Source: Myxococcales bacterium (GTDB lineage: Bacteria > Myxococcota > UBA4151). Taken from it: a stretch of DNA of 64,000 nt. Each line of letters starts with the position of its first letter. Positions within the stretch are counted from its first letter, which is position 1. Below the pieces are notes generated by a model that made no database searches, had not been told where the DNA came from, and saw only the letters and a list, made by a program, of their open reading frames with translations. Location of the stretch: positions 1 to 64,000 of the forward strand of contig PBND01000043.1 in the NCBI GenBank assembly GCA_002722845.1. The letters are read 5' to 3'. A program made the position numbers and the translations under genes. Below are positions 1 through 64,000 of the stretch, in pieces.

Positions 1-38
1 ACGGTGTGGGTCGTTGTGTGTGGTCTGTCGTTTCTCCC
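1..38 (+). repeat. Variable-region (VR) 3' segment, identical to the template
   Basis: This 38-nt stretch matches 1657-1694 perfectly in inverted orientation. Identity ends at 38: the VR continues tgagcc while the template continues aggccc. Apart from base 1 the segment has no adenine, as expected for the anchor part of a DGR variable region, where adenine-specific mutagenesis cannot act. Base 1 corresponds to the middle A of the last AAC codon of the template, so the mutable part of the VR lies just outside the window. Confidence 0.85.
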
Positions 39-41
39 TGA
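1..41 (+). CDS. 3' end of a probable DGR target gene (C-terminus only)
   Basis: The window opens inside a gene running in from the left. Bases 1-38 are the exact reverse complement of 1657-1694, the 3' part of the DGR template. Read in the phase where the template gives Asn codons, the last residues are GVGRCVWSVVSP followed by TGA at 39-41. That suits the end of a C-type-lectin or formylglycine-enzyme-like variable domain, where the variable region is normally the extreme C-terminus. Phase 1 also stops soon (TGA at 46-48) and phase 2 stays open, so the frame is inferred from the template. Nothing else of the protein is visible, so its class is unproven. Confidence 0.6.
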   Translation, partial: GVGRCVWSVVSP

Positions 42-51
42 GCCTTGATGG

Positions 52-74
52 GTCGTCCGCCGGGGGCGGACGAC
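52..74. promoter_or_regulatory. Perfect 10-bp hairpin just downstream of the VR
   Basis: GTCGTCCGCC (52-61) and GGCGGACGAC (65-74) are perfect inverted arms around a GGG loop, 13 nt beyond the end of VR identity and 11 nt beyond the proposed target stop. In the Bordetella phage DGR a GC-rich hairpin/cruciform in the same place is needed for efficient target recognition, so the same role is inferred here. It is not a typical intrinsic terminator: an A-run, not a T-run, follows on the plus strand, and on the minus strand the T-run precedes the hairpin. Confidence 0.65.
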
Positions 75-88
75 GCCAAAAAAAAAGC

Positions 89-1045
89 TTAGCGGCAGCG
101 CCCAAGGAGCCCCCGGCCTGCCGCCGCTCGGGAGCCCGATTGGGCCTTCAATTTGCCCCATCGCCGGCGCCGCTTGCTGTTGGCTCGCAGGGGCCGATCT
201 CGCTGCACTAAATAACCAAGAAAGGCGATCGGCTCCGAACTGGGGCACAAAAAGGTCTTGTTCAAGTTCGGCCGGAGCCGAAGTTTAGCCAATTCCACTT
301 CGATCTCACGATGCAGATTGATGAGGTCCGCTTTCGAACCGCCAATCAAGAGGTCGTCGACATAGCGAACCCAAGGGAGGCCAGCCGCCTCGATCCGCCG
401 ATCAACAGGCATCAGATACAGGTTGCCGAAATGCTGGCTGGTGAGGTTGCCGACGGGCAGGCCATGGGGCCGAAGGCAGTCAAACAGGCTGTCATCACCA
501 AACCAATGTTGCACTCGCTCGGGGTTGCGACCGTGATCGATGATGCAATCCATGACATCGAGATATTGACGATCTTTGATGAGGCGGCGGAGTTGCGCCT
601 TCAGCAGTTCGTGGTCGAGACTACCAAAGTACTTTTTGATGTCGAGTCGCAACACCCATGGATGGCGCTGAACCAGGCGCCGCGCCCTGCGAAGACCGGC
701 ATCCACACCCAGACCCCGGCGATTGGCGACGCAGCCCGATAAAAGCCTACGCTCAAGTAAAGGCTCGAAAGCGCCACAGAGAATTTGGTGAACCACTCGG
801 TCACGATATGGCGCCGCGCTGATCCAGCGGGGTTTGGGATCGAGAATGTGAAATTCATAGGGATCACTCGGGCACCAGATACCGGCCGCTAAATCTTCTC
901 GGAGCCGAGCCAGTTCGTCACCCAAGCGGGTATGAAAGCGGAGCACGCCTTGCTGGTTTCGCTTGCCCCTCCGGGCCCGTTGAGCCGCTTTGAGGAGTTG
1001 GGGCCACTCCAAGGCCCACGACAATAAGCCCTGGACTCGCCTCAT
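89..1045 (-). CDS. DGR-type reverse transcriptase
   Basis: This 318-residue RNA-directed DNA polymerase would copy the template RNA into adenine-mutagenised cDNA that replaces the VR of the target. Visible RT motifs in order: LRLDIKKYF with catalytic Asp135, GLPVGNLTSQ at 195-204, YVDD at 228-231, then NKTFLC and FLGYL. The VGNLTSQ block is the DGR form of RT motif 4; retrons and group II introns usually have QGxxxSP. Length is normal for DGR RTs. The C-terminus is Arg/Lys-rich, consistent with RNA binding. The ATG overlaps the avd stop by 4 nt (ATGA), so the two are translationally coupled. It faces the target gene convergently, whereas most described DGRs have all parts in one orientation. 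There is no sign of truncation. Confidence 0.93.
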   Translation of the reverse strand: MRRVQGLLSWALEWPQLLKAAQRARRGKRNQQGVLRFHTRLGDELARLREDLAAGIWCPSDPYEFHILDPKPRWISAAPYRDRVVHQILCGAFEPLLERRLLSGCVANRRGLGVDAGLRRARRLVQRHPWVLRLDIKKYFGSLDHELLKAQLRRLIKDRQYLDVMDCIIDHGRNPERVQHWFGDDSLFDCLRPHGLPVGNLTSQHFGNLYLMPVDRRIEAAGLPWVRYVDDLLIGGSKADLINLHREIEVELAKLRLRPNLNKTFLCPSSEPIAFLGYLVQRDRPLRANSKRRRRWGKLKAQSGSRAAAGRGLLGRCR

Positions 1046-1389
1046 GAACGAGATTGAATCGATCGGCGCCAGCCACCGAGTTGTCGACCGATTTCGGCAA
1101 TCTCCGTCGCTGCGTAACCGTACTGCCGTTGCGATAATGCCCGCAGGTCCATGGCCATATGGAGGAGCAAGCGCAGTTCATCCAAGTGCTCATCCGCCTT
1201 CGCTAAAGGGCGGTCCAGTCGTTTGGCATGGCGACTGCGAACCAGGGCCAAACAGAGTTGAGTGCCGGCGGATTGCAGTCGCTCACCCAACTGAAACCGC
1301 AAGCAACGGTCGAACTGGACAGCGTGTCGAGTCAGCCAGAGGTTGAGCTGGTAGCTTCGATCGAGGATGGGAAGGGAAGGGTGCTGCAC
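1042..1389 (-). CDS. avd: Avd-like DGR accessory variability determinant
   Basis: A 115-residue, Arg- and Leu-rich, all-helical protein. In known DGRs Avd forms a pentameric four-helix-bundle barrel that binds the RT and the template RNA. Family-like blocks are LPILDRSYQLNLWL near the start, FQLGERLQ in the middle, and RQYGYAATEIAEIGRQLGGW at the end. I chose the GTG at 1389-1387: it has AGGAG 7 nt upstream and gives the usual Avd length and N-terminus. An ATG at 1446 would add 19 residues with no family resemblance. It overlaps the RT by 4 nt and lies 267 nt downstream of the template. Confidence 0.88.
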   Translation of the reverse strand: MQHPSLPILDRSYQLNLWLTRHAVQFDRCLRFQLGERLQSAGTQLCLALVRSRHAKRLDRPLAKADEHLDELRLLLHMAMDLRALSQRQYGYAATEIAEIGRQLGGWRRSIQSRS

Positions 1390-1656
1390 GCGATGACTCC
1401 TGGGCGTTAAAAGAGACCGATAACCACAGGCAAATGGCCGAGCCACTCGCTCTGCTGTAAAACAAAAGACCCCCGGACAAGGGCGCTCGGCCGCGATTGC
1501 AGCCTACGAGCCCCGACGTCCGAGGAGACCCGCTAAAGCGAGCCTGATTTGCTCCGGTGCCGATGGGCACCGAACCTGCGAGAGCGAGCGCTGAACCTCG
1601 ACTTGGATTCGCCCCACAGCCTTAACCATGGGACCTCGACCGACTGTCGAGGGCCT
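1390..1656 (-). ncRNA. Template-to-avd spacer, probable structured part of the DGR template RNA
   Basis: This 267-nt stretch has no convincing gene. It holds at least two hairpins: CCTCGAC/GTCGAGG (1634-1640 with 1646-1652, 5-nt loop), starting 4 nt from the template end, and CGGTGCC/GGCACCG (1555-1561 with 1566-1572, 4-nt loop). In the Bordetella DGR the RNA downstream of the template is required for cDNA priming and for RT-Avd binding, so a similar role is inferred. The AGGAG for avd is at its lower edge (1397-1401). No clear promoter was found. Confidence 0.45.
1634..1652 (-). promoter_or_regulatory. Hairpin next to the template 3' end
   Basis: CCTCGAC at 1634-1640 pairs with GTCGAGG at 1646-1652 around a 5-nt loop, 4 nt past the end of TR identity. 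Its sequence is unrelated to the VR-side hairpin at 52-74. It has no T-run, so it is not an obvious terminator. It may be a structural element of the template RNA. Confidence 0.4.
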
Positions 1657-1694
1657 GGGAGAAACGACAGACCACACACAACGACCCACACCGT
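1657..1694 (-). repeat. TR copy of the 38-nt inverted repeat
   Basis: Exact reverse complement of 1-38; identity stops at 1657. Because the two copies are inverted, recombination between them could flip the intervening RT-avd cassette; no evidence of such an event is visible. Confidence 0.9.
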
Positions 1695-1800
1695 TGTTGT
1701 TGTTGTTGCGGTTGTTGTTCGTGTTGCGAGCCCCGGAGGGCATATTGTTTGCGTCCGCACCGCAAGGCGCCTATCGCCGAATCCAAGAGGCGACGCCAAT
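1657..1800 (-). other. DGR template region (TR)
   Basis: On the minus strand, 1725-1693 reads AAC ACG AAC AAC AAC CGC and then five more AAC codons, so nine Asn codons in eleven. AAC is the signature codon of DGR templates, since randomising its two adenines gives a wide set of residues without stops. The 3' part, 1694-1657, is the exact reverse complement of 1-38 and is free of adenine after its first base. The phase reads RNTNNNRNNNNNGVGRC, like the variable end of C-type-lectin targets. The upstream boundary cannot be fixed because the mutable VR is off-window; 1800 is a guess and the hard limit is the argJ stop at 1855. A TAG in this phase (1773-1771) is harmless in a template. Confidence 0.85.
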
Positions 1801-1854
1801 TTTCTGGCTCGACCGCAAATATCCCTTGGTTCCTCGCGACCACGGGGAAGAAGC

Positions 1855-3054
1855 CTAAGTCGTGTACTCGCTGTTTAAGGTCACGTAGTTGTGGCCCAGA
1901 TCGCAGGTCCACAGGCGCCGGCCTTTGTCGCCGTTGTTGAGATCGAGGACAAAGCCGTAGCGGCGCTTTTCCATGAGCGCCGAACAGTGAGCCCAATCGG
2001 CCGCCACGGGCATGCCCGCTTCGAAGAGCAAGATCGATTCGCCCTCGGCGGTGAGATGGAGCCGGGCTTTGTCCGGGTCGAACTGGGCTCGGCTGCGGCC
2101 CGCCGCCGCCAAAATCCGCCCCCAGTTGGGATCGGCGCCGTGAAAGGCCGTCTTGCACAATAAACTGGTCGCCACGGCCCGGGCCGCATCGTCGGCCTGG
2201 TCTTTGGTGGCGGCCCCGCTCACTTGGATCTCCACCAAACAGCGAGCCCCCTCGCCGTCGGCTACCATCTGCTGGGCGACGCTGCGGCAACAGGCGAGCA
2301 GCGCCCGCTGAATCTCGGCCAGGGTGTTTTCGCTCAGCGCCTCGCCCCCATCGGGGCACAGCAGCAGGGCCGTGTCGTTGGTGCTGGTGTCCCCATCCAC
2401 CACGATGGCATTAAAGCTTTTTCGCACCACCCGGTCCCAGAGATCGGCCAGCAACAACTTGGGCAAAGGCGCATCGGTGATGGCAAAAGCCAACATGGTG
2501 GCCAGGTTGGGGGCGATCATCCCGGCCCCTTTGCCCACCACCGTCACCGTGTAGGAACCCACCGTGGCGCTCTGGATTTTGGGCCCTTGATCCGTGGTCA
2601 TGATGGCCTGGGCAAAAGCCATCAAGCCTTCGTTGCCGTCATTTAACTGGGAAAAAGCCGCCGGCAGGCCGCCCAACAAAGCCTCGGCGTCGAGGGGGCG
2701 ACCGATGACCCCGGTGCTCGCCACCTGGATCTCATAGGCCGGACAACTTAACTGGCTCGCCACCTGCTGGGCTGTGGCCTCCGCCGCCGCCATCCCCGCC
2801 GGGCCCGTGCAGGCATTGGCGTTGCCCGAGTTCACCACCACGGCCCGGCACCGCTCGCCCGCGCCGTGGGCTCGGCTCAATTGAACCGGCGCAGCCACCA
2901 CTTGGTTTTGGGTAAAGCGGGCCGCCAAAAGGCCGCTTTTTTCGGCCACGATGAGCCCTAAATCCAGTTGCCCTTCGCCCTTTAAGCCGCAGTGCACGCC
3001 GCTCAGGCGGAAGCCGGGGACAGCCTTCGCCCCCTCGAGCATCGAGATGGTCAT
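1855..3054 (-). CDS. argJ: Bifunctional ornithine acetyltransferase / N-acetylglutamate synthase ArgJ
   Basis: A 399-residue cytoplasmic enzyme of arginine biosynthesis that moves the acetyl group from N-acetylornithine to glutamate and, when bifunctional, also acetylates glutamate with acetyl-CoA. Family blocks are clear: VVVNSGNANACTGPAG near residue 75, KGAGMIAPNLATMLAF around 175-190 with the Thr where the precursor self-cleaves, and DGDTSTNDT after it. Length matches the family. The ATG has AGAGGG 4 nt upstream. It lies upstream of the DGR template on the same strand, so read-through from argJ could supply template RNA. A divergent 128-bp gap separates it from the metalloprotease operon. 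Whether it is mono- or bifunctional cannot be told from sequence. Confidence 0.95.
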   Translation of the reverse strand: MTISMLEGAKAVPGFRLSGVHCGLKGEGQLDLGLIVAEKSGLLAARFTQNQVVAAPVQLSRAHGAGERCRAVVVNSGNANACTGPAGMAAAEATAQQVASQLSCPAYEIQVASTGVIGRPLDAEALLGGLPAAFSQLNDGNEGLMAFAQAIMTTDQGPKIQSATVGSYTVTVVGKGAGMIAPNLATMLAFAITDAPLPKLLLADLWDRVVRKSFNAIVVDGDTSTNDTALLLCPDGGEALSENTLAEIQRALLACCRSVAQQMVADGEGARCLVEIQVSGAATKDQADDAARAVATSLLCKTAFHGADPNWGRILAAAGRSRAQFDPDKARLHLTAEGESILLFEAGMPVAADWAHCSALMEKRRYGFVLDLNNGDKGRRLWTCDLGHNYVTLNSEYTT

Positions 3055-3203
3055 GATCCCTCTCCGGCGCCTTCCTAGCCTGCTTCGCTGCGCTGGGAAA
3101 CCGGTGCTGGCTTTTCGCGGCCATCGGACACTTGCCCGAAAAGGACCTGCGCCCTTAAAAAGGGCGTGCTACACCACGATGGGTGCCAGCCCTGAGGTTT
3201 CAC

Positions 3204-4604
3204 GTGCTTGCTTTGTCGCTCCGCCTTGTTTCGGTTTGGGCGCTGATCGGTCTCAGCGCCGGTTCCGCGTGGGCGAGCCTGTGCTCCAACGACGCCCAAT
3301 GCAGCCGAGCCTGGGAGCGTTGCCTTTCAGGCCACGGCATCTCCAGCCAATGCGGCCCCGAGCCCAAGCTGCTGAACTACAAATGGCAACTCATCGGTGA
3401 AAGCGGCAGCAACTGTGGCTTTACCGAGACCGTCCGCCTCACCGGCAATTATGGCGAATGCACCACCGACAGTGATTGCAGCGACGACCGAGTCTGCGCC
3501 CAGGGATTTTGCCGCCAAGAACGCTGCGTGGGCCGGGTCAGCTATTATGTGGATCCGGCCGGCAGCGATGATTTTTCGTCGGCGGAGCGCAGCAAATCAA
3601 CCCAAGCGGTGGAAGATGCCATGCGCAGTTGGAAGCTGGTGCCCTGTACCGTCTGGGACGCAGCCTCCCGAGACGTGCCCGACAACATGACCTGGAGCGC
3701 CGCCAACGATGGCCTCAACAAGTTCTTCTTCATGGAGGAGGGCTTTCGGGGCCTGGGCGGGCCCAGCACCCTGGGCATCACCGTCTCCCACTTCCAAGGG
3801 GGCGGCTCCCCCACCAGCGACGCCGACATCGTCTTTAACGGCCAAGATCACCGCTGGACCAGCCGGGACGCCGGCAGCGGCAGTACGGATATTTTTTCCG
3901 TCGCTCTGCACGAGATCGGTCACTTTTTGGGCCTGGGTCACCCCTGTGAACTGGCCCAAGGGGACTGCTCCGTGGACGCGGTCATGAACCCCACCTGGAG
4001 CGGCCAGCCCGAAGTGGGCCCCCGCCCCAGCGATGCTCTGGGCGTCTGCGAGCTCTATCCCGGCGTTCGCCCCCCGGTGGACGACGGCAGCATGCGCTTG
4101 GGCGAGCCCTGCACCACCGATTGCGAATGCGCTTCGGGGATCTGCCGCTACGGCCAATGCAGCCGTCGCTGCCGCATCGATGACCCCTGCCCCCAGGCCG
4201 GCGGCACCAAATGCGTGCTGGCCCGCAACGGGGAAGGCCTGTGCATGAGCCCGGTCTTCGTGGGCGAAGGCCAAGCCAAATACCCCCTGGGTGCCCAGTG
4301 CTCCCCCCGGGAGGAGCACAAGTGTGAAAGCGGTCGATGCACCTTTGTCGACATCCGTGGAGTTCGCTATGGTCTCTGCACCACCGCGTGCTCCGATGAT
4401 GCCGACTGTTCCCCAGGTACGGTCTGTCGGGACGGCAGTTGTCTCTTAGACGACCAGGTGGCTGAGCCCTGCACCTCGGGACCCGATCCCGTGGATCCAG
4501 GCGAGGGCTGCTCCTGCCAAGGGAGCGGCTCGGGTCTGGCCTTATTGATGATGGGCGGCGCGTTGTTTCTGCGACGACGCCGCGAGAGGAGTTCGTTCCC
4601 ATGA
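3204..4604 (+). CDS. Secreted matrixin-like metalloprotease with Cys-rich repeats and MYXO-CTERM-like tail
   Basis: An exported zinc protease. After a signal peptide ending near SAWA come Cys-rich segments with the pattern C-x5-CS-x4-C, then the catalytic domain with HEIGHFLGLGH (three zinc ligands) and a Met-turn (AVMNP). More Cys-rich modules follow, and the tail is CSC, a hydrophobic stretch and RRRRERS, which resembles the MYXO-CTERM surface-sorting signal. I prefer the GTG at 3204 (GAGG 6 nt upstream, compact signal peptide) over an upstream GTG at 3183. It overlaps the next gene by 4 nt (ATGA). Substrate is unknown. Its partner at 5152-7140 has the same layout, suggesting duplication. 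Confidence 0.85.
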   Translation: MLALSLRLVSVWALIGLSAGSAWASLCSNDAQCSRAWERCLSGHGISSQCGPEPKLLNYKWQLIGESGSNCGFTETVRLTGNYGECTTDSDCSDDRVCAQGFCRQERCVGRVSYYVDPAGSDDFSSAERSKSTQAVEDAMRSWKLVPCTVWDAASRDVPDNMTWSAANDGLNKFFFMEEGFRGLGGPSTLGITVSHFQGGGSPTSDADIVFNGQDHRWTSRDAGSGSTDIFSVALHEIGHFLGLGHPCELAQGDCSVDAVMNPTWSGQPEVGPRPSDALGVCELYPGVRPPVDDGSMRLGEPCTTDCECASGICRYGQCSRRCRIDDPCPQAGGTKCVLARNGEGLCMSPVFVGEGQAKYPLGAQCSPREEHKCESGRCTFVDIRGVRYGLCTTACSDDADCSPGTVCRDGSCLLDDQVAEPCTSGPDPVDPGEGCSCQGSGSGLALLMMGGALFLRRRRERSSFP

Positions 4605-5152
4605 GAAGTCTTTTGCTGTTGAGCAGCCTTTGTGTGGCCAGCGCCGCCCAAGCCACCGTCGTCTTGAAAATGGACCGGGCCGAGATGACCCAGATGAGCG
4701 ATGACGTGCTGATGGTTCGAGTCGGTGCCCAGCGGGTGGTGGAAGAACAACCCGGCGCCCTGGTGACCCTGACCGATCTGGAAGTCCTCGAAAGCTTCAA
4801 AGGCAAGTACGAGGCCGGCGACACCGTGCTCTTGCAGCAAGCCGGCGGGGTGAAGGGTGACTGGGTGATGCACATCCCCGGCAAGAACACCTACCGTTTC
4901 GGTGAAACTTTGGTGCTCTTTTTAAATCGTCACCGAGACCGGGTGGTGCCCGTGGGCGTCGGCATCGGCCGCATGGTGGTCGAGGGGGAAGGCGACAGTG
5001 CCCTGTTGAAGGAAGAGTACGGTGATGTGGCCTTCGCTGAGCGTAACCCCAAAGGGAAAATGCGCTTCATGCACGGACCCCCGCCGAGCAAGCCCGTGAA
5101 ACTCAGCGTCTTTCGCCGCTGGATCAGCAGTCTCTTGGAGGGCTCGCGCTGA
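4601..5152 (+). CDS. Small exported protein between the two metalloproteases
   Basis: A 183-residue protein with a signal peptide (cleavage after QA near residue 18) and one predicted beta-rich domain. The pattern VLESFKGKYEAGDTVLLQQ then FGETLVLFLNR resembles exported myxobacterial proteins found beside metalloproteases; I know no assigned function. It has no Cys in the mature part and no transmembrane segment. It overlaps the upstream protease by 4 nt and its TGA overlaps the next ATG by one base, so the three genes form a translationally coupled operon. A chaperone, inhibitor or adaptor for the proteases is a guess. Confidence 0.75.
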   Translation: MRSLLLLSSLCVASAAQATVVLKMDRAEMTQMSDDVLMVRVGAQRVVEEQPGALVTLTDLEVLESFKGKYEAGDTVLLQQAGGVKGDWVMHIPGKNTYRFGETLVLFLNRHRDRVVPVGVGIGRMVVEGEGDSALLKEEYGDVAFAERNPKGKMRFMHGPPPSKPVKLSVFRRWISSLLEGSR

Positions 5153-7140
5153 TGCGTCTTCTCCTCGTCATGACCGCCTTAAGCCTCGCCACCCCGGCGG
5201 CGGCTTGGCAGGCGCAGATCGGCAAGTGGAGCCTCGATGGCTCGCCCAACATCGCCTACCGCGTGAACACCCGCGGGGCTCCCGGCATCGCCGGCGACTC
5301 GGATCTGCAAGCCATTCGAAACTCCTTCGACAGTTGGAGTGGTGTGAGTTGCTCCACCATCAACCTGGTGGAGTCTGGGACCACGAACAATTTACCCAAC
5401 GCCCGCCGGGACAACGTGAACAATGTTTGGTTTGAAACCCGTGCCAATGCTTGGAGTTATGGCTCCGGCACCCTGGGCATCACCGGGACCTCCTTCTCGG
5501 GCTTTGGTTGTCGGGGCAATGGTCGGCCCGCTCGGGATTGCTGGATCGTCGATGCCGATGTGCAGTTCAATGCGGTGCAACACGCAGACGGCTGGAGCAC
5601 CAACGGGCGCGGCGGCTTGGACGTGGAGTCCATCTCCGTCCACGAGATCGGGCACAGTCTCGGCCTCGATCACCCCTGCGAAAACTGCACCGTCGATGCG
5701 GTGATGACCCCGTCGTATGTGGGCTATCCCTTTCGCTATCCCCGCCAGGATGACACCAACGCCGTTTGCAGTCTTTATCCCGGTGAGCGGGGCGGCCTCG
5801 GTTGGGGCTGCAACCGAGACTCCGACTGCAATTCCCGTATTTGCCTGGATGACGGTTCCAACGATTACTGCACCGTGACCTGTGGGAACTGCCCGGACGG
5901 CTACGAGTGTCGGGCCGACAATGGTCGCAATGTCTGCCAACGGGCGGCCGCTGGCAGTGGCGCGGCCCAGCAAGGCGAAAGCTGTGCTGGCGGTCGGGCC
6001 TGCGGACCGGGCCTGCTGTGCCTGGGCGATCAAAACGACGCCACCTGCTATGCCGAGTGCGACCGGGGCAATTGCGAGGCCGGCTTTATTTGCGAAACCT
6101 TCTCATCCAATGGGCAAAACATCTCCATTTGCTTGCCCGGTGGCACCACTGCTGAAGGGGAGCCATGCGATTCGCTGTATGCCTGCGCGGCGGGCCTGGA
6201 ATGCGCCCCTGTGGGTCGTAGCTATGTTTGTGCCAGAGGCTGCCGGAGCGACAGCGATTGCAACGAGCGCGAGAACTGTCAGGAGTTGACCCGGCCCGGC
6301 ATCGACACGGTCCAGGTCTGTGTGGAGTCCAACACCGCCCTCGAAGGGGAGAGTTGTCAGCGTAAGCGTTGCGCCGATGGTCTGACCTGCTTGAGTGATG
6401 CGGGCGAACGGCTTTGCTTTCGCAACTGTCGCAGTCGGGCCGACTGCAGCTCGGGCCTCGACTGCATCGAGATCAGCGATACGATCTCCATCTGCTATGC
6501 CAACAACTGCACCGAAGACCGGGACTGCGAGCGGGGTAAAATCTGCCTCGAAGGCAGTTGCGTGGACGAGACCGGTGGCTGCCGAGCCGATACCGAATGC
6601 CGCCGGGGTGAGCTCTGTGAAAACGGTGAATGCACGCCCTTCGAAAGCAATGGTGATCTGCCGGACAACGAACGCTGCGCCGACGATGGCGACTGCGTGT
6701 CGGGTCGCTGTGCAGCCATTGGCTCCACTCGGGTTTGTCGCCCCGGCTGCGATCGCCGCCTGGGGCACTTCGAATGCCCCGAGGGCTTTGGCTGCATCCC
6801 CGACGATGAAGGCAATGGCTATTGCGAGCGCGGCGCCGACGAAGGGGGCCAAAGCATCGGTAGCCCCTGCAGCAGCGCCATCGAATGCCGCCAAGGCATC
6901 TGTGGCAGCGACTGGGGCTTTGGTGGCGAATGTCTCACCTGGTGTGGCGAGAACTTCATCTGTCCCACGGGCTATCTCTGCGATTCGGCCAACAACCCCA
7001 TGCCCGGGCTCTGTGTGCCCGAAGGGGGCGGTGTCGCCCCCGGTCTGGCCTGTGCCTGTGAGGGCACGACACCGGACTTCTGGTTCATGGGATTAGGACT
7101 GCTCGCAGTGCTCGGTTGGCGTCGCCGCCGCTCAGCCTAA
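5152..7140 (+). CDS. Second secreted matrixin-like metalloprotease with many Cys-rich modules
   Basis: A 662-residue exported zinc protease. Signal peptide ends near PAAAW; the catalytic domain around residues 160-185 has HEIGHSLGLDH and a Met-turn (AVMTP). Then come about 400 residues of Cys-rich modules (C-x-SDSDC-like, C-x3-G-x2-C) and a tail of CAC, a hydrophobic stretch and RRRRSA, again MYXO-CTERM-like. Same architecture as the protease at 3204-4604 but with a longer Cys-rich stalk. The modules probably form disulphide-bonded spacers that present the protease at the cell surface. Its 3' end overlaps the convergent FAD gene by 9 nt. Confidence 0.85.
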   Translation: MRLLLVMTALSLATPAAAWQAQIGKWSLDGSPNIAYRVNTRGAPGIAGDSDLQAIRNSFDSWSGVSCSTINLVESGTTNNLPNARRDNVNNVWFETRANAWSYGSGTLGITGTSFSGFGCRGNGRPARDCWIVDADVQFNAVQHADGWSTNGRGGLDVESISVHEIGHSLGLDHPCENCTVDAVMTPSYVGYPFRYPRQDDTNAVCSLYPGERGGLGWGCNRDSDCNSRICLDDGSNDYCTVTCGNCPDGYECRADNGRNVCQRAAAGSGAAQQGESCAGGRACGPGLLCLGDQNDATCYAECDRGNCEAGFICETFSSNGQNISICLPGGTTAEGEPCDSLYACAAGLECAPVGRSYVCARGCRSDSDCNERENCQELTRPGIDTVQVCVESNTALEGESCQRKRCADGLTCLSDAGERLCFRNCRSRADCSSGLDCIEISDTISICYANNCTEDRDCERGKICLEGSCVDETGGCRADTECRRGELCENGECTPFESNGDLPDNERCADDGDCVSGRCAAIGSTRVCRPGCDRRLGHFECPEGFGCIPDDEGNGYCERGADEGGQSIGSPCSSAIECRQGICGSDWGFGGECLTWCGENFICPTGYLCDSANNPMPGLCVPEGGGVAPGLACACEGTTPDFWFMGLGLLAVLGWRRRRSA

Positions 7141-8544
7141 GCGTTCACGAGCCCAAGCCGCCGCTCGCTTGCCGTGGAGTAAGGCGTCTTCCATGGCGCT
7201 GTACTCCCAGTTGCCGTAGCGCCCCGCGCTCAGGACCGACTGGGATTCCAGCCAGCCGACCAGAAGGTCCCGTGCGGCACCATGGTGGTCATCATTGAGC
7301 ACATAGGCGTGGGCGATGGACTCACCCCAGCACTCGAGGATGGAGTCTGGACCGTCGATGAGGCCGGCCTCGGTGAGCCCCGTCGCCACGGCATCGAAGT
7401 GATCCATGGGGTCAAAGCCTCCCCGGTGGGCGAACTCCACATAGAAGTTGCGGGTGGCACCATCGGTCATGTTGGGCTCCACCGCGGAGAAACTGCCCAC
7501 CCGGTAAAAGGGAAAGCGGGCTTCGGGGAAATAGGTCCAATGGGGCTGTCCGGCCCCGTCCCATGGACCCTTCTGGTCGTGATTGCTGCCTTTGGCCAAG
7601 ACATCGAGATGGGCCACAAAGGTCGACTGCAGCCGTGATCTCGCCTCAGCCACCGCCTCGGGCAGCGGCGCGACCCGAGCGGCCAAATCGATGGCGACGG
7701 GCAGGGGGAGGCTGGTGAGCAGGGTTTGATAATGGGTCCAGACCCCATCGGCTCGTTGTACCCGCTTGTTTTCGAGGTCGATGGCCGTGATCTCGACACC
7801 CAACTCGATGGGTGCATCCGTCGATCGCCGCACCGCATCGGCCAACTCTTGAATCCCCCGGCCCGAGGGGGGGTAGAGGAAGTGGGCATTGTAACCCAGG
7901 GCTTCCCGGGAGGCCCCCACCGCACCGGCGATCACATCCTCGACTTTTGGCACCGGGATGTATCGGTCGCACCAGCCGGCGCTCAATTCTCGCGGGTGGG
8001 TGGTCCAGATTTTTTGATTGTAGGGCACCATGAAATGCTCGGCGATGCCGGCGCCGAATTTTTGCAGGATCCAGTCCTCAAAGGTCTCCGGCTCAGGGCG
8101 CGTCCGCGGGGCATCGCTTGATTCTAAATCGTGAAGACGGGCATCGACGAAGCCTTGGAGGCACTCCCTCGCAACGGTCGGCGGCAAGCCGAAGGTGTTG
8201 GCCTGAAAAGGGTAGAGGGTGTAGACGCCATGGCTGAAAATCCGCGCCTTGCGGTCGTGTTTTTGCAAGGTGAGTCCCGGCAGTTTCGGCACCCATTCCA
8301 ACATGTAGGGATCCCGCAAATGCAGCCAGTGGCCGGTGATGTCGAAGCGTGCCCCTTGCCGTTCTCGGGTCCGGGCTTTGCCCCCCACTTGGTTTAAGGA
8401 TTCGAGGACACGGGCCCCTTCTCCGAAGTGGGCAGCCGCCGACAGTCCGGTCAAGCCGGCACCTAAAATCAAAAAGGGCTGTTGATCCAAGGGTCGACCT
8501 TTGCTTGCTAAGCGGCCAGCGCCCTGTAGAACAAAGGCAAGCAT
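7132..8544 (-). CDS. FAD-dependent amine-oxidase-type oxidoreductase
   Basis: About 470 residues. The N-terminal Rossmann dinucleotide motif is GAGLTG, followed by the acidic ribose-binding Glu in VLES and the second FAD contact GGKARTR. Later blocks NQKIWTTHPREL and YFPEARFPFYRVG are typical of the protoporphyrinogen-oxidase/UDP-galactopyranose-mutase-like group often found beside glycosyltransferases. It is divergent from the GT2 gene at 8570, which supports a role in surface glycan or lipid-linked sugar metabolism; the substrate is not known. The start is uncertain: ATG 8544 is given, but a TTG just before DQQPFLILGAG, preceded by AAAGG, would give a more family-like N-terminus. The 3' end overlaps the convergent protease gene. 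Confidence 0.75.
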   Translation of the reverse strand: MLAFVLQGAGRLASKGRPLDQQPFLILGAGLTGLSAAAHFGEGARVLESLNQVGGKARTRERQGARFDITGHWLHLRDPYMLEWVPKLPGLTLQKHDRKARIFSHGVYTLYPFQANTFGLPPTVARECLQGFVDARLHDLESSDAPRTRPEPETFEDWILQKFGAGIAEHFMVPYNQKIWTTHPRELSAGWCDRYIPVPKVEDVIAGAVGASREALGYNAHFLYPPSGRGIQELADAVRRSTDAPIELGVEITAIDLENKRVQRADGVWTHYQTLLTSLPLPVAIDLAARVAPLPEAVAEARSRLQSTFVAHLDVLAKGSNHDQKGPWDGAGQPHWTYFPEARFPFYRVGSFSAVEPNMTDGATRNFYVEFAHRGGFDPMDHFDAVATGLTEAGLIDGPDSILECWGESIAHAYVLNDDHHGAARDLLVGWLESQSVLSAGRYGNWEYSAMEDALLHGKRAAAWARERLG

Positions 8545-8569
8545 CCCGCCAAGCACCCGAGGACGTGAA

Positions 8570-9277
8570 GTGGATCTAAGCGTTGTCATTCCGGTCTATA
8601 ACGAGGAGGCCATCCTCGAAGAGGCCCTCGTTGGCCTCTTTGAAGACCTCTCCGCCCATGCCGGTGACTATGAGGTGATTCTGTCCATGAATGGCTGCGT
8701 GGATCAAACCGAAGCCATCGCAGAGCGCTTGGCGAAGGCAGAGCCTCGGTTGCAACTTCATCGCTGTCCCACCCCCGACTACGGCCAGGCCTTGAAAGAG
8801 GGCATCGAACGAGCCCGGGGTGAACTGGTGATCTGCGAAGAGATCGATCTTTGTGATGACCGCTTTCATCGCACCGCCCTTGCGATGCTGTTGGCCGATC
8901 CGGAGTTGGACATGGTCGTGGGCTCCAAAGCCCTCCAGGGCGCCCGGGATCAGCGCCCTTGGACCCGCCGCATGGCCACCCGCATCCTCAATCGTATGCT
9001 CCGGGCCGCCACCGGTTGGCGGGGCACCGATACCCATGGCTTGAAGGCCCTGCGCCGAGAACGCCTCTTGCCCGTGATCTCCCGCTGTGAGCTTCGAGCG
9101 GATCTCTTTGCTAGCGAGATGGTCATTCGGGCCAACCTCGATGGCCTGCGTGTGGTGGAATATCCCATCGAGTTGATGGAAAAACGCCCCCCCAGCGTCG
9201 CGCTGGTGCGCCGGGTCCCGAAGGTCCTGACGGGCATGGTGAAACTGGCCACGGCCGTGCGCCGACGGGGCGACTAG
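8570..9277 (+). CDS. Family-2 glycosyltransferase
   Basis: A 235-residue GT-A transferase that would move a sugar from a nucleotide- or polyprenyl-linked donor. Hallmarks: the N-terminal LSVVIPVYNEE strand, the NGCVDQT loop, and an acidic ICEEIDLCD segment in the metal-binding region where many relatives have DxD. I chose the GTG at 8570: GAGG lies 7 nt upstream and the protein begins directly at the first GT2 strand. An upstream ATG would add 23 non-homologous residues. No membrane segment is evident, so it is probably cytoplasmic and membrane-associated. Divergent from the FAD oxidoreductase. It shares the palindromic CTAG at 9274-9277 as a stop with the convergent regulator. Confidence 0.85.
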   Translation: MDLSVVIPVYNEEAILEEALVGLFEDLSAHAGDYEVILSMNGCVDQTEAIAERLAKAEPRLQLHRCPTPDYGQALKEGIERARGELVICEEIDLCDDRFHRTALAMLLADPELDMVVGSKALQGARDQRPWTRRMATRILNRMLRAATGWRGTDTHGLKALRRERLLPVISRCELRADLFASEMVIRANLDGLRVVEYPIELMEKRPPSVALVRRVPKVLTGMVKLATAVRRRGD

Positions 9278-10578
9278 TCGCTGTCTTTCAGGCGACGATA
9301 AATCGTCCGCACCCCAAGACCTAAGGCCTTCGCAGCCTGTTCCCGGTTGCCGTTGTAGCGATGGAGCGTCCATCGGATCACCTCGGACTCGATCCGCTTC
9401 ATATCCCAGTCGGGCAGGATCTGGAGCCCGGCTTCGGCCCCCGGTGCACGGGGGCTGCCGAAGTCCTCGGGCAAGGCATCCAAGGCCTCGACGGGACGGA
9501 GGGCACAAAGACGGGCACAATAATGACGCAGTTGGCGAATGTTGCCGGGCCAGGCCTGCTTTTGCAGGGACTCCAAAGCCTGGGGCCCCAGCTTCGGTGC
9601 GCTGGTACCCCCTTGCTGTTCGAGGAAATGGGCCACCAGCAAGGGGATGTCATCCCGCCGTTCGGCCAGCCGGGGGATGGTCAAGGTCGCGCCGGCGAGC
9701 CGGTAGTAGAGATCCTCCCGCAGGCGCTCACCCACCTCCCGGTTGGTGGCGCTGACAACCCGCACATCGACAGCGATGGGTTGATTGCTGCCCAGGGGCG
9801 TCACCTCACCGTTCTCAAGAATGCGCAGCAGTTTCGCCTGCACGCTCATGGGCATCTCGCCGATCTCGTCGAGAAACAAGGTGCCGCCGTCGGCCTCCTG
9901 GAAGCGGCCGATTCGCTTGCGGTCGGCCCCCGTAAAGGCCCCCCGGGTGTGACCGAACAACTCGCTCTCAAGAAGGCTTTCGGGGATGGCCGCGCAATTG
10001 ATGGCCACGAAGGGCTTGGTGCCCCGGGGGCCGCCGTAGTGCAGGGCCCGGGCTGCCAACTCTTTGCCGCTGCCACTGTCCCCTTGAATCAGGATCGGGA
10101 GATCGGAGGGGGCGAGGCGGTCCAATTGTTGTCGCAACTGGTCCACAGCCGCACTGGCACCGAGAATCTCACTGCCGCTCTTTTGCGCCACCTGGTGGCG
10201 CAGCCGCTCCACCTCGCTGCGCATTCGGACCCGCTCGCCGGCCCGGCGGACCGTCTCCACCATCAAGTCGGGATCGAGGGGTTTGGTCAGGAAGTGGAAG
10301 GCGCCATCGCCCATGGCCCGGGCCGCCACATCGGCCGTGCCGTAGGCGGTCATCAACACCAGCTCAGGGGCGGCCCGCTCGCTCTTCAAGGTGCTCAGCA
10401 AATCGAGGCCGTCCATGCCAGGCAGCATCAAATCGGTGAGCACCACCTCGCAAGGAGGACGGGCGGCCAGATAGTCTTCGGCCCGTTCAAATGCGGTCAC
10501 GTCGAAGCCGGCCCGGGCCAGGATGGCGGCGGCGACTCGACGCCCCCCCGGGTCGTCCTCTACCAGGCTGACGCGCAA
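9274..10578 (-). CDS. NtrC-family sigma-54-dependent response regulator
   Basis: A 434-residue transcription activator. Receiver domain at 1-115 with the acidic pair ED, phosphoacceptor Asp49 (LTDLMLPG) and the Lys of LTKPLD. The AAA+ domain has Walker A GDSGSGKE, the sigma-54-contacting GAFTGA loop and the DEIGEMP Walker B. The C-terminal Fis-type helix-turn-helix is REQAAKALGLGVRTIYRRL. When phosphorylated it should remodel sigma-54 RNA polymerase at distant promoters. No histidine kinase is adjacent, so it is an orphan regulator here. It is divergent from the polymerase gene (57-bp gap) and convergent with the GT2 gene. Confidence 0.93.
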   Translation of the reverse strand: MRVSLVEDDPGGRRVAAAILARAGFDVTAFERAEDYLAARPPCEVVLTDLMLPGMDGLDLLSTLKSERAAPELVLMTAYGTADVAARAMGDGAFHFLTKPLDPDLMVETVRRAGERVRMRSEVERLRHQVAQKSGSEILGASAAVDQLRQQLDRLAPSDLPILIQGDSGSGKELAARALHYGGPRGTKPFVAINCAAIPESLLESELFGHTRGAFTGADRKRIGRFQEADGGTLFLDEIGEMPMSVQAKLLRILENGEVTPLGSNQPIAVDVRVVSATNREVGERLREDLYYRLAGATLTIPRLAERRDDIPLLVAHFLEQQGGTSAPKLGPQALESLQKQAWPGNIRQLRHYCARLCALRPVEALDALPEDFGSPRAPGAEAGLQILPDWDMKRIESEVIRWTLHRYNGNREQAAKALGLGVRTIYRRLKDSD

Positions 10579-10635
10579 GGCTTGTTCTCCCCTCTAAAGC
10601 TGGTGCAGTCTTCGTACGAAAAGGGGACTTAGTCC

Positions 10636-12123
10636 ATGGGCAAACTGCCCTTCGGTCCGGTGATTGCTGCGAGCCTTAGTGGGCCCGGATCTTCCCTACA
10701 GTTCGCAGATCACCAGCGCCGGGACCAACCGGAAGCGGGGAGCCTCGATGCTGCCCATTTCTTGCTGGTGGTGGCCGAGCGCGCCGTCCTGCATTCGGTG
10801 CAGCGGGCCGGCCATCGGCCCAGTCGCTGCGTTGTCCTTGCCGAGCAACAACAGTTGCTGGAGCGGGCCGGTGCCGATCCGGTCAAGCCCCCGGCCGCCA
10901 GCCTGCCCCCCGAGCAGATCCATGGGCTGCTGCAGCGCATCGCCCCGGATTTGGCCCGTTATGGACTCACCGGGGTGTCCCGCTTGGAGGCGGACTTTGC
11001 CCCGGTTCTGGAGGCCATGGAGGCCCGGGGCCTGCCCTTGGACGTGCCCGCCTGGCGGCAGGTGCTCGCCGAGGCTGAGGGCCGGGCTGCGGCCGCCCGC
11101 ACCCGACTCGGGGCCTCTGTGGGTACGGATTTAACCGGCAATCCGAACCTGGAGCCCGGCGAGCGAGGCCGTATTCTGGCCTGGTTTCAAGCCGAGGGTT
11201 ACCCCATCCAGTCCACCTCGAAACACGCCCTCGGGGGCCTCGATCATCCCGCGGCCAAGGCCCTGCTGGACTGGCGGGAGGCCGCCAAACTCACCAGCAC
11301 CTACGAGGGCTATCTCGACCGCCTGGCCGGAGGGCGTATCTTTGGTCGCTTTCAAGGCCTGGGCGCGGCCAGTGGGCGCATGAGCTGCGGTCACCCTAAT
11401 CTGCAAAACATCCCGGCCCGTCTCCGGCCCTGCGTCCGGGCCCCGGAGGGGCGGGTCTTGGTCAGCGCAGACTATTCGGGCTGCGAGCTGCGCATCGTCG
11501 CCGCCCTGTCCCGAGACGAGGCCCTCATCGAAGCCCTCCTCGAAGCCGACTTTCACTCGGCCGTGGCCCGCCGGCTTTTTAATCAGCCGGTCTCCAAAAC
11601 CGAAAACCCCGAGCTTCGACACCAGGCGAAGGGCATCAACTTTGGCCTGCTCTACGGCATGGGGGCCAAGTCCTTGGGTCAGGATCTAGGCATCAGCACC
11701 TCCGAGGCCCGGGCTTTGATGGACCGTTATTTTGAGGGCTTTCCCCGCCTGGCCCAGTGGCGAAAAGAAGCCCTCGAAGCCCCCAAGCAGCAGGGCTTTT
11801 TGCGGACTCGACTCGGCCGTCGCCTCGCCGTGGATCGGCAACGGGACATCGGGCCCTTAGCCCTGAACTTTCCGGTTCAAGGAGGCGGGGCAGACTTGAT
11901 CAAACGGGCGGCAGTCCGGGTGGAGCAGGGCCTCGCAAAAGCGGGTCTCGATGGCCAGTTGGTCAACATGATTCACGACGAACTTCTCCTCGAAGCCTCC
12001 GCGCCCGATGGGCAAGCGGTGGCCGAGTTGGTCAAGGGGGAGATGATCACCGCCGGGGCCGAGTTGTTCAAGGAAGTCCCGATGGCCGTCGACGCCGCCG
12101 TCTCGGCGAACTGGGCCCACTAG
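10636..12123 (+). CDS. Minimal family-A (Pol I-like) DNA polymerase
   Basis: A 495-residue polymerase. The Pol I polymerase motifs are present: motif A with Asp279 (ADYSGCELRI), motif B with the R328-K332-F336-Y340 spacing of the O-helix, and motif C with His447-Asp448-Glu449 (MIHDELLLE). There is no 5'-nuclease domain. The first 110 residues are too short for, and lack the acidic motifs of, an active 3'-5' exonuclease. In motif A the usual DYSQIELR is DYSGCELR; the Ile/Glu steric region affects fidelity and sugar selection, so unusual behaviour is possible. It resembles the bifunctional exonuclease/polymerase proteins of actinobacteria and phages more than housekeeping polA. Role (repair, translesion or phage-derived) is unknown. 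Confidence 0.85.
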   Translation: MGKLPFGPVIAASLSGPGSSLQFADHQRRDQPEAGSLDAAHFLLVVAERAVLHSVQRAGHRPSRCVVLAEQQQLLERAGADPVKPPAASLPPEQIHGLLQRIAPDLARYGLTGVSRLEADFAPVLEAMEARGLPLDVPAWRQVLAEAEGRAAAARTRLGASVGTDLTGNPNLEPGERGRILAWFQAEGYPIQSTSKHALGGLDHPAAKALLDWREAAKLTSTYEGYLDRLAGGRIFGRFQGLGAASGRMSCGHPNLQNIPARLRPCVRAPEGRVLVSADYSGCELRIVAALSRDEALIEALLEADFHSAVARRLFNQPVSKTENPELRHQAKGINFGLLYGMGAKSLGQDLGISTSEARALMDRYFEGFPRLAQWRKEALEAPKQQGFLRTRLGRRLAVDRQRDIGPLALNFPVQGGGADLIKRAAVRVEQGLAKAGLDGQLVNMIHDELLLEASAPDGQAVAELVKGEMITAGAELFKEVPMAVDAAVSANWAH

Positions 12124-12163
12124 TCGTTCTTTTCGTTTGAGCCTTCGGTCCCTTGTGTCGTTG

Positions 12164-12184
12164 GGGTCCGTAGGACCCTTTTTT
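12164..12184 (+). terminator. Intrinsic terminator after the polymerase gene
   Basis: GGGTCC (12164-12169) and GGACCC (12173-12178) form a perfect 6-bp stem with a GTA loop, immediately followed by six T's (12179-12184). It lies 41 nt after the polymerase stop and just upstream of the ClpA-like gene, so the two are probably separate transcription units. Confidence 0.8.
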
Positions 12185-12215
12185 GCAAAGGGTCATGACA
12201 AGGAGCTCACCCCTG

Positions 12216-14525
12216 ATGTCCCAACCCCAACCGACGCGAATTCTCCAGTCCATCTACGACGAGTCCCAGCGGCTCTGTGCGGAGGTGGGTCGGCGCCATG
12301 ACCCCCACAGCTTTTATGTGCTCATGGCCTTGTTCACCGTGGAGAATCAGGCCGGTCATCTGCTGCGCTTGTCCGGCTTCTCCGAGGACATCCTGCTCGA
12401 CAACTTCCCCAACGACTGGAGTGAGCAAGAAGGGGCCCTCGGGCGCCTGCAGGCCGATTGCACCGAGCTGGCCCACCGCATGGGCGATGATCGGGTGAAC
12501 TCCCTCCATCTGCTCTTCGCCCTCGCCACCGACGAAGAGGGCCGGGCCCGGGAAGCCCTGCAGCGCAGCGGCCTCCAGATCGGTGTTAGCCTCGCCAAAG
12601 TCCTCGATCGCTGCGAACGGGTGCTGGTGCGGGCTCAAAGGGGCCAAAGTCGCATGGGCAGCGTCCCCGAAGCGAAGGTTGCCCACGGCGCCACAAGAAC
12701 CCGCCCGCCGGTGGCCCGCACCCTGCCGCCGATGGTGGCGCCGGGCGAAGAGTATAAGACCCTCGCGCCCCAGTGGGTCGAGCCCGAACAGAGCCCGACA
12801 CCCACTCTGGACAAGCTCTGCGAAGACATGACCGCCCTGGCCTTGACCGGGGCCATCAGCCCCATCGTTGGCCGGGGGCAGGAGTTAGAAAAAATCCTCG
12901 ATATTCTCGGCAAGAGGCGCAGCAACAATCCGGTGATCGTCGGCCCCCCCGGGGTGGGGAAGACCGCCCTGGTCGAGGGCCTCGCCTACCGGCTTCAGGA
13001 GGCCGGCGATGAGCGGCGCATTCTGGGGCTCGACGTGGGGCGACTGCTGGCCGGAACCGGTCTGCGGGGCTCCCTCTCCGATCGGCTCGGCCGCTTGCGC
13101 CAAGAGATCCAGGACAGCGATCAGGCCGTGGTGCTCTTCATCGATGAGATTCACGGTCTGCTCGGTTCCGGCGAGGGGGTGAATCAGGAGATCGCCGGCG
13201 AGTTGAAGGCCGCCCTCGCCCGGGGGCAATTGCCCTGCATCGGCGCCACCACCGAGGACGAATACCGCATGGTCTTCGCCAAAGACCCGGCCTTGTCCCG
13301 CCGCTTCAGTCCCGTCTTCATCGCCGAGCCCAGCAAGGAGGAAGCCTTTCAGATGCTTCAGGGCTCGGCCTCGGCCTATGGCTGCCACCACGGCTTGGAA
13401 TTGCCCGACGACGCCCTGCGGGCCGCTGTCGATCTCTCCCATCGTTATCTGGACGAGGGGCAGCTGCCGGCCAAGGCCTTCGACCTCCTCGACCTGGCGG
13501 CCAGTCGAGCTCAACGTACGGGGGCCACAGCCCTCAGCGTCGAAGCCGTCGCCGGGGTGGTGGCCGAGCGGGCCCGGATGCCCATCGAGCGGTTGCTGGG
13601 CGGCGACGAAGAAAAACTCCTGCAGTTCGAAGCCGAGTTGGCCCAGCGGGTCGTCGGTCACGATGAAGCGCTCCACAAGATCGCCACCACCCTGCGGCGC
13701 AATCGGGCCGGCTTCGGTGGCGACAAGCCCATCGGCTCCTTCTTACTTCTGGGGCCCACCGGCGTGGGCAAGACGGAGGTGGCCAGAGCCACGGCCGAGG
13801 CGCTCTTTGGTCGCCACGACGACATGCTGCGCTTCGACATGGGGGAGTTCACCGAAGCCCACAGCGTGGCTCGCTTGATCGGCGCACCCCCCGGCTACGT
13901 CGGCCACGAAGAAGGAGGCCAACTCACCGAAGGTATTCGCCGCCGCCCCTACCGAGTCCTGCTCTTCGACGAGATCGAAAAGGGCCACCCCGATGTTTTA
14001 CAAGTCCTCCTCGCGCTCCTCGATGAAGGTCGAGTCAGCGACTCCCGGGGCTTTACGGTCGATGCCCGCCACTGCGTGGTCTTTCTCACCTCCAACTTGG
14101 GAGCCCGCCGGGCGACCCAGCGGAGCGTTGGTTTCGGCGGTGGCTCCCGGGATGTGGGAGGCGATGTCCTGGCGGAGGCGAAGCGCAAGTTGCCCCCCGA
14201 GTTCTTCAATCGCTTGGACGAAGTCCTCGCCTTTGAGCCCCTGACGCCGGCCGAGGCCCGGGCCATCGCCGAGCGCCTGATGGAGGCCTCCCTTGACCGC
14301 TTCCACGAGCATCGTCGGATCACCGTCGACGTGGAAGAGCGCGTCTTCGATTGGTTGGTGGAGGAGGGCTATTCGGAGGCTGATGGGGCCCGACCCATGC
14401 GACGGACGGTGCAGAATGTCCTCGAGTCGGCCCTGGCAGAAGCGGTCTTAAAGGGCGACTTGGCCGACGGTGGCGAGGCCCAACTGGTGCTCGGCGCCAC
14501 CGGGCCTGAGGTCCGATGCGCCTAG
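12216..14525 (+). CDS. clpA: ClpA/ClpC-like AAA+ unfoldase
   Basis: A 769-residue two-ring ATPase that unfolds proteins for the ClpP protease. An N-terminal Clp_N-type helical repeat domain covers roughly 1-135. The first AAA+ has Walker A GPPGVGKT at 243-250, the second GPTGVGKT at 513-520 with Walker B LLFDEIEKGHPD. The coiled middle domain of ClpB is absent. A VGF tripeptide at 638-640 sits where ClpA/ClpC/ClpX carry the IGF/LGF loop that docks to ClpP, so ClpP partnership is likely. The ATG at 12216 has AAGGAG 10 nt upstream; an earlier ATG lacks one. The gene heads a tightly packed plus-strand run and overlaps the next gene by 10 nt. No clpP or clpS is nearby. Confidence 0.88.
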   Translation: MSQPQPTRILQSIYDESQRLCAEVGRRHDPHSFYVLMALFTVENQAGHLLRLSGFSEDILLDNFPNDWSEQEGALGRLQADCTELAHRMGDDRVNSLHLLFALATDEEGRAREALQRSGLQIGVSLAKVLDRCERVLVRAQRGQSRMGSVPEAKVAHGATRTRPPVARTLPPMVAPGEEYKTLAPQWVEPEQSPTPTLDKLCEDMTALALTGAISPIVGRGQELEKILDILGKRRSNNPVIVGPPGVGKTALVEGLAYRLQEAGDERRILGLDVGRLLAGTGLRGSLSDRLGRLRQEIQDSDQAVVLFIDEIHGLLGSGEGVNQEIAGELKAALARGQLPCIGATTEDEYRMVFAKDPALSRRFSPVFIAEPSKEEAFQMLQGSASAYGCHHGLELPDDALRAAVDLSHRYLDEGQLPAKAFDLLDLAASRAQRTGATALSVEAVAGVVAERARMPIERLLGGDEEKLLQFEAELAQRVVGHDEALHKIATTLRRNRAGFGGDKPIGSFLLLGPTGVGKTEVARATAEALFGRHDDMLRFDMGEFTEAHSVARLIGAPPGYVGHEEGGQLTEGIRRRPYRVLLFDEIEKGHPDVLQVLLALLDEGRVSDSRGFTVDARHCVVFLTSNLGARRATQRSVGFGGGSRDVGGDVLAEAKRKLPPEFFNRLDEVLAFEPLTPAEARAIAERLMEASLDRFHEHRRITVDVEERVFDWLVEEGYSEADGARPMRRTVQNVLESALAEAVLKGDLADGGEAQLVLGATGPEVRCA

Positions 14526-15223
14526 GCGTCGTCGGCCGGGGGCCGGTCGGGCGCTATTTAGCAGCCCGCCTGGAGCCGGCTTTTTGGACCGGGCGAGAGC
14601 TGCTTTTGAGCGAGGGGCTCGACGGGGTCATCCTCGCGGTACCCGATGGGGCCATCGCCAGCACCGCAGAGCAGGTCGTGGCCCGCTACCGGCCCGGCGC
14701 GCTCATCCATTGCAGTGGCGCCACCGCCCTCGACGCCTTGGGCACCGAGACCGAGCGGGCCGTCTGGCATCCCATGCGCCCCTTTCCCGTGGGCGAGCAT
14801 ATCGAGACCCTCGATTGTGTGGTGGGGCTGCGGGGTGACGCCCAATGGGTCGACCGCCTGACCACCTGGAGCCGAGCCTGGGGCGGCAGCCCGGTCTGTC
14901 TCAGCGAAGACCAGGCCCTGCGGGTCCACTTGGCCTGCTGCTATGCGGCCGGCGCGACGGCCCTCATGACGACCCTGGCTCGCCAACATTTCCTCGCCGC
15001 AGGTTTGGCGCCTGAGGCCATGAAGCAGGCCATTCGTGGGCTCTCCGGGCCGGCCCTCGAAGCCGTGCTCGACCACGGCGCCCAGGCCATCACGGGCCCG
15101 GCAAGGCGGGCAGACCATGATGTGATGGCTGCCCACCGTCAGCTTCAGGATGGGGCTGAGGCGGCCCTTGCTGACGCCCTTTTTGGCCAACTCAAGGCCC
15201 TGGGATTGATCCCCCCAAGCTAA
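14516..15223 (+). CDS. Rossmann-fold protein of the DUF2520 family
   Basis: A 235-residue two-domain protein. The N-terminal NAD(P)-binding fold is marked by GVVGRGPVGRYL; a central HPMRPFPVG motif and a C-terminal all-helical domain (LACCYAAGATALMT; the GPARRADHD motif) match the DUF2520 oxidoreductase-like family, related to ketopantoate reductase-type dehydrogenases. The reaction is unknown. TGAGG lies 3 nt before the ATG. It overlaps the ClpA-like gene by 10 nt and is followed after 25 nt by the HExxH protein, suggesting co-transcription. Confidence 0.8.
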   Translation: MRLGVVGRGPVGRYLAARLEPAFWTGRELLLSEGLDGVILAVPDGAIASTAEQVVARYRPGALIHCSGATALDALGTETERAVWHPMRPFPVGEHIETLDCVVGLRGDAQWVDRLTTWSRAWGGSPVCLSEDQALRVHLACCYAAGATALMTTLARQHFLAAGLAPEAMKQAIRGLSGPALEAVLDHGAQAITGPARRADHDVMAAHRQLQDGAEAALADALFGQLKALGLIPPS

Positions 15224-15248
15224 GGGAAATCCGGTAAGGGGCGGCGCC

Positions 15249-16523
15249 ATGAATGCCGCCACCGCCACCTTAGCGCCCCCCAGGGGGGAACTCAGCTGGA
15301 GTCCGGCGGCCCAATGGGTTGGCGAAGAAGCAGCCCGCCTCGGCCTGTTGGTCAGTCAGTTCGAAGCTTGGGAGCCCCCGCCGACGCCGGCCCATTGGTT
15401 GCCGGAAGGTCGCCCGGATCTGACCGTGGCGCCCCGTTGGCAGCGAGGGGTCTTGGTGGAGGGAAAATACCAGGCCCACACCCACGACCGCCGCATCGCC
15501 AGTTACCACCCAGGTTATCGGGCAAAATGGATGGCCCATGAGTATCTCCATGGGATCGTCGGCTTTGCTTGGCATCCTGAGGGCTCGGATTTCTTCCACG
15601 CCCTCGCCGCTTGGCAGGCGGAGATTCTGCCCGTGGCGATCTGGTACTTCCACGACGAGTATGGCCTGCGGCGCTGTCCGGAGCATCAGGGCGGTGGACC
15701 GCTGTTTCGTGTCTTTTGTGCGGCCTGCGAAACGGTGGCTGGCGACGGGCCCCTGGCCCCATCGAACGACGATCGATGCCGGTGGTATGAAGCCGGTCGA
15801 GCCTTCGTTGAAGAACAGCTCGCCGGCGTTCGAGCCAGCGTCAAAGCAGGCGATTTTGAGGCCCGGCCTTGGGCGAGCCTCGATCTCGCCAGTGATGGCA
15901 CGGCCTACGCCCAGGCCCAAAGTGGCCGGCTGGAGAGCGAGGCTTTCCGCCGCTTCATGGACCTTTTTCCGCCCCCAGCCGACAGCCTCGAAGCCTTCGA
16001 AGCCCGGATCCTCCAGGTGCTGGATGCCCTGGAGCAGGGACATGCTCTCGACGAGCCAGGGAGCGATTGGCGGGCCCGGGACCTGTGTTGGCGCTTGTTG
16101 AGTTTGTGGAGCGATTGCGAGGGGGAAGTTCGTGAGCACATTCTCGATCTCGCCCAGCAGCAAGCCCAGGGCTTCGATCAGTTCCCGGCCGTGCTCGCTG
16201 CTTATCGCCAACTCCATGAGGACTGGTACCTGCCCGAGGCCGACGGGCTTTTTGCGGTGGGCTATCCCCTTGGCTTCGACGGTTTGGGGCGCTCCATCCC
16301 CCGAGTGCGGGCCGGGCTCGCCAGCGTTTGTCCCCTCACCCTTGAGGCCGCTGATCCGAGCTTGATTCAGGCTTTTGCGAGTCAGGACGGTCTTGAGCGC
16401 AGCCCCCTCGTGCAGCGGTTTCAGCGCTTTCTAGAGCGGCAAGATGTCGGCGCTGAGCTGGGGGAACTCATGGCCATGGAAGCTCGGGCTGCCCGCCTGG
16501 CAAGGGGGGGAGAAGCCCCATGA
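15249..16523 (+). CDS. Unrecognised HExxH-containing protein
   Basis: A 424-residue protein I cannot place in a family. Around residues 96-101 is AHEYLHGIVGFAW, an HExxH motif typical of zinc metallopeptidases, followed by the His/Cys-rich stretch WYFHDEYGLRRCPEH and FCAACE. These could bind further metal. There is no signal peptide or transmembrane segment, so it is probably cytoplasmic. The C-terminal half is helical and Glu/Leu-rich. AAGGGG lies 8 nt before the ATG. It overlaps the MFS gene by 4 nt. A peptidase acting with the ClpA-like protein, or an uncharacterised metal-dependent enzyme, are both possible; the motif alone is weak proof of activity. Confidence 0.7.
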   Translation: MNAATATLAPPRGELSWSPAAQWVGEEAARLGLLVSQFEAWEPPPTPAHWLPEGRPDLTVAPRWQRGVLVEGKYQAHTHDRRIASYHPGYRAKWMAHEYLHGIVGFAWHPEGSDFFHALAAWQAEILPVAIWYFHDEYGLRRCPEHQGGGPLFRVFCAACETVAGDGPLAPSNDDRCRWYEAGRAFVEEQLAGVRASVKAGDFEARPWASLDLASDGTAYAQAQSGRLESEAFRRFMDLFPPPADSLEAFEARILQVLDALEQGHALDEPGSDWRARDLCWRLLSLWSDCEGEVREHILDLAQQQAQGFDQFPAVLAAYRQLHEDWYLPEADGLFAVGYPLGFDGLGRSIPRVRAGLASVCPLTLEAADPSLIQAFASQDGLERSPLVQRFQRFLERQDVGAELGELMAMEARAARLARGGEAP

Positions 16524-17719
16524 GCCCAGGCCAGCAACCCAGCTTCAAACTAATCTATCTGACGGCCTTTACCCACCTCTTTGGCTTCGGCTTGCTGTTG
16601 CCCCAGCTGCCCCAGTTGGTCTCGGGTCTGGGCGGCGCAGGATTTTGGTATGGGCTCGTGGTCACCGTCTACGCCGGTGGGCAATTCGTCGGCGGGCCCC
16701 TCCTGGGGCGTCTCAGTGATCGGATCGGCCGCAAGCCGGTCCTTCTGCTCAGCTTAGGCGCAAGTGCAGCCGTCCTCTTCGCCACGGCCTATGTGGATAG
16801 CCTCCTCGCATTGACCTTGGCTCGACTGGCTGCCGGTCTGGCCGCTGGCGCCATTTTGACCTGCCAGGCCGTGATCGCCGATCACACCCAACCCGAGAAG
16901 CGGGCCGCCACCCTCGGCAGCCTCGGGGCCTCCATGGGCCTGGGTTTCGTCGTCGGCCCAGCCTTGGGCGCGGTGCTCTCCGATTTTGGATTTTCCGGTG
17001 CCTGCTTTACCGCCGCCATCGCCCTGGGTCTGAACCTGCTGATGGTCCAGTTTGGTTTTGCGGAGCGGGCGCCCCTCCATTCGAGCCCAAGCAGTGCCGT
17101 GCCGCCGGGCCTGGGGCAGTTGGCCCAGTACCTCCAGCGGCCGATCGTCGGTCGGGTCCTGGTGGCTTGTTTCCTTTCAGCCATCGCATTAACGGCCCTG
17201 CGGGGCAGCTTTCCCATGTACATGCAGGATCGTTTCCTCCTCGGGCCCCGCGGGCTCGGCATGGTCTTTACGTGGATCGGTCTCTTTGCTGTCTTCAGTC
17301 AGGGCGTGTTGGTGCGCATCCTCGTTCGTCGCTGGGATGAACAACGGGTTGCCCGCCTGGGCATCGCTCTCCTGGCCGTCTGCCTGGGCTTGTTGCCACT
17401 GGTCCCCAGTCTGGGGGCCGCCCTTGCGGTGGTGGCAGGTCTCGCTCTGGGGCAGGGCCTCTTTATACCGACCCTGACCGCCGTGCTGAGTCGGGCCACG
17501 TCAGCCCATGAACAGGGGATCGTTTTGGGCCTGGGTCAATCGGCCACGGCCCTGGCCCGCAGTTTAGGCCCCGTCAGCGTCGGCATCCTCTACGACCAGA
17601 ACATGGCGCTGCCCTATTATGCGGCCGCGGTGACGGCCGCGGTCGCCCTGTTGATCATGTACGGACTCGGCTCGCAGCGGGAGCGCCATCACCGTGCACC
17701 TGAAGTTGGAATGGGCTAG
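16520..17719 (+). CDS. MFS-family multidrug/tetracycline-type efflux transporter
   Basis: A 399-residue inner-membrane protein with about 12 hydrophobic segments. The loop 2-3 signature GRLSDRIGRKPVLL is the classic MFS motif of proton-coupled drug antiporters, and the TetA/DHA1-like second half is intact. The substrate cannot be predicted. ATG overlaps the previous stop by 4 nt, and the next gene starts 8 nt later, so it is inside the operon. Confidence 0.9.
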   Translation: MSPGQQPSFKLIYLTAFTHLFGFGLLLPQLPQLVSGLGGAGFWYGLVVTVYAGGQFVGGPLLGRLSDRIGRKPVLLLSLGASAAVLFATAYVDSLLALTLARLAAGLAAGAILTCQAVIADHTQPEKRAATLGSLGASMGLGFVVGPALGAVLSDFGFSGACFTAAIALGLNLLMVQFGFAERAPLHSSPSSAVPPGLGQLAQYLQRPIVGRVLVACFLSAIALTALRGSFPMYMQDRFLLGPRGLGMVFTWIGLFAVFSQGVLVRILVRRWDEQRVARLGIALLAVCLGLLPLVPSLGAALAVVAGLALGQGLFIPTLTAVLSRATSAHEQGIVLGLGQSATALARSLGPVSVGILYDQNMALPYYAAAVTAAVALLIMYGLGSQRERHHRAPEVGMG

Positions 17720-17727
17720 AGAGAAAC

Positions 17728-20310
17728 ATGTCCAGCACCCTTCTTCTCCCCATGGCGGTTACGGTCATTCTGGCAACGCCAGGGGCCAAAGCGCCGGCCG
17801 GCGGCTTGGTCACCGCACCGGCCTTGTTGCCAGGAGAGCGGGTGCCTTACCCGGACCCCCCTGGCCTCGGCGGTCCCGAAGGGCGCTGTGATGCCCTCAT
17901 CGACATCGACGACACGGGCCTAGTGCAACGGATCCAAATCCTGACCTGTAGTGACCCTCGTTTTGCGGCCCAGTTGCTCGACCATGGTCCCAATTATCGT
18001 TTTTCACCCGGGGCCACGGCGGAGGGACCGGTCCCGGTCCGGATCCGCTGGGAGGAGCTCTTTGTTCCCCCGGAGCCTCCCAAACCCGTGGTGAAGCCGG
18101 TCCGATTGTTGGGCCAGGTTCGGGAAGCCGGCACGGGCGTGGTGTTGCCGGGCATTGAGGTGACCGTGGCCAAGCAGCAAGTCGAGACGGACACGAAGGG
18201 GCGCTTCTCCTTTCGGGGTACCGGCGATGGGGAGCATATCCTGCGCTTCGTGGCCGATGGTTATCACCCAAAAACCCAGGGGGTCGTCCTGGCTCCCCAG
18301 GAGCAGGTGGAGCTCAACATTTACCTACGCCCAACCGCGGCCAACCGCTTCGTGGCGGTGGTGAAGAAGCGGAAGGAAGAGGCCTCCATCGTCCGCCGGA
18401 CCCTCCATGCGGAGGAATTGGCCCGGGTGCCTGGCACGATGGGCGATCCGATCCGGGCGGTGGAGCGATTACCGGGGGTCGCCCGAGCCCCCTTCTTCGG
18501 CGGGGCCTTGATCGTTCGAGGGGGGCAAACTCAAGACACGGGTGTGCATATCGACGCCTACCAAGTCCCCCTTTTGTTCCACTTTGGTGGCGGGCCCTCG
18601 ATCATTCATCCGGACCTCGTCGAGCAGATCGACTTCCTCCCCGGTGGCTTCAGCTCGGAATATGGCCGGGCCATCGCCGGCATTATCGACGTGAAGACTC
18701 GGCGGGCCGACGGCAGTCGGTTCAGTGGGAAGATCGACATCGACTTGCTGGACTCAGGGTTGCGGGTCGAAGGCCCCGTGGATCGGGAGGGGAACTGGGC
18801 CGCTGCCCTGACCGCTCGACGCTCGTACGTCGACCAGTTGTTGCCCATCGCCCTCGACGCCGTGGGGGCGGGCAGTGAGGTCCGGGTGCAGCCGGTCTAC
18901 TGGGATTACCAGGCCCGGCTCGACTATGTGAAGAAGGGCAGCCCTCGAAAGGGCGGCCTGCGACTCTACGGTAGCGACGATGTTTTTCGCCTGGTCAGCG
19001 CCGATGAAGAGGCCGCTCGCCGGGAAGGCCGCCCCCCCGGCATCGGCATTCATACCCGCTTTCATCATCTGGTCGCCAATGTGGAGCAGCGACTGGGCCC
19101 AGGAACTCGACTGCTGGCGGACATGAAGCTCGGCACCACCCGAACCGGGGGTGATGTGGGCGATATTCGCTGGGATTTGGGCTACACCTCCGCGGCTCTG
19201 CGGGGTCAAGTTCGTCACCGAGTCCACCCGGGCCTTGAGTTGAGAACAGGCCTGGCCTTCGAGGACCAGTACTGGACGAGCGATGCGCGCATCCCGGTCA
19301 ACTCGATCCTCGAGCGGAATTTTCCAGGCAGCGATTTGGGCGACGACTTCACGCTGACGGAGATCTCCGAGAATGGCAACGGGATCGGGCTCGATGGCTT
19401 TCTCACCCTTCATTGGAAGCCGGACCGAGAACTGGATTTCTTTCCTGGCTTGCGCATCAGTACCAGCCATTGGGGGGATCAAAGCCGAGTGGCCTTCGAG
19501 CCACGCCTGAGCCTGCAGGTGAAGTTGGATCCGGAGGGTCGACACCGGCTTAAGTTCCAGAGCGGCCACTATACTCGCATGCCCCAGCCCCAGGAGGTGT
19601 CGAACACCTTGGGCGATCCCGGCCTCGAGTTGGTGAAAGCCTGGCAATACGGGATCGGCTACGAGATCGAGGTCGACCCCTACCTCACCACCGATCTGCA
19701 GATGTATTATCGCCGCATGTGGGACGGCATCACGAACAACCGGAATTACGTCAATGGGGGCAGTGAGCCCCGCATTCACAATGAAGGCTGGGGCCGGGCC
19801 TACGGCATCGAGTTGATGGTGCGGGCGAATCCCGGACCCAAGCCCTACTATGGCTGGATCGCCTACACCCTCAACCGCAGCGAGCTCTACGATGGGGATC
19901 GGCCCGAAGATGGCTGGACCTTGTTCAACCTCGACCAAACCCACATCCTCAACACCGTGCTGGGCTACAAGTTTGGCTATGGCTGGGTCACAGGGCTGAC
20001 CATTCGACTCGTCAGCGGGACGCCGACCACCACCCTGGAAGGGGCCCGCTTCGATGTGGATACGGGGGATTATCGAGCTTTTCGTAGCGAGAAGAACGAC
20101 GCCCGCAAGCCTCCCTTCTTTCAGGTCGATTGGCGTATCGAGAAACGCATCGCCCGGGCGAGGACCGCCTGGGTCTGGTATGTGGATGTGATGAACCTAA
20201 CCAATCACGAGAACACCGAGTTCTACATTTATCAGTATGACTTCCGGGCCCGGACCAGCTTGCCTGGCTTGCCCTTCTTCCCTTCCCTCGGTTTGGAGTA
20301 CACGTGGTGA
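17728..20310 (+). CDS. TonB-dependent receptor with an N-terminal TonB C-domain-like module
   Basis: An 860-residue outer-membrane transporter. Modules in order: signal peptide; a segment (about 48-105) resembling the TonB C-terminal domain; a Pro-rich link (PPEPPKPVVKPV); a carboxypeptidase-regulatory-like beta-sandwich (about 128-200); the plug domain (about 230-330, with VERLPGVARAPFFGGALIVRGG and the GFSSEYGRAIAGIIDV block); and a 22-strand-type barrel to a C-terminal aromatic Trp (LEYTW). The fusion of a TonB-like domain to its receptor is seen in Myxococcota relatives. Substrate unknown, probably a chelated metal or glycan. The TGA stop overlaps the GTG of the following lipoprotein, implying coupling. 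Confidence 0.88.
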   Translation: MSSTLLLPMAVTVILATPGAKAPAGGLVTAPALLPGERVPYPDPPGLGGPEGRCDALIDIDDTGLVQRIQILTCSDPRFAAQLLDHGPNYRFSPGATAEGPVPVRIRWEELFVPPEPPKPVVKPVRLLGQVREAGTGVVLPGIEVTVAKQQVETDTKGRFSFRGTGDGEHILRFVADGYHPKTQGVVLAPQEQVELNIYLRPTAANRFVAVVKKRKEEASIVRRTLHAEELARVPGTMGDPIRAVERLPGVARAPFFGGALIVRGGQTQDTGVHIDAYQVPLLFHFGGGPSIIHPDLVEQIDFLPGGFSSEYGRAIAGIIDVKTRRADGSRFSGKIDIDLLDSGLRVEGPVDREGNWAAALTARRSYVDQLLPIALDAVGAGSEVRVQPVYWDYQARLDYVKKGSPRKGGLRLYGSDDVFRLVSADEEAARREGRPPGIGIHTRFHHLVANVEQRLGPGTRLLADMKLGTTRTGGDVGDIRWDLGYTSAALRGQVRHRVHPGLELRTGLAFEDQYWTSDARIPVNSILERNFPGSDLGDDFTLTEISENGNGIGLDGFLTLHWKPDRELDFFPGLRISTSHWGDQSRVAFEPRLSLQVKLDPEGRHRLKFQSGHYTRMPQPQEVSNTLGDPGLELVKAWQYGIGYEIEVDPYLTTDLQMYYRRMWDGITNNRNYVNGGSEPRIHNEGWGRAYGIELMVRANPGPKPYYGWIAYTLNRSELYDGDRPEDGWTLFNLDQTHILNTVLGYKFGYGWVTGLTIRLVSGTPTTTLEGARFDVDTGDYRAFRSEKNDARKPPFFQVDWRIEKRIARARTAWVWYVDVMNLTNHENTEFYIYQYDFRARTSLPGLPFFPSLGLEYTW

Positions 20311-21290
20311 GAATCGGGATCCTGCTCATCGCCGCGACGGCCACGGCTTGCCTGGGGGAATTGGAGTCCTCCCAAAGGGTGAGTCGAACCCGGATTTTAG
20401 CCATTCAGGCCGAGCCACCCACGATGATGCTGGGGGCGACGACCCGGTTGCGGGCCCTGGTGGCGACGCCGCCGGGGGAGGAGGTCGCGGAAACGGCCCT
20501 CCGGTGGCTCGACTGTGGTGGCGAAACCCGGCCCGATGAAAGCCGAGATCTGTGCCAGGAGAACCCGGAGCGCAGCTTGGGAACCGGCTTTGAGGTGGAC
20601 TACCAGCTCCCCGAAAACCTGGACCCCAGCCTGGTGGCTGAACAGTCCTTTACCGGCGGCTACTGGCAACGGGTGAGTTTGCAGGTCGCCGGGGCCGGGG
20701 AGAACTTTGACCGGGCTTTTAAACGGGTGGTGGTCCAGCTCCCCGCCCCGGGCCCGGTCCCGCCGGCCGAAGCCCCCAACCAGAACCCGAACATGGTGGA
20801 GCCCGTCGTCGAGATCCTCAAAAAGAACAGCGATGAAGTGGAGGCGGTTCTGGGGCCCGACGAAGCCCTGAAGCCGGATCTGCGCTACCGGTTCAGTTTC
20901 GACTTTCCCCTCGAAGACCACGAAGCCTTCATTCGGCGCTACGTGGATTTATCCGGCCTCGATTTGGCCAAGGTTGATGACCTCTCTGAGGAGGATTGGC
21001 TCCAACGACTCCGGCAGGAGGAGACCTTTGAGAGCCTACGCATGCGGGCTTACAGTACCGATGGTCGCATCGGCGAGACCCAGTTAGGGACCACCAAAAA
21101 CGAGGGCGTTGAGCCCGGTGAGCGGAGCTACTACCCCTTTCATTGGCAATTCAGCATTCCCCTGACCGAGGGCTTTGAAGAGACGCCTCGAGCCGAGCCT
21201 TTGCCCGCGGAGATCCGGCTTTGGTTCATCGTCTATGATGGCCGCGGTGGCATCGACTGGTTGGCTTGGAGTCGAGCCCTCGAGCCTTAG
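20307..21290 (+). CDS. Lipoprotein coupled to the TonB-dependent receptor
   Basis: A 327-residue exported protein with a lipoprotein signal: hydrophobic ILLIAATATAC then a Cys at about residue 15. The mature part is acidic and beta-rich; I recognise no family. The GTG at 20307 overlaps the receptor stop (GTGA); a GTG at 20304 is an alternative. As the partner of a TonB-dependent receptor it may be a surface binding subunit, by analogy with SusD-like pairs, but it does not resemble SusD. Its TAG abuts the convergent methyltransferase stop. Confidence 0.75.
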   Translation: MRIGILLIAATATACLGELESSQRVSRTRILAIQAEPPTMMLGATTRLRALVATPPGEEVAETALRWLDCGGETRPDESRDLCQENPERSLGTGFEVDYQLPENLDPSLVAEQSFTGGYWQRVSLQVAGAGENFDRAFKRVVVQLPAPGPVPPAEAPNQNPNMVEPVVEILKKNSDEVEAVLGPDEALKPDLRYRFSFDFPLEDHEAFIRRYVDLSGLDLAKVDDLSEEDWLQRLRQEETFESLRMRAYSTDGRIGETQLGTTKNEGVEPGERSYYPFHWQFSIPLTEGFEETPRAEPLPAEIRLWFIVYDGRGGIDWLAWSRALEP

Positions 21291-21929
21291 TTAGCTGCGC
21301 TTTCGGATCAGATTGAGACCGTCCCGGACGCTCAGGATGACCTGTTCCACCCGGTCATCGGCCGCCACCTTTTCATTGAAGGCAGCGAGGGCATGGTCGC
21401 TGGGTGCCTGGGGGTTCAGTACATTGCCCGACCAGAGCAGGTTGTCGGCCACCATGACGCCGCCAGGTCTGAGTTTGGGCAGCAGAAGATCGAAGTAGTT
21501 GGCGTAGTTTGCTTTGTCCGCGTCGATGAACACGAAATCGATGGGCTCGCTGAGATCGGCGAGGGTTTCGAGAGCCGGCCCTAGCCGCAATTCGATCTGC
21601 TGATCCTGACCCATCTTTTGCCAGGCCTCTTGGCCTAAGGCCGTGCACTCGGCGTCCACATCGCAGGTGATCAGTTTGCCGGACTCGGTGAGCCCCTCGG
21701 CGATCCAGCTGCTGGCGTAGCCCGTAAAGGTGCCCACCTCCACGGCGAGGCGTCCACCGCTCAATGCGGTCAGGGTTTTGAGGGTCTGGCCCACCAAGGG
21801 ACCACTGAGCATCTGGGGCACCTGCATGCGGGCATAGGTCGCTTCCCGCAGCCAAGTTCGGACGGGATGATCGGCCACCGAATGGCTGCGAGCATAATCT
21901 TCGATCGCATCGGGAACGAGGGTGAGCAT
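21291..21929 (-). CDS. Class-I SAM-dependent O-methyltransferase
   Basis: A 212-residue cytoplasmic enzyme of the catechol/caffeoyl-CoA O-methyltransferase family. Evidence: the SAM-binding loop EVGTFTGYASSW, the metal-site block DFVFIDADKANYANYF, and the product-site strand GGVMVADNLLWSGNV. It would methylate a vicinal hydroxyl on an aromatic or small molecule with a divalent metal. Monocistronic as far as can be seen; it abuts the lipoprotein end at 21290. Confidence 0.9.
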   Translation of the reverse strand: MLTLVPDAIEDYARSHSVADHPVRTWLREATYARMQVPQMLSGPLVGQTLKTLTALSGGRLAVEVGTFTGYASSWIAEGLTESGKLITCDVDAECTALGQEAWQKMGQDQQIELRLGPALETLADLSEPIDFVFIDADKANYANYFDLLLPKLRPGGVMVADNLLWSGNVLNPQAPSDHALAAFNEKVAADDRVEQVILSVRDGLNLIRKRS

Positions 21930-22039
21930 GGTATGGACTCCTTCAAAAGGGCGTCAGCCTATAGGCCGAGCAAGGCGACTTGAAAACCGCGACCAGCCGG
22001 CGCTCGGCAGCTTGGTTTATTGACAGATGTCGCCGCGGA

Positions 22040-22936
22040 TCACTCCTCGCAGGTCTGTCCCGATGGCTCACAGGTGACCCAGTCAACGCAGGCCCAGCAG
22101 CCATCACGAATAACGCTGACGGTGCCATGTTCGCAGACTGGGCGGGTGCAACGACAGGTCAGTCGGTCCTCGGTGGCACAACCATGGGGCGTGCAGGCCT
22201 GAACGCAGTCCTCGCAGCCATCACAGCTGGGGTGGGCGCAGTGATTACAGCTGTGGCTTGCCGGACAGTCTGCGTCATTCTCGCAGGCGCCCTCGCCCCG
22301 GGGCATGCAGGTCTCGATGCGCACGCACTCCCAGCACCCCCCTTGGACCGCTGGGATGTCTGCACCACAATCCGGCATTCCAATTTCACACATGAGTTCC
22401 CCGCCGTCATCGCAGGATTCATCACGCCCGGGACCGCCTTCGGGCACGCAGGTTTCTTCGTCGACGCAAAGCCAGCAACCGTCGATAATCGCCGGGATGT
22501 AACCCATATCGCAAACGGGCTCGGCCATGCGGCAGGTGAGTTCACTGCCATCATCACAGAAGGTCACCCGTCCCGCACCGGCCGGGCGGCACGTGCGGCT
22601 ATCCACACAGACCCAACAACTGTCTTGAATCGCTAACATCTCGCCGGCGCCACAGGGGGGCTCCTGGGCCGGACAGGTTCGCCGCGTGCCATCATCGCAG
22701 CGTTCATCCCGGGCCGGAGCACCGGCGTCGGGGGGTGCGGAACCCGCGTCGGCGGCCGGCGCTTGGCCCGTGTCAGTTCCTGCGCCGCTATCTTCAACGG
22801 GCTCGGGGCCGCTGTCGGTCACGGTGTTCCCCGAGTCCGCGGCTGCCGCCGGTCCGGCGTCGGCCTCCACATTGTCCTCCGCTGGACATGCGGCGATCAG
22901 GCTCAAGGTGAGGCAAGTGGCGATCGTATATCTCAT
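22040..22936 (-). CDS. Cys-rich repeat lipoprotein
   Basis: A 298-residue lipoprotein. The signal ends at IAAC and the mature start is CPAED, followed by an Asp/Ala/Gly-rich linker (residues 20-75). Then four tandem Cys-rich repeats of about 40 residues follow, each with the pattern CDDG, then C-x4-P-x-C, then an aliphatic strand, then GCW-x-CV-x3-TC-x-P. The fourth is interrupted by a compact Cys-rich insert (CNHCAHPSCDGCEDC). All Cys are probably disulphide-bonded outside the cytoplasm. Function unknown; adhesion or a structural surface protein is plausible. Divergent from the esterase-like gene at 23045 across a 108-bp gap. Confidence 0.8.
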   Translation of the reverse strand: MRYTIATCLTLSLIAACPAEDNVEADAGPAAAADSGNTVTDSGPEPVEDSGAGTDTGQAPAADAGSAPPDAGAPARDERCDDGTRRTCPAQEPPCGAGEMLAIQDSCWVCVDSRTCRPAGAGRVTFCDDGSELTCRMAEPVCDMGYIPAIIDGCWLCVDEETCVPEGGPGRDESCDDGGELMCEIGMPDCGADIPAVQGGCWECVRIETCMPRGEGACENDADCPASHSCNHCAHPSCDGCEDCVQACTPHGCATEDRLTCRCTRPVCEHGTVSVIRDGCWACVDWVTCEPSGQTCEE

Positions 22937-23044
22937 GACGAGCTCCCTAGGCAGCCTGCCAGCTTGCCCGCCTAAAGGGCAAGGTGGGACAATTGCGGCT
23001 GTCGCAGGCCTCGGCTATGACTCTCGCGCCTTCTAGGAGGATTC

Positions 23045-24205
23045 TTGCGTTACCCTGCCCTGCTTCTCTCGCTCTTTGTGCTCGCTTGTGCACCCGATGA
23101 CAGCAATCTACCCGGCGAATTGGGGGGGGAGCCAGAGCCGCCCCCGCCCTACGACCCGATGCCTGCGTGGGCGGATTTGGAAGCCGAGGCTTGGACCGAG
23201 ATCAACCCCGGTTGGAACACCCTCTGCTCTCGAGGTCAGCCTTGGGGCTTCTTCGTGCGTCCCGGGGACCCGAAGAAGGTGGTGGTTGAGTTTCAAGGCG
23301 GTGGCGCCTGTTGGAACTTTGGCACCTGTTCCGTCGCCGACGCCATCTTTAAGGACAACATCGATGATGTTCGCCAGGCCGTGATGGCGGGCACCTTTAG
23401 TGGGATCTATGACCAAAATAATGACGACAATCCGATCAAGGGGTGGACCCACGTGTTTGTGCCCTACTGTACCGGTGACATCCACTGGGGCGAGTCGGAG
23501 ATGCTCTACGAACAAGAGGGTGTAGAGTCTTTCAATCTGCACCACAAAGGGGCCAACAACAGCCGGGCGATGATGTACTGGCTGAGCCAGCAAGGGATCG
23601 TGGCGCCCGAAAAGATCTTTGTGACCGGCTGTAGCGCTGGGTCCTACGGCAGTGTGGGCTGGGCACCTTATTTGATGCAGCAGTACCCGGCAGCGAAGGT
23701 TGTTCAGATGGGGGACTGTGGAGCCGGTGTGATCACCGACAGCTTCCTCAGCGACTCCTTTCCGGTTTGGGAAGCCCGCAAAATGCTACCCGAATGGATT
23801 CCTGCCTTACACCCGGACACGGTCGACCTTTCAAACATGGCCCTCTACGACCTCTATCGGGAGATCGGCAATCACCACAGTGATCAGCGAGTCAGTCAAT
23901 ACAACACGATCTATGACAGCACGCAGGTGACTTACTTCCGCTACATGGGCGCGGGCGGTGATGGTGACCCCAGGGAGAACTGGCGTGCCGGCATGCTCGA
24001 TTCCATGAAGCGAATCGCCGACAGCACCGAGAACTTCCGCTACTTCATCGCCGAGGGGGAAGATCACTGCATCCTCCACCGCGACAGTTTTTATACGGTC
24101 AGCGAAGACGGCACGAGCTTGGTGGATTGGATCAACAGCATGCTCGACGATGACACCGTCGAGAACCCGAGCTGTGAGAACTGCGAACCTGCGCTCCTTG
24201 AATAG
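23045..24205 (+). CDS. Pectinacetylesterase-family lipoprotein
   Basis: A 386-residue exported hydrolase. Starts at TTG with AGGAGG 4 nt upstream. The lipobox is LFVLAC. The alpha/beta-hydrolase core includes VVVEFQGGGACWN (oxyanion region), the nucleophile elbow GCSAGSYGS, and a late His in EGEDHCILH, matching the vtpJ-therm/pectinacetylesterase group, which deacetylates polysaccharides. The true substrate is not shown by sequence. Cys pairs near the C-terminus (CENCE) may form a disulphide. Convergent with ileS across 66 nt that hold partial hairpins but no clean terminator. Confidence 0.85.
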   Translation: MRYPALLLSLFVLACAPDDSNLPGELGGEPEPPPPYDPMPAWADLEAEAWTEINPGWNTLCSRGQPWGFFVRPGDPKKVVVEFQGGGACWNFGTCSVADAIFKDNIDDVRQAVMAGTFSGIYDQNNDDNPIKGWTHVFVPYCTGDIHWGESEMLYEQEGVESFNLHHKGANNSRAMMYWLSQQGIVAPEKIFVTGCSAGSYGSVGWAPYLMQQYPAAKVVQMGDCGAGVITDSFLSDSFPVWEARKMLPEWIPALHPDTVDLSNMALYDLYREIGNHHSDQRVSQYNTIYDSTQVTYFRYMGAGGDGDPRENWRAGMLDSMKRIADSTENFRYFIAEGEDHCILHRDSFYTVSEDGTSLVDWINSMLDDDTVENPSCENCEPALLE

Positions 24206-24271
24206 CACAGTGGTTTCAGGGAAAGGCTGGAGGGCTTCTTTTCCTGAGGACCGAAAGAGACTCGGTCGAGC

Positions 24272-27200
24272 CTAGTCGACGACGAGTCCGAGGGTGTAGT
24301 TGTAGTCGCCCACCGACCCTTGGCTCACCAGCGCATCGGCTTGAGGCGCAAGGCCGGTCTCGATCTCGTTGGCGAGGGTCTCTCCCGCAATCGATGCTGC
24401 GAACTGTTTGGCTGCTCTCAACAAAGGTTCGTCCCCCTGCAGGGTCAAGCGAATGCGGGCCACATAGTCGAGGTTTTGGTCTTTGCGCAGCGTCTGAATT
24501 CGGTTGATCAACTCCCGGGCATAGCCCTCGGTGATCAGGTCGTCGGTGAGCTCGGTGTCGAGGAGAACGGTGCCGACCGGACCGCCGGCCACGGCGAAGT
24601 TGCCTTCTGCCGTCACACTGACCGTGACGTGTTCCTGGGTCAGCCCAAAGCGCTCCCCATCATCGAGGGTGATCTCGTAGGCGCCGTCGCTGGCAAGCTG
24701 GGCCCGCACCTGGCCTGCATCGGCTGCGTCTAGGGCTTTGCGTACCAGCGGCATCCGCTTGCCAAAGATCGGTCCGAGGGCCCGGTAGTTGGGCTTCACC
24801 TCAAATTGGACTCGGTCTCCTGCGTCCTGGCTAAAGCGCAGCTCCTTCACGTTGACCTCATTGAGGATGAGCCCCTCGTAGGGCTGCATCCGGGCGGCCA
24901 AACCGGTGGAGGCGGGAATGACTTCAGCGAGGGCGAGGGGCTGGCGAATCTTGAGCTTATGGTGGGTTCGGGTGCTGAGGGCGAGACTGCAGATCTCCCG
25001 GACAGCGGCCATGTCTTCGCTTAAGGGGCGGTCGATGAGCTCGGTCTGCACTTCGGGCCAATCGCAAAGGTGGACGCTCTGCTCGGCCCCATCGATCTGC
25101 CCGACCATCAGGTTCTGGTGCAGCTCTTCGGCCAGAAAAGGCACGAAGGGCGCAATGAGCCGACTCATGGTCACCAGGACCTCGTGAAGGCTGTGGTAAG
25201 CGTCCCACTTGTCCTGGTTCTTCTCACCACTCCAGAAGCGCTCCCGGCTGCGCCGCAACCACCAATTGCTCAAGGCATCGGTGAGGTGGATGATCGCTGC
25301 CGCCGCCTCGTGAATGGCGTAGGCGTCCATCTTCGCCGTCACCGTCTCCACGGTGAGTTGAAGTTCGGAGAGAATCCAGCGGTCGAGAAGGCAGCGCTCG
25401 GTGCCCGGGCGCTGAGGCGAGGTGGCGGGCTCGAAGCCGTCGATGTTGCCGTAGATGACGAAGAAGGCGTAGACGTTGTGGAGTTTTAGCAAGAACTCCT
25501 GCTGGGACTGACGGACCGCCTCTGGGCTGTAGCGGGTGTTGTTCCAGGGCGCGTTCGCCGCATAAAAGTACCAGCGCATCGCATCGGCACCGCTGCTGTC
25601 GAGGATGGCATCCGGAGGCGTGTAGTTGCCCTTCGATTTGGATTCCTTCTTCCCCTTCTTGTCGCAGACATGACCCAGGACGATGCAGTTCTTGTAAGGG
25701 TGCGCACCCTCCTTGTCTTCGAACAACAAGGTGCTCACCATCAACAAGGAGTAGAACCAGCCTCGGGTTTGGTCGATGGCTTCCGAGATGAAATCGGCGG
25801 GCCAGTTTTGCTCGAAAGCCTCGGTCCCTTGGTGGGGGTAGCCCCATTGGGCGAAGGGCATGCAGCCGGAATCAAACCAGCAATCGATGACCTCAGGCAC
25901 CCGATGCATGGTGCCACCACAGGATTCGCAGGGGACCTCCACCTCGTCGATCCATGGTTTGTGGACGATGAGGTGCTCGCTTAGACTCGGATCTTCTTTC
26001 TGAGCCGCTTCGAAATGAGCAAAGGCCTTGGGGTTGAGGGCACGGATTTCATCACAGCTGGAAAAGGCGCTGCGATCTTCACAAGTGGAGCATTCCCAGA
26101 TGGGGAGTGGGGTGCCCCAGAAGCGCTCTCGGCTCAAAGCCCAGTCGACATTGTTGTCTAGGAAGTCGCCAAAGCGACCGTCTTTGATGTGGCCGGGAAC
26201 CCAGTTGATGGCTTGATTGCTGGCCTTGGCCCGCTCGATCACCTCGGTGGTGCGGATGAACCAGGCCGGGCGGGCGTATTGGATGAGGGGGTCGTCGTCG
26301 GCCCGCCAGCAAAAGGGGTAGTCGTGCCGATAGGTTTTCTCTTCAAACAACAGACCACGGTGTTGCAGAGCCCGGATGATGGTCCGGTCCGCATCCTTGC
26401 AAAACAGCCCTTCCAGCTCACCCGTACCTGGCAAAAACTTACCGTCGGGGCCGATGAGCTGGAGGAGGCCCACGCCGTGTTTCATCGCCGCCCGGTTGTC
26501 ATCTTCACCAAAGGCGGGGGCGGTGTGGACGATGCCCGTACCGGCGCTGGTGGTGACGAAGTCCGCATCGATGACCAAGTGATGATCACCGCCTTCGGGA
26601 ACAGCGAAGTCGAAGAGGGGCTGGTAGCGTTGACCCAGCAGCTCCTCGCCGGACACGGTTTTGAGCACTTCGTAGCTGTCTTGACCCAGGACTTTATCCA
26701 GGAGGTCCTCGGCGAGAATCAGGACCTCGTCGTCCCGGCGAGCATAGGCGTAGCGGAGGTTTTTGCGCACGGTGAGGGCGCAGTTGCTGGGCAGCGTCCA
26801 GGGGGTGGTCGTCCAGGCGAGGAAGAAGGTCTTGTCCTCCCCTTCGAGGGGAAAACGAACGGTGATGCTGGGGTCGTCTATGGGCCGGTAGCCCAGGCCA
26901 ACTTCGGCGCTCGAGAGGGCGGTGCCACCTTGGGGCCACCACCAAACCACCTTTTTGCCCTGATAGAGCAGACCCCGGTCGAAGAGGGTCTTTAGGGCCC
27001 ACCACACGCTCTCCACATAGGATTTGTGGTAGGTCACGTAGGCTTCTTCGAGGTTGACCCAAAAACCGATGCGCTCGGTGAGCTCCTGCCAGACGTCGGT
27101 GTAGGTAAAGACCGAGTCGATACAGCGGCGGGTGAAGGCCTCCAGACCGTAGTCAAGGATGGCTTCTTTGCCGTGAATTCCGAGGGATTTTTCCACCTCC

Positions 27201-27523
27201 ACCTCGACGGGTAATCCGTGGGTGTCCCAGCCGGCTTTGCGGTTCACAAGATAGCCCCGCATGGTTTTGTAACGGGGCAGGAGGTCTTTGATGACCCGGG
27301 TGAGGACGTGCCCGTTGTGCGGGGTGCCATTGGCCGTCGGTGGGCCTTCGAAGAAGATATAGGGCTTGGCCCCTTGCCGGGCCGTTAGGCTCTTTTCGAA
27401 GATGCCGGCTTCTTTCCAGAATTTCAGGATCCGAGCTTCGAGTCCTGGGAAATCCTTCGTCTGCTCCACGGCCTTGAACATGGCGACTCGCTCCTCGGGG
27501 CCCGCTTTCTTTGCGCTGGCCAA
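24272..27523 (-). CDS. ileS: Isoleucyl-tRNA synthetase
   Basis: A 1083-residue cytoplasmic enzyme that charges tRNA-Ile. The class-I ATP site is PPTANGTPHNGH (HIGH motif as HNGH); the second signature is KKESKSKGNY, a KESKS variant of KMSKS. The CP1 editing region (TTPWTLPSN, then the GTGIVHTAPAFGEDD motif) and the catalytic WALSRERFWGTPLPIW are intact, so editing of valine should work. The long C-terminal extension and the GKKESKS form suggest the eukaryote-like IleS2 type. ATG at 27523; an internal ATG at 27481 is also possible. Divergent from a small exported protein gene; no T-box or other leader is recognised. Confidence 0.96.
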   Translation of the reverse strand: MASAKKAGPEERVAMFKAVEQTKDFPGLEARILKFWKEAGIFEKSLTARQGAKPYIFFEGPPTANGTPHNGHVLTRVIKDLLPRYKTMRGYLVNRKAGWDTHGLPVEVEVEKSLGIHGKEAILDYGLEAFTRRCIDSVFTYTDVWQELTERIGFWVNLEEAYVTYHKSYVESVWWALKTLFDRGLLYQGKKVVWWWPQGGTALSSAEVGLGYRPIDDPSITVRFPLEGEDKTFFLAWTTTPWTLPSNCALTVRKNLRYAYARRDDEVLILAEDLLDKVLGQDSYEVLKTVSGEELLGQRYQPLFDFAVPEGGDHHLVIDADFVTTSAGTGIVHTAPAFGEDDNRAAMKHGVGLLQLIGPDGKFLPGTGELEGLFCKDADRTIIRALQHRGLLFEEKTYRHDYPFCWRADDDPLIQYARPAWFIRTTEVIERAKASNQAINWVPGHIKDGRFGDFLDNNVDWALSRERFWGTPLPIWECSTCEDRSAFSSCDEIRALNPKAFAHFEAAQKEDPSLSEHLIVHKPWIDEVEVPCESCGGTMHRVPEVIDCWFDSGCMPFAQWGYPHQGTEAFEQNWPADFISEAIDQTRGWFYSLLMVSTLLFEDKEGAHPYKNCIVLGHVCDKKGKKESKSKGNYTPPDAILDSSGADAMRWYFYAANAPWNNTRYSPEAVRQSQQEFLLKLHNVYAFFVIYGNIDGFEPATSPQRPGTERCLLDRWILSELQLTVETVTAKMDAYAIHEAAAAIIHLTDALSNWWLRRSRERFWSGEKNQDKWDAYHSLHEVLVTMSRLIAPFVPFLAEELHQNLMVGQIDGAEQSVHLCDWPEVQTELIDRPLSEDMAAVREICSLALSTRTHHKLKIRQPLALAEVIPASTGLAARMQPYEGLILNEVNVKELRFSQDAGDRVQFEVKPNYRALGPIFGKRMPLVRKALDAADAGQVRAQLASDGAYEITLDDGERFGLTQEHVTVSVTAEGNFAVAGGPVGTVLLDTELTDDLITEGYARELINRIQTLRKDQNLDYVARIRLTLQGDEPLLRAAKQFAASIAGETLANEIETGLAPQADALVSQGSVGDYNYTLGLVVD

Positions 27524-27573
27524 AAGAAAGAATCAACGGCTGTTCCCAGTGAATGCCAGGGCCTTCTCCCGGT

Positions 27574-27600
27574 CTAAGATTCTCGATACAAGGATCTTAG
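27574..27600. promoter_or_regulatory. Inverted repeat in front of the small exported protein gene
   Basis: CTAAGAT (27574-27580) and ATCTTAG (27594-27600) are perfect 7-nt inverted arms 13 nt apart, overlapping the ribosome-binding area (TTAGGAG) of the gene at 27610, in the ileS divergent gap. It could be an operator or an RNA hairpin masking the ribosome site. No protein is known to bind it. Confidence 0.35.
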
Positions 27601-27609
27601 GAGCACGGA

Positions 27610-28137
27610 ATGACCCATGTGATCGGCCTCTTTGTCTTACTCGCTGGCCCCAGCAGTGTGCCTGCAAAGGGCTCCGCACCTTCGAAGGCCCCGGCGGTCA
27701 AGTTGCCGGCCGTCCCCAAGGTCAATGTTCCAAAGTTGCCCAGCCCAGGCCTGGCGAAACCGGCGAAGCCCTTAGCCACCAAGGGCAAGTTGAAGCCGAT
27801 GCGCCCCCGGGCCTTCTACAAACTGCGTCGCCGCCTTCGCCAGGCTCAGGGCGCCCAGGCTCGCCTGCGAGTCCTCAAGCGTGGGCTGAAGAAATGGCAT
27901 GTGGATCTCAACCAAAGCGAGTTGCTCATCAAAGGCTTCAAGGGGGAGCAGGTTCGCATCGCTGCCTTTAAGGTGATCCGGCCGAAAATGGTGTCGAAGC
28001 GGCAGGGGATGGTTGGTTGGTGGGCCGTCGACGGCGCCAACTTTCGACCGGCCCAAGTTCGCCGGTTTCAAGGGCTGTTTCACAGTAAGAACGGCAAGAG
28101 TATCGTCGATTTCGGCGGCAGTCAGCTCAAGCCCTAA
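27610..28137 (+). CDS. Small exported basic protein
   Basis: A 175-residue protein with an N-terminal hydrophobic signal, a Lys/Pro/Ala-rich low-complexity linker (about 20-60), and a compact C-terminal domain of about 110 residues. That domain (LKKWHVDLNQSELLIKGF then VGWWAVDGANFRPAQVRRF) has a repeat-like pattern reminiscent of DUF4476, a guess. Very basic, so it may bind a polyanion. TTAGGAG lies 7 nt upstream. It overlaps the convergent membrane-protein gene by 11 nt. Confidence 0.6.
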   Translation: MTHVIGLFVLLAGPSSVPAKGSAPSKAPAVKLPAVPKVNVPKLPSPGLAKPAKPLATKGKLKPMRPRAFYKLRRRLRQAQGAQARLRVLKRGLKKWHVDLNQSELLIKGFKGEQVRIAAFKVIRPKMVSKRQGMVGWWAVDGANFRPAQVRRFQGLFHSKNGKSIVDFGGSQLKP

Positions 28138-28966
28138 GGTAACCTAGATCTTCTCGGCGCGTCGTGAAGACCAGGTGTAGGCAGGTCCAAACGTAAAAGG
28201 CATTTTGACCAAACCAACCGTCCAGGACGGGGGCGTAGCCGGCCCGCCACAAGAAGAAGCTGATGAGCATGATGCCATTGACCGTCAGCACATCCCGTAC
28301 ATAGGGCCCCATACGCTCCGGTTTGCCGGCGAAGCGCAAACCGTAGAACAGATACCAGTTGAGGTAGTGATACAGAATGATCGCACCCCAAAGGGTATCT
28401 GCGGGGATGCGCCGCCCGGCCAGATAGAAACCTGCGAGGATCAGCCAGGCGCCAGCAAAGTAGGCTGAGATCCCGTCGCTTCTCCATTGTCGCAGCGGTG
28501 CCAGCGCCAGTCGGGCAAGCCAAAGGGCGAGACTTAAAGCAAAGGCAAAGCCCAGACCTTCAAAAGCGTAGAGGTGTTCCAGTTCGTAGGCTGCGAGCAT
28601 CAGCAGCGCAGGAAGGATCTCGAGGAGGCCTTGGAGCGTGGCCCGGCCGCCCATCAGATGCCGCTCATCACTGAGCATATGCCAGGCAAAATAGATGCTC
28701 GTGACCGCAGCCAGGAGCAGGGCGTCCTGGGTCAACCAGTAGCCGCCAGCAAAGACGAGGACCGCGAGACCGTAGCTGAGGAGGAGGGTGCGGCTGACCT
28801 TTTTTGCCTTGAAGCGATAGAGGTAGGCGATCACGAAATGGCCCTGGCCCACCACGATGAACAACAGGACCATGTCTTTTGGCGCAAGCAGCAGGGCACA
28901 GGCGACGGTGATCAGACCGCTGATCAACTTCTCGCTACTGCGGGGGTATTGGAGCAGCCAGGTCAT
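28127..28966 (-). CDS. Multi-pass membrane protein paired with an acyltransferase
   Basis: A 279-residue protein with about eight hydrophobic segments and few charged loops. I recognise no family. Conserved-looking polar residues within membrane stretches (VVGQGHFVIAY; SIYFAWHMLSDERH; ILYHYLNWYLFYG) carry His residues, which could be metal or catalytic sites as in desaturase-like or prenylation enzymes. Its ATG overlaps the acyltransferase stop by 4 nt, so the two are co-translated and may act on the same lipid or surface glycan. Confidence 0.65.
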   Translation of the reverse strand: MTWLLQYPRSSEKLISGLITVACALLLAPKDMVLLFIVVGQGHFVIAYLYRFKAKKVSRTLLLSYGLAVLVFAGGYWLTQDALLLAAVTSIYFAWHMLSDERHLMGGRATLQGLLEILPALLMLAAYELEHLYAFEGLGFAFALSLALWLARLALAPLRQWRSDGISAYFAGAWLILAGFYLAGRRIPADTLWGAIILYHYLNWYLFYGLRFAGKPERMGPYVRDVLTVNGIMLISFFLWRAGYAPVLDGWFGQNAFYVWTCLHLVFTTRREDLGYLRA

Positions 28967-30156
28967 CGGGGCTTTCTCCCTCGCTGCAAAATTGGGCGCT
29001 CAAGCCCGTACCAACTGGCCGCGCCGAGACCGATGGCGGCGATAAACATCGCGGGGACCTGAACCCAAGGACTGCTGATGCCTTGTTCAAAGAGGAGGAC
29101 GCTGACCACCATGAAACCGAGCATGTGCAACAGGTAGAGACCGTAGCTGATCCGTCCCAGCCAGACAGGGATGGGGTGACTCAGGAAGCTGTGGAGCCCT
29201 CTGGGTAGACCGGTGAGGGCGAGGCCAAGCCAGCCGCCAAAACCCAAGGCCAGAAGGCTGAAGCCGCCCACAGCGAGCCCCGGTCGGTTGATGCCGAGAA
29301 GGGGAGCGACGGGGTCCTGCCAGGCCAGCAGGCCCAAGCCGATGAAGGCCAGCGGGCTCAGGTAGCAGCTGAGCTGGCGGAGGCGGGCCGGCGAGCACCG
29401 CTCCGGGTGCCGTTGGGCCCAGGCGACAAAAGCGCCGGCCGCAAAGTCATCCAAGCGAAAGGGCGTGACGTGATAGATCAAGCCTTCGATGGGCATCTGC
29501 TGCAGCGCCAACAGTTTCAGCGCCGGTAGGCCCAGGACCAAGCCGGCGAAGACCTTACCTAGATGGCGGCGGGGGAGACGCAAGATGACGAGGGGCCACA
29601 GGAGGTAGAAGTGGGCTTCCACACCCAAGGACCAGCTGGGGGTCAGGATCCAACTCCAAAAGGGCTGGTCAGTGAAGTTGTGACTCAAGGTGGCGAATCG
29701 CCAAAGAGCCAGGCCTTCTGGGTCGTGCTGCAGCGGACCGGGCAAGTGCGGACCGAGCCCAAAGGCGATGAGTAAGGTCACAAAATACAGGGGGAGAATT
29801 CGCAGGGCTCGCCGGCGATAAAAGGTCCGGAGACTGGCCCCTTGCGGGAGTTCGAGGAGAATTCGACTGATCAGATAGCCGGAAAGAACAAAGAAAAGGT
29901 CCACACCGGCCCAGCCGACTTCCCAAAAACTTCTGGGGCTCTTCTCGGTGATGGCCGTCAGAAAAGACTGAGGATCACCATTGGCCCACAACACCCATTG
30001 GGCGTGCAGCACCATGACCATCAGGATGGCCAAGGCCCTAAGGCCGTCCAACTGGGGAAGATATCCGCCGCGCCAAGCGCCGGGCTGAGGCTGTTGGTTC
30101 ACGGCACCAGCCTGCGTCAGCTTGAGGGCTCGATCAAGGTAGCGGCTTTGTGGCAT
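28963..30156 (-). CDS. Acyltransferase-3 family integral membrane acyltransferase
   Basis: About 397 residues with around ten membrane segments. The N-terminal block YLPQLDGLRALAILMVMVLH is the family signature of OafA/YrhL-type enzymes that O-acetylate surface polysaccharides or peptidoglycan, with the catalytic His in MVLH. The ATG at 30156 is given. A GTG about 17 codons later, nearer the signature, is also possible. An in-frame extension to 30465 is rejected because it reads the complement of the low-complexity Asp/Gly linker of the next gene. Divergent from that lipoprotein by only about 25 nt. Confidence 0.85.
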   Translation of the reverse strand: MPQSRYLDRALKLTQAGAVNQQPQPGAWRGGYLPQLDGLRALAILMVMVLHAQWVLWANGDPQSFLTAITEKSPRSFWEVGWAGVDLFFVLSGYLISRILLELPQGASLRTFYRRRALRILPLYFVTLLIAFGLGPHLPGPLQHDPEGLALWRFATLSHNFTDQPFWSWILTPSWSLGVEAHFYLLWPLVILRLPRRHLGKVFAGLVLGLPALKLLALQQMPIEGLIYHVTPFRLDDFAAGAFVAWAQRHPERCSPARLRQLSCYLSPLAFIGLGLLAWQDPVAPLLGINRPGLAVGGFSLLALGFGGWLGLALTGLPRGLHSFLSHPIPVWLGRISYGLYLLHMLGFMVVSVLLFEQGISSPWVQVPAMFIAAIGLGAASWYGLERPILQRGRKPR

Positions 30157-30181
30157 GGTCGCCGGGCCGAAGGAGTTTGGT

Positions 30182-31060
30182 ATGCGCGCTGTCTCAATGC
30201 TTGCTGTGGGGGTCCTGTTCTGTGCTTGTCCGAGCGAGACGCCGGATGGGGATGCGGGGGTCGCGCTCGATACGGGCCCAGGGGGCGGCGGTGCCATGGA
30301 TGGGGGTGTTGATCCGGCCGACACGGGTGTTGCTCCCGACGGGGACGCCGGTGGTGGCGATGCCGTTGATGGGGGGGGTGATCCGGTCGATGGCGGCCTT
30401 GTTGAGGACGCCGGTGCTGTCGTTGTCGACGCGGGGCCCGTTGAGGGCACCCAAATGAGCGGCACCGTCCGCGACTTTCAGTCTCAGGTCGGCGTGCCCG
30501 GGGTTCGAGTTTGTGTCTACGAGCAGCCGGAGTTTCCCTGCACGACCAGCGACCAGGACGGCGCCTATAGTCTCATCGTTCCCCCAGGCGAGTTGGTGAT
30601 GATCTTCGACCAAGGCGAGAATCCTGTGATTCCGCAACTCATGCCGCTTATCATCGGTGAAGCGCCTTTCGGCTGGAACCAGATCGTGATCAATCAGCAG
30701 GCCAGCGGCATGATGTTCCAGCTTTGGGGCCAAGAAAACGACCCGACAAAGGGAAGCGTGGCGGTGACCAGTTTTGTGGCGCCGCGGGAGTCCGATGGCC
30801 TGCAGGGCGCGGTGGCTGCGATCGATCCGGTGCGTGGCGCTGGGCCCTTCTATACCGCCAATGGATTTCCCAGCGCCGGCGCTTCGGTGACCGACACTAA
30901 TGGCCTTGCGGCTTTCCTGAACGTGGATCCGGGCGAAGGTTTCACAGCCACCGTCACCAAGGAGGGCTGGACCTGTGAGGTGCCGAGCGACCGAGAGCCC
31001 AACAGCTTCCCGGTGGTAGCCGGTCACCTCACCAGCGTCACTCGCCGGTGCACCGAATAG
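30182..31060 (+). CDS. Lipoprotein with Asp/Gly-rich linker and carboxypeptidase-regulatory-like domain
   Basis: A 292-residue lipoprotein: signal VGVLFCAC with the mature start CPSET. Residues about 18-95 are a DxG/DAG-rich spacer. From MSGTVRDFQSQVGVPGVRVCV to GAYSLIVPPGE is a carboxypeptidase-regulatory-like beta-sandwich, and a second similar repeat is near PSAGASVTDTNGLAAF. Such domains are structural or ligand-binding modules of surface proteins. Start: ATG 30182 with AGGAG 6 nt upstream; a GC-rich upstream ATG is less likely. Convergent with the GAF regulator (5-nt gap). Confidence 0.75.
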   Translation: MRAVSMLAVGVLFCACPSETPDGDAGVALDTGPGGGGAMDGGVDPADTGVAPDGDAGGGDAVDGGGDPVDGGLVEDAGAVVVDAGPVEGTQMSGTVRDFQSQVGVPGVRVCVYEQPEFPCTTSDQDGAYSLIVPPGELVMIFDQGENPVIPQLMPLIIGEAPFGWNQIVINQQASGMMFQLWGQENDPTKGSVAVTSFVAPRESDGLQGAVAAIDPVRGAGPFYTANGFPSAGASVTDTNGLAAFLNVDPGEGFTATVTKEGWTCEVPSDREPNSFPVVAGHLTSVTRRCTE

Positions 31061-31065
31061 CCGAC

Positions 31066-32589
31066 CTAATCGCGGTCTCGGTCTTTGAGTTTGGCGTGCA
31101 GGGCCTGGCGACTGATCCCAAGGCAGCGGGCCGCTTCTGATTTTTTGCCGCGGCAGTGTTTCAGGGTTGCGTCGACGATGCGCTGTTCGAAGGCGCGCAT
31201 TTGATCCTTCAGGCTGACGCTGCCATCGGCGATGATGTCCAGGCTGCGGGGGGCGACTTCCTGTCGAAGTTCGGGTGAGCAGCGATTGAGCTCGATGGCC
31301 TCACCGGGCGGCGTAAGGGCCACGAGTCGCTCTGCCTCTCGGCGCAGCTGCCGCACATTACCCGGCCAGTGATAGGCCTCAAAGCGTTCCACCACTTCTG
31401 GGGCGATCCCCCGGATCGGCTTTTGCCACGCTTCGCTGGTCTGCGCGACAAAGCGTTCCAGCATCAAGGGAATGTCCAGCAGTCGCTCCCGCAGGGGGGG
31501 GACGGTGACTTGGACCGAGAAGAGTCGATAGTAGAGGTCTTCCCGAAAGCTACCGTCGGCCACCTTGGCTTCTAGATCTTGATTGGTCGCTGACAACAAG
31601 CGGAAGTGGTAGTGGACCAGCCGCTGACCACCCACTCGGCGCCCTTCTTTTTGCTCCAATGCGCGCAGGAGCTTTGCCTGCAGGGCCAAAGGCATTTCAC
31701 CCACTTCATCGAGAAAGAGCGTGCCGCTCGCGGCCATCTCCAAAAATCCGGGTTTGCTTTTCTCTGCCCCCGTAAAAGCCCCCCGTTCATGGCCAAAGAA
31801 CTCACTCTCGATGAGGTTTTCTGGGATGGCCGCGCAATTGACGGCCACGAAGGGGCGCCCTGGGTCGCCGGAGAGTTGGTGTAGTCGCCGGGCCACCAGC
31901 TCCTTGCCCGTGCCATTCTCGCCGGTGATCAAGACGGCCGCAGGGGTTGGTCCGAGGGCTTCGATCTCATCGAGGATCTGAATCATCTGTGGGTCACTGG
32001 CGATAAAGGAGCGGCTGCGATCGGGTAGGGACGCGAGCTCTCGACTCAGTTCGGCGCCGAGCGCGACCAGGCGATCCTGGGCCCAGACGGACTCGATGGC
32101 GTGGGAAAGGCCGTCGGCTAGCCCTTCGAGGCGCTCTTGGTCCTGATCGCTAAAGCCGCCCTCCTTGTTGAGCACTTCGATAACCCCCACGACCTCAGAG
32201 CCCATGGCTCGGCTGCGGACGGGTACACAGAGGATGTTTTGGAGTTGGAAGCCGGTGGCCTTCTCAGCCTGCTGATGGGAGGGGGCTGCGGGGTTGGGCT
32301 CATTGTCGATCACTGCTTCGCCGCTGGTCGCCACTCGGCCGGCGATGCTTTTGGGGTCGCTGACCTCGATCTCTCCTTCGGAGATCCCCGTGCCATACTT
32401 GGCGCCCAAGGTGTCGTCTTCGGGGTCGGCTAGGAAGATGGAGCAACGCTCACAGTGAAAGAGCTTGGGGAGCAGCTCCACGAAGACTCGAATCAGTCGA
32501 TCATGGGTTTCCTCCCGACCGAGATCGGCGAGAGATTGCACCCGGTGCTGGACGTGTTGGAGCCGTTCGCCAAAACCAAGAGTGTCCAT
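31066..32589 (-). CDS. Sigma-54-dependent activator with GAF sensor domain
   Basis: A 507-residue enhancer-binding protein. Residues about 20-170 form a GAF domain with small-molecule-binding features (CERCSIFLADPEDD; NILCVPVRSR). The AAA+ core has Walker A GENGTGKE, the ERGAFTGAEK loop and Walker B LFLDEVGEMP. The Fis-type HTH at the end is KSEAARCLGISRQALHAKL. There is no receiver, so the GAF domain is the likely signal input, as in NorR/FhlA-type regulators. Divergent from fabH across a 120-bp gap containing a perfect palindrome, so control of fabH or of itself is possible. Confidence 0.92.
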   Translation of the reverse strand: MDTLGFGERLQHVQHRVQSLADLGREETHDRLIRVFVELLPKLFHCERCSIFLADPEDDTLGAKYGTGISEGEIEVSDPKSIAGRVATSGEAVIDNEPNPAAPSHQQAEKATGFQLQNILCVPVRSRAMGSEVVGVIEVLNKEGGFSDQDQERLEGLADGLSHAIESVWAQDRLVALGAELSRELASLPDRSRSFIASDPQMIQILDEIEALGPTPAAVLITGENGTGKELVARRLHQLSGDPGRPFVAVNCAAIPENLIESEFFGHERGAFTGAEKSKPGFLEMAASGTLFLDEVGEMPLALQAKLLRALEQKEGRRVGGQRLVHYHFRLLSATNQDLEAKVADGSFREDLYYRLFSVQVTVPPLRERLLDIPLMLERFVAQTSEAWQKPIRGIAPEVVERFEAYHWPGNVRQLRREAERLVALTPPGEAIELNRCSPELRQEVAPRSLDIIADGSVSLKDQMRAFEQRIVDATLKHCRGKKSEAARCLGISRQALHAKLKDRDRD

Positions 32590-32642
32590 GCTTCTTTCCT
32601 TTTGACCTGATTCCTTGACTGGTGCTTACCATTTTTAACAAC

Positions 32643-32658
32643 GACAAGTTAACTTGTC
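32643..32658. promoter_or_regulatory. Perfect 16-bp palindrome between the GAF regulator and fabH
   Basis: GACAAGTTAACTTGTC is a perfect 16-bp palindrome about 52 bp upstream of fabH and 53 bp upstream of the regulator start. Palindromes of this size in a divergent gap are typical dimeric repressor or activator sites. It is not a recognised sigma-54 element. The protein binding it is unknown; the neighbouring Fis-type regulator is a candidate. TTGAC-type hexamers occur nearby but no clean -10 was identified. Confidence 0.6.
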
Positions 32659-32709
32659 CTTCTTGACCCCCGAGGCAGGGCTTCCTAGTTCAGGGAGAGG
32701 AGAGACGAG

Positions 32710-33705
32710 ATGGCAGTTCGAGCGAAGGTGTTGGGCACTGGGAGTTATCTGCCGCCTAAGGTGGTCACGAATGACGACCTCGCACAGATCATGGATACCT
32801 CTGACGAGTGGATCCAACAGCGCTCCGGGATCAAGGCCCGCCGTTTCGTCGATGAAGGGGTTGTGACGAGTGATTTAGCTTTCGAAGCCTCAAAGGCCGC
32901 CCTCGCTTCGGCCGGGCTCGAAGCCAGCGATCTGGACATGATCATCGTCGCGACCTTTACGCCGGATCACTTCTTTCCCGGTCTCTCCAGCTTCCTGCAG
33001 CGCAAACTCGGGCTCGATGCCACCCCCGCGATGGACCTGCGTTGCCAATGTACCGGCTTCGTTTATGCCCTGCAGACAGCGCGGGCCTTCGTGGAGTCTG
33101 GTATTTATCAACGGGTTCTTGTTTGTGGCGCTGAACTTCATTCCCGAGGCTTGGAGTTCACGGACCGGGGGCGGGATACGGCCGTTTTGTTTGGTGATGG
33201 GGCGGGAGCGCTCATTCTCGGGCCGAGCGAGGCCGGTGACGGGATTCTCAATTGTCGTGTGTATGCCCAAGGTGAGCACGCTGAACGGCTCTGGATGGAT
33301 GCGCCGGGACTGGCCTATCAGGGGCTGACCAACGCCCAGATGATTGCCGAGGGTCGGCAGGTGCCCTCGATGGACGGTCGTTTCGTCTTTAAGAATGCCG
33401 TGGCTCGCATGCCGGAAGTACTTCTGGAGACGCTAGGGGAATGCAGCCTAGGTCTTGATGACGTGGACCACTTCCTCTTTCATCAAGCGAATCTACGCAT
33501 CAATGAGATGGTTGCCCGCAAGTTAGGCGCCGATCCCAGCAAAGTGCACAACAACATCCAAGTGACCGGGAACACCAGTGCGGCCACTCTGCCGATCCTC
33601 TTCGACCAGATCATCCGGGAGGGTTTGGTTGCGCGGGGTCAATTGGTGACCATGACGGGATTCGGCAGCGGGTTTACTTGGGGCAGCTGCGTCATGCGCT
33701 ACTAG
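32710..33705 (+). CDS. fabH: Beta-ketoacyl-ACP synthase III
   Basis: A 331-residue cytoplasmic condensing enzyme that starts fatty-acid synthesis by joining an acyl-CoA starter to malonyl-ACP. The active Cys is in RCQCTGFVYAL, the His in HQANLRINEM, and the Asn in NIQVTGNTSAATLP, completing the Cys-His-Asn triad. The early block GTGSYLPPKVVTNDDLA is typical of the family. Length is normal. It stands alone rather than in a fab cluster; starter preference cannot be read. GAGAGGAGAG lies upstream of the ATG. The stop shares CTAG with the convergent DUF2752 gene. Confidence 0.93.
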   Translation: MAVRAKVLGTGSYLPPKVVTNDDLAQIMDTSDEWIQQRSGIKARRFVDEGVVTSDLAFEASKAALASAGLEASDLDMIIVATFTPDHFFPGLSSFLQRKLGLDATPAMDLRCQCTGFVYALQTARAFVESGIYQRVLVCGAELHSRGLEFTDRGRDTAVLFGDGAGALILGPSEAGDGILNCRVYAQGEHAERLWMDAPGLAYQGLTNAQMIAEGRQVPSMDGRFVFKNAVARMPEVLLETLGECSLGLDDVDHFLFHQANLRINEMVARKLGADPSKVHNNIQVTGNTSAATLPILFDQIIREGLVARGQLVTMTGFGSGFTWGSCVMRY

Positions 33706-34013
33706 GCGCCGAGACCGACCAGGCGCAGGACAGCCCAGACGAGCCAAGACGCGAGCAGTGCCGGCTCAACCGCAGACCACAGCATGCGAGCTTGTGGGCC
33801 CGCCACCAAGCGACGGTGGTTTTGGGGAATCAAGCTCAAGAGGACGCAGGCCGTTAGGATGGCGAAGAGGAAGGGGCCAAAGAGGTGTGCGTCGAAGGCC
33901 TGGCTCCATTGAAGATGACCCATATGAACGAAGGCTCGGGTGAGGCCGCACCCAGGGCAGTTCAGGTCGGTCCAGCGACGAAAGATACAGATGATGGGGC
34001 CGCTGTGGACCAC
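33702..34013 (-). CDS. DUF2752 membrane protein
   Basis: About 103 residues from a GTG at 34013. Hallmark: DLNCPGCGLTRAF with a CPxCG pair, then hydrophobic segments (about 45-70 and 85-103). The reading frame stays open upstream and encodes a hydrophobic SALILLVSALVP segment that would form the first membrane helix usual in this family, but I see no ATG, GTG or TTG start for it. So the true N-terminus is unclear (rare start or sequence error). Beside a TM2-domain gene, a known pairing of unknown function. Confidence 0.6.
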   Translation of the reverse strand: MVHSGPIICIFRRWTDLNCPGCGLTRAFVHMGHLQWSQAFDAHLFGPFLFAILTACVLLSLIPQNHRRLVAGPQARMLWSAVEPALLASWLVWAVLRLVGLGA

Positions 34014-34161
34014 CGTTGTTGGGACGAGGGCCGATACCAGGAGGATGAGGGCGCTGACGGTCCGGCCGGTCCGGCTGAAGAGACCGTCGACCCATAGTGC
34101 TGGGCTCTGTTCTCGGGGGGCAGGGGGGGCGTCATGGGTCGTCGTCGATTCGATGGCCGCC

Positions 34162-34389
34162 TCACTTCACCAAAGGGCGACCCAGAACATCGGGCAGCTG
34201 ATTGGTCGCGATCAGGACGATGTCGTAGAGGGCCCAAAGTCCACAGCCACCGAAGGTCAGGAGCTTCAAGGTACCCAAGAGACGGTAGCCGAGATAAAAG
34301 CGATCCAGACCGAGAAAGCCGGTCAGGACCGCGAGGATCAGGGCCAGGATCCAGTGACATGGCTCCATCGGTTCGGCGTCTTCGCCCAC
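34162..34389 (-). CDS. TM2-domain protein
   Basis: A 75-residue membrane protein. The signature GFLGLDRFYLGYRLLGTLKLL and FGGCGLWALYDIVLI matches the TM2 domain, two short membrane helices joined by a DRF-like turn, described in small proteins found with DUF2752 genes. Start: GTG 34389 with AGGGGG about 6 nt upstream. Function unknown. It lies upstream of DUF2752 on the same strand across a 148-nt gap, and divergent from the cytochrome gene. Confidence 0.8.
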   Translation of the reverse strand: MGEDAEPMEPCHWILALILAVLTGFLGLDRFYLGYRLLGTLKLLTFGGCGLWALYDIVLIATNQLPDVLGRPLVK

Positions 34390-34507
34390 AGTACCCCCTT
34401 CACTTCTGTTAAGTGTGGGAGTGGAACCGCCGGGTCAAGACCTTGGGAGCGGGCTCCCCCGGCAGTGTACATTTGTGCCAGGGCCCGGTGAGGTCTAGTC
34501 TGTTGCC

Positions 34508-35878
34508 ATGATTCGTGTCGTCTGTTTCGGGCTTGCCATGGTCTTCGTGATGGCTTGCGAAGACCCCGAGCCGCTCCCCCCCACGCCGGAGGAGTTGGCC
34601 CGCCTCATGGATCCCCAGACCTGTGGGGAGTGTCATCCGGCTCACCTCAGCGAATGGGCTGGCTCGATGCACGCCTACGCCAGCGAGGACCCGGTATTTT
34701 TGGCCATGAACGCCAAGGGGCAGCGGGAAACCGGCGGGCAGCTCGGTTCTTTCTGTGTTCAATGCCATGCGCCTGTAGCCGTTCGCACGGGGGCCACGAC
34801 GGATGGATTGAACCTGGCCGAGCTCCCGGCCGCTATGAAAGGGGTCACCTGTTACGCCTGTCATGCCGTGTCTGCGGTGGAAGGAAGTCACAACAACCCA
34901 CTGGTCTTTAGTGACGATGGTGTGATGCGAGGGGGCTTTGCCGACGCGGCTGAGAATCCGGTGCACGCCTCGAGCTACAGCAACCTCCACGACCGAGATC
35001 ACCTCGCCAGTGCCGATCTCTGTGGCAGTTGCCATGATATCGTGAACCCTCTGGGTGTTCACCTCGAACAGACCTACAAAGAGTGGAAAGACAGCCTGTT
35101 CAGCGATCCGACCAACCCGGACCGCTCCACTTGTAATCGCTGCCATATGCCCGGTCGCACCGATGTGATCGCGGACTACGAGGGGGTGTCTTTGCGTCGC
35201 CACCATGATCACCGCATGCCTGGTGTGGATGTGGCCCTGACCCCGTTCCCAGATCGGGAAGGCCAGCGGGCCGCAGTCCAGTTGAGCTTAGACACCACGC
35301 TGTCAGCCAGACTTTGTGTGGGTTGGGATGGGGAAAACACCCGTTTGTTGGTGCAGATGGAGAACATGGGCGCCGGGCACGCATGGCCCAGCGGTGCGGT
35401 TCAGGATCGGCGGGCATGGATCGAGATCATTGGTCACGAGGGGGATACCCTGCGTTTCTCCACAGGTCAGGTCGCCGATGGTGAGCCGATGACGAATCTC
35501 AAGGCTGAGGACCCCCAGATGATCACCTTTGGCGCCACGGGATACGATGCTGAGGGCAATGTGACCCATGACTTCTGGGATATGGTGCGCACCGAGTCCG
35601 ATTTGATGCCTTCGCCTATCCCCCACCTTCGCGGGATCGATACGGGGGAAAACCACCGCAACTACAACCTGTCCTTTCCGGGCGCCGTCGATCGGGTGGA
35701 GATGCGGGTGCGGTTGCGACCCATGGGCCTGGAGATCCTCCAGGAACTCATCGATCATGAGGGCTTAGATCCGGCTGTGAAGGCGGCCATGCCGACTTTT
35801 GATTTGGGCTCAACGCGCCTGGTCTGGACCCCTGAAGCGGCCGACCAGAGCGGCTGCGTGCCAGCCCTTTCCCGCTAA
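34508..35878 (+). CDS. Pentaheme c-type cytochrome lipoprotein
   Basis: A 456-residue exported electron-transfer protein. The lipobox is VMAC with mature CEDPEP. Five CxxCH heme motifs are visible: CGECH, CVQCH, CYACH, CGSCH and CNRCH, all in the N-terminal two thirds, as in the cytochrome c554-type families. The C-terminal 200 residues are a beta-rich domain without hemes. No cytochrome maturation genes or oxidoreductase partner are adjacent, so the donor and acceptor are unknown. Lipidation could place it at the periplasmic or outer surface. The next gene starts 47 nt later. Confidence 0.9.
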   Translation: MIRVVCFGLAMVFVMACEDPEPLPPTPEELARLMDPQTCGECHPAHLSEWAGSMHAYASEDPVFLAMNAKGQRETGGQLGSFCVQCHAPVAVRTGATTDGLNLAELPAAMKGVTCYACHAVSAVEGSHNNPLVFSDDGVMRGGFADAAENPVHASSYSNLHDRDHLASADLCGSCHDIVNPLGVHLEQTYKEWKDSLFSDPTNPDRSTCNRCHMPGRTDVIADYEGVSLRRHHDHRMPGVDVALTPFPDREGQRAAVQLSLDTTLSARLCVGWDGENTRLLVQMENMGAGHAWPSGAVQDRRAWIEIIGHEGDTLRFSTGQVADGEPMTNLKAEDPQMITFGATGYDAEGNVTHDFWDMVRTESDLMPSPIPHLRGIDTGENHRNYNLSFPGAVDRVEMRVRLRPMGLEILQELIDHEGLDPAVKAAMPTFDLGSTRLVWTPEAADQSGCVPALSR

Positions 35879-35925
35879 AGTCTCGAAGCCCTTTTCCTTC
35901 GGCTCATTCAGCGCGAACAGCCCCC

Positions 35926-37871
<1,946 letters not shown>

Positions 37872-37875
<4 letters not shown>

Positions 37876-38795
37876 ACCCGCTCGGCAAACCAGGCCACGG
37901 TTTGCTGAAGGCCTGTTTGGAGGTCCATGCGGGGTGTCCAGCCTAAGCGCTCGGTCGCCAACTGATGACTGATCACGCTGCGACGCTGTTCCCCCGGCTT
38001 GCCCGGCGCGTAGGCGGGCTCGCCGTCATACTTGGCCGCATCGCCGATCACGCGGGCAAGTTCATTCACATCGGTTTCAATGCCCGTCCCGATATTCATC
38101 GATCCGGAGGCCTCGGGATGGTCGAGTAAACTCAGATAGCCGGCCACCACGTCGCCCACATAGACATAGTCTCTTGTTTGTCCCCCATCACCGAAGATGG
38201 TGGGCTGCTCGCCAGCGAGCATCTTTTGGCTAAAGATCGCGACCACGCCAGCCTCCCCATGGGGATCTTGGCGAGGACCATAAACATTCGCCAAGCGAAG
38301 GGCAGCGGTTCGCATGCCGCTGGTTCGCCCGAAGTAGTCTAGGTACTGTTCGCCGGCGAGCTTGGACAGCCCGTAGGGGCTTTCACTGCGACAGGGGTGG
38401 GACTCGGAGGCAGGATACTCGGACTGCTCGCCGTAAATGGCCCCCCCGGTACTCGCCATGGCAAAGAGTTGGCAGCCGCTCTCGGCGGCAGCCCGTGCAA
38501 GGGCAATGGTCCCCAGGACATTGACTTGGGCATCGAAAATTGGATCGGCGACACTATGGCGCACGTCCATCTGGGCGGCGAAGTGAAAGACCGCATCGGG
38601 GGCAAAGTCCCGCAGGGCGTCGATCGCTTCCGGTTGGGTGATATCCAGTTGAAGAAATCGAGCTTGCTCCGGCAGGTTTGCCCTGCTGCCACGACTCAAG
38701 TCGTCGATGATGAGGACCTCATGCCCTCGGGCACAAGCGCCGTCTGCAAGGTGTGAGCCGATAAAACCGGCGCCGCCGGTAACGAGGGTGCGCAT
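37872..38795 (-). CDS. NAD-dependent sugar epimerase/dehydratase (GalE-like)
   Basis: A 307-residue extended short-chain dehydrogenase. The NAD motif is TGGAGFIGSHL, and the catalytic region has Ser-Thr (MASTGGA) with YGLSK at the YxxxK. It acts on a UDP- or dTDP-sugar; the exact epimerisation is unknown. The ATG at 38795 has AGGAG about 8 nt upstream; an upstream ATG at 38810 lacks one. It lies 24 nt downstream of a family-4-type glycosyltransferase on the same strand, supporting a role in surface polysaccharide or lipopolysaccharide assembly. Confidence 0.88.
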
Positions 38796-38819
38796 TTGAG
38801 ATCTCCTCAAGCCAATGGT

Positions 38820-39926
38820 CTAGTCGAGGGCCGCGACGAGGGCATCTGTGACCCGTTGTTGCCAAGCAGCGACCGAGTAGATTTCCTGGGCTTGCTTGCG
38901 CGCTTTCCTGCGAATTCTTTGTAGTTTGGATCGATTCCGATCCCAGTCCTTGAGTGTGGCGACCAGTGCATCCACGTCCCGCCGTTCCACCACGCTGTCT
39001 TTGGCAACCGAGCCGAGGACGCCGCGGGCGCAACCCACATCGAAGCTGGCCACCGCTTTGCCTCGGGCCATGGCCTCCAGCCAAACCAGCGGCAGGCCTT
39101 CTTGGATATGGGAAGGGAAGATGAGCACCTGGCTATCCTCCAGGGGCTCCCATGCGGTTTCAGGGGGGCGCCGGCCGTGGAAATGAACCCGGTCCTTTAG
39201 TCCGAGGCTCTCGATCTTCCTGTGGATTTCCTGTGCATAGGTTTCCGATGAAAAGTTGCCGACCACATCCAAATGAACGCCGGGCAGTTGGGCCATGGCA
39301 TCGACGGCATAGGTAAACCCTTTGATATGATGAATGTTGCCGATGTAGCACAGGCGAAACGGCCCCGTGTGTTTGAGGGGCTGCGGCGCGGGGATCGGCA
39401 CCCCGTTAAAAACGGCCCTCCAGGGCACATGGGCTTCGATGAGCCCGCCAAAAGGGTGAAAGGACTCGTGTAAGAGGATGTTCATCCGCGCGTTGTTGAG
39501 CATGCGCCGATGGAGTTTGCGGATCACTGGGTGATCGGGCTGCCCCTCGTAGTTGTGGCCGATGCGTTCGTTGTGAATGTGGAGGCAATAGGGGACTCCA
39601 CGTGCCTGGCACACTTGCATCAGTAAGGCATCGCGCAACACGGCCAGGCCAAAGAGACCGGGGGTATAATAGACCAGATCGACCCCCTTTAAGCGGCGCG
39701 CTAAGCGGGGGAACAACTGGACTGCTCTTTTGGCTTTGTTCAAAGCGAGCTTTCCGGTCGTTTCGATCTCCTTCATCGACTCAATGCTTTGAATTGGCAG
39801 GATATCGACATCAAAGGCCTCGTGTAGCGGGCCGCCGTCGAGCAGGCGCTGATTCGAGACGCTGACACCGTGCGCTGGGGGCGGCAGGTGGCCGACAAAC
39901 AGGAGCTTGGGTCGGGCTTTTGTCAT
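38820..39926 (-). CDS. GT-B glycosyltransferase (family 4-like)
   Basis: A 368-residue cytoplasmic sugar transferase. Evidence: an N-terminal LLFVGHLPPPAHGVS strand with a Gly-rich loop, the middle RLCYIGNIHHIKGF block, and the C-terminal EGLPLVWLEAMARGKAV (the E-x7-E nucleotide-sugar site). The acceptor is unknown. It is the first gene of a two-gene operon with the epimerase. Upstream, 39927-40139 (213 nt) holds no gene or clear promoter, only scattered TTGACT-like hexamers. Confidence 0.88.
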   Translation of the reverse strand: MTKARPKLLFVGHLPPPAHGVSVSNQRLLDGGPLHEAFDVDILPIQSIESMKEIETTGKLALNKAKRAVQLFPRLARRLKGVDLVYYTPGLFGLAVLRDALLMQVCQARGVPYCLHIHNERIGHNYEGQPDHPVIRKLHRRMLNNARMNILLHESFHPFGGLIEAHVPWRAVFNGVPIPAPQPLKHTGPFRLCYIGNIHHIKGFTYAVDAMAQLPGVHLDVVGNFSSETYAQEIHRKIESLGLKDRVHFHGRRPPETAWEPLEDSQVLIFPSHIQEGLPLVWLEAMARGKAVASFDVGCARGVLGSVAKDSVVERRDVDALVATLKDWDRNRSKLQRIRRKARKQAQEIYSVAAWQQRVTDALVAALD

Positions 39927-40139
39927 GGGGTAGCTAGGCCTTTAGCGGTGAGATTGAGTCAAGGAGGTGAGAAGCACCAGATCCCGTTCAGAGCCTCTTC
40001 GCGGGGCAGGTACTTGACTCTCGGGGTCGGATCAAGGCTTGCGTGCCCTGTCTTTGGCCAAGGATTTGAAGCTTGTGTGCGAAAGCGGAGCCTAGGCGAA
40101 TGGGCTGAGTCTTGGTTCACCGGGGCCGTCGCGCATCGC

Positions 40140-42503
40140 TTACGGCGCTGTTAGGCGAGCATCAAAACGCCAATCAGCATCATAAAATCCCGTCGCGACC
40201 AAGCCTCGGTCGCTCCAGGCGAGAAAGTCGGGGAAGCCGCTGCGACTGGAGTAGGGCAGGATCTCAAAGAGCAGGTCTTCTTTGCCGGTCGGCGCAGCGA
40301 GCACCGCCGAGAGCCGGCCGTCTTCCTCAAAGAGGGAGAAAAAGGCGCCGTCCCGTTGGCGCTGATCTCGATAGTAGATGCCCTCGTCATCCCAACGAAA
40401 AGGGAAGTCATCGGGGAGGTTGAGTTGGTCCTGGGGGACCGCCACGTAGATCGTGTTCCTGCCTGCATCGATGGCCTCTTGGCGCCGACTCATGGGCAGG
40501 GTGCATGCTTGTCCGTTGCCGATCACATTCCATTGACCCGCATGGTGGGCGGCCACAGCCGCGGCAGGCCCTCGGTCGTCATCACTGACGATGAAGCAGA
40601 AGGGGCGGCGATAGACTTCGTTGTAGGGGCCATGGACCCCAGGGCGCTTGCCGGTTTGGGGGCCATATTCGATGTCGCCCGTGGTCACTGGGATGACTTC
40701 ACCGTCCACCTCAATCTCGGCGATACCCTTCGCCGTGAGGCCATCACCATCGAGGATCATGCTGCGGACGTTGACCGTCTCGAGGATGACCCGGTCAGCC
40801 TCCTGTCGGCTACGTAGTTCCAGGTCTGCCTCGGGGCTTAGCGCTGAGCGCAAGCGAACGTAGGCGTGATGTTCGGCGTAAGCAGCGTTCGGGCTGATGA
40901 AATCGAAGTCGAGTTCGAAGGGATCCAGGCTGCGGGCCTCCATGAAGTCGAAGAGGGGCTGCCAGTCGACGCAGTCGACGCCTTCGGAGACATCGCCGTT
41001 CCACCAATGCCCTTTGCCGGGCTCCTCATGGTAGGCAACATCATCCGTATGCTGGCGAGCCGCCTCCACGAGGTTGCGACCCTCTCGGACGGGCACATTG
41101 TCATCGGCGTCCGCATGGATCACGTAGACGCCACGCCGGGCGATGTTGGAGAGGTAATTCAGGGTGTCGGAGTGGGCCCGGGAGCGAGCAAAAAGCCCGC
41201 TGGGCCGCTGGGAGCCACCATAGGAATAAAAGCTCTCCCAGCCGGCGCTGGGGCCCAGCGTCGCAAAGCGGCCCGGCATCATGACGCCATTGTGCCAGGT
41301 GCCGTGTCCGCCCATGGAGTGACCGGTGACATAAACACGAGTGTCATCGATGTTGAAGCGGTCCATGGCGTTGTCGAGCGAGTGAAGGGCGTTGAAATGA
41401 CCCCACTCCTCCCAGTCGAAGCCGAAGGGACGGCGGTTGGTCGCGGCGACGACATAGTTCCAATCCCGCTGAGAGTAACTGCGGGCCTGACCGATAGCTT
41501 CGACACTGGCCCCATGAAGGCTCAGAACCAGCGCATAGTCTCGCTCCGCGTCGAAGTTTTTAGGCGGTTGAACCCCGTAGTACTGCACCGAGCCATCTTG
41601 AGGGCTGATGAAGCTACGGCGATAATGTTTGGTGCTCTCAATGACGGTGTAATCTTGTGTGTGCTGGTAGCGGTAGATGAGCCCATCTGCTTCCACCTCA
41701 ATGGTGATGGGGATGACCGACTCTGGCCCGGTCCACGGCGCCTTCGGCCGGATCTCAAAGGCCAGTTGCGTGAGGGTGTAGGAGCCCATGCCGGGAAACA
41801 CCGTCGTGGTGGCTTCGACGTGGTCACTTTCAAGAACTCGGCAGCGAACATTCCCAAGCAACTGGGGCGTGATGTTGAGGACCGGCATGCCCAGATAGAG
41901 GGGGCTGCCATCCCCTTCCCGCAGGTCGCTGAAGGTGCGGTCTCGAGGATTGAAGATCAGTTCGTGGCCCGTGATAAAAAGTTGAATCTTGGCGTTGCCC
42001 CGGCCGCCCGTGAGTTGAGCGGCGATCAGGTGTTCGCCCGGTTCGTCAGCCAGGGGGATTCGGTGTTTGCCGCTGCCGTAAATATCCGCCGGTTGGGCCC
42101 GGCCGTTCACGTAGACCGTGTAGCCCCGATCCACCCGAGCAAACAGGCGTTCTCCTTCGCTTAGGTCGATTTTTGCGACCGCCCAATAGAGAGTCCGTTG
42201 GGAGGTGGGTAAATCCCCCTCTTCCGTCGCCCGAATCCGCTCCCAGTCGACGGCGTAGCGGCGATCGGAGCCAACCTCGGGGTACTCCAGGCGGTTCCAG
42301 CGCACATCCCGCTCTAAGGCCTGATTATCCGTGTTGCCGATACGTCCCAGCATCCACTCATCGGGCAGGACCTGAATCACCTCTTCTTCGGGAGCCAGCT
42401 CAGGCCCCTTTGGCACGACGGGGCCGGCATCTTGCGCTGGTGTGGGCTCCTCGGCTGGACAGGCAGTGAGGAGGAGAAAGCAAAGGGGGATCAGGCGTAG
42501 CAT
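40140..42503 (-). CDS. Large exported alpha/beta-hydrolase lipoprotein
   Basis: About 787 residues. Lipoprotein signal LCFLLLTAC with mature CPAEE then a short DAG linker. N-terminal ~300 residues are beta-rich. The catalytic core has the nucleophile elbow GHSMGGHGTW and an oxyanion-type SLHGAS upstream, like prolyl-oligopeptidase/S9 and feruloyl-esterase-like hydrolases; a His candidate is in EEPGKGHWWNGD. The C-terminal region is another beta-domain. Substrate (peptide, ester or glycan) is unresolved. ATG 42503 has GGGAG 6 nt upstream. An extension to 42596 adds a non-signal N-terminus and is less likely. Divergent from the small protein at 42614. Confidence 0.8.
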   Translation of the reverse strand: MLRLIPLCFLLLTACPAEEPTPAQDAGPVVPKGPELAPEEEVIQVLPDEWMLGRIGNTDNQALERDVRWNRLEYPEVGSDRRYAVDWERIRATEEGDLPTSQRTLYWAVAKIDLSEGERLFARVDRGYTVYVNGRAQPADIYGSGKHRIPLADEPGEHLIAAQLTGGRGNAKIQLFITGHELIFNPRDRTFSDLREGDGSPLYLGMPVLNITPQLLGNVRCRVLESDHVEATTTVFPGMGSYTLTQLAFEIRPKAPWTGPESVIPITIEVEADGLIYRYQHTQDYTVIESTKHYRRSFISPQDGSVQYYGVQPPKNFDAERDYALVLSLHGASVEAIGQARSYSQRDWNYVVAATNRRPFGFDWEEWGHFNALHSLDNAMDRFNIDDTRVYVTGHSMGGHGTWHNGVMMPGRFATLGPSAGWESFYSYGGSQRPSGLFARSRAHSDTLNYLSNIARRGVYVIHADADDNVPVREGRNLVEAARQHTDDVAYHEEPGKGHWWNGDVSEGVDCVDWQPLFDFMEARSLDPFELDFDFISPNAAYAEHHAYVRLRSALSPEADLELRSRQEADRVILETVNVRSMILDGDGLTAKGIAEIEVDGEVIPVTTGDIEYGPQTGKRPGVHGPYNEVYRRPFCFIVSDDDRGPAAAVAAHHAGQWNVIGNGQACTLPMSRRQEAIDAGRNTIYVAVPQDQLNLPDDFPFRWDDEGIYYRDQRQRDGAFFSLFEEDGRLSAVLAAPTGKEDLLFEILPYSSRSGFPDFLAWSDRGLVATGFYDADWRFDARLTAP

Positions 42504-42613
42504 AGGGGACTCCCGGGGAGGGGAAGGTAGCCCCAAGCCGGGGGCTTTTCCACATCTCCTTGACCCCCGCGTCCCCGCGGGGCAGGCGCAGACCAAAGGG
42601 AGTGAGGAAGCCC

Positions 42614-42850
42614 ATGGGTCTTGTCGGTATTCGTTTGGACGCCTTGAAAGCCCTGCTCGCTGCCGTTCACAATGAACAGTTGCCCTGCCCGCTCAGCCCC
42701 GATGCGCTTGCTTGTCAGGGCTTTCAGGACCTCAGCGAACAGATTCTTGCCAGTCTACGAGGCCTCGAAGAAGAGGCCGTTCGAGCGGTTCTTGTGGCGG
42801 TGATTGCCGAGCGTCTCTCCGTACTCGATCAGACCATCGGGTCCGCGTGA
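42614..42850 (+). CDS. Small protein coupled to a sirtuin
   Basis: A 78-residue, largely helical protein (LDALKALLAAVHNEQL; LEEEAVRAVLVAVIAERL). Not recognised. No signal peptide. GAGGAA lies about 6 nt upstream of the ATG. Its stop overlaps the sirtuin GTG (GTGA), implying translational coupling and perhaps a regulator or partner of the deacylase. Coding status is supported by coupling and spacing only. Confidence 0.55.
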   Translation: MGLVGIRLDALKALLAAVHNEQLPCPLSPDALACQGFQDLSEQILASLRGLEEEAVRAVLVAVIAERLSVLDQTIGSA

Positions 42851-43596
42851 GCCCAGCGGAGCACGTGGCTGCCTGGCTGCGTCAGGCGAATCGAGTTCTC
42901 TTCATCACCGGCGCAGGTTTGTCTGCCGAGAGTGGCTTGCCCACTTATCGGGGGGTGGGTGGTCTCTATGAGGACGCAGAGACCCCTGAGGGCCTGAGCA
43001 TTGAGCAGGCGCTTTCTGGGGGCATGCTGCGCCGTGACCCGGCGCTGTGTTGGAAATACATCGCGCAGATCGAGAATGCCTGCCGTGGTGCGATGCCCAA
43101 TCGGGCGCACGAGTTGATCGCCGCCTTTCAGGAACGGGTCGAGACCTGGGTCCTCACCCAGAATGTCGACGGGTTTCATGGTCAGGCTGGCAGCGATCAC
43201 GTGATTCCCATTCATGGCGATATCCATGAACTCTACTGCCCATCATGTGGTTGGGAGGATTGGGTTCATGACTATGCAGAGCTCCCCATGCCGCCCCATT
43301 GCCCTCGCTGCCGAGCCATCATTCGGCCACGGGTGGTGCTTTTTGGGGAGATGCTGCCGCCGGCTGCCGTTGGATGCCTTAATCAGCAACTTCAACAGGG
43401 CTTTGATCTCGTCTTTAGCGTGGGCACGACCAGCGGCTTTTCTTATATCGCCCAGCCCGTGCTGATGGCCGCAGCACAGGGGGTGCCGACGGTGGAGATC
43501 AACCCAGGAGAGACGCCGGTGTCACCCCATGTCAGGCAGCGCTTTTCCTGCGGTGCTGTGGAGGCCTTGGAGGCGATTTGGGCGGCCTGGCGGTGA
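42847..43596 (+). CDS. Sir2-family NAD-dependent protein deacylase
   Basis: A 249-residue cytoplasmic sirtuin. NAD motif GAGLSAESGLPTYRG; QNVDGFHGQAGS and IHGDI with the catalytic His; structural zinc from two Cys pairs (CPSC and CPRC); and the late GTTSGFSYIAQP block. It removes acyl groups from lysines, releasing nicotinamide. Acyl specificity is not readable. Start is the GTG at 42847 that overlaps the small upstream gene. Confidence 0.93.
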   Translation: MSPAEHVAAWLRQANRVLFITGAGLSAESGLPTYRGVGGLYEDAETPEGLSIEQALSGGMLRRDPALCWKYIAQIENACRGAMPNRAHELIAAFQERVETWVLTQNVDGFHGQAGSDHVIPIHGDIHELYCPSCGWEDWVHDYAELPMPPHCPRCRAIIRPRVVLFGEMLPPAAVGCLNQQLQQGFDLVFSVGTTSGFSYIAQPVLMAAAQGVPTVEINPGETPVSPHVRQRFSCGAVEALEAIWAAWR

Positions 43597-43653
43597 TCCT
43601 TCTCAAGCCGCGCTAGGCTGACTCCTCACCAAGCTCCGACCCGACCCAACCCT

Positions 43654-45621
43654 TTAGGGACAGACGCCCATCCCGGGCGGCATGGGCATGCACCCACCCG
43701 CCATGCAGCAGGGGGTCTCTTCGGGGCATGGAGGGAGGCCATCGCCGCATTGCTCAAGGGGGCCAGGTGTGCAGACACCATCGATGCAAGTTCCGCCATC
43801 TTGGCAGGGGTTCTCCTCGGAGCATTCGTTCGGCGGTGCGCAGGCTCCAGTCATGCAGACGAGGCCGTCGGGACACTCGGGCAAGCCATCGCCGCATTCC
43901 TCAAGAGGTCCGGGTGCGCAGATGCCGTCGATGCAGGTTCCGCCATCTTGGCAGGGGTTTTCATCAGAACATTCGGTCGGCGGTGTGCAGGCTCCAGCCA
44001 TGCAGATTTCACCCTCCGCGCAATCGTCATCGGCTTCGCAGGGCACAGGGTCACAGTTGGTCTCGTCGTAAATACAGCCACAAGCCATCATGTCGCAGCG
44101 GTCGATGGTACAGGCTCGTCCATCGTCGCAATCCAGATCACTCTTGCAAGCGGTACGGAGGTCTTGGGGAAAGACGGGGGGATCTACCTCTTCCGGGAAT
44201 TCCACCCGGCGATTGATGGGGGAGCCACAGGTCACTTTGACCGTTGAAGATGGGTTCAATTCCGGGCCGACGATGCGTACATTTTGTGGGTTTTCGAGCA
44301 CATGCGCTCTCGATAACTCGAGTGTCACCTGCCCAAAAGCCCGGGTTCGAGCGGTGCCGAGACCGTTATTGTCTGCTCGTTCTGTGTAGACGCTGTGCTC
44401 GGTTTTGACCTCGGGGGTCCCTAGGTTGTGCAGGGGTTGTCCGATGGTGAAGGTTTGAAAGGTTGCGACCGTGTTGTAATGACCCGCAAAGCGGCTATGT
44501 GCGACGCCGTCACTCCAGAAGCGGCCACTGTCGAGTTCGCAAGCAAGGCCAAGGCCAATACTGCAGCCTGGGAGTTCGAGGCCGCCCATGTTGACGCCGA
44601 AGGTGAGGTTGCAACTGACGGTGGGGGCTTGGGTACTGCAACTGATCGCACTGCCGCCGATCGCCGCCTTGCTTTTATCTTCCTGGGAGTAGTTCGTGCC
44701 ACCAGAGAAGTCAGGGAGTCGAAGGGTGACCTTCGATTGTGCATTGGCATTTTGATTGCCTAAGAGGGGCAGGGTGGTGCTGTAAGCACGACTTTGCAAA
44801 AGGGAATTCGCATGAGATGTGCCACCGACTTGTACGGAGACCTGGCCGCAGGCACCGGCTCCATCTTCGGCGAAAGCGCAGCGAAGGGCTGGGCTGACCG
44901 ACCGGCGACAACTGTTGCCTGCTATGGCCGAAACAGAGCCATTTCGCGCGACGCCCATGCCACCACATCCCGCTGTCGATCGTTGCTCATTGCTATAGGC
45001 GTATCCCGTGCCTGTGCATGCCTCACCGACGCGGGCAAAACCTGCCGTAGGCCGATCCTCGGTGATGCTTTGCGGCGAGACGACAAAGCTGCAGGAGACG
45101 AGGCATTGATGGCATCGACCGACGGTGGCTTCGTTGGCGAGGACGGTTAGCGCCTGTGTTCCCAGAAGTTCCCGGTCTCTAAGGTAGGCACCGTAAAGAA
45201 AGGCATGGACTCGATTCGTTGGGTCGTAGGCGCGAAAATACACGAGGGCCTCGAACCAGCGCAATTGGCGGTCCATTCCCTGCTCCTCGAACTGGTCTGC
45301 GTAGGCCTCGATATTTTCATTCACACCCGGCGGCATCACGACCAGATGTTGATGAACTCGGACCGGGCGGCTCACGCTTTCACCCAGGATGGAAATATCG
45401 CCTTGAGCAAGGGAGGCCATCATCGATTCGCTCAAGTCTGTGAGTCCTTGTCGTTCAAGGTACTCTTTCGCTGAGATGATCTCGCCAGCATCGAGCTGAC
45501 TCGCCGTCTCATAAAGTGCCCCTTGGCTGCGACGTTCCCAGGCTGCAGGGGCAGTGGGCTCCTGAGGCAGCTGCTCAATGCAGCCTGTCAGCGTGATGGA
45601 AAAGACAATGAGCATCCTCAT
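43654..45621 (-). CDS. Lipoprotein with EGF-like Cys-rich C-terminal repeats
   Basis: A 655-residue lipoprotein (signal ends LTGC). N-terminal ~450 residues are of no recognised family. The C-terminal ~200 residues are Cys-rich: two near-identical copies of PCQDGGTCIDG plus PGPLE-x-CGDGLP units, together with CDDGRACTIDRCD and CAEGEICMAGAC modules. These resemble EGF-like or notch-like disulphide modules of surface adhesins. It overlaps the preceding minus-strand gene (ATGA) so the two lipoproteins form an operon. Secreted or surface function inferred. Confidence 0.75.
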   Translation of the reverse strand: MRMLIVFSITLTGCIEQLPQEPTAPAAWERRSQGALYETASQLDAGEIISAKEYLERQGLTDLSESMMASLAQGDISILGESVSRPVRVHQHLVVMPPGVNENIEAYADQFEEQGMDRQLRWFEALVYFRAYDPTNRVHAFLYGAYLRDRELLGTQALTVLANEATVGRCHQCLVSCSFVVSPQSITEDRPTAGFARVGEACTGTGYAYSNEQRSTAGCGGMGVARNGSVSAIAGNSCRRSVSPALRCAFAEDGAGACGQVSVQVGGTSHANSLLQSRAYSTTLPLLGNQNANAQSKVTLRLPDFSGGTNYSQEDKSKAAIGGSAISCSTQAPTVSCNLTFGVNMGGLELPGCSIGLGLACELDSGRFWSDGVAHSRFAGHYNTVATFQTFTIGQPLHNLGTPEVKTEHSVYTERADNNGLGTARTRAFGQVTLELSRAHVLENPQNVRIVGPELNPSSTVKVTCGSPINRRVEFPEEVDPPVFPQDLRTACKSDLDCDDGRACTIDRCDMMACGCIYDETNCDPVPCEADDDCAEGEICMAGACTPPTECSDENPCQDGGTCIDGICAPGPLEECGDGLPECPDGLVCMTGACAPPNECSEENPCQDGGTCIDGVCTPGPLEQCGDGLPPCPEETPCCMAGGCMPMPPGMGVCP

Positions 45622-46406
45622 GGCAAGGCTCCGCAGTCGCCCAGATCAACGCAGCTTGAGCCTCTGACACAGGCGACGACCTCGGGCGTCCATTGCCCTC
45701 GGCACTGCTCAAGACAGTCGCCGATGTCGGCACCGTCGATCACCGCACAGGCATTCATGATGCCACAGGACTGCTCGCAGAGGTCGACGGGATCGAAACA
45801 AGGCTCAAGGGCATCACATGAGGCGGCCTCCACGCACGTTCGCAGGTCGGAATCCCCCTGATCAGCGCAGTCCAAAATGCAGGTCTCACGGGTCACGGCG
45901 TCCCCCAAGCAACTCACGAGTTTATCGCAATAGCTTACGCAGGTCGTTTGCTCGGCCTCAAGGCATGCCGCAGCGTCCTCACAGGAAGCAGCCTCCAGGC
46001 AGTCGAGCGCGTTTTCGCTAAGGGCATCGCAGTGAAAGTTTGCTCCAAAGACACTTTCATCGCCGCAGTTGTCACGACGGTTGCTGAGTGCGTGGCAGCG
46101 GTCCGCTTGGTTTTGGCGAAAGCAACTGCCCATTTGGTCGCAGGTTCTCTCTTTGAGACAGGTCAACTGCTCTGCAGGCACGGACGCGGTGCATTGACTC
46201 ATACATTGCTCGTACATGGGGCCGGGGTCACCGCTGGTTTCACAGTCCGCCATCCGAGCGCAGGCATCACCACAAGGACTGCCGTCGCTGAGAGGGACAG
46301 GCTCCACGGGAGGCGGCGGCTCGGCGGGACAGGCACTCCACACGATGAGCAGCGCAAAATGACAAGTGAGTCGTCGCAAAATACAGGTCTCCCGTCTTCT
46401 ACCCAT
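45618..46406 (-). CDS. Cys-rich lipoprotein
   Basis: A 262-residue lipoprotein. Signal ends IVWSAC with the mature start CPAEP. The rest has about 30 Cys, spaced C-x3-C and C-x6-C in helical-looking repeats (CLEAASCEDAAACLEAE and CVEAASCDALEPC), perhaps a disulphide-stapled helical domain. Unrecognised. A TTG at 46379, with GGGAGA upstream, gives a tidier signal peptide than the ATG at 46406. Couples to the EGF-like lipoprotein gene by a 4-nt overlap. Confidence 0.7.
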   Translation of the reverse strand: MGRRRETCILRRLTCHFALLIVWSACPAEPPPPVEPVPLSDGSPCGDACARMADCETSGDPGPMYEQCMSQCTASVPAEQLTCLKERTCDQMGSCFRQNQADRCHALSNRRDNCGDESVFGANFHCDALSENALDCLEAASCEDAAACLEAEQTTCVSYCDKLVSCLGDAVTRETCILDCADQGDSDLRTCVEAASCDALEPCFDPVDLCEQSCGIMNACAVIDGADIGDCLEQCRGQWTPEVVACVRGSSCVDLGDCGALP

Positions 46407-46456
46407 ACCAGGCAGCTTCCAAAGTGACCAGATAAGGGTGAATTGCCCCCGAAGGA

Positions 46457-47575
46457 TCAGGGCTGTTCAGGCTGAGGTGGACCGCTGCCGACCACGGGGC
46501 CCGACCGCTTTGCATTGAGTTCAATGATGGGCGGAAACCGGCGGGATGCGCCCGGCGGTAGGGGGGCGAAACGATCCGCTGGGATGCCCCGGATTTTGAG
46601 GGCTGCGGCCACCTCTTCAAGGGGCTGGTCTTGTCCCTCCATCCCAAGCTTGAAGGTTCCATAGTGGACTGGGATCGCTGCGGCTGCGCCACACTCCACA
46701 AAGCCTTCGACGGCCTCATCCGGATTCACGTGGACCGAGCGCATCATGCCGTTGGGGAGATAAGCGCCGATGGGCATGACGGCTAAACGGGGTGGTCCGA
46801 GGCGCTCGAGGACTTGACGGAAGTGAGGGCCGCTGGCGGTATCGCCGGCGTAATACATAAGGCCGCTGGGGGTCTGCAGGGCCCAGCCCATCCAAAGGGT
46901 TCGGTCTCGGTCGAAAAGCCCTCGGGAGGAGAAGTGCTGGGCTGGAATGCCATGGAGGATGCGTCCCTCGCCGAGATCGAAGACCTGCCACCAGTCGGAA
47001 GCTTCGACCCGTTCAATCCCTGCATCTCGAACCAGGTGTTCCACGCCGAGGGGGACGAAGAGCCGGGCCGGGTGCTCATCCATCAGACGCTTGAGGGTGG
47101 GTAGATCCGTGTGGTCGTAATGGTTGTGACTGATCACGATGGCATCGATGGGTGGTAAATCCTCAAAGTCGATGCCCGGCGGATGAAACCGATGGGGGCC
47201 CGCAAAGGAAAATGGGCTCGCTCGATCAGACCAATGGGGATCGGTGAGCAGATTGATTCCCTCGGTTTGAATGAGCACCGTCGAGTGGCCCACAAAGGTG
47301 GCCACCATCTCGGCGCCGTCGACTCGGTCTTGGGGCTTCGCCTTTGTCTCGATCGCTCGGGGCGACCAGGTGCTGTTCTTCGTCTCCCAGGCCGTCTTCA
47401 TCTCCCGGAGGGGATCCCGCAGGCGGGGTACTTGATTGATGAACTTTTTGCCGTCGAAGTTACGCTGCGTCGGGCCGTTGTGGCCCTCCGCACTTAAATG
47501 CCAGCCCACCAAAGCGGTCGTGAGCCCCAGGAGAACCAGACCCAGGCCGAGGAACTTCAGAATGACTCGGATCAT
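46457..47575 (-). CDS. MBL-fold metal-dependent hydrolase, NAPE-PLD-like
   Basis: A 372-residue protein with one N-terminal membrane segment (about 4-25), then a metallo-beta-lactamase fold. The metal site is ISHNHYDHTDL; YAGDTASG and IPVHYGTFKL provide further ligands. The layout matches the NAPE-PLD/UlaG-like group, which hydrolyses phospholipid or other esters. Start is ATG 47575, overlapping the trmH stop by 4 nt. The membrane anchor and family suggest a phospholipid-related substrate, not proven. Confidence 0.85.
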   Translation of the reverse strand: MIRVILKFLGLGLVLLGLTTALVGWHLSAEGHNGPTQRNFDGKKFINQVPRLRDPLREMKTAWETKNSTWSPRAIETKAKPQDRVDGAEMVATFVGHSTVLIQTEGINLLTDPHWSDRASPFSFAGPHRFHPPGIDFEDLPPIDAIVISHNHYDHTDLPTLKRLMDEHPARLFVPLGVEHLVRDAGIERVEASDWWQVFDLGEGRILHGIPAQHFSSRGLFDRDRTLWMGWALQTPSGLMYYAGDTASGPHFRQVLERLGPPRLAVMPIGAYLPNGMMRSVHVNPDEAVEGFVECGAAAAIPVHYGTFKLGMEGQDQPLEEVAAALKIRGIPADRFAPLPPGASRRFPPIIELNAKRSGPVVGSGPPQPEQP

Positions 47576-48243
47576 ACCGACCACTGGCTCCGAAAGCGTT
47601 GCTCGATTTCTGCCACATTGGGAATGACCCCGCGGCACCAATGGAGAAAAATATCTATTTTTTCTTCCTCGCTGAGCCCCCAGTCGAGGCCGCTGACCTG
47701 GAGTCGAGTGCGTAGGTCATAGAGACCGAGGGCCACGCTGACCGAGAGATTAAAGCTCTCCGCAAAGCCATACATGGGCAGCCGGACCACGTGATCTGCC
47801 ATCTCCAAAACCGTCTGGCTTAAGCCTGGCTTTTCTTCGCCGAAGCAAAGGGCCAGCGGTCGGTCGATGGGCAGATCGGCCAGGGTTTGATCGGTGTGCG
47901 GTGTGGTGGCGACCAGTTGATAGCCTTTGGCTCCCAGGGCCTCAAAGCAGTCCACAGCGTTCGGGTAGCGAAAGGTACTCACCCAACGCTGACTTCCCAT
48001 GGCGATGTCTTTATTGGGCTGAAAGCGGTTGTTCAACTCGATGAGGTGAAGATCCTGGAGCCCAAAGGCATCGCAGGAGCGAATCACAGCGCTGGCGTTA
48101 TGGGGTTGGAAGATGTTTTCGAGGACCACGGTCAGGTGGCGAGTGCGTTGATCGAGAACGTCTCGGAAGCGAGTCACTTTGTGCTCGCTGAGCCACTGGC
48201 CGCTCAGATGGGCCATCAGTGCCGCGTCGTAGTGTCGCTCCAT
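47572..48243 (-). CDS. trmH: tRNA (guanosine-2'-O)-methyltransferase of the SPOUT family
   Basis: A 223-residue knotted methyltransferase. SPOUT motif 1 NASAVIRSCDAFG, motif 2 LALCFGEEKPGLS and motif 3 LPMYGFAESFNLSVSVALG are present in order. It would make Gm18 in tRNA; assignment to trmH over a paralogue is by similarity of motif 3 and length. The ATG at 48243 follows an upstream GTG at 48246. It is coupled with the MBL hydrolase by a 4-nt overlap. Confidence 0.88.
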   Translation of the reverse strand: MERHYDAALMAHLSGQWLSEHKVTRFRDVLDQRTRHLTVVLENIFQPHNASAVIRSCDAFGLQDLHLIELNNRFQPNKDIAMGSQRWVSTFRYPNAVDCFEALGAKGYQLVATTPHTDQTLADLPIDRPLALCFGEEKPGLSQTVLEMADHVVRLPMYGFAESFNLSVSVALGLYDLRTRLQVSGLDWGLSEEEKIDIFLHWCRGVIPNVAEIEQRFRSQWSV

Positions 48244-48325
48244 CACGCTTTCGTTGCCCCCTGGGTCGACTTACCGTTGAGGCCAGGGCCTAGTCATGGT
48301 CAAGGCCTGCGCTCAGGAGATCATC

Positions 48326-49243
48326 ATGTCCATACGAAGCAAAGTGATCTGGATGAACGGGGAACTCGTTCCTTACGACGAAGCCAACGTTCATATCCTC
48401 TCCCACACCCTGCATTATGGCTTGGGCTTGTTTGAAGGAATTCGCAGTTATGCCCAAGAGGGTGGTGGCGGCGGCGTCTTTCATTTGGATGCCCACTTGG
48501 ATCGCCTCTACGACAGTGCCAAGATGTGCCACATCCAAGTGCCGGTTGCCAAAGAGGCGTTGCGCCAAGCCTGTCTGGAGACCCTGCGGGCCAACGACTT
48601 CGATGAAGCCTATATTCGACCCCTCATCCACTTAGGCCACGGGGCCATGGGCCTTGGAGCTCGTAGCAATCCCGTCCACGTGAGCGTGGCCACTTGGGAG
48701 TGGGGGGCCTATCTCGGCGCCGAAGGTCTAGAAAAAGGGATCAGCGTGGGGACCTCCTCCTTTGCTCGCCACGCGGTGGGTTCGACCCTGCAGCGAGCCA
48801 AGGTCGTCGGCCACTACGTGAACTCGATCCTCGCTCGCTATGAAGCCAACGATAATGGCTTCGACGAGGCGGTGATGCTCGACGCCACCGGCCTGGTGGC
48901 CGAGGGCACCGGCGAAAACATCTTCGCCATCAAAAACGGTGTGGTGAAGACCCCATCCGTTACCAATATTCTCGCCGGGATCACCCGCCGGACCGCGATC
49001 CAGATGTTGGAGCACCTCGGTTACACGGTGCAAGAGACCTTGTTTGGTCGGGACGCCCTTTATGTGGCCGATGAGGTCTTCATGACCGGGACCGCTGCTG
49101 AGATCACGCCGGTGCGGGAAGTGGACCGGCGCCCGGTCGGTGCGGGGCAGCGGGGCCCGATCACCGAGGCCTTGCAGTCTCTCTATGCCGAGGGTGTTCG
49201 GGGTCGGGTCGACTGGATGCGGCCCATGATTACGACCTACTGA
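48326..49243 (+). CDS. ilvE: Branched-chain amino acid aminotransferase
   Basis: A 305-residue PLP enzyme of fold type IV. Evidence: the N-terminal HTLHYGLGLFEGIRSY block, the PLP Lys in LQRAKVVGHYVNS, and ATGLVAEGTGENIFAI. It makes valine, leucine and isoleucine from their 2-oxo acids. The ATG at 48326 has AGGAG 6 nt upstream; an earlier ATG at 48296 is less likely. Its TGA overlaps the next ATG, coupling it to the glycoside hydrolase. Confidence 0.92.
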   Translation: MSIRSKVIWMNGELVPYDEANVHILSHTLHYGLGLFEGIRSYAQEGGGGGVFHLDAHLDRLYDSAKMCHIQVPVAKEALRQACLETLRANDFDEAYIRPLIHLGHGAMGLGARSNPVHVSVATWEWGAYLGAEGLEKGISVGTSSFARHAVGSTLQRAKVVGHYVNSILARYEANDNGFDEAVMLDATGLVAEGTGENIFAIKNGVVKTPSVTNILAGITRRTAIQMLEHLGYTVQETLFGRDALYVADEVFMTGTAAEITPVREVDRRPVGAGQRGPITEALQSLYAEGVRGRVDWMRPMITTY

Positions 49244-51819
49244 TGGCTCGCTGGACGCTGATCGCCTGGCTCCTGTGTGGTGCGTGCGCTGCCTGTGAAG
49301 AAGAGCCGGTTCAAAATTCGATTGAGTTGAGCCAGGGCTCAACACGAGTGGTGGCGACATTCTCACCCTTTTCGCTCCAGGTTTTCGAGGGCGATCGCTT
49401 GGTGGGGCGGACCGCCGAGCGCGGTTGTCCAGCCCTTAGCTTGGCCTTGAAAGAGGGGACTTCTGCCGAACGTTTCCATGCCCCGGAAGAGCCAACGGAT
49501 GACCTGACTTGGCTTGAGAGCGTCGATGCGGAGCGACAAGAAGACGGCAGTCTCCTCATCCCACTCAAGGGCGAACTCGAAGGGGAGAGCGCCCGACTCA
49601 GCCTCGCCCCGGGCCCAGAGGGCTTTGTCGACATCGACATTCAATTCACAGCGCCTCCCGAACAAATCGCCATGAATCGAATCTGCTGGCAGTTACGGGA
49701 GGGCGAGCACGTGGTCGGTGCCGGTGAACGCTTCGACGGTGTGGATCTCTTGGGCCGAGTGGTGCCCTTATATTTTGCCGCACCTCGAAACTACGCGTCC
49801 TCCACCAACGAGTCCCATGCACCGGTCCCGTTCTTCGCCACCACGGGGGGAATGGCCGTGCTGACGGAGACCGAGCGGGTGGGCGCCTATGATGTGGGCG
49901 CCACCGATGCCGATCACCTGCGGGCCCTCTTCCATGGCGACCAGTTGCCCTTGCGCATCCGGGCCGGTCACATCCTCGATAATGCCGCGGCCCATGCTCG
50001 ACGGATGGGCCTGCCCCCCAAACCACCCCGCTGGGTCCTTGCTCCCCAACAGTGGCGTAACGAACATGCGGTGACGGTGCGTAACGGTGAGGTCGTCTCC
50101 ACCGGTCAGGATCGGGTTTTGGCCGATGCCCGTAAGCTTCGGGAGTTGGAGATTCCCGGCAGCCTCATTTGGATCGATGCGCCTTGGTCGACGGGTCACA
50201 ATACCTTTGAGTGGAATCGGGTTCAGTTCCCCGATCCCGATGCCATGTTGGCCGAACTGGAAGCATTGGGTTTCAACGCCATCGTCTGGGCTACAGAGCA
50301 TATTAATACCTCTGACGATTCGGACCAGCAGGTTGGTATGCCCATCGAGGGAAGCCGGGAACTTTACGACCGCTTTGCTGAGGAGGGCTGGTTGGTCGAG
50401 GCACCGGATGGCCAGCCATTTCGCTTTCAATGGGGTCGGGGCTTTGGTGGTCATGTAGACTTCTCCAATCCCGATGCGGTGGCTGCTTATCAGGACCTTG
50501 TTCGCCCTGTGCTTGAGCAGGGGATTCGAGGATTTAAGTTGGATTATGGCGAGACCATGCGGGCGGACCTGCTCGGCATGGACAACCGAGCTGTCACCTT
50601 TCACGATGGGGCGGGCTCAGAGATTCACCACACTCGGTACAGTCGACTCTTTCATGAGGCGATGATCGGGGTTTTGAAAGAGGTTCACCCGGACGATTGG
50701 TATGTAATCACTCGGACCGGGGGGATTTACGACACAAAGAATGGAATTACGCTCTGGCCTGGTGACTTAGACAATGACTTCCGGCGAGCCGGTGAGGTGG
50801 AAGAGGATGGACGCTTGAGCGTCGGCGGACTGCCGGCTGCAGTCAGTGCTCATTTGAGCGCCTCCATGAGTGGCTATCCCCTCTATGGCAGCGACATCGG
50901 TGGTTACCGAGGGGGGCCCTCCAACACAGAGGTTCTCCTGCGATGGTCTCAGTTCGGCGCCCTCTCTACAGTGATGCAGTTGGGCGGCGGCGGCCGGGGC
51001 GACACGACCCATAATCCTTGGGATGAGAATCTCTATGATACCGAGATCGCCGTGCCGATCTACCGGACCTATTCTCAACTGCACATGCGACTGATGCCCA
51101 CCATCGAAGGCCTGATCGACCGGGCGGTCACCGATGGAAGCCCACCGCTGGTGCCAGTGGGTGTTGCCGCCGGAGAAGTGGAGGCTGCTTGGGCGGACCA
51201 AGAGAGTTATCTCTTTGGGCCGGACCTTCTGGTGGCACCGGTGGTGGAAGCAAGCACCGAGCGCCGGCTGTTTGCGCCCAGTGGGCAATGGTTCAGTTGG
51301 TGGGATGACAGCGTGATTGAGGGCGGTCGGGCCTATGTGGTGGCAACACCTCTGGAGACGATGCCGATCTATCAGCGGGGAGGCAGCCTGCTGGCGATGA
51401 CCGATCCCCGTCTCCGCACCGTTCTGCCCTATGCTGACGAAGATCTAGACCGTTATGGGAAGACCCTGTGGTTACGGGTGGTCCCCGGCCTCGCCGGCAA
51501 CAAAAGTTGGCGCTTCGATGGAGCCTGGGGAGCCAGCGCTGGGCAGGGCAGCGTGACTGCCAGCCAGGTCACGACAGGGGCTCAGACAAGCATCAGCGTG
51601 AATCGATCCCAGCGGGGACGGACCGTCGTCGAACTGCGACTGCGTCCAGACACCGGACCTGATGCCGGGGCCCAGGTGACCGCGGCGGGGGCGACGGTTC
51701 CCGAGGTGGCGGAAGACGACTTTTTGGACTGCGTCGCGCCCTGCATCGCTCGGGGCGATAACCACCTGTTGATCGCCGTCGATGGGGAGCGTCCACAGAT
51801 TCAGGTGGGTCGTCCCTAG
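49243..51819 (+). CDS. Exported glycoside hydrolase family 31
   Basis: An 858-residue alpha-glucosidase/alpha-xylosidase-type enzyme. The catalytic nucleophile Asp is in GFKLDYGET, the acid/base region in YGSDIGGYRGGP. The N-terminus is a beta-sandwich with a hydrophobic signal peptide; a lipobox is only ambiguous (LCGAC). Retaining hydrolysis of alpha-linked sugars is expected; the sugar is unknown. It is coupled to ilvE upstream and is 12 nt from the MBOAT gene downstream, an unusual combination. Confidence 0.88.
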   Translation: MARWTLIAWLLCGACAACEEEPVQNSIELSQGSTRVVATFSPFSLQVFEGDRLVGRTAERGCPALSLALKEGTSAERFHAPEEPTDDLTWLESVDAERQEDGSLLIPLKGELEGESARLSLAPGPEGFVDIDIQFTAPPEQIAMNRICWQLREGEHVVGAGERFDGVDLLGRVVPLYFAAPRNYASSTNESHAPVPFFATTGGMAVLTETERVGAYDVGATDADHLRALFHGDQLPLRIRAGHILDNAAAHARRMGLPPKPPRWVLAPQQWRNEHAVTVRNGEVVSTGQDRVLADARKLRELEIPGSLIWIDAPWSTGHNTFEWNRVQFPDPDAMLAELEALGFNAIVWATEHINTSDDSDQQVGMPIEGSRELYDRFAEEGWLVEAPDGQPFRFQWGRGFGGHVDFSNPDAVAAYQDLVRPVLEQGIRGFKLDYGETMRADLLGMDNRAVTFHDGAGSEIHHTRYSRLFHEAMIGVLKEVHPDDWYVITRTGGIYDTKNGITLWPGDLDNDFRRAGEVEEDGRLSVGGLPAAVSAHLSASMSGYPLYGSDIGGYRGGPSNTEVLLRWSQFGALSTVMQLGGGGRGDTTHNPWDENLYDTEIAVPIYRTYSQLHMRLMPTIEGLIDRAVTDGSPPLVPVGVAAGEVEAAWADQESYLFGPDLLVAPVVEASTERRLFAPSGQWFSWWDDSVIEGGRAYVVATPLETMPIYQRGGSLLAMTDPRLRTVLPYADEDLDRYGKTLWLRVVPGLAGNKSWRFDGAWGASAGQGSVTASQVTTGAQTSISVNRSQRGRTVVELRLRPDTGPDAGAQVTAAGATVPEVAEDDFLDCVAPCIARGDNHLLIAVDGERPQIQVGRP

Positions 51820-51831
51820 GCCACCACTGCC

Positions 51832-53235
51832 GTGCTCTTCAACTCGCTTATCTTTCTTCTCTTTGCGGCGGTATTTTACGCCCTCTGGCTCGGTCCATTT
51901 CGCCACCGTTCGCCCCTGTTTCGTCAGGGCGTCTTGGTGGTCTTTTCTCTGGTTTTTTACGGCTGGTGGAAATGGGCCTACATCGGCTTGATTCTGGCCA
52001 GTGGGCTTATCGATTACACTGCGGCCCTGGCGATGAAACGCTGGCCGGCTAGCCGGCGCTGGGCCCTTTTCGCCTCGATTCTGGGCAACCTGGGCATTCT
52101 TGCAGCCTTCAAATACGCGGGCTTCCTGGCTGAGAATCTCGATCTGTTGGGCAAAAGCATCGGCCAGGACTGGGGGGTTCAAGGGGCCTTGCCCAGTTTG
52201 CTGGACACCCTGCCGGTCGGCATTAGCTTTTATACCTTTCAGTCCATGAGTTACACCATTGATGTTTACCGTGGTCGCTTAGAACCCACGAGAAATATCG
52301 TTGGTTTCTTTGCTTATCTTAGCCTTTTCCCCCAGCTCGTGGCCGGGCCCATCGTTCGGGCTAGCAACCTCCTGCCACAAGTCCTGTTGCTGCCAAGCCC
52401 CCGACCGGAACAAGTGCGTGAGGGCTTCATTTTGGTCCTGTCGGGCTTCGTTAAAAAGGTCGTTCTAGCAGACCAACTTGCCCCTTATGTGGAGACGGCA
52501 TTTGCCGGCGGTTCAACCACCGGGTCCCCCTTATATTGGTGGCTGGTCACTATGATGTTTGCCGTGCAGATTTACGGTGATTTCAGTGGCTATACAGACA
52601 TCGCTCGAGGCCTGGGCAAATGGATGGGTTTCGACTTTGATGTGAACTTCAACCACCCCTATCTGGCCCGTAGCTTGAGGGACTTCTGGCGCCGCTGGCA
52701 CATCAGCCTTTCCACCTGGTTTAGAGACTACGTCTACATTCCATTGGGGGGATCCCGGCGGGGCGTCCTTTGGGGGATTGGTGCCATGGCGATCACCATG
52801 GTGGTCAGCGGTCTTTGGCACGGGGCCGCTTGGACCTTCGTGGCTTGGGGAGCGATTCATGCGCTGGTGCTCGCGGTGGAGCGCCTCGGTGCCCTCGAAC
52901 GGCGACTGCCGCCGGTGCTCGTTCGCAGCTACACCCTGCTCGCGGTGCTGTTCGCTTGGGTGATGTTTCGAGCCGAGTCGATGGCCCAGGCTCAAGGCAT
53001 CTGCGCCCGCATGCTCGGCTTGGGGGCGGAGCAGACGCCTTGGGGTCATCCGATTTTTGGTCTCTTTCCCCTCAGCGTCCTCTTGGTTTTTGTCGCCTGG
53101 GAAGTAGCCGTGGCCCGACAGTGGCATCGCCCGCTGTTTCGCGACCGGCTCCTGCCCTGGACCCTGGCTGTCTTCGCCTTGATGGCCGTCTTTCTTCGTG
53201 GGCCGTCCGCCCAGTTTATCTACTTTCAGTTCTAG
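51832..53235 (+). CDS. MBOAT-family O-acyltransferase (AlgI-like)
   Basis: A 467-residue inner-membrane protein with about ten membrane segments. The active His lies in VSGLWHGAAWTF, and RDFWRRWHISLSTWFRDYVYIPLGG is the AlgI/DltB signature. These proteins take an acyl group across the membrane for esterification of an exopolysaccharide or cell-wall polymer. GTG start at 51832. With the SGNH-like partner downstream it forms an AlgI/AlgJ-type acetylation pair; substrate polymer unknown. Confidence 0.92.
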   Translation: MLFNSLIFLLFAAVFYALWLGPFRHRSPLFRQGVLVVFSLVFYGWWKWAYIGLILASGLIDYTAALAMKRWPASRRWALFASILGNLGILAAFKYAGFLAENLDLLGKSIGQDWGVQGALPSLLDTLPVGISFYTFQSMSYTIDVYRGRLEPTRNIVGFFAYLSLFPQLVAGPIVRASNLLPQVLLLPSPRPEQVREGFILVLSGFVKKVVLADQLAPYVETAFAGGSTTGSPLYWWLVTMMFAVQIYGDFSGYTDIARGLGKWMGFDFDVNFNHPYLARSLRDFWRRWHISLSTWFRDYVYIPLGGSRRGVLWGIGAMAITMVVSGLWHGAAWTFVAWGAIHALVLAVERLGALERRLPPVLVRSYTLLAVLFAWVMFRAESMAQAQGICARMLGLGAEQTPWGHPIFGLFPLSVLLVFVAWEVAVARQWHRPLFRDRLLPWTLAVFALMAVFLRGPSAQFIYFQF

Positions 53236-53248
53236 GCAGGGGGAGTTG

Positions 53249-54190
53249 ATGAAGCGCTTGGTATGGCCGGTGGTGTTGAGCTTGGTTGTGGCCGGTGGGC
53301 TGCGGACACTCACCGGCGCTATGGGCGACAGTCGAACGGTGGATAGCAGGACTTTTTGGCGATTAAAAACCCACCCGGGGCAGCAGTTTGATGGCCTGCT
53401 GGTGGGGGATTCGAGGACCTACCGGGGCTTGTCACCGACGGTCATGGAGCCCTTTTTATCGGGCCGGCGCGTGCATAACTTGGGCTATTCCTCGGGGCGC
53501 CTTTCCCGGGATCTCTTCGACCATGCTGAGGGCTTGTTGAATCCGGAGGCGCAGCCACCATTCATCGTCCTGGGGCTCAGTGCCCATGCATTATCGAAGG
53601 CGAAGCAGGGGCCGGAAAACCCCCAGTTGGCTCGCTATCTTGATCTGGGTGATTGGGAGCAGCGCCTCGACTTATGGGCCCGACCGCTCACCCAGCACGT
53701 TTTTAGACCGCTGGTCGCCGACCCTACCGTCGCGCTGCAAATGGCCCGGCAGGGGGAAGGCCGGGTTCGCTATCACCAGCGCTTTGACGAGCGGGGCTTT
53801 GTCGCCTCAATCACCGAGCCTGTGGATCCGCAGCGTGCTTTGAAGAGCTACGGCAAAACCCTTCGGGAGCACCCTGTGGATCCAGGGGTGGTTCGAGTCC
53901 TTATCGACCGGGTGGCCCGTTGGCATAAAGCGGGGGTGAGCGTCTATATTCTGCGTTTGCCGGTGCCCGCGGCGATGGATGACCTTGAGCGGGGCTTAGG
54001 TGGCTTTGATGAGCGGCAGCTGCGAATGGATTTAGCCCGGGCCGGTGGCCATTGGCTGGGGCTCGAGACGAAGGATCTGAGCACCTACGATGGGAGTCAT
54101 TTGGATCCGGAATCCGCCCGCCGGCTCTCTCAGCGGGTGGCCGAGGCCATCGCCACCGACCTGTCCTTGGATCCGGCCCCCAAGCCCTAG
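53249..54190 (+). CDS. SGNH-like acyl-transfer partner of the MBOAT protein
   Basis: A 313-residue protein with an N-terminal membrane anchor. A GDSRTYRG segment at about 67-74 corresponds to SGNH block I and DGSHLD near residue 285 to block V, as in AlgJ/AlgX/DltD-like partners. The ATG at 53249 has GGGGAG 4 nt upstream. It ends the ilvE-GH31-MBOAT run. A periplasmic transferase passing acyl groups to a polymer is inferred. Confidence 0.75.
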   Translation: MKRLVWPVVLSLVVAGGLRTLTGAMGDSRTVDSRTFWRLKTHPGQQFDGLLVGDSRTYRGLSPTVMEPFLSGRRVHNLGYSSGRLSRDLFDHAEGLLNPEAQPPFIVLGLSAHALSKAKQGPENPQLARYLDLGDWEQRLDLWARPLTQHVFRPLVADPTVALQMARQGEGRVRYHQRFDERGFVASITEPVDPQRALKSYGKTLREHPVDPGVVRVLIDRVARWHKAGVSVYILRLPVPAAMDDLERGLGGFDERQLRMDLARAGGHWLGLETKDLSTYDGSHLDPESARRLSQRVAEAIATDLSLDPAPKP

Positions 54191-54233
54191 CGCCGGTTGG
54201 CTTGCAACGGCGGCCTTAACCCTTCATCGAGGC

Positions 54234-56657
54234 TCATTCGCCATGGGCCGAACGGGTCTCAGCGCTAATCGCATGATCCCAAAGAAGCACCGCGTCGAGA
54301 TCGCCGGTAAAGGCTCGCTCTAAGCAGGCTTCATCGGCGCCACAGCCACCCATGCGTAGAGGTGCTACATTGTTCCTGAGGGTGCCTGTTGCTGGGGCAA
54401 AGCCCGCATTCTGGCCCCGCACAAACAAGCTGAGACCCTGGCCGTCATAGACCGTGCAGAGTTGATTCCACTGGCCGAAGGAGACCGGCATGGTGCCATC
54501 GACACGGACCTGACCTTCAAGGGTGGCGATGCTCACCCAGGGGCGTTGATTACTGGGTTCGATGGCCAGGCGATAGGAGCCCCCCTTCTCGACCACGATA
54601 AAGCGCTCTCGCTCCTGCTGGGCCAAGGGGCGCACCCAAGCGCAAAGGGAGAAGGTATCAAAGCCATCGAGTCGGTCATGATCGGCGATCTCCACATAAG
54701 CTCCATCTTGGAAAGCCAAGGCGCCGGCAGGCACTTGGCGCCGATCCGCCACCATGGCCGCACCCTGGTTGATGCCGTGGTGCTCATTGCCAGAGGAATC
54801 GAGAATATCACCGTCCATGGGATAGCAGGCCATGCTGCCGAGACAGGCGGCCCCTGAACGGCAGGTGTTCGAACAAAAGTCATTGTCCTCGTCGTTACCA
54901 TCATCGCAGTCCTCAACACCGAACCAGATGATCCCATCGCCACAGGTCGCCCTTAGACAAGCATCGGTGCAGGCGTCTTCGTCGCCGTCCTGGCCGTCAT
55001 CACATTCCTCGCCGGCGAAATCATCGAGGATATTGTCGCCACAGACCGGCTCGCTGCAGTCTCGGCGGCAGGCATCTCGACCTTCTAGGTTGCCATCGTC
55101 GCAGGCTTCGTCGTGGTCGACGACGCCATCGCCACACGCCGGGCGTCGGCAATCGGGACGACAGCCGTCTGTAGGATCTTCGTTACCATCATCGCATTCT
55201 TCATCGTGATCGACGCGACCATTGCCACAGGCTGCTAACTGACAGGAGTTGCGACAGCCATCGCTGTCCACGTCATTGCCATCGTCACAGCCCTCGTAGC
55301 CGAGTTCACCAGCGCCCCGATTGGTGCGAAGAATTCCATCGCCACACCGGGCCCGTCGACAGTCTCGGGTGCAGTCATCGCCATCTTCGTCATTGCCATC
55401 ATCGCATTCTTCGATCCCGGCCCGCACGATGTTGTCGCCGCAGCGGGCGGCGACGCAGTCAGTGGTGCAGCCATCGCCGTCGACGCCGTTGCCATCGTCG
55501 CATTCTTCGACGCCGGCCCGGACATGGCCGTCGCCGCAGCGGGGCAACTCGCAGCGAGGCGTACATTCATCGCCGCCTTCCCGGTTGCCGTCATCGCAGA
55601 ACTCCCGGCCCGGGTGGAGAATTCCATCGCCACATTCGGCTTCTGCACACTGGTTGGTGCAGTCATCGGTGTTGACTCGATTGCCATCATCACAGGCTTC
55701 GTAGCCGATCTCGTTGTCGTTCAGGTCCTGCCGCACGAGCCCATCGCCACAGCGGGCAGAGATGCAGTTGTTGAGGCAGCCGTCGAAGGGGTCATCGTTG
55801 CCATCATCGCATTCTTCCCCTGGTCCTCGTAGACCGTCGCCACAGGCCTCGAGTCGGCAGGTGAATGAGCAGCCATCGCCGCTAAAGGTGTTGCCGTCGT
55901 CGCATTCCTCGAAGCCCCGTTCACCGGCCTCGATGTCCGTCCGTAGAAAGCCATCGCCACATCGGGCCGGGCTGCAATCGTTCAAGCAGCCATCCACATT
56001 GGTTAAGTTGCCATCATCACAGCGTTCACCTTCGTCGATCACCCCGTCACCGCAGGGGGGCAATTGACAGGCCTCATTGCAGTCCTCGCCCCCGTCACAT
56101 CCTTCACCGGGTTGCACCGTGCCATTGCCGCAGCGGGCCCGCTGGCACTGACCGTTGCAAAGGTCTTCCTCGATGAGATTTCCGTCATCGCATTGTTCGC
56201 TGCCCGGGCTGCCCTCGTCCAAATCCAGTCGCTGGATCCCGTCGCCGCAGCGGGCCACAAGGCATCGATGGGTGCAGGCGTCGTGGGCCTCCGCATTGCC
56301 ATCGTCGCAGGCCTCGTAATCTGGCTCGCCTTCAACCCGGTCCAGCCGCAGGACACCATCCCCGCAACGGGCGATGTGGCAACTGTTCAGGCAGTCGTCC
56401 GCGTCGTTGCTGTTGCCATCGTCGCAGGCTTCAAAGCCTTCATCGCCCTCGAGAAGGTCGCCTCGGCGAATCCCATCGCCACAGCGAGCCCGCTGGCACT
56501 GGTCCGTGCAAGCATCGTCGGCCACCGTGTTGTCGTCGTCACATTCTTCGCCGGAATCCAGCAGTCCATCACCACAGACGGGGTCGGGGTCGAGGACGGC
56601 GGGAGCCACCTCACAGCCCATGGCGATGAAACCCAAAATCAGAGAGATACGAGCCAT
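54234..56657 (-). CDS. Giant DUF4215 Cys-rich repeat lipoprotein with C-terminal LamG-like domain
   Basis: An 807-residue lipoprotein (signal ends AMGC). It has 17 tandem repeats of about 35-40 residues (residues about 27-620), each CGDG or CGNG..., then ECDDGN, then a C-x3-C pair: the Myxococcus cysteine-rich repeat (DUF4215). The C-terminal ~190 residues, from [17 protein letters not shown] to the end, resemble a LamG/concanavalin-like lectin domain. It should be an elongated disulphide stalk with a carbohydrate-binding head. The start follows GGAGG and lies 3 nt after the pseudokinase stop, so it is coupled to the kinase pair. Confidence 0.9.
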
Positions 56658-56660
56658 CGA

Positions 56661-59282
56661 TTACACCTCCTCCGTTGCTGCGAGGAGCGATTCGATGGCG
56701 GCGCTGAGTTCTTCCGCCCGGTAGGGCTTTGAAATATAGCCATCCATGCCTGCATTTAAGCAGGCTTCTCGGTCCTCCGCTTCTGTCCTTGCGGTGACGG
56801 CTAGAATCGGCAGGCGTCGTGTAGCGCCGGCCTCCGCTTCCCAGCGGCGGATGTCACGGCTGAGGTCCAGGCCGCTCTCACGGGCCAACATGACGTCCAT
56901 AAGCACCAAGTTCACGTCGGTGCCCTCGCCCTTTTGCAGGGCCCCCAGACGGTCGTTAACCTCGGCACCGGTGGCGACCAACTCCACCGTGAGGCCAAGT
57001 TTTTCCAACATGGCTTGGGCGACCAGCTGATTCACAGGGTCGTCTTCAACCACCAAGACGAGGGCCGAGAGTGCCGCTTGTGGGTCGGCCTCTTCGTCGC
57101 TGAGGACAGGCGGTGCTTCCGTTTCAATGCCGGCCTCGTCCACGACGACGGAGAAGCCAAAGCGAGTAATACCTGCACCTTGATCGGAGAAGAAAGCCTC
57201 TCCACCCATACGCTCCGCCAAGAGTTTGAGGGCCAACAGGTCAATGCCGCACCAGCGGGCAGCCCCGGGATCGGAACGAGACCCCAGCACACCAAAGACG
57301 TTCTCTTGTTGATCGGGGGGGATGGCTGGACCCGCGTCTGATACCTCGATCCGGACAGTCCACTGACCACCCGCCCTGTGGGCCTCTCCCCGGACCGCAA
57401 TGGTCCCGGTCTCGGTGTAATGGAGACTGCGACGAAGGAGACAGTTGATCATCTGGCGCAGCCGCAGGTCGTCAACGATCCCCTGCAGTTCGTGTGGGAT
57501 CATGAGATCGAGAGCGAGATCGAGCCCTTTGGTCTTGGCCTCGTTGTGATGGAGTTCGACCACCGCAGAAAGGAGTTCGGCAAGGCGCACCGTGCGCTGG
57601 TTAAACTCCAGTGCGTCCGCCTCTAGATGAACCAAGTCCTGAACATCGTAGATGGTCTCCATGATGCGTTGGGCTTGGCTCTGCAACTGCTGGGCCGAGG
57701 CCCTCAATTGGATGGGCTGGCCTCCCTGGTCAGCCACCAATTGACTCAAGCCGATCACCGAATGAAGAGGGCCTCGAACCTCTTGGTTAAGTCCGACCAT
57801 GAGTTGGTTGCGGGCCTCGGCCTGCCGGCGCAGGTCATCATTTCGTGCCCGAGATGCTGTCAGTTGAGCTTCGGTGGCTAACAACTGGTCTTCGATGGTC
57901 TTCAGTTCGCTGTTGAGGCTGTCTTTGGCCTGGACCGTCGACGTAACGTCATGGGCGATAAAGATGGCCCCCTGACCATCGCCGAGGGAGATGAGTGTCG
58001 CTTGCAGTGTCCGTTCGCCGTCGCAGTGGAGCAGTCCCGTCCAGTTGAGCGACTTCCCCGCTGCCGACGGCCCTGGCAGTTCATGGTCTTTGGCCTCTAC
58101 GACCTCGCTCAGGGGCACACCGACCAAGGCATCGGGCGACGCTCTACCTACGAGTTCGGCCAGTGGTGTGCCGGTGATGAGAATTTGAAGTTGGTCGTCG
58201 ACAATGGCGGAAGGAAGGGCTCGAACGACCGCCTTCTGCCGCTCTTTCAGGGTGGTGAAACCGCTGGCATCAATGCAGTTGATCAGGCTGATCTCATCGT
58301 TGATGCTCTGCCGGCTGAGGATGAGATGGTGACCATCATGCTCCCACTGCAGAGGCTCGGCACCTTCGAGGAAGCCATCGACGACCTCGGCGCCAAGACC
58401 TCGCTGGTCTAAGACTTCGTGCAGGGATTGACCGCTCTCCATCGGGCCGAGCAACCGTGTCGCCTCCGGATTGGTGGCGACGATGTAGTTGCGCTCAAGA
58501 AGGATGCAGCCTTCCCCCAGGCTCTCTAGAAGGCTTTGGACGATCGGGAGGCGGTGGGCGCCGCCGGCGAGGGTGCGGCTGGCCTGCTGGAGTGAATCCG
58601 TCGCTTCCGCGTCCTCACCAAGAAGGGTGGAAAGACCATCTGAAACCCAGAGCAGGCGTCCGCCTACCTTCCGTCCTGTCCGCCAGGCGATGAACAGGGT
58701 CAGCAGGACACAGATGCCCACAACCAGGGCGACTCGGTCCCGATACATTTCAATTTGATCGGCGGTGAGTTGATGCCGCTTTTGCGTGTCACTACGGTAG
58801 CTTTGGATCAATCCGAGCAGATCTTGGTACAGCAAGATTTGGGTTGGCTCCCAGCGCTTCGTTAGGTCCGATCGAGCCCGGTCGAACTGCTGCTCTCTGG
58901 CCAGTTCCACGATGGCGTAGCTCGCCTTTTCAAGGGCGCCAAAATGGGTCTCTGCGGCTTGCAGATGGAGTTTGTGCGCTTCGGATTCCGCCAGGGTCTT
59001 TAGACATTCTAGCAAGCCAGTTCGTTGGCTTTGCATGCCTTCCAAGCGACTGGCGAACTGCTTGGGTTCCAGGGGGACGACCAGGCGCCGAAGGGAGTGG
59101 TCCCAATCCACAAGTCGGCGCTCACATTTAAGGATCTGCAGCGCTTGGTCCCAGTCTTCTGGCGCTTCGCCTTTGTGAATGTTTTGGGTCTTATGAAAGG
59201 CGTAGAGAGAGAAACCCCCGGCGGCGAGGACCAAGACCACGAGAAAGGTAAAGCCCAGTTGCAGGTGTGAACGCAGTTTCAT
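56661..59282 (-). CDS. Hybrid sensor kinase with a degenerate (pseudo) kinase core and intact receiver
   Basis: An 873-residue membrane protein. Two membrane helices (about 8-28 and 184-200) flank a periplasmic helical sensor. PAS-like domains follow (about 240-450), a coiled coil, and a kinase-like core (about 490-720). The H-box reads GLNQEVRGPL, so the phosphoacceptor His is Gln500. In the ATP domain the N-box Asn is Arg618, the G1 box is DAGPAI, and the G2 box (WCGIDLLA) has lost the GxGLGL pattern. The receiver (740-870) keeps EDD, Asp796, Thr830 and Lys852. It is expected to receive, not make, phosphate. It lies 35 nt downstream of the intact kinase. Confidence 0.88.
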   Translation of the reverse strand: MKLRSHLQLGFTFLVVLVLAAGGFSLYAFHKTQNIHKGEAPEDWDQALQILKCERRLVDWDHSLRRLVVPLEPKQFASRLEGMQSQRTGLLECLKTLAESEAHKLHLQAAETHFGALEKASYAIVELAREQQFDRARSDLTKRWEPTQILLYQDLLGLIQSYRSDTQKRHQLTADQIEMYRDRVALVVGICVLLTLFIAWRTGRKVGGRLLWVSDGLSTLLGEDAEATDSLQQASRTLAGGAHRLPIVQSLLESLGEGCILLERNYIVATNPEATRLLGPMESGQSLHEVLDQRGLGAEVVDGFLEGAEPLQWEHDGHHLILSRQSINDEISLINCIDASGFTTLKERQKAVVRALPSAIVDDQLQILITGTPLAELVGRASPDALVGVPLSEVVEAKDHELPGPSAAGKSLNWTGLLHCDGERTLQATLISLGDGQGAIFIAHDVTSTVQAKDSLNSELKTIEDQLLATEAQLTASRARNDDLRRQAEARNQLMVGLNQEVRGPLHSVIGLSQLVADQGGQPIQLRASAQQLQSQAQRIMETIYDVQDLVHLEADALEFNQRTVRLAELLSAVVELHHNEAKTKGLDLALDLMIPHELQGIVDDLRLRQMINCLLRRSLHYTETGTIAVRGEAHRAGGQWTVRIEVSDAGPAIPPDQQENVFGVLGSRSDPGAARWCGIDLLALKLLAERMGGEAFFSDQGAGITRFGFSVVVDEAGIETEAPPVLSDEEADPQAALSALVLVVEDDPVNQLVAQAMLEKLGLTVELVATGAEVNDRLGALQKGEGTDVNLVLMDVMLARESGLDLSRDIRRWEAEAGATRRLPILAVTARTEAEDREACLNAGMDGYISKPYRAEELSAAIESLLAATEEV

Positions 59283-59317
59283 GGCCAGCCCGCTTGATTC
59301 TGCCTCAGGTCGCCGCT

Positions 59318-61687
59318 CTAGACCAGATTCTGCGTTGTTTGGGTTAACACTTTGAGTTTCGGTTCCAGCTGGGCGTAGACTTGATGGATCTGGTGGATTT
59401 CCCCGTGCACATCGACTCGGCCCGCTCTCCCCGCTTGCTCAAGGAGTTTCGCAAGTTCCGAGAATCGAAGGGCGCCGACCTGGGCAGAAGAGCTCTTGAG
59501 GCGGTGGGCCAGGCCCCAGAGTTGCTCTGCGTCTTCTTCTGAAACCGCTTCGTCAAGTTCCGCAAGGAGACCTGGTGTTTGGGCCAGATAGGTTTCGATG
59601 AGGGTGGAGAAGACATGGCCTAGCGTGTCCCGTTGGTAAGCCAGTTGCTCCTCGTCGAGCTCACTTTCCAGCGCATTTGGAACGGCCGGTGAGCTGGGAT
59701 CTCCAAGGGGCGCTTTGCCGGTGATCCCTTGGATGATTTGGTGCAGGTCAGCTTGTCTCACAGGCTTGGCGAGGTAGTCATCCATTCCGGCTGCGAGGCA
59801 GTCGGACTTTGTGCCGGGCATGACGTTGGCCGTCAGGGCAATGATTGGGCAGGCGCCCCGCCCGCTGTCCCGTTCCCATTGGCGAATCTCTTCGGTGGCG
59901 TGGAGGCCGTCCAAGATGGGCATATGGAGATCCATCAGGACGAGGTCGTAGGTTTCCGACTTCAGCGCGCGGACCGCTTGTTCCCCGTCGGAAAGAACGC
60001 TGCAACGCTCGCCAAGGTTCTCGATCATGGCTTGGACGACCACCTGATTGACCGGGTCGTCTTCGACCACAAGAACATGGATGCCCAACGGTGCAGAGTC
60101 AGCCTCGGGAGGGACCGTTTGCGACGTCGGTGGTGAGCTTTCGAGATCGCTGACTTGAAAGGGAAGTTCGACCCAGAAGAGCGAGCCCCTCGTCTCTGGG
60201 CTGTCCAGGCCGATCGTACCGCCCATGAGTTCACAGATCTCCTTCGAGATCGCAAGGCCCAGCCCTGTGCCGCCGAAGGCTCGAGTGTTGGAGTCGTCGA
60301 CCTGGGAAAATCGCTCGAAGAGATGATGAGCCCTTTCCGGCCCAATGCCGATGCCTGTGTCCTCCACTTCAAAGCGAATCGTCCGTGTGGCTCCGGAGCG
60401 TTCATGGGCTTGGCAGCGTAGGACGATTCGGCCCGCTTCCGTAAACTTGATGGCATTGCCCAGGAGATTGACGAGAATCTGACGAACCCGGTCGGCGTCG
60501 GCCCGTAGCCAGGTGGCCCCCCTGAGATTTGAGTCCAATGAGAACTCGAGCCCTTTGCTGCGGGCCGTATGTCCATAGAGGTCCATGAGATCGCTGAGGA
60601 GTTCGCTGAGATCGAAACGTTCTTGCCGCAGGCGAACCGCGCCCGCTTCCACCTGACTGATGTCGAGAACATCGTCCACCAGACGCAGGAGTCGCTCGCC
60701 AGAGCGGCTGAGGAGTTGAAGGTGCTCCATCTGGCTTGGCAACAGGTGATGATTGCCGATCAACTCAGCGAGGCCAAGAATACCATTGAGAGGTGTCCTA
60801 AACTCATGGCTCATGTTGGCCAAGAATTGACTCTTGGCTCGATTCGCCGCCTGGGCCTCTGTCATCGACTTCGCCAGTTGTTGTTCGATGAGCTTTTGCT
60901 CGGTGACGTTGCTGATCACGATCAAGATTTTATCGTCGAAGGGGATGCCGTCCACTTGGATGATCAACTTGAGGGAGCCCGAGCCAACCTGCTCCACCTC
61001 CAACTCGTGGCGAGAGAAGGCTTCACGCCGGCGGATCTTCTCCTGGAGGGTGGTCGGGAGGGAGAGGCGCTCAAGAATCTCACTCACCGGGCGCCCCCGC
61101 TCCGTCTCGAACAGCCCCTCGAACATGCGACGGAAGCCATCATTGACGAGGACGATCCGATCCGCTTGGACCACGACGAGTCCTTGGGGAACCGCACTGA
61201 GGATGCGTTGGTTCAAAGCCTCCGAGTCGGCGAGCTCATCGGAGGTCGCAGACAGGTTGGCTTCGAGGGCTCGTTGCTTTTGCCGCTCCTGGTCAATGGC
61301 CCGGAAGTAGCCTTTGAGTTTGTTGATGAGTTGGCGCTCGTCCACCGGCTTGAAGAGGTAATCGACCGCACCGAGACCGAAACCTTCCGCCACATCTTCT
61401 TCTCGCTTTGCTGCGGCGGTGAGAAAGATGATCGGTACATTGGCGTCTCGTTTGCGCTGTTTGATCATGTTGGCGGTTTCAAAGCCGTCTAGGCCCGGCA
61501 TTTGAACATCGAGAATGATCACATCGACCGGCCGCTCGAGTAGGACAGCGAGGCCGGCCATGCCACTGGAGGCCTGAACGACTTCGACGCCGAGGTGCTC
61601 ATCAAGCAAGGCTTCCAGGGTGAACAGGTTGTTCGGGTTATCGTCGACAATCAATACCGAGAATTGGGTCATATCGAGTTCGGTCAA
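59318..61687 (-). CDS. Hybrid histidine kinase, REC-PAS-HisKA-HATPase-REC-Hpt
   Basis: About 789 residues, cytoplasmic (no membrane helix). Receiver 1 (Asp60 in VIILDVQMPG), a PAS region, HisKA with His294 (ANMSHEFRTPLNG), a complete HATPase with N-box NLLGNAIKF, DTGIGIG and GGTGLGLA, receiver 2 (Asp586 in LVLMDLHMP) and an Hpt domain with His728 (LAHRLKSSSA). I used the TTG at 61687 because it has AGAGGAG about 7 nt upstream; an ATG at 61672 is an alternative. All parts look active. Downstream on the same strand is a degenerate kinase with an intact receiver, a likely relay partner of the Hpt. Confidence 0.92.
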   Translation of the reverse strand: MTELDMTQFSVLIVDDNPNNLFTLEALLDEHLGVEVVQASSGMAGLAVLLERPVDVIILDVQMPGLDGFETANMIKQRKRDANVPIIFLTAAAKREEDVAEGFGLGAVDYLFKPVDERQLINKLKGYFRAIDQERQKQRALEANLSATSDELADSEALNQRILSAVPQGLVVVQADRIVLVNDGFRRMFEGLFETERGRPVSEILERLSLPTTLQEKIRRREAFSRHELEVEQVGSGSLKLIIQVDGIPFDDKILIVISNVTEQKLIEQQLAKSMTEAQAANRAKSQFLANMSHEFRTPLNGILGLAELIGNHHLLPSQMEHLQLLSRSGERLLRLVDDVLDISQVEAGAVRLRQERFDLSELLSDLMDLYGHTARSKGLEFSLDSNLRGATWLRADADRVRQILVNLLGNAIKFTEAGRIVLRCQAHERSGATRTIRFEVEDTGIGIGPERAHHLFERFSQVDDSNTRAFGGTGLGLAISKEICELMGGTIGLDSPETRGSLFWVELPFQVSDLESSPPTSQTVPPEADSAPLGIHVLVVEDDPVNQVVVQAMIENLGERCSVLSDGEQAVRALKSETYDLVLMDLHMPILDGLHATEEIRQWERDSGRGACPIIALTANVMPGTKSDCLAAGMDDYLAKPVRQADLHQIIQGITGKAPLGDPSSPAVPNALESELDEEQLAYQRDTLGHVFSTLIETYLAQTPGLLAELDEAVSEEDAEQLWGLAHRLKSSSAQVGALRFSELAKLLEQAGRAGRVDVHGEIHQIHQVYAQLEPKLKVLTQTTQNLV

Positions 61688-61745
61688 CGGGATCTCCTCT
61701 GTACAAACCAACGGTCTAGAGCGGGGCCCTTCACCGGCATCGAGA

Positions 61746-63062
61746 TCATTTCAGCCACCAACCCAGTGTGACAAGGCCCGCAAGCCCGAGAAGGCCGATG
61801 AGACTCCGCAGCGTCGCCGTCTGCCGCTGCGCTCGGTCCACGGCCTGTTGATAGGGGATATTGGAGAAGCTCACCATGCCATAGAGGGGGTGAAAGCCTG
61901 GCAGGATACGTTCCAGGGCCTGCTCGATCTTCTTTTGCATCAGGAACAGGGGCGAGGCCACTGCCGCCCGCATTTCGTGGTAGTGGTCGAGGGCGAGCTG
62001 CCGGATGGCAAAGCCATGGGGACAGCGCTCGGCACTGAAACGACTCAAGGCCTCAGCTTGGGGATGTTGGGTCAACAAATCGTCCAGGAGGTTGGCGCTC
62101 TCAAAGGCTGCGTTCATGCCTTGGCCATAAAAAGGCACCACTGCGTGGGCCGCATCGCCGATGAGAACCACCCGTTCACCATAGTGGTAAGGGCTGCATT
62201 TGATCGTGGCGAGACCGCTATGGGGGTTGCTGAAAAAGTCGTCGATCAGCGTTGGCATGAGGGGGACGGCATCGGCGAACTGCTCATCGAAAAATCGCTG
62301 CACATCAGCGGGCTCTTTGAGCCGCTCGAAACACCAGTCGGTCTCGGACTTGAACGGTAAAAACAGGGTCACAGTGAAGCTCTTGTCCAGATTGGGCAGG
62401 GCGATGAGCATGTAGTCTTGGCGGGGCCAGATGTGGAGCCCTTTGGGGTCGATGGCGAAGTTGCCATCCGCGGCCGGCGGGATGGACAGTTCCACGTAAC
62501 CTGAGTCGATCCACGTTTGGTCGTAGTTCAATTGACTCTGTTTCATCACCTGGTCGCGAACCGCAGAAAAGGCGCCATCGGCGCCAATCACCAAACTGGA
62601 ATCATGGCTCTTCCGGTCACCAGAAGGGTCTTGAAAGGTCACCCTTCCCGTCTCTGCTTCGAGGGCAACGCAGGCTTGATCGAAGTGAAATGGAACGCCC
62701 GCAGCCTCCGCTTCGTTCATGAGGAGTGCGTTGAGATCTCGACGGCTAACGCTGCGTATCGCTTGGTGCGCTTGACCGTAGGCTTGGAAGTTGAGCGCGC
62801 CCCCACGGTCATGGAGAATTCGGCCGGGCATCGGCAGGCTTTGCTCCAAGACGGTCTCTTGCAGACCCACTTTCTCAAGAGCCGTCAGCCCGCGGGTTGA
62901 AATAGCCAGATTGATGGATCGTCCGGCTGGAATATCCACTCGCCGTAGATCCGGGCGCCGCTCCCAAACCTCGACCCGCTGGCCTCGACGGGCCAAGTAG
63001 AGGGCCATTAATGATCCGGCCAGGCCGGCACCGACGATGTGAACGGGCGGCGAGGGGGTCAC
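61746..63062 (-). CDS. kmo: Kynurenine 3-monooxygenase
   Basis: A 438-residue FAD monooxygenase that hydroxylates kynurenine using NADPH and oxygen. FAD motif GAGLAGSLMALYLARRG, the GD block LIGDAAHAVVPFYGQG, and PAGRSINLAIS are family markers; the C-terminal hydrophobic segment (LIGLLGLAGLVTLGWWL) matches the membrane anchor of KMO. Start GTG 63062 overlaps the kynureninase stop (GTGA). With kynU it forms part of the tryptophan-to-anthranilate/quinolinate pathway. Confidence 0.93.
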   Translation of the reverse strand: MTPSPPVHIVGAGLAGSLMALYLARRGQRVEVWERRPDLRRVDIPAGRSINLAISTRGLTALEKVGLQETVLEQSLPMPGRILHDRGGALNFQAYGQAHQAIRSVSRRDLNALLMNEAEAAGVPFHFDQACVALEAETGRVTFQDPSGDRKSHDSSLVIGADGAFSAVRDQVMKQSQLNYDQTWIDSGYVELSIPPAADGNFAIDPKGLHIWPRQDYMLIALPNLDKSFTVTLFLPFKSETDWCFERLKEPADVQRFFDEQFADAVPLMPTLIDDFFSNPHSGLATIKCSPYHYGERVVLIGDAAHAVVPFYGQGMNAAFESANLLDDLLTQHPQAEALSRFSAERCPHGFAIRQLALDHYHEMRAAVASPLFLMQKKIEQALERILPGFHPLYGMVSFSNIPYQQAVDRAQRQTATLRSLIGLLGLAGLVTLGWWLK

Positions 63063-64000
63063 GAGAGCCGTTCCCGGAGAATCTCGGCCACTCGCCACAA
63101 CTCATGATAGCGGTTGTAGAGGGGAGCAGGAGCCATTCGGATCACGTCGGGATGGCGGAAATCACAGTAGACGCCAGCCCCTGCGAGGGCCTGATGGAGG
63201 CCTGGTCCGTCGCCGTGGATGCGTAGGCTGATCTGCGATCCTCGCCGATGGGCTTCTGTTGGGCTGATGATCTCCACTCGGCCGGTTGGTAATCGGTCCA
63301 GTTGGGAAAGAAAGAAGTCGGTCAGCGAGAGGCTCTTTTGTCGTAGCGCATCCATCCCCGCTTCGTCGTGGATGGCCAAGGCTGCTCGGTGGCAGGCCAT
63401 GCTCATGACGGGGGCGTTTGAAAGCTGCCATGCGCCGGCACCGGCCTGGGCCTCGAAGGCGCCCATTTTAAAGCGCGTCTCCGGATGGGTGCCCCACCAA
63501 CCGTGAAAGCGGGGAAGGTCGGCATTTTTGTGGCGGTCGTGGACGAAAAGACCGGCCACACCGCCCGGACCCGAGTTGAGGTATTTGTAGGAGCACCAGG
63601 CGGCGAAATCCACGCCCCAGTCGTGGAGTTGCAAGGGCACGTTGCCGGCCGCATGGGCGAGGTCAAAGCCAACCATTGCGCCGGCTTTGTGGGCTGCTTT
63701 CGCAATCCGGGCCATGTCGAAGAGTTGGCCGGTGTAATAATGGACGCCACCGATCATGACCAAGGCCACCCGGTGGCCATTGGTTTCTAGGTAGGCTTCG
63801 ATCTCCGCCTCATCGACGAGGTCGCTCTCACCGCCCAAGCTAACGATGGCGTCGTCGGGGTCAAAGCCATGGAAGCGGGCCTGGCTATCGACAGCGTAGC
63901 GATCGGAAGGAAAGGCGCCAGCTTCGGTGAGAATCTGGAACCGTTCGGCCGTCGGGCGGTAAAACGAGACCATGGCCAAATGCAGGTTATTGGTCAGCGA
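63059..64000 (-). CDS. kynU: Kynureninase (N-terminus beyond the window)
   Basis: The frame stays open to the last base, so about 313 residues of a protein near 420 are present; the N-terminus is off-window. PLP enzyme, fold type I, that cleaves (hydroxy)kynurenine to (hydroxy)anthranilate and alanine. The PLP Lys is in WCSYKYLNSGPG, the Asp in GFDLAHAAG, and SLTNNLHLAMVSFYRPT at the left end of the fragment is a typical family segment. Its stop overlaps the kmo start, so they are an operon. Confidence 0.93.
   Translation of the reverse strand, partial: SLTNNLHLAMVSFYRPTAERFQILTEAGAFPSDRYAVDSQARFHGFDPDDAIVSLGGESDLVDEAEIEAYLETNGHRVALVMIGGVHYYTGQLFDMARIAKAAHKAGAMVGFDLAHAAGNVPLQLHDWGVDFAAWCSYKYLNSGPGGVAGLFVHDRHKNADLPRFHGWWGTHPETRFKMGAFEAQAGAGAWQLSNAPVMSMACHRAALAIHDEAGMDALRQKSLSLTDFFLSQLDRLPTGRVEIISPTEAHRRGSQISLRIHGDGPGLHQALAGAGVYCDFRHPDVIRMAPAPLYNRYHELWRVAEILRERLS

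What the first reader, a model, noticed from the sequence alone, without database searches (positions are those of the whole stretch)
1..1800. Diversity-generating retroelement with its RT-avd-template cassette inverted relative to the target
A DGR-type RT (VGNLTSQ motif 4, YVDD), an Avd-like gene overlapping it by 4 nt, an AAC-rich template and a perfect 38-nt inverted VR/TR match lie together. In most described DGRs the target, avd, template and RT share one strand. Here the template, avd and RT are on the minus strand while the VR end is on the plus strand, so the cassette and target converge and the two 38-nt copies face each other. That geometry affects how the cDNA homes and could allow inversion. 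The target gene lies just to the left of this window.
Basis: partly seen in the sequence, partly recalled or inferred. Interest (0 to 1): 0.88.

Follow-up and report, generated by a model that had tools for sequence, protein, structure and literature searches.

The report
Diversity-generating retroelement with oppositely oriented target
The start of this contig carries a bacterial gene-hypermutation cassette (a diversity-generating retroelement) whose machinery points towards, instead of along with, the gene it appears to mutate; this is an uncommon arrangement of a known system, and most of the target gene is missing from the assembly.

Summary
On the minus strand lie an AAC-rich template repeat (TR, ~1657-1758), an Avd gene and a DGR reverse transcriptase, the two genes overlapping by ATGA. 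Window bases 1-38 (+) are a perfect inverted copy of the TR's adenine-free tail. Three features make the left copy the end of a variable repeat (VR): an in-frame stop at the point of divergence (VRs have one within 10 codons in 93% of 274 DGRs, TRs in 17%); a 10-bp GC-rich hairpin 13 nt downstream, as at the BPP-1 target; and an IMH/IMH*-like stretch at 39-48. The contig begins where the first variable adenine would be, so the target and A-to-N changes cannot be seen; no other contig of the bin carries them. Mixed-strand DGRs are known (Schillinger 2012), and inverting the BPP-1 target left homing intact (Guo 2011). Among 274 comparison DGRs one had a VR opposing TR and RT; in this phylum 4 of 9 mix strands. 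Recombination between the 38-nt copies would break TR and VR, so an invertible switch is unlikely. The RT core is intact but its thumb is ~30 residues short, leaving activity uncertain. Verdict: a real DGR, new member of a known kind, rare permutation.

The parts
1..38 (+). 3' end of the variable repeat (VR); adenine-free after base 1; encodes GVGRCVWSVVSP at the C terminus of the off-contig target
   Evidence: exact inverted copy of 1657-1694; in-frame stop follows
39..48 (+). stop codon TGA (39-41) and IMH-like stretch with 4 mismatches to the TR side (IMH*-like)
   Evidence: 48-nt, 92% inverted pair; three of the four mismatches face non-adenine TR bases
52..74 (+). 10-bp GC-rich stem (GTCGTCCGCC/GGCGGACGAC), loop GGG; candidate target-recognition hairpin/cruciform
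   Evidence: stems >=10 bp in 0.06% of 60-nt stretches of the window
89..1045 (-). DGR reverse transcriptase, 318 aa, VGNLTSQ/YVDD; C-terminal thumb shortened
1042..1446 (-). Avd (accessory variability determinant); likely start GTG near 1389
1390..1656 (-). spacer between TR and avd, strongly structured as RNA; candidate Sp region of the TR-RNA
   Evidence: 1440-1780 folded, z -4.1; function inferred from BPP-1
1657..1758 (-). template repeat (TR), AAC-rich (9 AAC codons in a run of 12); 5' boundary not determinable without the VR
   Evidence: 53 codons to the next in-frame stop

Best explanation
A chromosomal diversity-generating retroelement of a bacterium with myxobacterial-type surface proteins. 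A minus-strand TR-avd-RT unit sits just downstream of argJ and converges on a plus-strand target gene whose last 12 codons, stop codon and recognition hairpin are at the contig start. Shown: the parts, their strands, the shared 38-nt tail, the stop asymmetry and the hairpin. Inferred from BPP-1: the TR-spacer RNA is copied by RT-Avd with errors at adenines; the cDNA acts in trans and replaces the VR of the target at the adenine-free IMH-like tail next to the hairpin, whatever the cassette's strand. The opposed arrangement is most likely a neutral permutation.
For: RT: closest solved chain is the BPP-1 RT (E 4e-26), PHROG reverse transcriptase E 1e-65, DGR RTs are the best relatives in genomes and viral contigs, 39 of 43 conserved columns kept. 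Avd: E 6e-21 to the PHROG 'Avd protein of DGR', E 1.6e-20 to DivGenRetAVD, homologues beside DGR RTs. VR identity: stop directly at divergence versus 53 codons at the TR; hairpin; contig begins at the last AAC codon. No room for a co-directional target: the argJ stop lies about 100 nt upstream of the TR. Precedent for TR and VR on opposite strands: L140 and L050, Pseudogulbenkiania NH8B.
Against: The variable part of the VR and the target gene are not in the data, so no adenine-specific mismatches can be shown. The hairpin loop is GGG (3 nt), not the GRNA tetraloop of BPP-1-like phages. Avd scores just under two curated cut-offs (39 vs 40; 73 vs 80 bits). The RT thumb is short (40 residues after FLGY, median 72) and the RT is on a long branch.
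Confidence: 0.83

Rival explanations
1. Decayed DGR: anatomy as described, but the RT lost its thumb (perhaps in the rearrangement that brought the VR end next to the RT 3' end), so the cassette no longer diversifies the target. This is compatible with the anatomy of the best explanation and differs on activity.
For: RT ends 40 residues after the FLGY motif (median 72 in 347 relatives), without the conserved GH-containing thumb motif; no other frame holds it. Longest end branch in the tree.
Against: 39 of 43 conserved RT columns including the catalytic ones are intact; avd and RT frames are open and overlapped; the TR is still AAC-rich; the contig break at the first variable adenine suits a VR that differs between cells.
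Confidence: 0.3
2. Assembly artefact: the 38 nt at the contig end are a false inverted extension and the real target is co-directional or elsewhere.
For: It lies exactly at a contig end of a fragmented, 70%-complete bin.
Against: The TR copy of the same 38 nt is assembled through, so the assembler resolved repeats of this length and its k-mers across 38/39 should be longer than the repeat (inference); the left flank carries a stop and hairpin that the TR side lacks; argJ occupies the co-directional position.
Confidence: 0.08
3. The facing 38-nt copies form an invertible switch that flips the RT-avd segment.
For: Inverted repeats of 38-48 nt flank 1.6 kb.
Against: No recombinase gene between the repeats; inversion would put the VR beside the spacer and the TR beside the stop and hairpin, disabling both; TR/VR identity is fully explained by DGR homing.
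Confidence: 0.02

Closest known systems
BPP-1 DGR (Bordetella phage; mtd-avd-TR-brt)
   Same: homologous RT, Avd, TR with adenine-rich core and adenine-poor tail, IMH/IMH* partial mismatch, GC-rich hairpin after the VR
   Different: all parts on one strand; order VR-avd-TR-RT; hairpin loop GAAA; here TR-avd-RT with the target opposed
'Inverted' DGRs of DiGReF group 4 (Shewanella baltica OS155, Vibrio sp. RC586, Photobacterium angustum S14; PMC3521204)
   Same: components split over both strands
   Different: there RT alone is flipped against TR, VR and target; here the VR/target is opposite to TR, avd and RT
Pseudogulbenkiania sp. NH8B DGR (PMC3521204)
   Same: VRs on the strand opposite to TR and RT
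   Different: those are two extra, more distant VRs beside two co-directional ones; here the opposed VR is adjacent and the only one visible
L140 (IMGVR_UViG_3300029624_000205)
   Same: TR and RT on one strand and a VR facing the RT 3' end on the other
   Different: also has a co-directional VR; avd on the opposite strand; TR-VR adenine differences visible (13 and 18, none elsewhere)
L047 (G051) and L477 (G175), same phylum
   Same: RT opposite to target; grouped with the window RT in the tree (SH-aLRT 93, with L119)
   Different: avd and TR stay with the target; FGE-type target complete

Membership tests
Diversity-generating retroelement | DGR-clade RT with (I/V/L)GxxxSQ in motif 4 and YxDD | tested here: met
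   VGNLTSQ, YVDD; BPP-1 RT top solved match E 4e-26; 39/43 conserved columns
Diversity-generating retroelement | accessory protein (Avd or HRDC) | tested here: met
   Avd by PHROG E 6e-21, NCBIfam E 1.6e-20 though under its cut-off; aligned with Avds next to DGR RTs
Diversity-generating retroelement | TR/VR near-repeat pair | tested here: met
   38-nt exact, 48-nt 92% inverted pair; VR side truncated by the contig end
Diversity-generating retroelement | TR/VR mismatches confined to TR adenines | not testable with these tools
   the adenine-bearing part of the VR lies beyond contig base 1; not elsewhere in the bin
Diversity-generating retroelement | VR at the C terminus of a C-type-lectin-fold target | tested here: inconclusive
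   only the last 12 codons and stop visible; no FGE-sulfatase or DUF1566 gene cut at a contig end was found
Diversity-generating retroelement | GC-rich hairpin 4-34 nt after the VR with GRNA loop (phage DGRs) | tested here: inconclusive
   10-bp stem at 13 nt met; loop GGG does not match
DiGReF group 4 inverted DGR (TR and RT on different strands) | TR on the strand opposite to RT | tested here: not met
   TR and RT are both on the minus strand

The most novel reading that the evidence does not exclude
In this phylum DGR cassettes are repeatedly broken up over both strands (4 of 9, against 1 of 274 elsewhere), which would mean that template RNA, RT and target are freely uncoupled there and that target orientation, for example relative to replication, is selected independently of the cassette.
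Probability: 0.3. Interest if true: 0.5.

Novelty: new member of a known kind. Interest (0 to 1): 0.33.

Why it matters
It adds a natural case in which template, RT and Avd lie on the strand opposite to an adjacent target, supporting the view that DGR cDNA acts in trans. Together with three mixed-strand relatives it offers a natural set for testing whether target orientation relative to replication, and not to the cassette, is under selection.

Tried and rejected
Searched the bin for the rest of the VR with adenines wild-carded and for FGE-sulfatase and DUF1566 targets: no candidate at a contig end. A single-protein scan of genome contigs found nothing. One viral scan with the L140 RT returned only itself. 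A frameshift as the cause of the short RT was checked by reading all three frames: no thumb motif. The invertible-switch reading was rejected on anatomy. GC skew of the 146-kb contig is weakly positive (0.03), which would make the target co-directional with replication, but coding density favours the other strand, so no conclusion. Rfam and tRNA scans found nothing in the window. Wu et al. 2018 (large DGR survey) is not held in the paper library.

Full report
What is there. The window begins at base 1 of contig C43 (145,795 bp) of a 2.68-Mb, 92-contig, about 70% complete assembly. On the minus strand, reading 5' to 3', lie argJ (1855-3054; Pfam ArgJ E 2e-126), an AAC-rich stretch (about 1758-1657), a spacer, an Avd-like gene (from 1446 or, by homologue length, about 1389, to 1042) and an RT gene (1045-89); the last two overlap by ATGA. 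Bases 1-38 of the plus strand repeat the minus-strand sequence 1694-1657 exactly, and this is the only such match in the assembly.

Is it a DGR. The RT's best solved relative is the BPP-1 RT (8ub7, E 4e-26); its relatives in phages include the RTs of BPP-1, VHML and crAss-like phages. It keeps 39 of 43 columns that are at least 90% conserved in 105 other DGR-type RTs, including VGNLTSQ and YVDD. The small gene matches the PHROG Avd family (E 6e-21) and NCBIfam DivGenRetAVD (E 1.6e-20, 73 bits against a cut-off of 80). A search of reading frames in the fetched DGR loci gave 215 hits, including Avds beside DGR RTs, with a shared E-x-G-R-x-x-G-G-W ending.

Which copy is template and which is variable. 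In 274 comparison DGRs an in-frame stop follows within ten codons of the end of the repeat for 93% of VRs and 17% of TRs. The left copy has TGA at the first base of divergence; the right copy runs on for 53 codons, and the argJ stop lies about 100 nt upstream of it. So the right copy is the TR and the left one a VR end. After the left copy the pair continues with 6 of 10 bases matching, reminiscent of the IMH/IMH* difference of BPP-1, and a perfect 10-bp GC-rich stem with a GGG loop follows at 52-74 (DNA fold z -3.6). Guo et al. (PMC3240598) describe 7-10-bp GC-rich stems 4-34 bp after VRs with GRNA loops; position and stem fit, the loop does not. Stems of this length occur in 0.06% of 60-nt stretches of the window.

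Why the target is missing. The 38-nt copy is adenine-free apart from base 1, the middle A of the last AAC codon. The next base to the left would be the first A of that codon. The contig therefore stops where VR variation should start. That is expected if reads differ there, but it also means that adenine-specific mismatches, the hallmark of DGRs, cannot be shown. The bin has no other recognisable piece of the VR. The FGE-sulfatase domains found in the bin reach the end of the profile and are not cut at contig ends, and no DUF1566 (Lcl_C) domain was found.

How unusual is the geometry. I detected TR/VR pairs by adenine-biased mismatches around DGR RTs from genome and viral contigs. Of 274 distinct DGRs, 273 had TR and VR on the RT strand; one (L140) also had a VR facing the RT from the other strand. 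The order TR-avd-RT without other changes was seen twice, after a co-directional VR, and the full pattern TR> avd> RT> VR< only here. In genomes of the same phylum, however, L047 and L477 have RT opposite to target, avd and TR, and L050 has TR opposite to target and RT, against five DGRs on one strand. Counting the window, 4 of 9 versus 1 of 274 gives Fisher p 2e-6. L047 and L477 are sisters and the sample is not random, so this p value overstates the case. The window RT groups with L047, L477 and a Cyanobium RT (SH-aLRT 93), on a long branch. Published precedent: RT opposite to TR/VR in three gammaproteobacteria and two VRs opposite to TR and RT in Pseudogulbenkiania (PMC3521204); 122 cassette patterns in 948 DGRs (PMC6642488).

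Mechanism. The most likely working is the BPP-1 one (inferred): TR plus spacer RNA (here strongly structured, z -4.1) is reverse-transcribed by RT-Avd with errors at adenines, and the cDNA replaces the VR beside the hairpin. Since RNA and cDNA act in trans, cassette orientation should not matter: homing into an inverted BPP-1 target was comparable to wild type, and in E. coli efficiency followed target orientation relative to replication (PMC12875486). An inversion between the 38-nt copies would leave the VR without its hairpin and stop and the TR without its spacer, so I reject a switch. Open doubt: the RT ends 40 residues after FLGY against a median of 72 and lacks the usual thumb motif; it may be inactive.

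Verdict. A real DGR with a convergent target, a new member of a known kind in an uncommon permutation. Novelty rests mainly on the possible excess of mixed-strand DGRs in this phylum.

Noticed in passing
L047:5784-8422; L477:1248-3919: Two same-phylum DGRs (genomes G051, G175) with RT on the strand opposite to FGE-type target, avd and TR, i.e. DiGReF group 4 architecture; sister RTs.
   Followed up: partly
L050:6796-10235: Same-phylum DGR (G039) with an FGE-type target, an HRDC-like gene and RT on one strand and the TR (23 adenine mismatches, no others) on the opposite strand.
   Followed up: partly
L140:5907-8277: Viral-contig DGR with VRs on both strands served by one TR, and an avd gene inverted against RT.
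   Followed up: partly
window 89-300: RT C terminus about 30 residues shorter than in relatives, ending just before the VR hairpin; thumb motif absent in all frames.
   Followed up: partly
window 3183-4604 and 5152-7140: Two metalloprotease-like secreted proteins; the first ends in a MYXO-CTERM type sorting signal, the second has a similar hydrophobic-arginine tail by eye.
   Followed up: no
window 43738-44006 and 55368-55598: Tandem repeats of 147 and 96 nt (multiples of three) with about two copies each; the proteins were not examined.
   Followed up: no
G015 contigs C70, C122, C123, C201, C271: One same-phylum genome carries several DGR-type RTs or fragments on different contigs.
   Followed up: no
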